From Imperialibacter sp. EC-SDR9 (GTDB lineage: Bacteria; Bacteroidota; Bacteroidia; Cytophagales; Cyclobacteriaceae): a DNA stretch of 35,033 nucleotides. The notes under the pieces were generated by a model, which was given only the letters and a program-made list of their open reading frames with translations, ran no database searches and was not told where the DNA came from. This document shows positions 1 through 35,033 of the stretch, piece after piece (within the stretch, counting starts at the first letter, position 1; each line of letters opens with the position of its first letter). The position numbers were made by a program, and so were the translations under genes. The stretch spans positions 1-35,033 of the forward strand of contig NZ_LR701616.1 in assembly GCF_902498805.1 (NCBI RefSeq), written 5' to 3'.

Positions 1-174
1 TCTACCCCTATACAAACCCAAAATAGTTGACCAGGGGGGCTTGTTCCCCAATTGGAACCCAAATTCACCATAGAACTCTCTATGACAACTTATTTATCCT
101 AACTTCATATCGTTTAGGACGCTATTGGTCTCATACCATTAAAACTTTACCATGATGCCCTGCATTACGCTACA
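1..174. other. Left-edge intergenic sequence with two small hairpins
   Basis: No coding sequence is seen here. Two small inverted repeats lie downstream of the minus-strand peptidase gene: GGGG/CCCC around 36-49, and CATAGA/TCTATG at 69-84 with a 4-nt loop. Neither is followed by a convincing T-run on the minus strand, so they are only weak candidates for transcription termination. Confidence 0.4.
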
Positions 175-2892
175 CTATTGTTTGCCGCTGGACGCCTTGC
201 TGTTGCCTTCAGCTTTGGCCGGAGCCGCCCAAAAGCCTTCTGAAACAGCACGGCTTTTGGCAGTGTTTGCTCCGTACAACATCGCATTGAACAGTGTGCG
301 GTAAGTGCCCATAGGTTGCCCTCGCCACTGGGGTTGGAAGCCGAACAGGATCACATGGCCTTGCCCATGCTGAACGTCGAGCGCCGCAGCGTAGCCATTC
401 AGATATTTGGCGCCAAGCAGAAAACCCGAGCGTAGGGGAGAGCCTTTGTCCTGGTATTTGGCAAGTGCCTCTCCTTTGAAGCCTTCTAAAGTGGTAAAAA
501 CAGGGCTTCTATTGACAAACACACTGGCGTGATCAGACATGCCAGCCATTACAGGGTGAGTGGTATTTGTCGTCACCTCCATGATGGAGCCGCCGGTAAA
601 GAAATCCTTTCTGTTCACACCCTTCACAATATTTTTTACAGGTAAGTAGAGCGATTCAATGGCGAAATCGCTGCTTTGATTCATGCAGACAAGCGTGCCA
701 CCTGCCTTGACAAAGTCGTCGAGGTTGCGGATACCTGTTTCACCCAGCCCACCCTCGTAGCGGGGAGGCACTTGTCCTTTTTTGTAACCATTTTCGATGG
801 TGCCATTCCTTTCTGAAGCCATCACTATCACATCGAACCTATCTTTTAAGTTACTGGCCGCAAAGTCTGAATTTCGGATGACAGTATAAGGCAGTCCGAA
901 ATTATCAAGCAGCCAGCGTGTCCAGCCCATGTCCATGCTGGCTGTCCAGGGTTCATAAATGGCGATGCGGGGTTGAATCCTTACGCCGGACGAGCTACCC
1001 GTTTTCACGACGTTCACGGCAAAGTCATCCACCCATTTTTTAGCCAACGCTTCCGAGGCACCTTTCACAGCATATTTTTGATTGGCGTACTCAACAGTGA
1101 GTCCCTGATTCCAGGCTTCACCCAGTACTCGAAAGGTGTTGTTTTCCTTAGGGTCAAGCAACAGCGTGGTGCCGCTTCCTTTGATAGAACCAGGGAGAGG
1201 AAGAATGCCTGCAGCCACCTCGCTGGTATTGAAACCGGCGCCGGGAGCGAAATCAATTTTGCTATTGTCGTCGCTGGCGGCTGTTTTCCAGTCGACTTTG
1301 GTTCCTTTTACTTCCGTGAGGCTTGCCCTGACCTCTTCAGAAAGAGGGCTGGCAGCCGCAGTTATATTTAACTCAAATTGGAGGGGCAGCGACCAGCCAG
1401 CGGCGTCATATGGCTGCTCCAGCGGGCCATCGGGGAATTCCCGCAGGTCGGGGTACACCTGCACATCGAGAGCCTGGCGGGCCAGCTCGGCAAATTCCTG
1501 GTCCATGGGGATCACCCAGGTGCCTTTGGGGTAAGCTTGCCCGTTAAAAGTAATCGCCTTGTCTAGTTGCGAGATTTTGATGCCGTTAAAGGCCAGGCGC
1601 TTCAGTAGCTCTACCGGACGGGCGGGGTCACGCTGCTGCTGTGGAATGAAATAAGCGTATGGAGGCTCATTGCGGTACTTTTCAATGGTGCTTTGCGCCG
1701 ACTGATACTTATTGAAAAGAACTGTTTCGCTGTATTTGGAGGCATAGTCCAATACGGCTATCGACGCTGTTTGCATGTACTGAATGGCATCGCTTATGCG
1801 CCACCAACCACCAGGCCACGGACTGGAGTAAAGCGATTCGATGCGAAGATCACTTCTGTCTTTGGGGAAATCGTTGATGGTATAGAAATAGGGAGTGGCA
1901 TACCGGTAAAGGGCTGTTTCCGTCCAGAAGGAGGGAATGTTTTGCAGCACCGGCATGTAGTCGATATAGCCAGGGTACCAGGCGTCGAAGCCCTGGCCCA
2001 TGTGCACCGCACCTTTCAGGCCTTCGGTTTCCAGTTCCTGAGCCATGGCCATGCCAATCATGTTCACTTCACGGGCAACCAGGGGCGGCGTTTGGGAGGC
2101 AATAGGCTCTGCGAACGGGGGCAGCCAGATGCGGGTAGGGAAGGGCGACGACTGGTGGTGTACATGGATGATATTGGGCTCCCATTCTCTCCATGTACGA
2201 CCCACGACTCTCGACTCAATCATATTGACCATGTAGGCATCCCGGTTGTTATCGTGCCCCACATACTTTTGATAAAGCCAGGGGACGGGGGCGACTTCGT
2301 AAGGCGTGCCCACGTTCTCTTCGTACCAGTTGGCAATAATATCCTGACCGTCAGGGTTGAGCGAAGGCCAGAGCAAAATGATGACATCGTCGAGAATTCT
2401 GGCAATTCTCTCGTCTGACTCCGCCGTGCTAATGAGTTGGTGCGCCAGCGAAATAGTGTGCTGGGCTCCGGCCACCTCCGAGGCATGCAGGCCACCATCG
2501 ATATGGACGATGGGCTTGCCTTCTTTGGCAAGTTGTTTGGCTTCCTCCCTCGTCATACCATCAGGATGTGCCAGCCGCTGCGCAATGGCCTTATATTTGT
2601 CAATGTTTTTGATGTTTTCAGGAGAGGAAATGAGTGCGAAATACCAGGGTCTTCCTTCGGAGGTTTCACCCACATGCACCATTTGGATCCTGTCGCTGGC
2701 GGCGTCGAGTTTGTTGAAATAGGCAAGCGATTGCTCGTAGGTGGCCAGGTGGAAATCGGCACCCACTTTGAACCCCAGTGTTTCCTCGGGAGCAGGGATT
2801 TGCGCCAACAGCAATGATGAGAGACCTAGTTGGCAAACAAAGGTCAGCAGAGTTGCCTTCTTCGTCAACTGGTGAAGTACAGTAGTGGTCAT
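175..2892 (-). CDS. Secreted M14-family zinc carboxypeptidase with C-terminal amidotransferase-like domain
   Basis: Predicted to remove C-terminal residues from peptides outside the cytoplasm. An N-terminal hydrophobic signal peptide ends near LLLAQ. The M14 zinc signature is visible: HASE, with the His and Glu ligands, follows HIDGGL, and a later HVHHQ supplies the third ligand. A later WTETA is a candidate for the catalytic Glu region. The last third (GGLGETG, then FVKAGGTLVCMNQ) resembles a class I glutamine-amidotransferase-like fold, as in long M14 proteins of Bacteroidota; this is inferred from general similarity. At 905 residues it is long for M14, matching that two-domain form. The start is the ATG at 2892; the reading frame extends to a TTG at 2913, but that adds no signal-like residues. 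It appears to be monocistronic. Confidence 0.85.
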   Translation of the reverse strand: MTTTVLHQLTKKATLLTFVCQLGLSSLLLAQIPAPEETLGFKVGADFHLATYEQSLAYFNKLDAASDRIQMVHVGETSEGRPWYFALISSPENIKNIDKYKAIAQRLAHPDGMTREEAKQLAKEGKPIVHIDGGLHASEVAGAQHTISLAHQLISTAESDERIARILDDVIILLWPSLNPDGQDIIANWYEENVGTPYEVAPVPWLYQKYVGHDNNRDAYMVNMIESRVVGRTWREWEPNIIHVHHQSSPFPTRIWLPPFAEPIASQTPPLVAREVNMIGMAMAQELETEGLKGAVHMGQGFDAWYPGYIDYMPVLQNIPSFWTETALYRYATPYFYTINDFPKDRSDLRIESLYSSPWPGGWWRISDAIQYMQTASIAVLDYASKYSETVLFNKYQSAQSTIEKYRNEPPYAYFIPQQQRDPARPVELLKRLAFNGIKISQLDKAITFNGQAYPKGTWVIPMDQEFAELARQALDVQVYPDLREFPDGPLEQPYDAAGWSLPLQFELNITAAASPLSEEVRASLTEVKGTKVDWKTAASDDNSKIDFAPGAGFNTSEVAAGILPLPGSIKGSGTTLLLDPKENNTFRVLGEAWNQGLTVEYANQKYAVKGASEALAKKWVDDFAVNVVKTGSSSGVRIQPRIAIYEPWTASMDMGWTRWLLDNFGLPYTVIRNSDFAASNLKDRFDVIVMASERNGTIENGYKKGQVPPRYEGGLGETGIRNLDDFVKAGGTLVCMNQSSDFAIESLYLPVKNIVKGVNRKDFFTGGSIMEVTTNTTHPVMAGMSDHASVFVNRSPVFTTLEGFKGEALAKYQDKGSPLRSGFLLGAKYLNGYAAALDVQHGQGHVILFGFQPQWRGQPMGTYRTLFNAMLYGANTAKSRAVSEGFWAAPAKAEGNSKASSGKQ

Positions 2893-3066
2893 GGTTGGTA
2901 GTATTAGCCTCAAACGACCGAATATAAGGAAATGAATGAATCTTGCTGACCAGTTTTATATGGGCGAGTGGTTTACTCTGCGAGGCAAAGCTGGCGAAGG
3001 ACAGGGCTCGCTTGAATCAATATTGGCCCAATACAATTTTTTAAAACTTTTTGATGAACTTGGTGC

Positions 3067-3453
3067 ATGGCCTTTACTCTTTTCGAATGGCTTCAAAAGC
3101 CTTTTTATCAGCTACAGGTATTTGTTGTCCTTACCTTTGTCTTTCTGGTAATTATGAGGCCGGTAAAAGCAGACAATGCATGGATGATCGCCGGTATCGT
3201 GTATGGATGCTTCATTGTAGTCAATACCGTGTTGATTGGTTTTGCAGATAAGCCGTGGTACTACTTTTTGACATCGTTAGGGTTTAGTATTCTTTATCTT
3301 ATTGCAATAGGCGTTTTAATACCCGCACTCATCAGAGTCATGAAAATGGAAGGATCAGGAGAAAGTGCCATGGTCTTCCTGCTCATCATTTATCATCCGC
3401 TTGCCCTCATGTTGATGATGTTTTTGAAGTGGGCTTATTTTAAAGTGTTTTGA
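3067..3453 (+). CDS. Small multi-pass membrane protein, unknown function
   Basis: A 128-residue, very hydrophobic protein with about four membrane segments (roughly residues 18-30, 40-60, 66-90 and 102-122) and short polar connections such as RPVKADN and MKMEGSGES. I do not recognise a family. It starts at an ATG without a clear ribosome-binding site. It is divergent from the M14 peptidase upstream and convergent with the enolase-superfamily gene downstream, so it is transcribed alone. Coherent hydrophobicity and the absence of a competing frame support a real gene. Confidence 0.65.
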   Translation: MAFTLFEWLQKPFYQLQVFVVLTFVFLVIMRPVKADNAWMIAGIVYGCFIVVNTVLIGFADKPWYYFLTSLGFSILYLIAIGVLIPALIRVMKMEGSGESAMVFLLIIYHPLALMLMMFLKWAYFKVF

Positions 3454-3756
3454 CGTGTAGCGTAATTTGGCCGGGATATTAGGAGGAGGTTGTATCAAAG
3501 GCCCTAACATTTTGGCAAACGCACAAATTGAGATGACGTTTTCTTGCGTGAAGTAAAGAGGGCGTTCTTGTGCTGGCGGATAGAGCGACCTCTTTACTTG
3601 GGCTACCGTTGGCGATTTCCTGGTACCTTTCCTTATTCGAGCGTTATACTCCTGTTGCTCGCCATCTCATTTTGTGTGTTTGGCTGGCCCAAATATTTGG
3701 TCTCAATCTGACATTCTCCCCGTAAAGTTGGGCTTTGATGAAGCCTCTTTTCGCTT
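3454..3756. other. Intergenic region between convergent genes with an 11-bp perfect inverted repeat
   Basis: About 300 bases without a credible gene. It holds a perfect inverted repeat, AAGTAAAGAGG at 3551-3561 and CCTCTTTACTT at 3589-3599, with a 27-nt loop. A weaker GGCTT/AAGCC hairpin lies near 3731-3745, next to the end of the minus-strand enolase-superfamily gene. Either could help end transcription between the two convergent genes, but neither has the strict stem-plus-T-run form. Confidence 0.4.
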
Positions 3757-5043
3757 TTATTCAAAAAAAGGAATTCCCTTTGTGGCATATTTCTTCATGC
3801 CCTCTTCGTTGATCTCTACGCCAATGCCTGGCTTGTTGGAAACTGTAATAAATCCGTTTTCAACCATTTCACCGTCGAAAGTCACAATCTCTTTGAACAT
3901 GGGATCCTTGTGAAAGTAGATCTGCCATTCCAGAATCATGAAGTTGGGCACCGAAGCGCAGACATGAGCGGAAGCCATGGCGCCCAAATAAGAAGCCACC
4001 ATGTGGGGAGCGAAGGGCACGTAGTACAGATTCGCCAGGTTGGCAATGCGCTGTGCTTCGCCAAGGCCTCCCGCCTTTTGCAGGTCAGGCATAATGATGT
4101 CGACAGCACCTATTTCCAGCATGCGCCTGAACCCATAGGCCAGGTAAACATTTTCGCCAGCACAGATCGGCGTGCTGGTGGACTCAGTGATGGCTTTGTA
4201 GGCTTCCACATTTTCAGCAGCGATGGGTTCTTCCAGCCACATCATGTGGATGGGTTCGAGCATTTTGGCGACCTGCTGGCCTGTCACGGCATCGTAGCGC
4301 CCGTGCATATCGGCACAGATGTCAATATTAGGCCCTACTGCCTCTCTGGTAGCGGCCATTTGATCGTACATTCTCTGCAACTCCGCTGGGCTGGCTGTCC
4401 AGTTGTAACGATCATACTTGTTCGGGTCGTTGGCCTGGTCCAGGTCAAATTTAACGGCAGTGAAGCCCATATCGACGGCCTCTTTGGCACTGGCAGCAAA
4501 ATCTTCCGGCGTTGGGAGCCTCGACTGGTACAAAGCAGTGTCCATATATACCCTCACGCTGTCACGGAATTTGCCTCCCAGTAGCTGGTAAACCGGCACG
4601 CCGAGGGCCTTGCCCGCCAGATCCCAAAGGGCAGTTTCTACTGCTGACAGCACGGCCACAAACATACCAGACTGGGCACCTTCAAAGAAGCCTGACTTTC
4701 GGATGTCCTCAAAAAGGCGGTGAACGTTCAGAGGGCTCTTGCCTTTGATGCGCTCCCCCATCATTTTCACCAGGTGGTAGGTGCCCGGCACGGCATCCAC
4801 ACCTTCGCCACAGCCCCAAATATCCTGGTTGGTGTAAATTTTTACGAACAGACTGTGCCCATTGCGGATATAACCACATTTGATCTCTGTGATCTTGAGA
4901 TCCGAGGGCATGCCGTGTTTCGGTGCTTTGTGAATCGCTTCTTCATAACCCTGGCCGTAAGTGGATAGGGCTGTTAGGCCGAGGGCGCCGGTGCCCAGGG
5001 CGGATTTGGTGAGGAAGGAGCGGCGTGAATGAGATTTGGACAT
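3757..5043 (-). CDS. Tat-exported mandelate racemase/muconate lactonizing enzyme family protein (probable sugar-acid dehydratase)
   Basis: Enolase-superfamily enzyme that would abstract a proton next to a carboxylate, most likely dehydrating an aldonic or uronic acid. The N-terminus carries a twin-arginine signal (SRRSFLTK, then a hydrophobic stretch ending STYGQ), so a folded enzyme would reach the periplasm. The barrel motifs are in order: VKFDLD; CADMHG with metal ligand Asp; WLEEP with Glu; CAGEN with Glu; MPDLQKAGG; and APHMVAS with the likely catalytic His. This set resembles galactonate or mannonate dehydratases more than racemases, but the substrate is unknown. Its 428 residues are normal for the family plus a signal. 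The RraA-like gene lies upstream in the same direction, 102 bp away, and a promoter candidate lies in that gap. Confidence 0.85.
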   Translation of the reverse strand: MSKSHSRRSFLTKSALGTGALGLTALSTYGQGYEEAIHKAPKHGMPSDLKITEIKCGYIRNGHSLFVKIYTNQDIWGCGEGVDAVPGTYHLVKMMGERIKGKSPLNVHRLFEDIRKSGFFEGAQSGMFVAVLSAVETALWDLAGKALGVPVYQLLGGKFRDSVRVYMDTALYQSRLPTPEDFAASAKEAVDMGFTAVKFDLDQANDPNKYDRYNWTASPAELQRMYDQMAATREAVGPNIDICADMHGRYDAVTGQQVAKMLEPIHMMWLEEPIAAENVEAYKAITESTSTPICAGENVYLAYGFRRMLEIGAVDIIMPDLQKAGGLGEAQRIANLANLYYVPFAPHMVASYLGAMASAHVCASVPNFMILEWQIYFHKDPMFKEIVTFDGEMVENGFITVSNKPGIGVEINEEGMKKYATKGIPFFE

Positions 5044-5074
5044 AGTGGTTTAAGTTTTAATAGGGCTTTATTAT

Positions 5075-5082
5075 CAAATGTA
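5075..5082 (-). promoter_or_regulatory. Candidate Bacteroidota -7 promoter element
   Basis: On the minus strand this reads TACATTTG, an exact match to the Bacteroidota -7 consensus TAnnTTTG. It lies about 31 nt before the ATG of the enolase-superfamily gene. No good TTTG -33 box is visible at the usual distance, so the call rests on one element. It implies the gene can be transcribed independently of the RraA-like gene upstream. Confidence 0.35.
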
Positions 5083-5145
5083 TCTTTCGCTCTTAAGTAG
5101 TCGGGCTGCTGGAGAACGGCTCGGGCTGCAAGAAAGTAATGTATA

Positions 5146-6099
5146 CTACCAGGTTCTTGTTTTTAACAATTCCTGGATTTGTTCTCTTGGAACTGGCAGT
5201 TCGTCGATGTGCTCGTTGAGCCATTGGGAGAAGTCCTTTTCTATTTCATCGGACCAGCGGTTGTCGATTTGACCGGCTGTGTACTTTTGCTCCCGCAGCC
5301 GCTGGTGACCAAACATATCTCTCAGCCTGACTACTTCGCTGATCTTTACTACTTTTTCTGCAAGATGAGGAGGGATAAAAAGTACGCCACCGTCTCTGCC
5401 AAGCACCACGTCGCCTGGCATCACAGTTGCCATGCCAATGCGGGTGGGTTGGTTGATGCCGACCAGAGTGGTATTAAGTGCTCCGTCTGGATTGTTTAAA
5501 TGGTGAGAGGGGTGATAGGTACGAAAAAAGGAGGTAAAGCTGCCAATTTCTTTCAGACCATTGATGTCCCGGATGGCGCCGTCGTACACGATGCCATTGC
5601 CTGACTTGGTGAAGATAGAATTACCGAGGTTGTCGCCAATCGTAGGGCCGTCCACATGGGCACCAAACTGATCCACCACATATACATCGCCTTTTACTAA
5701 CATGTCAACTGGCCAGGAGTTTTGTGACTTGATTCGACCGTCCTGGTCATGACCTTTTTTGTCAAGCACCCGATGAATGTCAGGGCGGCCAGGCATAAAC
5801 GTGGCGGTTAAGGCCCTGCCCACCAGTACACTGTCGGGGTTGATGGTCACCCAGCCGTCGGCATACTGGTATTTGTAGTTCTCATTTCTAAGCACTGCCC
5901 AGGCCTCTTCGAGGGTGACCAGTTTCATCCGTTTCAGAAGCGCATCTGGCACTTTGGGGCGCCCGTCGTCAAAGCGCTCACCTTTCCATTCGGGAGTGAG
6001 AAAGATCAGGTCTGCCTTGGAAATCTGCTGAGCGGAGGCCGTTACCGTTGCAAACAGGCACAAACATAGCCATAGCTGTGGTTTGAAAGTTGTGTTCAT
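5146..6099 (-). CDS. Secreted RraA-like / HMG-aldolase family protein
   Basis: Belongs to the RraA/4-hydroxy-4-methyl-2-oxoglutarate aldolase fold. Catabolic members cleave a hydroxy-oxo-acid; others only bind RNase E. Visible family signatures are GPTIGDNLGN, then YDGAIRDI (the Gly-x-x-Arg-Asp core that binds metal and substrate), and PGDVVLGRDGGVLFIP. Start at the ATG at 6099 gives a clean signal peptide (LWLCLCLFATVTASAQ); the frame also runs 16 residues further upstream. Export argues against RNase regulation and for a role with the neighbouring sugar-acid enzyme. At 317 residues it is longer than cytosolic RraA (about 160-230) because of the signal and an extra N-terminal region of about 80 residues. 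Confidence 0.8.
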   Translation of the reverse strand: MNTTFKPQLWLCLCLFATVTASAQQISKADLIFLTPEWKGERFDDGRPKVPDALLKRMKLVTLEEAWAVLRNENYKYQYADGWVTINPDSVLVGRALTATFMPGRPDIHRVLDKKGHDQDGRIKSQNSWPVDMLVKGDVYVVDQFGAHVDGPTIGDNLGNSIFTKSGNGIVYDGAIRDINGLKEIGSFTSFFRTYHPSHHLNNPDGALNTTLVGINQPTRIGMATVMPGDVVLGRDGGVLFIPPHLAEKVVKISEVVRLRDMFGHQRLREQKYTAGQIDNRWSDEIEKDFSQWLNEHIDELPVPREQIQELLKTRTW

Positions 6100-6207
6100 T
6101 TTAAAGTAGGTAGAGTGTCCATTAATGATAATGAAAAATTTGAACACAACCTACGAGGAATTGATAGCTGGTTAGCGGGTGGCAAATGAAATGAAAGAAC
6201 CGCACGG

Positions 6208-6642
6208 TTACTTCTCGCATGCCTTTTTCATTGCTTCCAACCAGGCCATCATGCCCTTTTCCAGGGTTTTGTTGAAAGAACCCTTCAGCAAACTGGCCAA
6301 TAATCCTTCCATACTCTCTTCCACGGTTACTTTCGTCGCCGGGCCTACAGCTTCCAGCTCCCAGTTGTGAATGGCGGAGATCCCCATCACTTTGCCCGTC
6401 CAGCCGAGTTCTCTTTCCCGGTTAACGGTGTGGAGTGTCGAATGAATTTTTGTCCCGCCAGTTTTCCAGTCGAAGGATGTGCCAGGTGCCAGCGGCCCGG
6501 TCATTGCTGCAAATGATACTTCAGGGTTCCAGGCAGGCCAGCTGTTGATCGATGTGAGAAGCTTCCATACCTGGTCGGCCGGCGAGTTGATGATGATTTC
6601 TTTGCGACATTTTACCGGAGCCTTTTCGTTGATGCTTTTCAT
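6208..6642 (-). CDS. SRPBCC-fold (START/polyketide cyclase-like) protein
   Basis: A 144-residue cytoplasmic protein of the SRPBCC helix-grip fold, which forms a deep hydrophobic ligand pocket. The typical opening is present: INSPADQVWKLLTSINSWPAWNPEV, in the order beta strand, helix, WPxWxP loop. A C-terminal long helix (MEGLLASLLKGSF onward) completes the fold. The ligand cannot be read from sequence. It lies 73 bp downstream of a Crp/Fnr-type regulator gene on the same strand, so the two may be co-transcribed. Confidence 0.8.
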   Translation of the reverse strand: MKSINEKAPVKCRKEIIINSPADQVWKLLTSINSWPAWNPEVSFAAMTGPLAPGTSFDWKTGGTKIHSTLHTVNRERELGWTGKVMGISAIHNWELEAVGPATKVTVEESMEGLLASLLKGSFNKTLEKGMMAWLEAMKKACEK

Positions 6643-6715
6643 TGCTATGTTGTTTTAAAGTACCTGACAAAGGTCAGGGCTAAACCAACACGTGCGCTTG
6701 ATCTATATCAAGAAG

Positions 6716-7285
6716 TCAGCCGACCGACTTTTTTCTTAACCGGCTCAGGGTCTCGGGGGTCATGCCCAGCATAGAGGCCAGGTATTGCAGCGGCACGAGG
6801 TTGAAAAGCTCTTTGTTGAAATGGAAGAGTTGCTGATAGCGTTCTTCGGCGGTCATAGAGAGGTGGGCAACCACCCGATCCTCCAGTACGGTGAAACATT
6901 TGGCAATGAAAAGCTTTTCCAGCTCAGTCCACCGGGGGATAAGCTTGCCAAGCTCACGATACCTTGCCTTGTCGATCACATACATTTCAGTATCAACCAG
7001 TGCCTGCATATTCCAGCGGGCCGTTTTGTCAAAAAGGAAGCTAGCCAGGTCCAGAGCGAAATAGCCTTTCGTAGAGATCCATTTGGTCACCTCCTTTTCC
7101 CCGGTGTCAAAGTATTCTCTGAGAATGCCCGATTGCACAAAACCCATTCGGTCGGAATAACGCCCCGCATGGAGGTAGTAATCTCCCTTTTTCAATGTGA
7201 TCGGCGTGAACCACTCACTTATTTTGACGGCGTCTTCGATGGTGACACCAAAAAAAGACTGGATATACTTTTCAAGTTCCGTCAT
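6716..7285 (-). CDS. Crp/Fnr family transcriptional regulator
   Basis: A 189-residue regulator with an N-terminal cyclic-nucleotide-binding-like beta barrel (residues about 20-115, including LKKGDYYLHAGRYSDRMGFVQSG) and a C-terminal winged helix. The recognition helix lies in YLASMLGMTPETLSRLRKK. The barrel lacks the canonical cAMP-contact Arg/Ser motif of E. coli Crp, so the effector is unknown; many Bacteroidota paralogs of this length share that. It is probably in one transcript with the SRPBCC gene downstream and may control it. The start is an ATG. Confidence 0.85.
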   Translation of the reverse strand: MTELEKYIQSFFGVTIEDAVKISEWFTPITLKKGDYYLHAGRYSDRMGFVQSGILREYFDTGEKEVTKWISTKGYFALDLASFLFDKTARWNMQALVDTEMYVIDKARYRELGKLIPRWTELEKLFIAKCFTVLEDRVVAHLSMTAEERYQQLFHFNKELFNLVPLQYLASMLGMTPETLSRLRKKSVG

Positions 7286-7342
7286 GATAAATGATCGCCG
7301 GGTTTTGATGTGTTTTTCGTCATAGTCCGATCAGCGTTCAGT

Positions 7343-7786
7343 CTATCGTGAAAGCTCCATATGAATGATTGGATAGGGCTTTCCGGTGCCATCAAGTCTT
7401 GAGCGTCCGACAGCTTTGAAACCAAAATACTCGTAGAAACTTTGGGCTTTGGGATTCTGTTCGTTCACATCCACCTTGGTCGCATCCAATTTGTCAATCG
7501 AATACCTGATTAGCCTTCGTCCAATGCCACGGTTCATGTAATGTGGGTGGACAAACATCATTTCTATTTTTCCTTTGGCGACCCCCAGAAAGCCTACGAT
7601 TTTATTGTCTTCGTTGCGGGCGCAAAAAAGTTTGACCTGGTCAAGGTAGCTATTTAGTATCAGGGGTTTGAAAAACTGGATATCTTCCTCGGTTAAAAAT
7701 GTATGGCTTACCCTTACGGAAGCCTCCCACAGCGCAACGATGTTGGCGTATTCACTTTTATGGACGATGTCGATGTAGTATGGCAT
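7343..7786 (-). CDS. GNAT family N-acetyltransferase
   Basis: A 147-residue acetyltransferase that would transfer an acetyl group from acetyl-CoA to an amine. The acetyl-CoA-binding motif A is clear: MMFVHPHYMNRGIGRRLI, with R-G-I-G forming the pyrophosphate loop. Motif B follows as VNEQNPKAQSFYEYFGF, typical of YiaC/PhnO-like small GNATs. The acceptor is unknown. It starts 9 bp after the sulfatase stop codon on the same strand, so the two are very likely one transcript. Confidence 0.85.
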   Translation of the reverse strand: MPYYIDIVHKSEYANIVALWEASVRVSHTFLTEEDIQFFKPLILNSYLDQVKLFCARNEDNKIVGFLGVAKGKIEMMFVHPHYMNRGIGRRLIRYSIDKLDATKVDVNEQNPKAQSFYEYFGFKAVGRSRLDGTGKPYPIIHMELSR

Positions 7787-7795
7787 ATCCCTGTG

Positions 7796-9373
7796 TTAAG
7801 GCTGTTTTATAAAATTTACTTGTACCCATTCCCCTTCGTATGAATCATTTTTCTGAGTTTCCCCGGCCGTGCTCCTGCCGTTTTGAATGTATTTTGCAAG
7901 CAAAGCCTTTAACTCAGCCACCTTTCCTGGCTGCTCTGCTTCCAGGTTACGCTTTTCTCCCGGGTCATTGGCTAAGTGATAGAGTTGTATGGCCGGAAGT
8001 CCAGCTACAGCCACCGAATCTTGCGGTTTCGGATCACTCCATCCACCAGAGTCTGGGCATAAGATAAGCTTCCATGGGCCCCTACGAATAGCGAAGCTGC
8101 CATTCATCGAGTGATGAACAGTGCCTTCCCTCAATGGTTCTGATGAAATCGTCTGTTTGAAAATTGGCAACAGGCTGTAGCTGTCTTCTCCTTCATTTGG
8201 TGCCAACTTGTGTCCTGCTATGTCGGCACAAGTTGCCATCAGGTCTGTCAGGCAAATGGTTTGGCTGGAAACGCTGCCTGATTCAATAACTCCTGGCCAT
8301 TTGGCAATAAATGGAATACGATGTCCTCCTTCAAATATGTCGGCTTTGTAGCCCCGGAACGGGCCGCTCGGATAATGTCCTTTTGCTTCTAATAGCTCGA
8401 AGTTGGCGTAAGGTGCAAAACCATTGTCGCTGGTAAAGATCACCAGCGTATTTTCTTCAATACCTGCGGCTTTGATCGTTCGCATCAGCTGGCCCACATA
8501 GTCATCTATCATCATCACAAAATCTCCATAGGGATTCAATCCGCTTTTCTCCTGCCATTCTTTGGTGGGGAGAATAGGGGTGTGGGGCGATGGCAAAGCG
8601 AGGTACAGAAAGAAGGGTTGGTCCGAAAGGGCACGATCTTCAACCAGCGCCATGGCTTTTTTGAAATAGTTAGGGGTCACTTCTTCATGCACAAAGTCGG
8701 GGGCCGTCGGACCTTCCCGCCACCAGGAATATTCACCTGTATTTACTGTTGTTGTGTCTGGCACAGCCGTCACCATACCATTTTCCACATACACATAGGG
8801 AGACATGTCGAGCGATGCCGGATGACCATACGAAAAGTCGAAGCCACGTTCCTTTGCGGAGTTTTTTACTGGCAAAGCATAGTTGATATTCGAAAAGTCA
8901 ACCGACCAGGGCGTTGGGCTCCGGGCTTGTTCATCTTTAAGTCCCCAGTCCCACCCCAAATGCCATTTGCCAATGAATGCTGTATAATACCCATTTTTTT
9001 GAAGCATGGAACCTATGGTGGTTCTGTCGGCTGCTATCAATGGCTTTGAGTTCCCGCTCAGCACGCCTTCTTTGAGTCGGGTGCGCCAACTGTAACGGCC
9101 CGTCAAAATACCATAGCGGGTAGGCGTGCACACTGACGACCCCGAATGGGCATCAGTGAACATCATCCCTTCTGTGGCCAGCTGATCAATAAAAGGAGTT
9201 TTTATTTTGCTATCTGCATTGAAGGCAGACACATCGCCATAGCCCATGTCGTCGGCGAGGACATAGATGATGTTGGGTTTCTCAGGCTCCTCTGTCTGCC
9301 GATCACAACCGGCCAGGCATAGCAGCGTCGCAGATACGAGAAAATTTCTTCTAACGAGGACATTCATCGGCAT
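7796..9373 (-). CDS. Lipoprotein sulfatase of the type I (arylsulfatase) family
   Basis: Hydrolyses sulfate esters, probably on a sulfated sugar, at the periplasmic or outer surface. The sequence shows a lipobox (LCLAGC, lipidated Cys23), the metal-binding DD at residues 41-42 in YVLADDMGYGD, and the formylglycine signature CTPTR at residues 82-86 followed by TGR. Cys82 would need oxidation to formylglycine by a sulfatase-maturating enzyme, which is not encoded in this window. FTSDNGF and GKWHLG are further family motifs. The 525-residue length fits. A second ATG lies two codons in (9367) and may be the real start. The GNAT gene follows 9 bp downstream. Confidence 0.92.
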   Translation of the reverse strand: MPMNVLVRRNFLVSATLLCLAGCDRQTEEPEKPNIIYVLADDMGYGDVSAFNADSKIKTPFIDQLATEGMMFTDAHSGSSVCTPTRYGILTGRYSWRTRLKEGVLSGNSKPLIAADRTTIGSMLQKNGYYTAFIGKWHLGWDWGLKDEQARSPTPWSVDFSNINYALPVKNSAKERGFDFSYGHPASLDMSPYVYVENGMVTAVPDTTTVNTGEYSWWREGPTAPDFVHEEVTPNYFKKAMALVEDRALSDQPFFLYLALPSPHTPILPTKEWQEKSGLNPYGDFVMMIDDYVGQLMRTIKAAGIEENTLVIFTSDNGFAPYANFELLEAKGHYPSGPFRGYKADIFEGGHRIPFIAKWPGVIESGSVSSQTICLTDLMATCADIAGHKLAPNEGEDSYSLLPIFKQTISSEPLREGTVHHSMNGSFAIRRGPWKLILCPDSGGWSDPKPQDSVAVAGLPAIQLYHLANDPGEKRNLEAEQPGKVAELKALLAKYIQNGRSTAGETQKNDSYEGEWVQVNFIKQP

Positions 9374-9561
9374 AGGACAATAGTTGAGTTCATTAATATA
9401 GTTGAATTCGGCTAAATTATAGTTACCGCTGTTTTAATAGTGTGCTTGTTGGCTTACACTTTCAATTTGACGAGCATTTTCCCACTGCTATTTGGTGCAT
9501 GGGCCCTTTCTATCTCCCGTCCTTTTTCGTACCATTATTTCCACAATTATATCAATGCCTT

Positions 9562-10527
9562 ATGAAACTACCTCTAAAATCCTTTTTTCCTGCTGCCATG
9601 CTGCTGGCCGTCTCATTTGCATCAACAAGCCAGACGAGGGAGCAAGGCCCGTGGTGGCCTCATCCTGTCTGGGGCGCTGGCGACCAGGCTGGCGGCTCCA
9701 ACTGGATTACCCCTGAAAAGGTGTTACAAGCGATGACGATGGTGAAGACAGGAAAGGTGTATGAACTGGGCCAGCCCTACGAAAACGAGATGAGCGTTCC
9801 TGACAACCGCAGTTACAATCTGCTTATTCCTTCATTTCCGACGTATGGTCCAGAGGGGAGAAACGGGCAGGTGTTCAACGACGAATATATTGCCGGGTCG
9901 CTCGGTCAGGTAGGCACTCAGTTTGATGGCCCTGGCCATGTAGGCCAGCAGGTGAAAATGGCCGATGGCACCACCACAGAGGTTTTCTACAACGGCTATA
10001 GTACGGCAGAGATGAAGAACCCGTTTGGATTGCAGAAGCTGGGTGTTGAAAACGTAAAACCAATTGTAACCCGTGGCGTGTTGGTTGACATAGCTGGGCT
10101 GAGAGGGGTTCCCACGCTGGCAGAAGGCTATGAGGTGTCGCTGGACGACGTAAAGGCGGCATTGAAAAAGCAGGGAATTGCAGAAGCATCGATTGCCCCC
10201 GGAGATGCCCTTTTCTTCAATTTCGGATGGTCGAGGCACTGGACTTCTGGCTATGCCATGAAGGGAAAACGCCCGTTTGTAGGTCGTGATGTGGTGGAAT
10301 GGATCATTACCAAAAAACCTTGCATGGTGGGGTCGGATGGCATCATGGATGGCGATGAATTGATTGCACACTCCGAGCTCACCATGAAAAACGGCATTTT
10401 CAACCTTGAGTGGATGACTTTCGAGCGTTTGCAGGAGGACAAAGCCTACGAGTTTCTGTTTGTATTTACGCCCATTCGGTTCAAAGGGGCAACCGGCTCA
10501 CCCGGGAGGCCTATTGCCATCAGGTGA
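9562..10527 (+). CDS. Secreted cyclase-family (kynurenine formamidase-like) hydrolase
   Basis: Metal-dependent hydrolase of the cyclase/kynurenine formamidase fold, acting on amide or lactone-type bonds. The family core appears as GTQFDGPGHVG; here the first two His of the classical HxGTHxD motif are Gln, as in the longer subfamily with GTQxDG. VLVDIAGLRG, PGDALFFNFGW and a late HSELTMKNGIFNLE also match. The start at ATG 9562 gives a signal peptide ending SFASTSQ; the frame extends 40 residues upstream without sense. The product has 321 residues. It is convergent with the lactonase gene downstream (18-bp gap) and divergent from the sulfatase. The substrate is unknown. Confidence 0.82.
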   Translation: MKLPLKSFFPAAMLLAVSFASTSQTREQGPWWPHPVWGAGDQAGGSNWITPEKVLQAMTMVKTGKVYELGQPYENEMSVPDNRSYNLLIPSFPTYGPEGRNGQVFNDEYIAGSLGQVGTQFDGPGHVGQQVKMADGTTTEVFYNGYSTAEMKNPFGLQKLGVENVKPIVTRGVLVDIAGLRGVPTLAEGYEVSLDDVKAALKKQGIAEASIAPGDALFFNFGWSRHWTSGYAMKGKRPFVGRDVVEWIITKKPCMVGSDGIMDGDELIAHSELTMKNGIFNLEWMTFERLQEDKAYEFLFVFTPIRFKGATGSPGRPIAIR

Positions 10528-10545
10528 GGTGGTTGTGTTCGCCAA

Positions 10546-11682
10546 CTAGTAAGTCCTCATCTTCAAGCTGGCCGGCAGTTTCAACTTGACCTCAGAATCG
10601 GTTTTGGTCAGCAGCCCGGTCTTTTTGTCTCTTTTCAGTACGACGATGTTGTTGCCAAATTGATTGGCGACAAGCAGAAAATTTCCTGATGGATCGATGA
10701 CGAAGCTGCGAGGATGATCGCCGTAAGTAGATTCGTGACCAACCAATGTTAGTTGACCGCTCTTTTGGTCGATAGAGAAAATGGCGATGGTGTTTTCCTC
10801 ACTTACCCTGTTCGACACATAAAGGAATTTCCCGTCCGGCGACGTGTGGAGGTCAGCTCCACCGTAAATGTCAAACTTCTTTGTGTAGGTCGACATCCTG
10901 CCAGTGGGAGTGAGCTTTCCTTTGCTGTAGGTGTACGATGAAACGGTGCCGCTCAATTCTTCCACGCAGTAGGCAAACTTTCCGTTGGGGTGAAATTCGA
11001 GGTGTCTGGGACCGCTGCCTGGCGTTGTGGCAACAGTAAGCTCGCTGCTAAAAGTAGCAGGCTTTCCGCTACTTTTGTCGAATGCATAGGCGAGGATCTT
11101 GTCCGACCCAAGATCCGGCACAAACAGGAAATCGCCAGCAGGATCAAACACTGCAGCATGGGTATGTGCGTCGTCCTGACGTCCGGGAATCACGCTTTTT
11201 CCTTCAATATCAAACTGTTGTGCAGGTGGCTTCAGGCTACCGTCCGAATTACGTTCGAAGACGGAAACACCTCCGTCGGTGTAGTTGGCACTGGCCACAA
11301 ACCGGCCAGCCGGATGCACCATGGCATATGCCGGGTTGCGTCCTTCAACAGATTGTTTATTGAGAAACGAAAGCTTTCCACTGGCGGCGTTGAAGCTAAA
11401 TGCTGAAACATTGCCCGGGGTTTCCAGTTGGGTTTCAGTGCAGGCATACACGAACTTGCCATCAGGTGCCAAAGTGAGAAACGATGCGTTGACGAGGTTT
11501 TCCACCTTACTGACCTCCTCTAAAGAACCCGTTCCATTATCAAATTCAAACACATACATGCCTGTGCCGGGCACCTTTTCTGTATAGCAGCCGACGAAGA
11601 GATAAGTTTTGTTCATTTTTTGGCTGACAGAAGGTTGGGAAAAGAACACAATGGATAGCAGGAAGAGGCTTAGGTATTTCAT
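10546..11682 (-). CDS. Secreted lactonase family (6-phosphogluconolactonase-like seven-bladed beta-propeller) protein
   Basis: A 378-residue protein of the bacterial Pgl/lactonase family, which opens sugar lactones to acids. It has a signal peptide (LSLFLLSIVFFSQPSVSQ) and repeated blade motifs such as TLAPDGKFVYAC, VHPAGRFVASANY, FDPAGDFLFVPDLGSD, FHPNGKFAYCVEE and TSPDGKFLYVSNR. HPNGKFAY and GSGPRHLEFHP are family hallmarks. Export means the substrate is probably not 6-phosphogluconolactone but a free sugar lactone. Its ATG overlaps the stop of the upstream esterase gene by one base (TAATG), so translation of the two is likely coupled. Confidence 0.9.
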   Translation of the reverse strand: MKYLSLFLLSIVFFSQPSVSQKMNKTYLFVGCYTEKVPGTGMYVFEFDNGTGSLEEVSKVENLVNASFLTLAPDGKFVYACTETQLETPGNVSAFSFNAASGKLSFLNKQSVEGRNPAYAMVHPAGRFVASANYTDGGVSVFERNSDGSLKPPAQQFDIEGKSVIPGRQDDAHTHAAVFDPAGDFLFVPDLGSDKILAYAFDKSSGKPATFSSELTVATTPGSGPRHLEFHPNGKFAYCVEELSGTVSSYTYSKGKLTPTGRMSTYTKKFDIYGGADLHTSPDGKFLYVSNRVSEENTIAIFSIDQKSGQLTLVGHESTYGDHPRSFVIDPSGNFLLVANQFGNNIVVLKRDKKTGLLTKTDSEVKLKLPASLKMRTY

Positions 11683-12854
11683 TATTGTCCGATTTTTAAA
11701 TATTTCATCACAGCTTCGTCGTCCTTTAGGGCACTGGAAGGGCGTGGTGTTTTGTCTGTGAAAACTTTAAGGTCATCTGCTGGCAAAATGGTGACAAAAC
11801 TCTCGTTGTAGCCATCCTCATAAGGGAGGTTGGCATAGTTAAGACCAAGGTGCTCAGCAAAGAAATTGTAAGCGACGATCCTCTTGGAAACGCCGTAGTC
11901 ATGCTTTTCAGCAGCAAAATGAACGTTGTCGACAAGATGCTGAACTCCGTAGGCCTTGTAAACACTTTGCACGTAAGGAAACTCTACCAAAGGTGTGTTC
12001 TTCGTCCAGTCGGCGCCATCCGACACCATGAGCATGGGCCGGGGAGCGCACAATGCAGCTACCTCGACATTGTTGGTTTGAAAGGTGGCTGTTTTATGAA
12101 CGGGCATGCCGCTTTCGCAAACGCAGCCGCCAAAGAAATGGGCCGACACCTGCACCACGGGCACGGCCACTTTTATCCTGTCGTCGATAGCCGTGAGTAT
12201 AAAGGTCTGCGTGCCGCCGCCTGATGCGCCTGTCATGCCAATTCTGGATGCATCCACGTCGGGCCGGGAGAGCAGGTAGTCGAGCACTCGCTTGCTGTTC
12301 CATGTTTGCAGGGTCATGGCGATAGGCATTTTGTGCGTTACCTGAGTGCTTTCGGTGTACCCCACCATGTCGTACATAAACACCATGGCGCCCATTCTGG
12401 CAAGGGCGGCGCACCTTCGCTGCACGGGAACTGAAAATCTCGCATCAGGAAAATGGCCATGGGCGCTCAGAATGGCGGGGTACTTGTCTGCCTTTTGGAC
12501 AGGGCGATAGAGGTTGCCTGTTACATAAAAGCCGGAAAAACTTTGTATGGCAATATTCTCCACAATGTAGCCGTCCATTTCCCGGGTATTGGTGATAACG
12601 GTTTTGAAGCCATCTTTTGGCACAGGCATCTTTTCCAGCTGTAGCCCGTCGATGATGTTTTTTCTGATCTGCGTGGCTCTCTTTTCCCAGGAAGCCTTGT
12701 CAGTCCATTGGGAGGCAAAATCTGCCATCTTGACTTTGGCTTCGTCTTCTGTCCAGTAGTGGCCCTGGCAGAGAATGGACTCCTGGGCAATGGCCGCTCC
12801 GGCGATGGTTAAACCGACGAATAGCAGTAGTAATGCTTTGGTGGTGTTGTGCAT
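11682..12854 (-). CDS. Secreted acetylxylan-esterase-like alpha/beta hydrolase
   Basis: An alpha/beta-hydrolase of the AXE1/CE7-like group, expected to remove acetyl or similar ester groups from carbohydrates. The nucleophile elbow is GASGGG in MTGASGGGTQTF. Candidate Asp and His of the triad are in SDGADWTKN and EKHDYG. An oxyanion region follows YPAILSAHGHFPD. The signal peptide (ALLLLFVGLTIAGAAIAQ) is best placed from ATG 12854; the frame extends seven codons to a TTG. The product has 390 residues. Its stop overlaps the lactonase start by one base, giving a two-gene operon that could deacylate a sugar and open its lactone. Confidence 0.85.
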   Translation of the reverse strand: MHNTTKALLLLFVGLTIAGAAIAQESILCQGHYWTEDEAKVKMADFASQWTDKASWEKRATQIRKNIIDGLQLEKMPVPKDGFKTVITNTREMDGYIVENIAIQSFSGFYVTGNLYRPVQKADKYPAILSAHGHFPDARFSVPVQRRCAALARMGAMVFMYDMVGYTESTQVTHKMPIAMTLQTWNSKRVLDYLLSRPDVDASRIGMTGASGGGTQTFILTAIDDRIKVAVPVVQVSAHFFGGCVCESGMPVHKTATFQTNNVEVAALCAPRPMLMVSDGADWTKNTPLVEFPYVQSVYKAYGVQHLVDNVHFAAEKHDYGVSKRIVAYNFFAEHLGLNYANLPYEDGYNESFVTILPADDLKVFTDKTPRPSSALKDDEAVMKYLKIGQ

Positions 12855-13036
12855 GGTAAAAGTAGGTGATGTCAACTACCGAAGATAGATAATAATTGAA
12901 ACACAACCTGTCCCGGGAATCGTTTTGTTTCAGGTAATTCCTTAAACGGTGAGTTTGAAAAACATGGAAGAATTTGGCGCTGGGTTTTGTGTTGCCTTTA
13001 CAACTCCGTTGATAGTTCGGGCGCTGTGTTTGCCAG

Positions 13037-13693
13037 TTACTCCACCTTTATCCCATTGTTCACGCTGCCCCGGCAATCATTCGCCCTGATGTAGTATTGC
13101 ATGTAGGGCACATCGTAACTGGTAGGGTAGATGACCGCCGTGGTAGCCTCTGTTTCGATCACATCCAGGTAGGCGGTGTTAAAGGCATCCTGAAGCACCA
13201 AAAAATATTTGCTCTTGAATTTTTTGTCAGGATTGTCCCAGGTGATGGTGAGCGGAGCAGGAGAATCTTTATCAATCGTGGTCATGAGCTTGCCCCGAAT
13301 TTGGATTCGGCTTGCATCGAAGTCCCCGTTGGGGGCACCGGGCACTACGATTCGGTTGTAGGAAAACTTGCAGTTGCCGATGCCCTTGTTGAAGACCACC
13401 ACCTTAAGGCTGTCGTGGTTGCGGTAGCGGTAAGAGTGTTCCCTTTCCAGCACGTCCAGGTTGTGAGTGCCTGGGCCAAGCACCAAATCAAGCCGGGACT
13501 CCACATCCATTTCCAGGCTGCCACCTTCCTTCACCAGCACGGTCTGGTAGCGGCTGATGGCGGTGTTGGTTTTTATTCTTTTGCCACTTTCGTCGTAGGC
13601 TTTTTTGGCCAGCATCACCCGGAAGAGCTTCGGTTGTGATGCAGCTTCAACATAGGAGAAGACCAATAGACAAAGAATCAGGAGTCTGGCCAT
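13037..13693 (-). CDS. Secreted hypothetical protein
   Basis: Not recognised. The 218-residue product has a signal peptide (LLILCLLVFSYVEAASQ). The body looks beta-rich and includes GGSLEMDVESRLDLVLGPGTHNLDV, then a later segment with ITWDNPDKKFKSKYFLVLQD that resembles a fibronectin-like or Ig-like strand pattern. Two Cys (in GNCKFSY and NDCRGSV) could form a disulfide. It is divergent from the M20 amidohydrolase gene and lies 182 bp from the acetylxylan-esterase operon, so it is probably transcribed on its own. Confidence 0.7.
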   Translation of the reverse strand: MARLLILCLLVFSYVEAASQPKLFRVMLAKKAYDESGKRIKTNTAISRYQTVLVKEGGSLEMDVESRLDLVLGPGTHNLDVLEREHSYRYRNHDSLKVVVFNKGIGNCKFSYNRIVVPGAPNGDFDASRIQIRGKLMTTIDKDSPAPLTITWDNPDKKFKSKYFLVLQDAFNTAYLDVIETEATTAVIYPTSYDVPYMQYYIRANDCRGSVNNGIKVE

Positions 13694-13821
13694 GTTAGTA
13701 GGTTGAGTGAAAGATAACGAAAAGTACGGAGCGATATTGGATTGAGAACAGCGAGGGCCCTTTAGGCAAACTTGGCTTTTAGTTGTACTTTGATACCCTT
13801 ACCATACTTAAAACCAAGAAG

Positions 13822-15129
13822 ATGCACTGCAAGCAAAGTCCGGGTATTACTCTACTGTTTTTTATAGTCTTGTCCACAAGTGCTTTTGGACAGAAGGGAA
13901 AGAAAGACTTCCAAAATGAGATCAACCAAAAGACGGCGAGTATTGAGCCCAAGGTCATATCGTGGTACGAGGATCTTCACCAAAACCCTGAGCTCGGCAA
14001 CCGGGAATTTCGCACGGCAATGCTAGTGGCCAAACACCTTGAAAGGCTGGACATAGACGTGACGACGGGCATTGCCCACACAGGCGTGGTGGGTGTGCTG
14101 AAAGGTGGGCTACCAGGGCCTGTCATAGCCATCAGGGCCGATATGGATGCCTTGCCGGTTGTAGAGGAGGTAGACTTGCCATTTGCTTCCAAAGTACGAA
14201 CGACCTACAACGACCAGGAGGTGGGGGTGATGCATGCCTGCGGACACGATGCCCATGTTGCCTGCCTCATGGGCGCTGCCGAAGTGCTGGCCGGCATGCG
14301 CCAGCAGCTGAAAGGAACCATACTCTTTATCTTTCAACCAGCTGAGGAAGGGCCTCCGGCAGGAGAGGAGGGCGGCGCTGAGCTGATGGTGCAGGAAGGG
14401 ATTTTTAAAGACCTGCAGCCGGAAGCGGTGTTTGCGCTCCATACCGATGGGCGGTTCGGTGCGGGCACCCTGGCCGTACGCCCCTATGGCATGTGCGCCG
14501 GGGCTGATCAATTAGAGATTATTGTAAAGGGCAAGCAGTCGCATGGTGCGTTCCCCTGGCTGGGCAACGACCCCATTGTCATTGCCTCGCAGATTGTGAT
14601 TGGCTTGCAGGTAATACCCAGCCGTCAGCTCGACATGACAAAAGCTTTGTCGCTTGTCACCATCGGAAGCATCCAAGGTGGAGTGAGAGGCAATATCATT
14701 CCCAACGAAGTGCGCATGCTGGGCACCATCCGCACGTTTGATACTGAGATCAGGGAGGACTTCCATAGACGAATCCGTCAAACAGCCCAGAGCATTGCAG
14801 AGGCTTCCGGGGCCACTGCGGAGGTCATCATTTCTGGCAGTAATCCTGTGACTTTCAACGACCCTGAACTACTGACAAAAATGACGCCCACACTTTTGAA
14901 GGTAACCGGAGAAGGCAACCTGATCACGCCGTCCGTGGAAATGGGAGCAGAGGATTTTCCCTTTCTGACACAAAACGCTAAGGGTTTGTACTTTTATCTG
15001 GGTGTGCGAACGCCGGGAAAAGCGATCGAGTCTCAGCATTCACCTACCTACTATGTGGATGAGTCTTCGCTACAGCTGGGTGTAAGAGCCCTCAGCAGTT
15101 TGGCGGTGGACTATTTGAATGGGAAGTAG
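13822..15129 (+). CDS. Secreted M20-family amidohydrolase (aminoacylase/hippurate hydrolase type)
   Basis: Metal-dependent hydrolase that cleaves N-acyl amino acids or related amides. Motifs: AIRADMDALP with the metal-ligand Asp; MHACGHDAHV with Cys and His ligands typical of the M20D branch; and FQPAEEGPPAGEEGGA with the catalytic and ligand Glu pair. The lid or dimerisation domain lies in the middle (GKQSHGAFPW), and EMGAEDFPFL near the C-terminus is also conserved. The start at ATG 13822 gives a signal peptide ending STSAFGQ; the frame extends to a TTG at 13783. At 435 residues the enzyme is complete. Export is a little unusual but common among Bacteroidota M20D proteins. Confidence 0.9.
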   Translation: MHCKQSPGITLLFFIVLSTSAFGQKGKKDFQNEINQKTASIEPKVISWYEDLHQNPELGNREFRTAMLVAKHLERLDIDVTTGIAHTGVVGVLKGGLPGPVIAIRADMDALPVVEEVDLPFASKVRTTYNDQEVGVMHACGHDAHVACLMGAAEVLAGMRQQLKGTILFIFQPAEEGPPAGEEGGAELMVQEGIFKDLQPEAVFALHTDGRFGAGTLAVRPYGMCAGADQLEIIVKGKQSHGAFPWLGNDPIVIASQIVIGLQVIPSRQLDMTKALSLVTIGSIQGGVRGNIIPNEVRMLGTIRTFDTEIREDFHRRIRQTAQSIAEASGATAEVIISGSNPVTFNDPELLTKMTPTLLKVTGEGNLITPSVEMGAEDFPFLTQNAKGLYFYLGVRTPGKAIESQHSPTYYVDESSLQLGVRALSSLAVDYLNGK

Positions 15130-15178
15130 TGAAGAACGGCTTTAAACATTCATCTCATGAGGACAAGATTCAAATTAT

Positions 15179-16102
15179 TCACTTGTACTCGTAACTAACT
15201 AATGCAGGTGAGTATAGAGTATAGTTCCCGTTTTCGTTGACGTACTTTATTTCATTTTCGACGGTAAATAGGTACACCAGATCAAAATCGGGGATCAGGT
15301 CAGGCATCAGTATGTAAGTGGAAATAGCTTCATATCTGGCTAGGCACCTACTTGCAGCCCTCACATTAACCTTTTCTTTTCTGTATGGATTATACGACCA
15401 TACAATACTTTCAAAGTTTATTTTGTTCCCTGTTATAAAACTATGCCGCTCACCGCCATCTCCATCATAGTTATTGCTGATTTCTGATTTGTTTGATTCA
15501 TTCTCATTGACATAACTATGATTTTCGCAATCGTAACTCATTGTATGTTCCAGATTATATGGAAGAGCAGTATTGAAGGGAAATATCCCCGACATTTTTA
15601 AATAACGAATGGGTGACTCGCCGGTGAAGTCTGGAGTCTTTAATCTTTTATAAAACCCCATTATTTCGCCATTTTCTGTGGCCTGAACACGGGAAATGCT
15701 ATCGATTTCATTGTCTATATAGTGCCAGTGCATCGTTTCGTGGAAGAAAGAATTCTGTATCTCCACAATTTTGTAATCGCTTGAGTAGGTGAACTGGTCT
15801 ATTATTTCAGACTTGTCATCGAACCTGGAAACGATCTTTTCTGCGTAACCTCCTGAATTGAGGTGGTAGGTGGTAGAAATCAAGGTTTTCCCCGTGAAAT
15901 GGAGGTCAGTGTCTCCGCTCCAGTCTATAATCACCTGGTCGGCCTCGTAAGAAATGGTGCCAATGGCAATTTTATCCGGCTTCATATAAGCGTCTCTGAC
16001 TGCTTTGATGCGCAAAGGGGTGACACTATCTAGAGGCTCGCTTTTCTCACAGGCAAACAAAAGTATGATTAAAAATAAGGGTAATAGCAGCTTTCTTGCC
16101 AT
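15179..16102 (-). CDS. Hypothetical lipoprotein
   Basis: A 307-residue predicted lipoprotein: MARKLLLPLFLIILLFAC places the lipidated Cys at position 18. The body is rich in beta-strand patterns of the form LNSGGYAEKIVSRFDDKSEIIDQFTYSSDYKIVEI, reminiscent of the YD-like or DUF4595-type repeats in Bacteroidota lipoproteins. I cannot assign a function. The coding sequence is more AT-rich than its neighbours. It is convergent with the M20 gene (49-bp gap) and has its own upstream region of 160 bp. Confidence 0.7.
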   Translation of the reverse strand: MARKLLLPLFLIILLFACEKSEPLDSVTPLRIKAVRDAYMKPDKIAIGTISYEADQVIIDWSGDTDLHFTGKTLISTTYHLNSGGYAEKIVSRFDDKSEIIDQFTYSSDYKIVEIQNSFFHETMHWHYIDNEIDSISRVQATENGEIMGFYKRLKTPDFTGESPIRYLKMSGIFPFNTALPYNLEHTMSYDCENHSYVNENESNKSEISNNYDGDGGERHSFITGNKINFESIVWSYNPYRKEKVNVRAASRCLARYEAISTYILMPDLIPDFDLVYLFTVENEIKYVNENGNYTLYSPALVSYEYK

Positions 16103-16265
16103 GGTAAATAAATATTTTCGCTTGAGTTCAGTCGAAATTGTATAAAGCTACCGTATTATTTCAAGTGTATTATCTGGTGTAATAGGAAATATTTTTTGTC
16201 GAGTAATAGACAGGCGAACGATGATGTCTTTTATTTAGCTCTAGGCACTTCAAGTACAGGAAGGT

Positions 16266-16754
16266 TTATTTCGCCTTCTCCTTAATAGGCCTGTAGATCC
16301 AAAGTTTGCCTTTGGCCAGGTTGTTCAGGTTGAGGTTGCTAACGCCCACCTTTTTGCCCCACTGGCCTGTGTTCTGGTGAGCGATCTCATAATTCAGCGG
16401 GCCGTTTACCTTATACACTACAGCGGTGTGCTGTCCCATGGTTTCTTTGTAGGTAGTATTGCCGTCTTTCCACGCCAATTCCACATTCTCAAACTGGATC
16501 AGGTCACCTGGTAGCACTTCCTCTTTTTTGTAATTCAGCTCACGACCGTAGATGGTCACGGTTTTCATGCTGCTGCGGTCGAAATAGGCACCGGAGTAGG
16601 CCAGCGCACCTGCGGCCAGATCCCAGCACTCGCCTCTGTCTACCTTTTTGCCCATCACAGAGTCGAGGTAGGTGATAATTTTAGCATTAAGCTCTGGCAG
16701 CTCTGCTTTGAAAGTGAAGGAACTAAGCAGAAGGAGTAGGGCTAGTTTTTTCAT
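16266..16754 (-). CDS. Secreted small protein with a possible NlpC/CHAP-like cysteine peptidase core
   Basis: A 162-residue exported protein (signal KLALLLLLSSFTFKA). A Cys at the start of a helix (RGECWDLAAGALAYSG), a later His in a beta strand (GQHTAVVYKV) and a further His (YEIAHQNTG) follow the order expected for papain-like NlpC/P60 or CHAP enzymes. Between them, LPGDLIQFENV is the usual PGDL turn of that fold. This suggests peptidoglycan or amide hydrolysis, but it is inference from residue order. The start is ATG 16754; the frame continues 22 residues upstream without a signal-like sequence. Confidence 0.65.
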   Translation of the reverse strand: MKKLALLLLLSSFTFKAELPELNAKIITYLDSVMGKKVDRGECWDLAAGALAYSGAYFDRSSMKTVTIYGRELNYKKEEVLPGDLIQFENVELAWKDGNTTYKETMGQHTAVVYKVNGPLNYEIAHQNTGQWGKKVGVSNLNLNNLAKGKLWIYRPIKEKAK

Positions 16755-16820
16755 AGTTGGTTTGTTTTTAGATGCTCTGTGAAAGATACGCAAAAAGTAG
16801 AATTCTGGTTCGGAAGGCAT

Positions 16821-17030
16821 GGAAGAAAAAGAGGTCTGTGTGCTAAGCGCTCAATTCTGGCTGTCTTCATTCGCCGCCCCAACCGCTACGGTAGACCGAT
16901 GCCTCCGACGCCAACCGAGATGCTAAATGTGGGGATAAGTGTGAGCTCCGGGCCGTGACAAATAAATATCTGGAATAGTGTCATAATTTTAAAGCAGTCT
17001 TAACTAAACAGAAAGAGGCAAACAAAAAGA
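16821..17030. other. Divergent intergenic region upstream of the sigma factor gene
   Basis: About 210 bp between the minus-strand secreted protein and the plus-strand ECF sigma gene. The 70 bp before the sigma ATG are AT-rich and should hold its promoter, but I found no confident -33/-7 pair. No inverted repeat of note was seen. Confidence 0.3.
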
Positions 17031-17525
17031 ATGAGCAAACTGGAAGAAACTTTTCTTGGTGCATTGGAACAAAACCAGCAGCGGTTGATAAGAATTTGCT
17101 CGGTTTATGCCAAAGACGCTGAGGACAGAAAGGATCTATTTCAGGAAGTATTAGTCACCATCTGGCAGTCGATGCCTTCTTTTCAGGGTAAGTCGTCCAT
17201 AGGCACCTGGATGTACCGAATCACTTTGAATGTTTGTCTTGGGCTTCAATCGAGGGCCACAAAGCACAGAAGCCGGTTTATTCACATGGATAGTGAAGCT
17301 ATAGGAAATATTGGAGGAGGAGATAGGGTGCCTGAGCCGCATCCCAGGCTCGACGGTCTTCGCAGCTGTATCGACAAGCTGAATGACGCTGACAAAGCCA
17401 TCATCATGCTTTATTTGGAAGAATTACCCTACAAGGACATCTCCGACATCACTGGTCTGTCGGAAAACAACGTTGCCGTAAAGGTTATGCGGATCAAAAC
17501 AAGACTGTTCAACTGTTTAAAATGA
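17031..17525 (+). CDS. ECF-type RNA polymerase sigma factor
   Basis: A 164-residue sigma-70-family factor of the extracytoplasmic function class. Sigma region 2 is residues about 10-75 (EDRKDLFQEVLVTIWQSMPSF, then STIGTWMYRITLN-like GKSSIGTWMYRITLNVC). Region 4 is residues about 110-160, with the helix-turn-helix YKDISDITGLSENNVAVKVMRIK. It would recruit RNA polymerase to a small stimulus-dependent gene set. The next gene begins 6 bp after its stop, so the two are one operon. The partner is a membrane protein and a plausible regulator of this sigma factor. Confidence 0.92.
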   Translation: MSKLEETFLGALEQNQQRLIRICSVYAKDAEDRKDLFQEVLVTIWQSMPSFQGKSSIGTWMYRITLNVCLGLQSRATKHRSRFIHMDSEAIGNIGGGDRVPEPHPRLDGLRSCIDKLNDADKAIIMLYLEELPYKDISDITGLSENNVAVKVMRIKTRLFNCLK

Positions 17526-17531
17526 GACATA

Positions 17532-18113
17532 ATGAAAGAAGATGAACTTCAGAAAATATGGCAATCCAGCCCGGGGGAGATGGTGGTTCGGTTGAAGCAG
17601 TCGAGACTCATCAATGACATTGAATTGAACACAGCAAGGCTCTCAAACCTCTCAAGATCCAGGCGCAGGTTAACGCAAATTGTAACATTAGGCCTCATCC
17701 CTGTCCTTGCAATGATGGCCTTTACCATTCCTCATGTGCTGACCAAAATAGCACTCTCTCTCTATGGCCTATGTATGATTTACGTTGCGGTTCGGCAGGC
17801 CAGGGGGAAGAAACCGCATCTGCGAGCTTTTGCTGAGACATACCTCGATTATCTGGACAATATGCGAGGCTATTTGCAGGCTGAGATCAAACTGCTCAAA
17901 CAAATGCAATATTGGCTTCTGCCCATTTACGCACTGTTGATTGCGGTGATTCTGGCAACCTCTTTCACCAGCGTGCTGCAACTGGGACTGCAGATTTTAG
18001 CACTTGCTTTTGCCCTCACCATTGCGAATATCCTGTTCCAAAGATTCGTTCGCAGCGAGTACGTATCAAAGCTGGAGAGAGTAGAGGAATTGATACAGGC
18101 AATGGAGGATTGA
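17532..18113 (+). CDS. Membrane protein encoded with the ECF sigma factor (possible anti-sigma factor)
   Basis: The 193-residue product starts 6 bp after the sigma gene. Residues 1-45 form a soluble, charged N-terminus (EDELQKIWQSS..., with the RLSNLSRSRRR basic patch). About four membrane helices follow at roughly 49-68, 70-88, 127-147 and 149-168, then a short charged tail (KLERVEELIQAMED). The position suggests an anti-sigma role, with the N-terminal segment contacting the sigma factor. There is no zinc-binding HxxxCxxC anti-sigma domain, so this is inference from gene order. Confidence 0.7.
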   Translation: MKEDELQKIWQSSPGEMVVRLKQSRLINDIELNTARLSNLSRSRRRLTQIVTLGLIPVLAMMAFTIPHVLTKIALSLYGLCMIYVAVRQARGKKPHLRAFAETYLDYLDNMRGYLQAEIKLLKQMQYWLLPIYALLIAVILATSFTSVLQLGLQILALAFALTIANILFQRFVRSEYVSKLERVEELIQAMED

Positions 18114-18216
18114 GTGAATGATACATGTTGAGAATAGCCACCCCAAGCAGGCTTTTTTTGACAGGGAGGCTTTGCTGCTCAAATCAGGGGAACTACCATT
18201 ATTAAAACCTCTACCC

Positions 18217-19188
18217 ATGAAAACCTGTTTGTTATTTAGCCTGTTGCTGTTTACCGTCACCGCCAATGCCCAGTCGCTCAAAGGCATCACCAATCTGAGA
18301 GACACCTCCTACAGCAACTACAATGCGCTGCAAAGCACCCGGCAAACACATCCGGATGTGGTGCTGGTGAAGGAGCTTGCTTCGAAAAAGATCGGCGAAC
18401 AGAGAAACATACCCTATGGCAGCACTGGCAAGCGTGACCTGCTGCTGGATGCGTTTTATCCAAAGAAATCGTCGAAAAAGCCTCGTCCGGCCGTTCTCGT
18501 TATTCATGGTGGGGGCTGGCGAACTGGCAACTGGTCGCAGCACATTCCGTTGGCGCAGCGGCTGGCCGAGCTGGGGTACGTTACCTTCACAGCCGAGTAC
18601 AGGCTTTCGACGGAGGCACTTTACCCTGCTGCGGTGTATGACTTAAAAGCGGCAATTCGCTGGATCAGGGCCCATGCTGACCAGTTTGGCGTCGATACTA
18701 CCCGTATCGCCAGTCTGGGATTCTCAGCAGGTGGCCAGCTTTCGGCACTGCTGGGCAACACCAACGGAAAACCTGAGTTTGAAGGAAACGGCGGCAACGC
18801 CAATCATTCCAGCGCCGTGCAAGCCATCGTCGACATCGACGGCATCCTGGCCTTTATTCATCCCGAGTCAGGGGAGGGCGACGACAGCCGGTCTACTTCG
18901 GCGGCTACCTACTGGTTTGGCTTTGTAAAGAACGAAAACCCTGGGCTTTGGAAGCAGGGCTCGGCCCTGACTTATGCCGGGGAAACCACACCCCCAACAT
19001 TGTTTATCAACAGCGCAGTGGAACGAATGCATGCCGGCCGGGAAGATTACATCGCAGCATTGAAGCCTTTTGATATCTACACCGAGGTGCACACCTTCGA
19101 CAACTCGCCGCATTCTTTCTGCCTGTTCACACAGTGGTTCGAACCAACCGTGCAGTACGTCGATGGTTTTTTGAGAAAGGTGTTCTGA
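18217..19188 (+). CDS. Secreted alpha/beta hydrolase (BD-FAE/HSL-like esterase)
   Basis: A 323-residue esterase with a signal peptide (CLLFSLLLFTVTANAQ). The oxyanion motif is HGGG in VLVIHGGGWRTGNW, and the nucleophile elbow is GFSAGG. The C-terminal His is in NSPHSFCLF. This arrangement is typical of BD-FAE or hormone-sensitive-lipase-like carboxylesterases acting on small esters, in Bacteroidota often on acylated plant sugars. The start is taken at ATG 18217; the frame extends 33 residues upstream to 18118, which lacks signal features and would nearly abut the membrane protein gene. It may still be read from the sigma operon promoter. Confidence 0.85.
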   Translation: MKTCLLFSLLLFTVTANAQSLKGITNLRDTSYSNYNALQSTRQTHPDVVLVKELASKKIGEQRNIPYGSTGKRDLLLDAFYPKKSSKKPRPAVLVIHGGGWRTGNWSQHIPLAQRLAELGYVTFTAEYRLSTEALYPAAVYDLKAAIRWIRAHADQFGVDTTRIASLGFSAGGQLSALLGNTNGKPEFEGNGGNANHSSAVQAIVDIDGILAFIHPESGEGDDSRSTSAATYWFGFVKNENPGLWKQGSALTYAGETTPPTLFINSAVERMHAGREDYIAALKPFDIYTEVHTFDNSPHSFCLFTQWFEPTVQYVDGFLRKVF

Positions 19189-19375
19189 GTGAGATAAGAC
19201 TAGCCCGACTGGTGAAAAGCCTCTTCCAGCCCCTTGAACGTCTGGCTCACTCCGGGAACCTCCGGCTGCCGTGCTTTTAATACAATCAAAAATCTCGTAG
19301 CTTCGCTCTGTGTAGAAGTGACAAGAGCCTTACCGATGAGTTTTACCTGTACCTTAGCTATTATATTAAGGCCTT

Positions 19376-20491
19376 ATGATCAGGCGACTCAACCAACCAA
19401 CCACCTATCGCTGGACATTTGCTATTGTAGCCCTCTTTTCCCTTTTGTTTGCGGGTAATTTGCTGGCACAAAAGAAAATTACCATCGACACACGCTTCAA
19501 TACCGGCTCTTCCAACAGAGAGGAGATCAAGGTGTTTGACAATGCCGAGGAATCGGAAAAAGCGTTGGAGTGGATAATTACCCAAACGGCACTCACACCA
19601 AACTTTACCAGCAAAGCAGCCGACGTTGGCCGTGCCGAAGCTGTGCTGGCAGGCTCCGATCGCTACATTTTTTACAACCAAAGCTGGCTCCGCAATATTC
19701 ATTCAACCAACAAAACCGACTGGTCAAAAGTGATGGCTGTTGCCCACGAAATGGGGCATCACCTTAACGGACATACGCTATTGGGGACCGGAAGCTACCA
19801 TGCCATTGAGCTGGAAGCCGACAAATTCTCGGGCGCTGTTTTGTATAAAATGGGGGCGTCCGGTCAGGAAGCAGAGGAGGCGATGGAAGCATTCGCACGG
19901 AATTATATCAGCGAGAAGTACCCACCAAGAGCTGATAGACTGGAGGCGGTTTCCCGGGGCTGGCTGGAAGCAAGAACCAAAGAAAATACAACGCCTGAGA
20001 AAAGCGAGTCTACAGGCACTCCCGAATTGACCATTCAAAGTGAGATCGTGAATGTTTTTGAGCCTAACCGTGAGGGTTCTCACGTAGGCAATATCGGAAA
20101 GGGCTCGAGTATAGATTTTTCATTTCAGGCCGAAGGCTTATACGGCGGCGACCTCTTGATTTGGGTAGAACGAAAGAAAAACGGGAAATACGAAAGGCTC
20201 AGGGACCAAAACCAGATTTTTGGCGACGATGCTGGAGATGTGTTTTTTGTGAAGGAATACATTGAGCCGGTGTACGCAGGCACAACATATGAGGTGAGCT
20301 ACTCCCTTCCTTTTAAGGAACTTCACCTTTCAAACGGAACCCATGAATTAAGAATCAATGCCAAATATTGTAAAGGCTTTAAGTGCATTGACTTTCCCTA
20401 CGGCTATTTCACGCTGGTTGTTAAGAATGAGAAGTGGGGCAAATGGTACAAAGAATTAATCGTTGAACAGGAGGAGGTTGCTGTCAAATAG
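19376..20491 (+). CDS. M48-like zinc metallopeptidase, membrane-anchored or secreted
   Basis: A 371-residue protein. The zinc site HEMGH is at residues 124-128 in VMAVAHEMGHHLNGH. The third-ligand region is ELEADKFSG at 145-153, the standard spacing for M48/peptidase-Ste24-like enzymes. An N-terminal hydrophobic segment (AIVALFSLLFAGNLLAQ) acts as signal or anchor. The C-terminal half (from about residue 220) is a separate beta-rich region with VERKKNGKYERL and no recognised motif. It may degrade misfolded envelope proteins or process a substrate. It is followed by a nested inverted repeat and then the convergent TlpA-like gene. Confidence 0.82.
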   Translation: MIRRLNQPTTYRWTFAIVALFSLLFAGNLLAQKKITIDTRFNTGSSNREEIKVFDNAEESEKALEWIITQTALTPNFTSKAADVGRAEAVLAGSDRYIFYNQSWLRNIHSTNKTDWSKVMAVAHEMGHHLNGHTLLGTGSYHAIELEADKFSGAVLYKMGASGQEAEEAMEAFARNYISEKYPPRADRLEAVSRGWLEARTKENTTPEKSESTGTPELTIQSEIVNVFEPNREGSHVGNIGKGSSIDFSFQAEGLYGGDLLIWVERKKNGKYERLRDQNQIFGDDAGDVFFVKEYIEPVYAGTTYEVSYSLPFKELHLSNGTHELRINAKYCKGFKCIDFPYGYFTLVVKNEKWGKWYKELIVEQEEVAVK

Positions 20492-20555
20492 TTGGGTATA
20501 TGCCTTTATTAGCCAATTGAAATTTCAAAGATCTGGCGAACGACTGCAATGCACA

Positions 20556-20681
20556 CGCATTTAGTAAAGGCTTATGGTAAAACCCTCCAAGGGTTTGCTT
20601 CTGGCTAACCCCTCTCTGGATAAATGGTAGCTTGCTGACGTGGAAACGATAAACCCCTGGAGGGTTGCGGATCAAATGCGT
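20556..20681. repeat. Nested inverted repeat between convergent genes
   Basis: Outer arms: ACGCATTT at 20556-20563 and AAATGCGT at 20674-20681. Inner arms: AACCCTCCAAGGGTTT at 20581-20596 and AAACCCCTGGAGGGTT at 20651-20666, which pair at 15 of 16 positions. Each inner arm is also nearly self-complementary, so two alternative folds are possible. It sits between the ends of the M48-like gene (+) and the thioredoxin gene (-). It could be a bidirectional terminator or a small non-autonomous mobile element. Confidence 0.7.
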
Positions 20682-20709
20682 TTGCCCTGGGGCGCTTGAA
20701 CCATGAGAC

Positions 20710-21198
20710 TCATTTCTTCTTCGCAAAATAATCGTCTACCGTTTTGGCCAGGTCAGCCGACGCCACATTGGCCGCCACAATTTTCCCCTTGCTGTCGACG
20801 AGGTAGTAGGTGGGCAACACCTCAATCGCATATTTTTTGTAAAGGTCGTAGTCGTCGGCGTCGTACACATGCAGCCAGGGCACGTTGAACTTTGCCATGG
20901 ATTTTTGCCATTTGTCGGCCGACTTGTCGTAGCTCACGCCCACAATTTGCAGCTGCTCACGGCTGTACTTGCCGTAAAGCGGATTCAGGATGGTTTCTAT
21001 GGTGTGCAGGCAGGGTTTGCACCAGCCTGCCCAGAAGTCGAGCAGAATCAGGTCGCTTTTGATGCCTGAGAGCTCAAGCATGCTGCCATCGGCGGCTACC
21101 TGCTGAAAGCCAGGAGCCAGGTCACCCACTTTGGGCTTGGTTTGCGCCTGTAGGTGGCCGGCTAAAAATAGGAGGGCTATTGCCAGTACATTCCTCAT
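20710..21198 (-). CDS. Secreted TlpA/ResA-like thioredoxin-family protein
   Basis: A 162-residue periplasmic thiol-disulfide protein. A signal peptide (VLAIALLFLAGHLQAQ) precedes a thioredoxin fold with the active site WCKPC (Cys60 and Cys63) in LDFWAGWCKPCLHT. The cis-Pro loop is EVLPTYYLVDSKGKIV. VGDLAPGFQ near residue 25 is the typical TlpA/AhpC-TSA entry strand. It probably reduces disulfides in envelope proteins. No cytochrome c maturation genes are nearby, so the partner is unknown. It is a single-gene unit with an ATG start. Confidence 0.9.
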   Translation of the reverse strand: MRNVLAIALLFLAGHLQAQTKPKVGDLAPGFQQVAADGSMLELSGIKSDLILLDFWAGWCKPCLHTIETILNPLYGKYSREQLQIVGVSYDKSADKWQKSMAKFNVPWLHVYDADDYDLYKKYAIEVLPTYYLVDSKGKIVAANVASADLAKTVDDYFAKKK

Positions 21199-21355
21199 TG
21201 TTTACAGTTTAGTTGGAAAAATAGACGGACAAAGATGGTAAAGGTTGCCTGTTTTACCTAGTGAGGTTGGGCTGGGCGTAAGAATTGAGCAACAGCTTTG
21301 GTTAGTGACGAGTGCAAGCATGAGACGGAGAGTTAGAAGTGCGCAGCACGCTCAC

Positions 21356-22039
21356 TTACCTGGTGCCATAAATAGACTGAATCCCTTCAATATCGCCGGG
21401 CATTAACTCAGTAATGTCCTGAATGCCTGGATTCATTACATTGTCCGTACTCACATGCCCCAGCCCTAGCGTATGGCCAATCTCATGGAGCACCAAGTTG
21501 CGAAAGCCCTCGCAAGTGTTGCGGGTTGGCAGGCCTATTACCACCTGGCCAGCAAGGGTGCCGCACAAATCATCTGTAAAAGCTGGGTAGCCCACGCCGC
21601 CCTGCTGGATATGAGCTACTATAAACCTGAGATCACCACTTGTGGAGCCCGATACTTCCCTGAATGATAGATTGGCTTCCGACTCCCAGGCCAGGAGCAC
21701 CTGTCGAATTTGATCTTTGGGATCACAAATGGTTATCTGATCGAATGAAGCACTAAGCAGATCTACCTGAGCATGGGTATTGAAAACCTCACCTTTTTCA
21801 TAGAAGCGATACGTTATCTCGCCACCAGCCTCGCTTGGGCCGTTCACTTCCAACCCGGCAGTCGAAAAGGGGTTGCTGCTGCCCCATTTGAACCCGAATG
21901 TGCAAAACGCCCCTTCACCGCTTCCTGCACAGTTGGAAAGAAGCCCATTACACGACCTGTATGACTTTTCTTCATCTTCATTGTTGCACGAAACGCCAAA
22001 AAGTAGGAGGAAGCACGTCAGAAGATGGATTCTTTTCAT
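21356..22039 (-). CDS. Lipoprotein matrixin-like (M10) zinc metalloprotease
   Basis: A 227-residue predicted lipoprotein (LLLFGVSC, Cys18, followed by an acidic NNEDEE linker). The metzincin zinc motif HEIGHTLGLGH occupies residues 185-195, and the Met-turn Met is at 202 in DNVMNP. GDIEGIQSIYG closes the domain as in matrixins. The domain (about residues 70-227) is slightly longer than a bare matrixin catalytic unit. It has no cysteine-switch propeptide, so it may be active on secretion. Cleavage targets are unknown. It is in line with, and 80 bp downstream of, the first DUF6261 gene, but a functional link is doubtful. Confidence 0.88.
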   Translation of the reverse strand: MKRIHLLTCFLLLFGVSCNNEDEEKSYRSCNGLLSNCAGSGEGAFCTFGFKWGSSNPFSTAGLEVNGPSEAGGEITYRFYEKGEVFNTHAQVDLLSASFDQITICDPKDQIRQVLLAWESEANLSFREVSGSTSGDLRFIVAHIQQGGVGYPAFTDDLCGTLAGQVVIGLPTRNTCEGFRNLVLHEIGHTLGLGHVSTDNVMNPGIQDITELMPGDIEGIQSIYGTR

Positions 22040-22119
22040 AGCAGGCGCAAAACCTTTTACGTTTAACGAGTCTGTGGCCGATTCGTTGAAATATGTCTGA
22101 ATGGCAGGTCTTTTCAGCC

Positions 22120-22812
22120 CTAAGACAGGTTGTTATACTGCCTAATAAGCACATTCAATGCCTTTACAGTTTTGCTGAAAGGCTCCATTCCCTTTTTCAC
22201 CACGTGGTAGGCCGCAATGTGCTCGCACAACTCGTAGTAGGCCGTTATCGCTTCCAGCCGCTTGGTGCGAATAGCGTCAGGCGATGCTGCACTCATTTCG
22301 CCACTGCGGGCCTGGTACTGCTCATCGAAGGCATTGTTATCCGCTTCCAGGGCTTTTGCCCAACCTTCCAGCTTCAGCGCTGCCACGGCCGCTTTCAGCA
22401 CGGGCTTTGTTTCCCATTCTTTCAATATTTTTCTGATAGAAGCCGTTTCGCTGGCGTAGTTCTCCCTGGCAATGGCCTCTCCACCACAATCTTGCAAATG
22501 ATGACTGAGCTTTTCGGCGCTGCGAACGGTGCCCTCATCAAAATGATTGGTAAGTGCATTAACATACATAATGATGCCGGTAATGGCCCGGTCACGGCGC
22601 AGGTCGAGGAGGGCGAGGTTTTCAGTGTCTTTGAGTTCCTCCTTTATTTTGAACATCGAGTCGGCCTGGGTAACTATTTTTCGGAGTTTTTCTTCCTGCT
22701 TCTGCACCTTCAGGGCTGCCGGATCATTTTTGGCAACGATGCCCAGCGCTTCGTTCATGAACTTTGAAAAATCGCTGTTGGGCAGTGAGTTGATGTGAAC
22801 TTTGTCAATCAT
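22120..22812 (-). CDS. DUF6261 family protein, paralog 1
   Basis: A 230-residue helical protein with no signal peptide. It is collinear along its whole length with the product of the gene at 23595-24368: both open with MI(D/E)KxHI, and both have ARENYA(S/A)ETA, NAF(D/N)EQY, MSxASPDxxRTKRLEA and a C-terminal ALIxQYxNL segment. I recognise the family as DUF6261, a Bacteroidota protein of unknown function. The start is ATG 22812; the frame runs upstream 66 residues into the palindromic repeat, which is not coding. The conserved RTKRLEA region may be functionally important, but no catalytic signature is visible. Confidence 0.82.
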   Translation of the reverse strand: MIDKVHINSLPNSDFSKFMNEALGIVAKNDPAALKVQKQEEKLRKIVTQADSMFKIKEELKDTENLALLDLRRDRAITGIIMYVNALTNHFDEGTVRSAEKLSHHLQDCGGEAIARENYASETASIRKILKEWETKPVLKAAVAALKLEGWAKALEADNNAFDEQYQARSGEMSAASPDAIRTKRLEAITAYYELCEHIAAYHVVKKGMEPFSKTVKALNVLIRQYNNLS

Positions 22813-22902
22813 AAGTAGTCGAAACAATAGCTGATCGATAAATATACACAATGTGTTTTTATTTTGCTGAAAGGGGGGCAACGATAGGGTAAAACTCATC
22901 CG

Positions 22903-23519
22903 ACCACCAAAGCCTCCATAACACGCCGTCACTCGCAGTGTAGCGATAGCGGAACGGAGAAGCCTCCCACACCTTGTACTGTTTTCGGAACGGGTTACTG
23001 CCATCATCACGGGGATCCCGTTCCGGCGTCGGGTTCCACGTCGGCTCCCTACTTCGTCACCATCGACATGACGTTGGCGTGGAAAGGGTGGCTGTGCTAA
23101 TGCAGAGCTTTACCCATGCCGCCTTACCACCAAAGCCCCCATAACACGCCGTCACTTCGCAGCGTAGCGATAGCGGAACGGAGAAGTCCCCCAAACCTTG
23201 CAGTGGTTTCGGAACGGCTTACTGCCATTCCCATGGGGATGCCTCGCTCCTTCGTCGCAATCGGCATGACGTTAGTGTGGAGAGGGTGGCTGTGCTCATG
23301 CTTCGCCTCAAGTATTTTGCCTTACCACCAAAGCCTCCATAACACGCCGTCATCTCGAAACGTAGCGTAGCGAAGTGAGAGAGCCCCCTGAGGATGGCAG
23401 AGTTTTCAAGACGGGTTACTGCCATTACCCGGGGGATGTCGTTCCGGCGTCGGGTTCCACGTCGGCTCGCTCCTTCGTCGCCATCGATATGACGTTCTTA
23501 TGGAAAGGGCGGTTGCACT
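22903..23519. repeat. Cluster of three palindromic intergenic repeats (copies 1-3)
   Basis: Three related units begin with ACCACCAAAGCC at 22903, 23126 and 23324 (spacings 223 and 198 bp). Each reads left to right: CCATAACACGCCGTCA, a variable left arm with AGCGGAACGGAG or similar, a central ACTGCCAT...GGGGAT, a right arm, and ATGACGTT with a GGTGGCTGTGCT-like tail. The ends form an imperfect CGTCA/TGACG inverted repeat. The right arms of copies 1 (23020-23047) and 3 (23441-23468) share an identical 28-bp block starting GTTCCGGCGT; copy 2 lacks it. The cluster fills the gap between two DUF6261 paralogs. Confidence 0.85.
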
Positions 23520-23543
23520 CCAGCTTTGCCCCACCCCCCCAAC

Positions 23544-23570
23544 AAAAAAAAGGCACCCTACCGAGCGCCT
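23544..23570 (-). terminator. Rho-independent terminator of DUF6261 paralog 2
   Basis: On the minus strand, AGGCGCTC and GGGTGCCT pair (8 bp with two G-U pairs) around a GGTA loop, followed directly by a run of seven to eight T. It starts 25 bp after the stop codon of the gene at 23595-24368. Confidence 0.8.
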
Positions 23571-23594
23571 CTTTTCTATGAGCATTGGAAAATA

Positions 23595-24368
23595 TCATTC
23601 CGCAGCAGTTGTCTCCTGTGCCACGTCCGCTTCTTCCTCCTCTTCCTCACCGGCATCGCTGCGGCCCTTGCGGCTGGCCAGCAGGTTGGTGTACTGACCA
23701 ATCAGCGCATTGACCTCCTTCACAGCTTTGCCGAAGGGCTCGGCGCCGTCCTCGAGGATGAAACGAGCGTTGATGTGTTTTTGCAGATTGATGTAGGCCT
23801 CCGCTGCCTCCAGGCGCTTGGTGCGCAGGGTGTCGGGCGAGGCATCGCTCATTTCGGTGTTGCGCAGCAGGTACTGCTCATTGAAGGCATTGTTCTCGCT
23901 TTCCAGGGCCATTTGCCATTCCTCTAGACCCAGGGCCTTGATGGCAGCCTTCAGGTCGGCCTGGGCGGCCCAGTCTTTTAATATGCTTTTGATAATGGCC
24001 GTTTCGGCGGCATAGTTCTCCCTGGCCACCGCTCCGCCGCCGTAGCGCTTAAGGTGCTTGTAGAGAGTTTCCGCATGCTGGGCCATGGCCTTTTTGGGGT
24101 GGTTGGTCATGCCGTTGGCAATTTGCGTGAGGCCCGAAATGGTTTTGTCACGGCGCTGGTCGAGCTCGGCCAGCTTTTCGGTGCCCTTAAAGCCCGTTTT
24201 CACTTTGAAGAGCGCATCGGCTTCTTTGATCACCCGGCGCAGCTGGTTGGCCTGTTTTTCTACCTGCAGGGCCGCTGGGGTATGTTTGCCTACAATGCTC
24301 AGCACATCGTTGATGAACTGAGAGAACTCGCTGTTGCGCAGCGCAGCAATGTGGATTTTTTCAATCAT
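23595..24368 (-). CDS. DUF6261 family protein, paralog 2, with acidic tail
   Basis: A 257-residue cytoplasmic helical protein, the paralog of the product at 22120-22812; the two align without large gaps over about 225 residues. Distinctive shared blocks are VARENYAAETA, NAFNEQY and ASPDTLRTKRLEA. This copy has an extra C-terminal tail of about 25 residues that is strongly acidic (GEEEEEEADVAQ), absent from the other copy. The function is unknown. It starts at ATG 24368, has its own terminator, and its upstream region is AT-rich with a CCCTCC/GGAGGG hairpin at 24404-24418. Confidence 0.82.
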   Translation of the reverse strand: MIEKIHIAALRNSEFSQFINDVLSIVGKHTPAALQVEKQANQLRRVIKEADALFKVKTGFKGTEKLAELDQRRDKTISGLTQIANGMTNHPKKAMAQHAETLYKHLKRYGGGAVARENYAAETAIIKSILKDWAAQADLKAAIKALGLEEWQMALESENNAFNEQYLLRNTEMSDASPDTLRTKRLEAAEAYINLQKHINARFILEDGAEPFGKAVKEVNALIGQYTNLLASRKGRSDAGEEEEEEADVAQETTAAE

Positions 24369-24649
24369 AAGATTTAAAAAGTTTAAGTGAATAATACTTA
24401 TGACCCTCCGCAGGAGGGGTTTTCAATAACATTATAGTAAAAAATTTCATTGTATCAATATGTAATTTATTGAAAATACATGAATCATCCGTTTTTATGA
24501 ACATATGTTAATAATAACGGAATAAATCAACGATGAGCATTTCATAAAATGGTAGGCATAGGGCCATGCACTAGTGCGAGGGGTCATTAGAGAAAAATTG
24601 ACAGGCCCCACGATCAGCAGGGCCTTCATAGAAATAGGAGAATGCCAGC
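24369..24649. other. AT-rich intergenic region with a GC-rich hairpin
   Basis: No gene is seen. A compact inverted repeat CCCTCC-GCA-GGAGGG lies at 24404-24418, with GTTTT following on the plus strand. On the minus strand it would be in the 5' leader of the DUF6261 gene if transcription starts upstream of it. The stretch 24420-24540 is notably AT-rich and is likely to contain the promoter; no specific box is convincing. Confidence 0.4.
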
Positions 24650-24873
24650 CGCAATGTTGCGATGGGTCTGCTCAGCTTGAGCAAGGCCGCAGCAATGTTG
24701 TTTTGCATTTGCTCAGCTTGAGCAAGCTTGCCGCAGCATTGTTTTGCGTTTGCTCAGCCTGAGCAAGCTTGCCGCAGTATTGTTTTGGCTTTGCTCAGGT
24801 TGAGCAAGGCTGCTGCAGACTTGTTTTGGCTTTGCTCAACTTGAGCAAAGCTGCCGCAAGTGTGCAGGGGGTT
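24650..24873. repeat. 41-bp tandem repeat array of conserved hairpins
   Basis: Five palindromes TTGCTCA-NNN-TGAGCAA recur with an exact 41-bp period; the TGCTCA positions are 24669, 24710, 24751, 24792 and 24833. The 7-bp arms are identical in copies 2-5, while the 3-base centre varies (GCT, GCC, GGT, ACT). Copy 1 differs only in its first base (CTGCTCA). The linker contains GCCGCAG and TTGTTTTG, and copies 2-3 carry GCAAGCTTGC, itself a perfect palindrome. A partial linker lies before copy 1 (about 24650-24668). The period is not divisible by three, so this is not a protein repeat. It sits about 220 bp upstream of a small secreted-protein gene. Confidence 0.92.
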
Positions 24874-25089
24874 GATAGTGAGGGGATTAGGGTTGAGGGG
24901 GTTTTAAGACAGGTCGTTCGAGGTAAGTTGGGCCATCTCGTACCTATTTTTTGGTATATTCTAAGTTTGGAGGTAATAGAATTAGTTTTATTGAGGGGAT
25001 TGAGTCATTTTTATATGTCTCCTGATGAGAGACATAATGGGAGTATGGATTTCGTTCATATTCGGATGTTGGCGGTAATCATCGTAGTA

Positions 25090-25665
25090 ATGAAGTATTT
25101 CCTTTCGTTCATTCTTACCATTTCTTTTTGCGTGGTTTCATACTCACAAGAGGTAGACTATGGCATCCATTTCAATAGACTTGAGCGACTGGCTGATTCG
25201 GTTTCGATAGAAGTCTGCACATCAAAAAAGAAGGACGTAGTGGAATCCTATGGGCGGAACTACTATCCTCTGTCTCAACGAGGTTGGGGTACTAACTCTT
25301 TGTATTACGAGAAATTGAATCTGACGTTTTATTATGATGAGGATGAAATAATATTTATGATTACAATTGGTGAAAAGGCAAAGGCAGTTTACTATCAGGA
25401 GTCCAAAAATATTGTCTTAGGAGTTACAGAGTTTAGATACATTATTCTGGACAATGAATCGATAAAAGGGGACTGGAGCACTTCACAAGGCTCGATGAAG
25501 GACACTTATTCATTTGCCGACATTTCTTTTGATATTCCTCGTAAAACACCATATGACACCAATGCTCCTAAAGTAACTGACCAACTGGAGCAGATGAAGT
25601 CACCTGTGGTGAGTATCTCATTAAAATGTAAGGAGAGGCATCCAAACACAAAGGATAGCTATTGA
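25090..25665 (+). CDS. Secreted hypothetical protein in the AT-rich island
   Basis: A 191-residue protein with a signal peptide (YFLSFILTISFCVVSYSQ). Not recognised. The mature part is mixed in charge, with two Cys (EVCTSKK and SLKCKER), a FYYDEDEIIFMITIG strand and a FADISFDIPRKTP segment, suggesting a small beta-rich domain. The reading frame is open back to 24769, but that stretch crosses the 41-bp array, so the ATG at 25090 is preferred. The coding sequence is clearly more AT-rich than genes outside 24.4-27.2 kb. The HEPN-like gene starts 34 bp after its stop and may be co-transcribed. Confidence 0.65.
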   Translation: MKYFLSFILTISFCVVSYSQEVDYGIHFNRLERLADSVSIEVCTSKKKDVVESYGRNYYPLSQRGWGTNSLYYEKLNLTFYYDEDEIIFMITIGEKAKAVYYQESKNIVLGVTEFRYIILDNESIKGDWSTSQGSMKDTYSFADISFDIPRKTPYDTNAPKVTDQLEQMKSPVVSISLKCKERHPNTKDSY

Positions 25666-25699
25666 CCTGACAAAGAATCACTTTCAAAAGGAATCCTAA

Positions 25700-26602
25700 A
25701 TGAAAACTGAAGCTGACTTTCGCTTGATAAAGGAGGACGAGTTTTGTAGCATCTTAACTCGTGAATTCACAATCAATGCAATGAAGAATTTCTCTGAGAG
25801 CAGCAGTCGTACGATAAGCTTATTGGCGTTACCCACCTTACTATTGGCTGAAGGTTTTAGAGGCACAAAGTATGCATCAATTATGATCTCAGAGATACAT
25901 AAACAAGGATTAGCCCAAAAACTAGACGATCAAATTAACCGAGAGATAATAGATGAATTTACCAAAGACTTTCGGGAGGCTACTCTTGGTAAATCTTATG
26001 CAATGGATGAGGTTACTGAGGCAACTAGATATCTCAACGAACTTATACAAGAAAGCAAACTAGTAGCCGAGGCACATAAAGCACTTCTGTTAAATGTTTT
26101 GACAAATACCTGGACTTCTTTTGAAAGTAGCTGCAAGGATTTATGGATTGCTATGGCGAATGCACATCCAAATAACATTTCAGGAAATGAATCGATTTTC
26201 TCTGGAAAAGGCAAAACTATTGAGGGAGTTGAAGGGAAGTCTATCCAAATAGGGTTACTAAGTCAGTTTGATTTCAATATCAAAAATCACCTCGGGACAA
26301 TACTACAAGAGAAATTTCGCTTCACAAGTTGTAATGACATATACGAAGCGTATACAAAGACATTTAAGAAATTGAATGGCATCGATAATTTGAAAGCTCT
26401 TGAATTGCGTCAGCTTGAACTTACTAGGAATTTGATTGTCCATAAAGGTGGTAAAGTCGACGAGCAATATTTACGACTTACAAAGAACACAGATTTGACA
26501 GTAGGTGATGCATATGAACCAAGTATGGAAATCGTTACGACTTACTTCAATAAAGCGACAGAGGCTTTCTATAACTTAGTCAAAGTTTGCGACAAGCTTT
26601 AG
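25700..26602 (+). CDS. Probable HEPN-domain protein (RiboL-PSP/abortive-infection-like)
   Basis: A 300-residue soluble, helical protein. Residues 243-248 read RNLIVH, the Rx4H signature of HEPN ribonuclease or nucleotide-binding domains, within ELTRNLIVHKGGKVDEQYL. An earlier helix around 130-149 (LLNVLTNTWTSFESSCKDLW) fits the first HEPN helix. HEPN proteins often cut RNA in toxin-antitoxin or anti-phage systems, so a defence role is plausible but inferred. It is AT-rich, 34 bp behind a secreted-protein gene. No nucleotidyltransferase (MNT) antitoxin gene is adjacent, which the two-gene HEPN-MNT pair would need. Confidence 0.65.
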   Translation: MKTEADFRLIKEDEFCSILTREFTINAMKNFSESSSRTISLLALPTLLLAEGFRGTKYASIMISEIHKQGLAQKLDDQINREIIDEFTKDFREATLGKSYAMDEVTEATRYLNELIQESKLVAEAHKALLLNVLTNTWTSFESSCKDLWIAMANAHPNNISGNESIFSGKGKTIEGVEGKSIQIGLLSQFDFNIKNHLGTILQEKFRFTSCNDIYEAYTKTFKKLNGIDNLKALELRQLELTRNLIVHKGGKVDEQYLRLTKNTDLTVGDAYEPSMEIVTTYFNKATEAFYNLVKVCDKL

Positions 26603-26607
26603 GGACT

Positions 26608-26624
26608 GGCAGAAAAATACTGCC
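26608..26624 (+). terminator. Weak hairpin after the HEPN-like gene
   Basis: GGCAG-AAAAATA-CTGCC forms a 5-bp stem six bases after the stop of the HEPN-like gene. No T-run follows, so termination is uncertain. Confidence 0.25.
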
Positions 26625-26724
26625 AACATGGATACTATCATGCAAGGAGGCGCTCGCTCGCTTGGATTGTCTGCCACAAAGTATAATTTTATCAGTTGAG
26701 TGGCTAAGTGCTAGTTTAAAGGGA

Positions 26725-26833
26725 GTTGCATAAAATTACCACACTTATTTTTACCGCAGCCTTGGGTGCCATGCGGCCTCGAAAACTTGGACTACTATTA
26801 ACAGATGATATAAACGGGTAATTAAATTTCAAC
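26725..26833. repeat. Imperfect 109-bp inverted repeat preceding a small gene
   Basis: Left arm GTTGCATAAAATTACC (26725-26740) is partly complementary to the right arm starting GGTAATTAAATTTCAAC (26817-26833). A second stem CCGCA/TGCGG lies inside (26754-26758 and 26772-26776). The right arm ends two bases before the ATG of the next gene. The arrangement recalls cassette-type recombination sites, but the integron core-site consensus is not met. Confidence 0.35.
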
Positions 26834-26835
26834 AA

Positions 26836-27174
26836 ATGGACACAAAAGATTACGAACAACTTTACGCCAGGATACTCTTTAATTACGAATCCAAAGATGG
26901 ACATCAAGGACGAGAGATTATGTATGCTTACAACCGGCAAGTGTTGGAAGGTTTAAAGATTAAGCGAGACCCATACGACAAAAAATCACAGTTTATAGAG
27001 ATAGGTGACATCTTGGAATTAGAAGGACAAAAATGTAAGGTCGTCAACATAAACTTTAAATTAGAACCCACTTTATACGATATGTCTGGTGGAGGCGGAA
27101 TCAATATTTATTCCCCAACCGAGCCGACAGATTTTAATTGTCAGATTGGAGTTTTCGTTGAACGTATTGAGTAA
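26836..27174 (+). CDS. Small hypothetical protein
   Basis: A 112-residue cytoplasmic protein, not recognised. It has a charged helical N-terminus (DTKDYEQLYARILFNYESKDGHQGREIM), then a beta-rich part with IEIGDILELEGQKCKVVNINFKL, which looks like a small barrel, and a glycine stretch SGGGGINIYSP. It follows the 109-bp inverted repeat directly and is as AT-rich as the two genes before it. Downstream lies the second palindromic repeat cluster. A self-contained small gene between unusual repeats fits a mobile cassette, though this is inference. Confidence 0.6.
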   Translation: MDTKDYEQLYARILFNYESKDGHQGREIMYAYNRQVLEGLKIKRDPYDKKSQFIEIGDILELEGQKCKVVNINFKLEPTLYDMSGGGGINIYSPTEPTDFNCQIGVFVERIE

Positions 27175-27238
27175 TTATCTCAAATGCTCTGTCCGCTGTT
27201 CTTCTGCGAGCAGACCAACATTTGTGAATATCAATGTC

Positions 27239-27505
27239 CCCCGCTAGTCCGAGCAGCCACGCCTGCCAATAGCACTGAATGCTGGTGCGAGACTGTGTCT
27301 CGTACCATTAACGGTGTTCAGGCCTAGCGCAACCATGCCACCTTCCCGCCAAAGCCCCGATAACACGCCGTCATTTCGTAGTGAAACGGAGCCGACGTGG
27401 AACGGGATCTCCATGACCTACAGCTGAGCTTATGATGCTCACAGCCATCACCTGGGGGATATTTCACCCTTCGGGATTCGATATGACGTTGGTGTGGAGA
27501 GGGCG
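27239..27505. repeat. Direct repeat copy A (about 267 bp), containing a palindromic unit
   Basis: Starts CCCCGCTAGTCCGAGCAG and contains a GGTGCGAGAC-TGT-GTCTCGTACC hairpin (27284-27306), followed by a full palindromic intergenic unit from about 27347 (CCGCCAAAGCCCC...CGATATGACG). A second copy lies 466 bp downstream at 27705-27970 with scattered differences. No coding function is apparent. Confidence 0.82.
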
Positions 27506-27540
27506 GATGTGCTCATGCCGTGCCTCAACTATGCCGGCTT

Positions 27541-27704
27541 ACCGCCAAAGCCCCGATAACATACCGTCATTTCGCAGTGAAACGGAGCCGACGTGGAACG
27601 GGATCTCCATGACCTACAGCCGAGCTTGTCACACCTCCTGCCACCATCACGGGGATGCCGTTCCAAGTCGGCTCGCTCGTCCCTTCGACAAGCTCAGGGT
27701 GACT
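27541..27704. repeat. Palindromic intergenic repeat between the two direct copies
   Basis: A further unit of the same family (ACCGCCAAAGCCCC at 27541). Its left half reads GAAACGGAGCCGACGTGG; its right terminus (CCTTCGACAAGCTCAGGGTGAC) differs from the CGATATGACG ends of the flanking copies, so it looks like a recombinant form. Confidence 0.7.
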
Positions 27705-27970
27705 CCCCGCTAGTCCGAGCAACCAGGCCCGCCAATAGCACTGAATGCTGGTGCGAGACTGTGTCTCGTATCATTAACGGTGCTCAGGCCTACCACAACC
27801 ATGCCGCCTTACCGCCAAAGCCCCGATAACATGCCGTCATTCGTAGTGAAACGGAGCCGACGTGGAACGGGATCTCCATGACCTACAGCTGAGCTTATAA
27901 TGCTCACAGCCATCATCACGGGGATATCTCACCCTTCGGGATTCGATATGACGTTGTTATGGAGAGGGTA
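27705..27970. repeat. Direct repeat copy B of the 267-bp unit
   Basis: Nearly the same as 27239-27505 at a constant offset of 466 bp, including the hairpin (27750-27772, with one changed base in the right arm) and the ...CACCCTTCGGGATTCGATATGACG end. It runs to about 110 bp before the alpha/beta hydrolase gene. Confidence 0.82.
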
Positions 27971-28079
27971 GCACTTCTCCAGCCACTACCGCCCGTCGAT
28001 CCAACTCCATGTCGACTTTCACCCTAACAAATTGTAAATTCACAGCAAGCCAACCAGGCATGGTGTAACCTAACCCCCA

Positions 28080-28955
28080 ATGATCATGAGCCGAAAACTG
28101 AACATTCTCTTCCTGTTGCTGTGCCTGCACTGCACCGGCTATTCCCAGCCAGCAGGCGTAACAGAAAAGCAGGAGGTATTTAAGCGCATTGATGCCACGG
28201 CGCTTACTGTGGACATATTTACTCCGGACGGGGCAAGTTCGTCTCCCCGGCAGGCCATCATTTTTTTCCACGGAGGAGGCTGGGCCTTTGGTCATCCGAA
28301 GGAATTTCACGGGGCTTGCCGCAGGTATGCCGAAAAAGGCTTTGTGACTTTCTCTTTTGAGTACCGGCTGTCGATCAATGCCGACGAAAGTTGGCCAAAT
28401 CCAAATATTACCCCGGTGGAGTGCGTCAAAGATGCCCGGTCGGCGGTGCGGTGGGTGAGGGAAAATGCCAAACGGCTCAACATCAACCCCGATATGATCG
28501 CCGTGGGCGGGCAATCGGTGGGTGGGCAGCTCACCCTCATGACTGCCCTGGCTGACACCATCAACGAGGCCAGCGATAACCTGGCCATTAGTCCCCGGCC
28601 TACCCTCATGCTGCTCTATTCGTCCACGGTGAACACCATGGAAGCCTGGTGCGACCTTATGCTGGGCGAAAAGCGCCACATGATCTGGGCCATTTCGCCC
28701 CGGCACAACATCAGGCCTGGCATGCCTCCCGCCATCGAGTTCCACGGGCTCGACGATACCACGGTCGACTTCTGGACGGTCAATATGTTTAAGCGGGAGA
28801 CGGAAGCGCAGGGCAACGAATTTGAGGTGGTGACCTACGAGGGCAGAAAGCATTACCTGGGTGAGGGCAATGAAAAGTATTCGACGCTATTCGACGAGGA
28901 AATTATGGAGCGAACCGACCAGTTTTTGGAGAAGCATGGGTTTGTGGTGCGGTGA
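28080..28955 (+). CDS. Secreted alpha/beta hydrolase (BD-FAE-like esterase)
   Basis: A 291-residue esterase with signal peptide (ILFLLLCLHCTGYSQ). It has HGGG in IIFFHGGGWAFGH, the nucleophile elbow GGQSVGG, a candidate Asp in FHGLDDTTV and His in GRKHYLGEG, the full catalytic triad of the carboxylesterase family. Acts on small esters; substrate unknown. A second ATG at 28086 (MSRKLN) is an equally good start. It is related in fold to the esterase at 18217-19188 but too different to be a recent duplicate. It is flanked by palindromic repeats on both sides. Confidence 0.87.
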   Translation: MIMSRKLNILFLLLCLHCTGYSQPAGVTEKQEVFKRIDATALTVDIFTPDGASSSPRQAIIFFHGGGWAFGHPKEFHGACRRYAEKGFVTFSFEYRLSINADESWPNPNITPVECVKDARSAVRWVRENAKRLNINPDMIAVGGQSVGGQLTLMTALADTINEASDNLAISPRPTLMLLYSSTVNTMEAWCDLMLGEKRHMIWAISPRHNIRPGMPPAIEFHGLDDTTVDFWTVNMFKRETEAQGNEFEVVTYEGRKHYLGEGNEKYSTLFDEEIMERTDQFLEKHGFVVR

Positions 28956-28996
28956 GTTGAGGGGAAACAGTATGTGCTCAGGCCTAGCTTCACGCA

Positions 28997-29195
28997 TGCC
29001 GCCTGACAGCAAAAGCCCCGATAACACGCCGTCACTTCGATTCTAGCGAAGGAGGGAGCCGACGTGGAACCCGACGCCGGAACGAAGTCCCCATGACCTA
29101 CAGCCGAGCTCATAATGCCTACTGCCATTACCCGGGGGATCCCTCGCTCGTTCCTCGCAATCGGGATGACGTTGTGGTGGATAGGGTGGCTGTGC
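28997..29195. repeat. Palindromic intergenic repeat with inverted 28-bp arm
   Basis: A unit of the same family (AAAAGCCCCGATAACACGCC... to ...GATGACGTT). Its left half contains, at 29056-29083, the exact reverse complement of the 28-bp block found in the right halves of the copies at 23020-23047 and 23441-23468. It occupies most of the 385-bp gap between the esterase and the reductase genes. Confidence 0.82.
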
Positions 29196-29340
29196 TCAGG
29201 CTTTGCATCCAAATGGCTGCTGCGTGGCTACGTTACCGAACAGCCCCCTTTCCGCATTTAGCCCCTGCCATTGTCGTGTTTGCACCGCCGGAATGATCCG
29301 TTTCCTACGGATATTTGTTCTATCAACAAACTCAAACAGC

Positions 29341-29979
29341 ATGAGAAAAATAGTCGTTTTGTCAATGATCACATTGGATGGGGTGATGCAGGGGCCCGGG
29401 GCACCTGGGGAAGACCCATCGGGCGGTTTCAAACATGGTGGCTGGGTGGCACCCTACGACGACGAGGTTTATGACGAGGTCGTGAAAAAGGAGCTGCAAC
29501 CCGCCGACTACCTGCTGGGCCGAAAAACCTACGAGATTTGGGCAGCCTACTGGCCTCACCATGGCGACTTTTGGCCGGGCATTAACGAGGGCATGAAGTA
29601 TGTGCTTTCGAAGCGCCTCAACCAGTCGGACCCCATGGTGGCCGGGTGGAAAAACTCAGCGGTGGTAAAAAGCGTGGCCGACATCAAAAAGATAAAAGAG
29701 GGCGACGGCCGTGATATCCACGTGTGGGGCAGCAGTGAGCTGGTACAGCTGCTGCTGGCGCACGACCTGGTCGACGAACTCCGGCTCAAAATCCATCCAC
29801 TGCTTCTTGGCAAAGGGAAAAAATTGTTTGACAATGGATCGATGCCTGCGGCATTTACGCTGACAGAAAGTATTGTCACACCCACCGGGGTGATCATCGC
29901 TGCTTACAAGCGGGCCGGGAAAATAGGCACGGGTACCGTTGGGGAACGGTATGAGTTGAAGGATCCAACTGAAGGGTAA
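29341..29979 (+). CDS. Dihydrofolate reductase/RibD C-terminal-like family protein
   Basis: A 212-residue NADPH-binding reductase of the RibD_C/DHFR fold. Motifs: MRKIVVLSMITLDGVMQGPG, typical of the first strand and loop; LLGRKTYEIWAAYW, with GRKT binding the nucleotide; DIHVWGSSELVQLLL, the GS-x-E helix; and DELRLKIHPLLLGKGKKLF. Members are usually not true DHFRs and the physiological substrate is unknown. The start is ATG 29341; the 46-residue extension lies in the repeat-flanking region. Its last 74 bp (29889-29962) are repeated at 32305-32378, and the sequence after that diverges. Confidence 0.88.
   Translation: MRKIVVLSMITLDGVMQGPGAPGEDPSGGFKHGGWVAPYDDEVYDEVVKKELQPADYLLGRKTYEIWAAYWPHHGDFWPGINEGMKYVLSKRLNQSDPMVAGWKNSAVVKSVADIKKIKEGDGRDIHVWGSSELVQLLLAHDLVDELRLKIHPLLLGKGKKLFDNGSMPAAFTLTESIVTPTGVIIAAYKRAGKIGTGTVGERYELKDPTEG
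29889..29962 (+). repeat. 74-bp direct repeat, copy 1 (inside the reductase gene)
   Basis: Begins GGTGATCATCGCTGC and ends GAGTTGAAGG. It matches 32305-32378 at 73 of 74 positions (one G/C difference in GTTGGGGAACGG). The copies bracket about 2.34 kb containing the XRE regulator and esterase-TPR genes. Confidence 0.95.
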
Positions 29980-30008
29980 GCTTAGAGGTACGGGCTTCAG
30001 GAAAAAGG

Positions 30009-30058
30009 GGCTAAGAACCGCAAGGACGTCTATTAAAAACGGCTTGCAGTTCTTAGCC
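30009..30058. terminator. Strong hairpin between convergent reductase and XRE genes
   Basis: GGCTAAGAACCGCAAG (30009-30024) pairs with CTTGCAGTTCTTAGCC (30043-30058) with one mismatch and an 18-nt loop. It lies 29 bp after the reductase stop codon and 9 bp before the end of the minus-strand XRE gene. It lacks a long T-run, so it may be a bidirectional terminator or an RNA-stabilising hairpin. Confidence 0.55.
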
Positions 30059-30067
30059 ATTGGAAAG

Positions 30068-30616
30068 TCACGACAGGGATAGCTCCTCCTGATAGGGCTT
30101 TAGAAATTTAATATTCAGGCGATATTTATAAGGTTGATGAGCCGTTACCTTTATTGTATTCAGTATAATTACGACCTGGCTGTAGATAAACAAAGCTATC
30201 AGAATGGGGTAAATTCCAAAAAGAACCAAAGGAATGGCATATAGAGAAATGCTGAGCTGGTAATTGATAACATCAACTGCATGTTTTCTAATGTCCTTTA
30301 CTTCATCCCGCTTCAGAATCCAAAGCACAATGGGCGGGGCAATCAGTATCAATAAACCACTCAAATGTATAAGTGGCAGCCATTTGCTGGTGTCCTCTTT
30401 AGTCGCTTCGCCAAAGGAAGGTTCATTCATCGCCAGCGTTTCATATTCCACCCCCAAAGCTCCTGCAATTGATTGGAGCGTGTATGCACGTGGGTCAACT
30501 TCACCGCTTTCGATGCGCTGTATTGTCCTGACGCTGATGTCAGTCAATGAAGCCAGGTCTTCCTGGGTAATGCCCTTTTTCAGCCTTAGTTCTTTTATTA
30601 ATTGTCCGGTTCTCAT
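30068..30616 (-). CDS. XRE-family transcriptional regulator fused to a DUF4870-like membrane domain
   Basis: A 182-residue membrane-tethered DNA-binding protein. Residues about 4-58 are an XRE helix-turn-helix (LIKELRLKKGITQEDLASLTDISVRTIQRIESGE). A linker follows (about 60-75), then the C-terminal half carries hydrophobic segments (LSGLLILIAPPIVLWIL, then IPLVLFGIYPILIALFIYSQVVIILNTI). DEVKDIRKHAVDVINYQLSISLY resembles DUF4870. Start ATG 30616 is preferred; the frame extends 21 residues without HTH features. An ACAATTGT palindrome at 30687-30694 upstream could be its own operator, but this is weak. Confidence 0.82.
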   Translation of the reverse strand: MRTGQLIKELRLKKGITQEDLASLTDISVRTIQRIESGEVDPRAYTLQSIAGALGVEYETLAMNEPSFGEATKEDTSKWLPLIHLSGLLILIAPPIVLWILKRDEVKDIRKHAVDVINYQLSISLYAIPLVLFGIYPILIALFIYSQVVIILNTIKVTAHQPYKYRLNIKFLKPYQEELSLS

Positions 30617-30955
30617 GAGTTTTTTTATTTCAAATTTGTGGGGTTTTAGGGCAACAGTGCCACTACAATTACCCGTCATTCACACGACAATTGTGATAAT
30701 ATACCTCATTTTAGGCTAATCTGCATATCAAGCGCTTTCGTTATGGCTTCAGGCATTCAGGTCGGGCTGCTGAAAAGCTAAGCTCCCTCAAAGAGCAGTT
30801 ATTTCACATCTGGATTCAATATGACGTGTATAGGGTGGTTGCAGTCCCGGCCACTTTGTGTATTTTTAGTCAATGAAGATAAGCTGTTTTACTTTTTTGA
30901 ACTTACGCAGGCTCACATGCGGGCCGCTCGTTGGCGCTCATTAATGTAACCTACA
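30617..30955. other. Divergent promoter region with a repeat remnant
   Basis: Intergenic between the XRE gene (-) and the esterase-TPR gene (+). It holds an ACAATTGT palindrome (30687-30694) and, at about 30811-30850, a fragment matching the right end of the palindromic repeats (GGATTCAATATGACGT then AGGGTGGTTG), without the left half. Both promoters should lie here, but no confident boxes were found. Confidence 0.4.
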
Positions 30956-32245
30956 ATGAAATTGAAATGTACTTTTTGCCTGGTAGCACTGCTTAATTAT
31001 TACGGTGTTGCTCACGCACAACCAAACAACAATGCATTAGCTGCAAAAGAGTCTACTCCGCTGACTTATGCACAGCAGTATGTGTTGCATTCAAAGATTC
31101 TGAATGAGGATAGAAAGGTCAATATTTTTCTCCCAGAGAGCTTTTATGAGGTATCGGCACAGCACACCTATCCCGTGCTTCTGCTCCTTGAAGATGAGTT
31201 TTTCCTGATGGTTTCGGGAGTGGTGAAGCATTTAAGCGCTGTGGAAAGAATGCCTGAAACGATAGTAGTGAGCCTCGTAGATGGCCCGCACATACCCAAG
31301 TTCTATACCAACGGCAGCGATTTTTGGCCAAAGGATTGGAAGCAACTTCCTTTTGGGGAAAACCCGGATTCGTTTACTGCCTACTTAAGGCAAGAGCTTT
31401 TGCCTTATTTGAAAAGCAACTTCAGGGCAAACGATTTCAACCTGATCATGGGGCTGTCTGCGACGTCTATGTATGCTTTGCACACTTTTGCCAAAGAACC
31501 AGGTTTGTTTGATGCTCACATTGCCATTGCCGCTGGCGATGTACTGGGTATGGGATATAATGATGGCGAAAGCCTTATCGACGTCATTGTAAATGACTTT
31601 AAAAATGCGCCAAACAGGAAGGGCTACCTGTATGTAACATCTGCCGATTCAGATGGCAACGGCAATTCGCCGATGATCAAAGCTAATTTAGAAGAATTGG
31701 AAAAGCGACTGTCTCCTTACCGCACTGCTGATTTTCAATTTGTATCAAAAGCATTTAAAAATGAGGGGCATTACGATGTAGCGTTGCCTGCTTTGGAGGA
31801 AGCATTAGGGATGATATATCCTAAGAGCAAATGGTTCGCAAAGTATCTTGAGATGATCGAAGTGCCGGGAAATGCAATGACCAACATAGATCACTACTTT
31901 CAGAGTCTTTCGGCGGAATATGGGTTTGATATATTGCCCAGGGCAGAGAGATGGAACAGCGGGAACAGCTTAAGCAGAGTAGGGCCAAAGTTACTTCGTG
32001 ATGGGAGAGTCCTGGAGTCGATAGAAGTTAATGAGCGATGGGTGGAGTATCGACCAAAATCTGCAGAGGCTTTAAGTGAACTGGCAAAGGCATACGAGGC
32101 AAATAATCAGCTTGACAAAGCCATTTCAGCATTGGGCAAGGCGCTTCAAATATCGTCAGCATCGGAAATGGAAGAATCAGACGAGTATCAAACCCAGCTC
32201 GATCAATTGAAAGAGAAAACCAGAGACAAGAAAAACCAGCGATAA
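30956..32245 (+). CDS. Secreted esterase-fold protein with C-terminal TPR
   Basis: A 429-residue protein with a signal peptide (CLVALLNYYGVAHAQ). The N-terminal part resembles the putative esterase (PF00756/IroE-like) fold: RKVNIFLPESFYE, then YPVLLLLEDEFF, then the helix LRQELLPYLKSNFRAND. The nucleophile elbow reads GLSATS instead of GxSxG, so the Ser is present but the usual last Gly is Thr. A TPR-like helix pair occurs near residues 365-405 (ALSELAKAYEANNQLDKAISALGKALQIS), followed by a polar tail. It may act on ferric-siderophore esters or other small esters; the substrate is unknown. It lies inside the segment bounded by the 74-bp repeats. Confidence 0.78.
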   Translation: MKLKCTFCLVALLNYYGVAHAQPNNNALAAKESTPLTYAQQYVLHSKILNEDRKVNIFLPESFYEVSAQHTYPVLLLLEDEFFLMVSGVVKHLSAVERMPETIVVSLVDGPHIPKFYTNGSDFWPKDWKQLPFGENPDSFTAYLRQELLPYLKSNFRANDFNLIMGLSATSMYALHTFAKEPGLFDAHIAIAAGDVLGMGYNDGESLIDVIVNDFKNAPNRKGYLYVTSADSDGNGNSPMIKANLEELEKRLSPYRTADFQFVSKAFKNEGHYDVALPALEEALGMIYPKSKWFAKYLEMIEVPGNAMTNIDHYFQSLSAEYGFDILPRAERWNSGNSLSRVGPKLLRDGRVLESIEVNERWVEYRPKSAEALSELAKAYEANNQLDKAISALGKALQISSASEMEESDEYQTQLDQLKEKTRDKKNQR

Positions 32246-32304
32246 AGAAGGAGTGCCTGGAAGGGCCGTTGTCTGACAGTTTTATGAGTTCCCAGCCTGC
32301 GTTT

Positions 32305-32383
32305 GGTGATCATCGCTGCTTACAAGCGGGCCGGGAAAATAGGCACGGGTACCGTTGGCGAACGGTATGAGTTGAAGGGTTGA
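32305..32383 (+). pseudogene. Duplicated 3' end of the reductase gene (fragment)
   Basis: Copy 2 of the 74-bp direct repeat, in the same orientation as the reductase gene. In the corresponding frame it encodes VIIAAYKRAGKIGTGTVG then ERYELKG and a TGA at 32381-32383, whereas the intact gene continues ELKDPTEG. No start codon or upstream gene body is present, so it is a remnant of duplication or integration. Downstream, GCTAAGAAC (around 32391) again resembles sequence after the intact gene (30010-30018). Confidence 0.9.
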
Positions 32384-32434
32384 ACTAGCCGGGCTGCTAA
32401 GAACAACCCCTCGTCAATAGTACACTCTTTCCGG

Positions 32435-33214
32435 CTATTCCAACGCTAACCGAATAGCCTGTTCAACGGGTGTATAGCCAACGTCAGCATCCGAAATGGA
32501 CAATTCGCCCCTTAACAACAAAGGTGGTTGCGCCATAAACTTAGGGGCGATCCCTCTGTGCGGTTGTGCGGAATGAATCAGGAAAGGGTGACAAAGGTAA
32601 ACCGTGCCCGCTTTGCCAGTAGCGTAAACTTCTCCCCTTTTGGGCAACCCTTCCAGCTTGTTGGCTAGCGCCATAAATGAAAGACCTTGATCACCTTCTT
32701 TTGACAATAGGCTTACAACGTCAATGTGAGACCCTTTATAGATGACGGTGGGTGCATCGTTTTTGCTGACATCGGAATACAAAATCAACATCAACAAGGC
32801 TCGCCCTTTCGATTTTATATTAACACGCCATTCAAGAAAATTGCCCGGGTCATTGCCAGGAAAGCTTGCATCTACGTGTTTTCCTGTGTCATTCGGCTGC
32901 TGAACAGACGGAAACCTGACAGGGAATGTCCCCACACTTTGACAAGGAATCCATTTGTCTTTGCCAATCAATTGATTAAAAACAGCATACAACTTCGGTG
33001 TGTTTATTGAGTCGATAAAAGGTGCTTGCGTGTACATCCCCAAACGAATAACAGGCTCCGCCCAGGTGGAAGGATTTGACCTGTCACAAGGAAGGTCGTT
33101 CCAGAGAATGTCTACAGCTGCCTCTGCCGTCTCCTGAGAAAATGCGTTGTCAATGCGCACAAAACCACTAAGAACAAACTGCTCTATTTCCTTTCTGCTT
33201 AGTATTTCTGACAT
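32435..33214 (-). CDS. Phytanoyl-CoA dioxygenase (PhyH)-family Fe(II)/2-oxoglutarate oxygenase
   Basis: A 259-residue non-haem iron dioxygenase. The first two iron ligands are His and Asp in GKHVDASF; the distal His is in FLIHSAQPH and is followed by HRG, with the Arg available for 2-oxoglutarate. The N-terminal LSRKEIEQFVLSGFVRIDN is the usual PhyH opening. It hydroxylates a small substrate, unknown here. The start is taken at ATG 33214 (MSEILSRK). The frame continues to 33340, and that extension looks like a signal peptide (SIILLIISTKSIGQ), so an exported form cannot be excluded. Confidence 0.8.
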   Translation of the reverse strand: MSEILSRKEIEQFVLSGFVRIDNAFSQETAEAAVDILWNDLPCDRSNPSTWAEPVIRLGMYTQAPFIDSINTPKLYAVFNQLIGKDKWIPCQSVGTFPVRFPSVQQPNDTGKHVDASFPGNDPGNFLEWRVNIKSKGRALLMLILYSDVSKNDAPTVIYKGSHIDVVSLLSKEGDQGLSFMALANKLEGLPKRGEVYATGKAGTVYLCHPFLIHSAQPHRGIAPKFMAQPPLLLRGELSISDADVGYTPVEQAIRLALE

Positions 33215-33340
33215 GATTTTTCTGATTTGTAAATCATTACATGGTGCAACAAGTTGCTGTTGACCAATTGATTTAGTTGAGATTATTAATAGAATTATTG
33301 AACAATAGAAATTGAACGCCACGTATAGGATATAGCGCAT

Positions 33341-33656
33341 GGCTTAAGAACTAAGCTCGAAAAGGATATTATAGCATTACAGTCATTCTCATGCTGTAAA
33401 ATTAAAAATTATCCATTAACTACCGAATCTAAAAAAGGTGAAAGGTGTGGGCTGCAAGTCAGCACCAACGGAGGAATTCCCTCGATCTGGCTGTGTTTTC
33501 AAAACGGCTGACTGCCATTACCCTGGGGATGCCGTTCTGACGGCGGGTTCCGACGGCGGGTTCCGGCGTCGGGTTCCACCGGCACTGGCGAGCGATGCAA
33601 TCGCTCATCTCGCAGACCCTCGTTGCAAACGATGGTCATGTAAGGAAAAAGCCGCT
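33341..33656. other. Intergenic region with palindromic repeat remnant and short tandem duplication
   Basis: A degenerate copy of the intergenic palindrome (about 33440-33585) includes ACTGCCATTACCCTGGGGAT and the start of the GTTCCGGCGTCGGG arm. The arm is locally multiplied: CGGCGGGTTCCGACGGCGGGTTCCGGCG at 33540-33567 shows a 12- to 13-bp tandem. AT-rich sequence lies at 33360-33430. No gene is seen; an open frame crossing it is not credible. Confidence 0.55.
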
Positions 33657-34082
33657 TCAGTTTTTAGTAACCAAGCTATCCACCTCCCAGTACTTCTCCT
33701 TCATTGTGCTCAGGGCAAACCCTGCTGCGGCAGCGCTAAACACCGAGTAGTCAAGCGGGCCTTTGATGCCGGTAGAAAGCGCCATCGACAGGCCAAACGC
33801 AAGCAGGAGGTAGCCGCTTAGTTTGGCGAACAGCTCAGTTTTGAAGCCAATCAAAAGAAAGAGAGCAAAGACTACCTCGGCCGCAGTGGCAATGCCCGCA
33901 AGCGCAGGAACAACGGAAGCAGGAGCCCAGGGATTGATGACCGCAGTATAGGCCACGAAGCTGTCCCAGTTTCCCCAGGCGGAGACGTCGGGGCTCCAGA
34001 GACCGAAGCGGTCGGCCACGGCAGACAAAAACCCGGCTGCAAGTGCCAGGCGAAGAAAGAGTTTGATGAGGCTTTTGTTCAT
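33657..34082 (-). CDS. DoxX-like membrane protein
   Basis: A 141-residue integral membrane protein with about four hydrophobic helices. ADRFGLW near residue 23 and NWDSFVAYTAVINPW after it match the DoxX/DoxD-like family as found in Bacteroidota. The family is linked to thiosulfate:quinone oxidoreductase subunits, but most short members have no known function. The start is ATG at 34082, with a GC-rich coding sequence like the other core genes. It is transcribed alone, after a lipoprotein gene on the same strand that ends in a terminator. Confidence 0.78.
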   Translation of the reverse strand: MNKSLIKLFLRLALAAGFLSAVADRFGLWSPDVSAWGNWDSFVAYTAVINPWAPASVVPALAGIATAAEVVFALFLLIGFKTELFAKLSGYLLLAFGLSMALSTGIKGPLDYSVFSAAAAGFALSTMKEKYWEVDSLVTKN

Positions 34083-34181
34083 GGTGCGGTGTGTTGGTTA
34101 TGGAGACATAAAGGTAGAAGCGAGCACCAAAAGCCCATAGGTTGGGGAACAAAAAGTTGAGTGATATTCTTTGATTGGGTC

Positions 34182-34211
34182 AAAAAAGAGCCACCTGAGT
34201 AGGTGGCTCTT
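34182..34211 (-). terminator. Rho-independent terminator of the small lipoprotein gene
   Basis: A perfect 11-bp stem, AAGAGCCACCT / AGGTGGCTCTT, with a GAGT loop. On the minus strand it is followed by TTTTTTG, the T-run of a rho-independent terminator, 22 bp after the stop of the gene at 34234. A T-rich tract also follows on the plus strand. Confidence 0.9.
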
Positions 34212-34233
34212 TCCTTTTTTATGCTTAAAGAAA

Positions 34234-34656
34234 TCATATTTTCTTGTACGTAGTCACCTTGGTGCACCCTGTAGCCCCATCTATTTCGGTAAGAGTGAAG
34301 CTCTTCGTGACGGTGTTCAATGCGAAGTCGCCATTGCTGCACACCGTGCCATTGCTGCGGCACACCTCCAGATTGTCGCCCATCAGCAGGTAGGTGCCTT
34401 TGTCATTGGTCACACCGCCATTGACGAGTGTTTTCATCTGGTACGAGTTGTCGGCTTTCATGGTAATGGTGAGGCAGTTGGCATCGTCGCAGGTGAAGGT
34501 GCTGGTACCGTTACCGCCATTGGTGCAGCCCGATATGTCGGTTTTCACGAGCGTCCACGTGCCCACCAGCGGGCTGCTGGCGTCGCCATCATCGTCTTTG
34601 CATCCGGTAAAAAATAGGGTGGCTGCCGCAGCCAGCGTAAAAAGTGCTGTTCTCAC
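34234..34656 (-). CDS. Small cysteine-rich lipoprotein, lipocalin-like
   Basis: A 140-residue predicted lipoprotein: ALFTLAAAATLFFTGC places the lipidated Cys at about 19, followed by an acidic KDDDGD linker. The body matches the lipocalin-like pattern of Bacteroidota: LVGTWTLVKTD, then beta strands with MKADNSYQMKTL and KGTYLLMGDNLEV. Six further Cys could form disulfides. Function is unknown. The start is a GTG at 34656, since no in-frame ATG gives a better signal peptide. It has its own terminator downstream. Confidence 0.75.
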   Translation of the reverse strand: MRTALFTLAAAATLFFTGCKDDDGDASSPLVGTWTLVKTDISGCTNGGNGTSTFTCDDANCLTITMKADNSYQMKTLVNGGVTNDKGTYLLMGDNLEVCRSNGTVCSNGDFALNTVTKSFTLTEIDGATGCTKVTTYKKI

Positions 34657-34961
34657 AGGGCAATCGCATTCAAACTGATTATTACGAGACTAATGGTAAA
34701 AGAATTTTTCGGGGCCCGGGGCACAGAATGGTCAAAGCCTCAAGGAGGCTTATCAAAGTCTCATATGGTGTGTGTTTAGTATAAAAAAAGGGAGCTGTTG
34801 TGTTTGGTGTTGTGCTCCTCTTTCATAGTTCAATATACTGAAAATGAGATAATTGTAAATTTTTTTATCTTTTTTTTATCCATTAGAGCGAAATAGTTTT
34901 TCCGGCTTCAAAAGGTTTTGAACAGGTAAAAGACAATCTTTTTTGCAATATCTTTAGTCAA
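34657..34961. other. AT-rich intergenic region upstream of the edge ORF
   Basis: Contains a compact hairpin AAGCCTC-AAG-GAGGCTT (34735-34751) and long A/T tracts around 34855-34885. If the edge ORF is a transposase, its left terminal inverted repeat should lie here, but I cannot define it without the other end. Confidence 0.35.
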
Positions 34962-35033
34962 ATGAAAGATTGCAGAACTACTTATCGGGGTAATTTACGA
35001 TACCCTCTGGTCGAAGTCATGTTTTTGGTTATT
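34962..35033 (+). CDS. 5' end of a probable ISAs1-type transposase, cut by the window edge
   Basis: Only 24 codons are present: MKDCRTTYRGNLRYPLVEVM followed by FLVI. The R-G-N-x-R-Y-P-L-x-E-V-x-F-L-V-I pattern resembles the N-terminal 'DDE_Tnp_1-associated' segment (YPLxEILxLxx) of ISAs1 transposases. The preceding intergenic DNA is AT-rich, as at the left end of such elements. The call rests on a short sequence and may be wrong. Confidence 0.45.
   Translation, partial: MKDCRTTYRGNLRYPLVEVMFLVI

Follow-up and report, generated by a model that had tools for sequence, protein, structure and literature searches.

Most of the DUF6261 genes examined in Bacteroidota have their own upstream tandem array, with a period of 41 or 42 bp and a sequence that differs from gene to gene. 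The array described here lies in a window of 35,033 nucleotides (the whole stretch of DNA that was analysed) from Imperialibacter sp. EC-SDR9, and it is one case of this general rule, in which a DUF6261 gene is accompanied by a private 41/42-bp array. We favor, tentatively, the reading that each array is a private, cis-acting, multi-site nucleic-acid partner of the adjacent DUF6261, probably bound as DNA and located upstream of the gene's own promoter. The features of the window on which the analysis is based are the following.

22120..23010, minus strand: second DUF6261 gene (DUF6261 family match)
23595..24368, minus strand: DUF6261 gene, 257 aa (PF19775, E 9e-33); 300 bp separate its start codon from the upstream array
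24369..24644, minus strand: gap from the array to the DUF6261 start, where the promoter would be expected
24645..24870, minus strand (DUF6261 gene sense): five 41-bp units in tandem, closed by a linker copy
24668..24684, no strand: dyad 1, CTGCTCA GCT TGAGCAA
24709..24725, no strand: dyad 2, centre GCT
24750..24766, no strand: dyad 3, centre GCC
24791..24807, no strand: dyad 4, centre GGT
24832..24848, no strand: dyad 5, centre ACT

In the window, TGCTCA begins at 24669, 24710, 24751, 24792 and 24833, giving five dyads at a step of exactly 41 bp. Tandem Repeats Finder reports the array at 24669-24859 (period 41, 4.7 copies, score 199), and the five dyads in strict period that an earlier note on this DNA had described are thus borne out. 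No second row of period 35-50 was found in the 35-kb window at a score of 40 or more. Read in the sense of the DUF6261 gene, the unit is a dyad TTGC-N9-GCAA followed by a 24-base linker; ahead of copy 1 stands a degenerate half unit, and behind copy 5 a copy of the linker. The 7-base arms TTGCTCA/TGAGCAA are identical in copies 2-5, as had been claimed, with the correction that copy 1 has CTGCTCA in place of TTGCTCA. The 3-base centres are variable but do not differ in every copy as the note had it, because copies 1 and 2 both have GCT. The array had also been placed in an AT-rich island; G+C is 0.425 over 24501-25500, and the AT-rich stretch (0.37-0.38) begins at about 25000. A protein-coding repeat, which the note had discarded from the period, was rejected here too, since 41 is not a multiple of 3 and the open reading frames across arrays look spurious, being short or low-complexity reads of the repeat. 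At gathering thresholds, Rfam gave two matches in the window and 13 related loci, neither of which touches an array.

The gene context differs from that first proposed. The array had been described as lying upstream of a secreted-protein/HEPN gene pair, but the gene to which it is linked, DUF6261, flanks it on the opposite side, and the HEPN label was unsupported in Pfam or NCBIfam, where the gene has sub-threshold matches to other families only. For the second DUF6261 gene of the window no upstream array was found, and its orthologue in the sister species (L140) likewise shows none. A ~90-bp repeat occurs at 26656-26803, beside the downstream gene pair, and dozens of its copies occur at 868-907 kb in the sister genome (L313, L314), spaced roughly 0.5-3 kb over about 40 kb and following a tyrosine-recombinase-like ORF (L313 6316-7446, by-eye reading). 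This series looks like a chromosomal integron-type cassette array, and the downstream pair of the window and a PIN-like gene (L007 527-922, by-eye reading) may be cassettes. A further intergenic repeat is present at 27232-27288 and 27705-27754, near the window array, and at L019 5732-5786, near an array of the sister genome.

Within the genus, arrays of this unit are few. A second array in the same genome, on contig C43 (L007 5661-5930), has six dyads and 71% identity to the window array. Among 98 relatives searched by blastn (own genome included), matches were found in two, the own genome and G001, which is the single other genome of the genus in the sample and carries two arrays. A covariance model of the unit, with 150 of about 2100 candidates scored per genome, found four arrays in these two genomes and elsewhere single matches with E above 1. 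The window array is considered beyond chance because there is a second array of the same period in its genome and there are two in the other genome of the genus. Relatives of the array were not found in plasmids and phages searched by blastn or in viral contigs searched with the 41-bp pattern.

Comparison of orthologous arrays bears on the possibility of a neutral satellite, for which the earlier note had looked to random copy-number change and decay of the arms. The C43 array has an orthologue in G001, with flanks 88-96% identical and best-aligned array pieces 75-81% identical, and the dyad count is six against four. One of the G001 dyads is fully compensated (TTGCCCA-AGT-TGGGCAA), one has one half changed, one is TCGCTCG/TGAGCAA and one has decayed. 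Between these two close species copy number varies and pairing is largely kept, so the expected change in copy number was found and the expected decay only in part. Neutral minisatellites would arise by slippage at hairpins, with template switching perfecting the palindromes. Quasi-palindrome correction is a mechanism able to create compensated arms without selection, and such an origin would agree with the differing copy numbers; we nevertheless regard it as highly improbable, on the periods and gene linkage given below.

Dyads of this class are spread over Bacteroidota. Scanning a genome collection for two copies of TGCYCRNNYYGRGCA at 41 bp returned 37 stretches, 33 of them titled Bacteroidota. 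This pattern fixes the period at 41, and therefore the 22 genomes from which these stretches come were rescanned allowing 23-53 bp; 71 of 74 dyad pairs were at 41 bp and three at 42 bp. The same 23-53 bp pattern was found in the own genome only among 395 evenly drawn genomes of the phylum. Dyad pairs in array loci number 244 at 41, 196 at 82 and 147 at 123 bp, against a mean of 3.4 per other distance, with some arrays counted twice in overlapping loci. At L057, L061 and L112-L114 the linkers differ strongly between units, and arms and period are constant. Selection on the dyads and their spacing, suggested earlier for the arms, is supported by the 71 of 74 pairs at 41 bp and by the period being kept where linkers have diverged. 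The stem position following TTGC is T, C, G or A depending on the array, with its Watson-Crick partner. Arms can also be mixed: L080 has five TTGCGC dyads and then five TTGCCC dyads in one register, and the dyads of L084 change from TTGCCCA to TTGCCGG within one array.

Other repeats were also noted. In one Bacteroidales MAG (L053 2219-2700, L083 4123-4204), TTGCCCA dyads switch to AAATACCAACTGGTATTT-type dyads; the linkers stay similar and the register is nearly unchanged. Most dyads of the Prevotellaceae loci L054, L063, L071, L072, L074, L075, L087 and L088 have one ATGC foot in place of TTGC and are imperfect at the outer end. Short arrays of period 22 are common in Prevotellaceae control stretches L248-L261 (16 rows in 400 kb, several palindromic by eye) and are a second repeat class without a known partner.

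All-against-all comparison of the open reading frames near arrays, counting groups present in three or more genomes, identified one protein family shared by five genomes including that of the window, DUF6261 (PF19775). Other shared neighbors were rejected; these were a prfC-like group (3 genomes), a thioredoxin-like group (4) and spurious ORFs over the arrays (11), all named by eye. DUF6261 is present in 18 of 24 array genomes, some of which have 20-40 matches (up to 40 in one), and in five of 247 evenly drawn genomes of the phylum, the own genome being counted in both samples. The other six array genomes lack any match to DUF6261, and three of these, G499, G502 and G504, have arrays of 4-10 dyads.

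Upstream arrays were then counted from the side of the gene. The first set consisted of 117 DUF6261 genes, comprising 110 of the 160 matches in array genomes and all seven matches of the phylum sample outside the own genome. When the upstream row of period 35-50 with the highest Tandem Repeats Finder score was taken (minimum score 50), its period was 41 at 48 genes, 42 at 46 and 43 at one; the remaining 22 had no upstream row, and six of these have less than 700 bases of flank. Two of the seven phylum-sample genes had an upstream array. Genomes of the first set had mostly been chosen through 41-bp arrays, and therefore an order-level draw was made, in which 45 of 392 genomes carry DUF6261, three of them already among the array genomes. 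At the best locus of 27 others, with a row threshold of 40, an upstream array was found in 19 (period 41 in 15, 42 in four); there was one downstream array, and seven loci had none. In total, 114 of 144 DUF6261 genes have an upstream tandem array, with period 41 in 63, 42 in 50 and 43 in one, and 30 genes have none. The consensus units of 110 of the 114 arrays fail to match the dyad pattern by which the genomes were found, and rows of 41 or 42 on the downstream side occur only at L150, L210, L218 and L280.

In 20 control stretches of 20 kb from three genomes, the rows of period 35-50 were five at 41 and two at 44; the 41 rows fall at two places, one of which shares its unit with a DUF6261-linked array. 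Of 37 DUF6261 loci, 14 have chains of at least three dyads at step 41 and six at step 42; the other steps between 30 and 60 gave no such chain. A neutral satellite predicts a spread of periods, but the best upstream row is 41, 42 or 43 in all 95 first-set loci that have one, and the only other upstream rows of period 35-50 in the order draw belong to one separate A-rich stretch (L271, read as periods 48, 56 and 64). Such an origin also leaves the gene linkage unexplained, as well as the co-variation of inner length and period described next. Among the matches listed in the literature on 41-bp or 41-nt Bacteroidetes repeats, P. gingivalis repeats and Prevotella minisatellites, a link between DUF6261 and arrays is not described; DUF6261 itself is mentioned once, in one listed paper.

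Array units of different genes are mostly unrelated. Same-strand similarity was above 0.7 in 10 of 3486 pairs of consensus units, and in nine of these the proteins are at least 70% identical. DUF6261 paralogues about 80-85% identical can have unrelated units (the L172/L173 pair, 92% in a clipped alignment, was left out of this comparison). Within a single array, the units resemble each other from end to end, with matches of 65-97%, and because of this the linkers are not acquired spacers in most arrays; a CRISPR-like array was rejected on this comparison of units. Perfect consensus dyads exceed base shuffles at the 5% level in 38% of the 114 arrays and are not significant in 62%. Among the 33 arrays with stems of 7 or more, the loop is 3 or 4 in 29. 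Of the 114 units, 49 contain TTGC (12.0 in shuffles) and 59 contain GCAA (23.4 in shuffles); the two are 3-12 bases apart in 28 units (0.6 expected), and in the order draw in three of 19 units (0.1 expected).

The clearest regularity is between period and dyad. Among 25 arrays with TTGC-N9/10-GCAA, all with distinct inner sequences, nine inner bases are found in 14 of the 16 with period 41, and ten in all nine with period 42 (Fisher p 2.7e-5). One of the two period-41 exceptions, L169, has a consensus of 42 letters, and in nine TTGC/GCAA occurrences the inner length takes other values in the range 0-20. Inner length thus shifts with period, and therefore the gap to the next dyad is 24 bases in both classes. 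Looser, stem-based testing of the period link gave p 0.001 when stems of at least 7 were used, and p 0.14 with stems of at least 6 once similar stems had been removed.

The earlier note had offered both a cooperatively binding regulator and a tandem-hairpin RNA; on the sequence evidence we lean weakly to DNA over RNA. A period of about four helical turns speaks for DNA. In the 40 arrays whose stems reach at least 6, Watson-Crick pairing beyond the core stem is 0.40 against 0.24 in shuffles, and G-U pairing in the same arrays is 0.063 against 0.070, which is no gain. Purely Watson-Crick outer pairing of this kind would fit DNA symmetry better than RNA pairing. The main alternative, somewhat unlikely in our estimate, is that the array is transcribed into a tandem-hairpin RNA bound by DUF6261, each unit supplying a stem, a tri- or tetraloop and a 24-nt linker; such an RNA could work like a TIGR stem-loop array or the repeat RNA of a type III antitoxin, with linkers as guides or sponges. 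Loops of 3-4 and a constant 24-base linker are natural for hairpins, and inner stem positions take all four pair types. Stem changes within arrays, read in gene sense, include 50 single G-U, 26 single A-C and 62 other single changes, and of the double changes eight keep pairing and two do not; the excess of G-U over A-C points to RNA and away from DNA binding. The arrays are also A-rich in gene sense: the skew averages +0.138, compared with +0.071 in the flanks, and is positive in 67 of 95. However, no more than 37 of 95 arrays have a gene-sense strand that gives a better fold than the opposite strand, and on the given strand of 40 dyad chains the asymmetry is unclear, with G-T mismatches leading in 14, A-C in 11 and the others tied. 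The strand-specific counts of G-U and A-C are contradictory, and therefore RNA is not claimed.

Promoter position also bears on the nature of the arrays. The motif TANNTTTG, which we take to be a promoter-like motif of Bacteroidota, occurs 30 times on the sense strand between array and start codon (11.1 kb, 84 loci) against 4.4 expected, and four times on the other strand. Before the array it occurs 10 and 20 times on the two strands in 20.2 kb. In the first set the motif thus sits on the gene side of the array and not ahead of it, which counts against a transcribed array. Thirteen of the 30 matches come from one genome, and the order draw showed no such enrichment (3 found, 2.3 expected; 17 loci). 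The motif is absent from the window gap 24369..24644.

Type III toxin-antitoxin systems (ToxIN) have a repeat array upstream of a protein gene, private to the locus. DUF6261 loci resemble them in having tandem repeats directly upstream of the gene, here at 114 of 144 genes. Unlike ToxIN, DUF6261 is predicted to be all-helical, with no nuclease family listed, and the promoter motifs of the first set lie between array and gene; for a type III promoter, expected before the repeats, the observations are that TANNTTTG is enriched after the array and not before it in the first set and is not enriched in the order draw. TIGR-Tas systems are a second comparison. Two Tas clades have tandem stem-loop arrays with variable palindromes, and for one of these, with a TasA that has no nuclease, expression and processing of the array have been demonstrated, which is a precedent for an RNA (PMC12045711, in part). 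Like DUF6261 loci, these systems place tandem, variable but consistently palindromic units beside a protein, which has a coiled-coil region and in one case no nuclease (PMC12045711, in part). Tandem variable palindromic units were found in DUF6261 arrays as well, the dyad being significant in 38% only. DUF6261 differs from TIGR-Tas in that no Nop is among the Pfam families listed, the array is upstream of the gene and the period is 41-42. In gene sense, box C was found in three of 114 units (1.6 shuffled), box D in 15 (15.8 shuffled) and both together in none; on the other strand the counts were one, 13 and none. The lack of box C/D enrichment and of Nop weighs against an RNA of this type.

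The AlphaFold2 model of DUF6261 (pLDDT 93.6) is all-helical with ten helices, and the predicted shape is elongated. Foldseek found no PDB or BFVD match below E 0.001, with the best 50 of 805 PDB matches listed, and the best match in a PDB sequence search was cytochrome b562 (E 0.019). PADLOC, PHROGs and NCBIfam searches of a few DUF6261 proteins gave nothing convincing, the best match being Csm6 (E 0.003). When 50 DUF6261 proteins were compared with Pfam (E up to 0.05), there was no Nop, transposase or ToxN-like endoribonuclease among the 25 of 32 families listed. The first 220 residues of 103 family proteins have a median pI of 6.2 and are not basic on average; the first 240 residues of the window protein have pI 9.2 and are basic. 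Calculated charge does not mark the family as nucleic-acid binders. Several points stand against DUF6261 as a DNA binder: the predicted model has no known DNA-binding fold, paralogues about 80-85% identical can have unrelated units, arms can be mixed within single arrays (L080, L084), the dyad is not significant in 62% of arrays, 30 of 144 genes have no array and six array genomes have no DUF6261.

With the solo array at 50.9 kb of Hoylesella marshii (G500) as query, the array of one DUF6261 gene in that genome was recovered at 93%, together with four more solo places at 85-97% and one at 73%. The solo elements L292, L294 and L295 have a common 5' flank, two 41-bp arrays and a common 3' sequence, and a portion of that 3' sequence recurs immediately after the DUF6261 gene of L293, where it is 88% identical to L292 over 291 bases. 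These elements look as deletion derivatives would, which speaks for mobility or recombination, or for common sites of a single binder. As a separate observation in this species, a second, different 41-bp array adjoins the first at L292 1753-1833, L294 1671-1956, L295 1804-2048 and L298 1600-1762.

RAYT/REP systems have gene-linked palindromes with dispersed relatives in the same genome. DUF6261 and its array could be a REP/RAYT-like or MITE-like element, mobile or satellite, with solo arrays as non-autonomous derivatives and the array recognized for spreading as single-stranded DNA hairpins; we consider this unlikely. Besides the G500 elements, it would accommodate the 20-40 DUF6261 matches of some genomes and the window segment at ~23.47-27.70 kb (array, adjacent DUF6261 gene and downstream pair), which has no match at the syntenic place in G001. 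DUF6261 arrays are unlike RAYT/REP in their exact tandem period and in that the adjacent gene is DUF6261, with no transposase among the families listed; a foot tetranucleotide of the RAYT/REP type was looked at in the TTGC and GCAA counts given above. Homologous recombination between repeats could spread arrays without a transposase, and the upstream position, the invariant period and the unrelated units of each gene are unexplained by mobility alone. MITEs of Porphyromonas gingivalis offer a parallel. PgRS/464 MITEs contain 41-nt tandem direct repeats, and strain W83 has 41-, 23- and 22-nt repeats (PMC4596501, in part). Like DUF6261 arrays, PgRS/464 has 41-nt tandem direct repeats in Bacteroidales, with about 10-20 element copies; unlike them, these repeats are MITE parts without matches outside the species, and the sections cited report no hairpin-geometry rule or link to a protein family (PMC4596501). 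The BrickBuilt MITE minisatellite likewise forms intergenic tandem arrays in Bacteroidales, but its 23-nt units lie inside a MITE with leader and tail (PMC4596501, in part).

The preferred reading, a DNA site array bound by DUF6261, would work as follows. Each unit would offer one two-fold symmetric site, and the spacing of sites would be held at about four turns of the helix; wherever TTGC/GCAA half-sites are recognizable, an invariant 24 bases separate one site from the next. DUF6261, or a complex with it, would bind the repeated sites as DNA and assemble along them; on the array it would control its own gene, and it could act on solo arrays elsewhere. Linkage, upstream position, fixed period, dyads in part of the arrays and solo arrays of the same unit in one genome are direct observations, from which we infer DUF6261 as the binder, DNA as the bound form and regulation or local DNA organization as the outcome. 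More doubtfully, DUF6261 and its array may be a new kind of Bacteroidota protein-nucleic-acid system, in which a cognate helical protein reads an array that diversifies fast and is nearly free in sequence but fixed in geometry (in the clearest cases a 7-bp stem, a 3- or 4-base loop and a 24-base linker). Each of up to 40 paralogues per genome would then keep an orthogonal array, and arrays would possibly be guide or identity RNAs, or self-recognition sites in genetic-element conflict. Overall, we place the mechanism between a DNA site array, held tentatively, and an RNA hairpin array, for which we see a smaller chance, with mobility, less probable again, as a further component.

With this work DUF6261, an uncharacterized protein family, gains a concrete candidate partner. 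The arrays raise the question of what measures 41-42 bases and a 24-base gap yet leaves the sequence free, and why each gene copy has its own array. The findings may bear on the 41-nt repeats of Porphyromonas gingivalis, for which the sections cited give no function (PMC4596501). As RNA, the arrays would represent a new tandem-hairpin system outside the Nop world; as DNA, they would offer a new means of building cooperative, self-specific sites.
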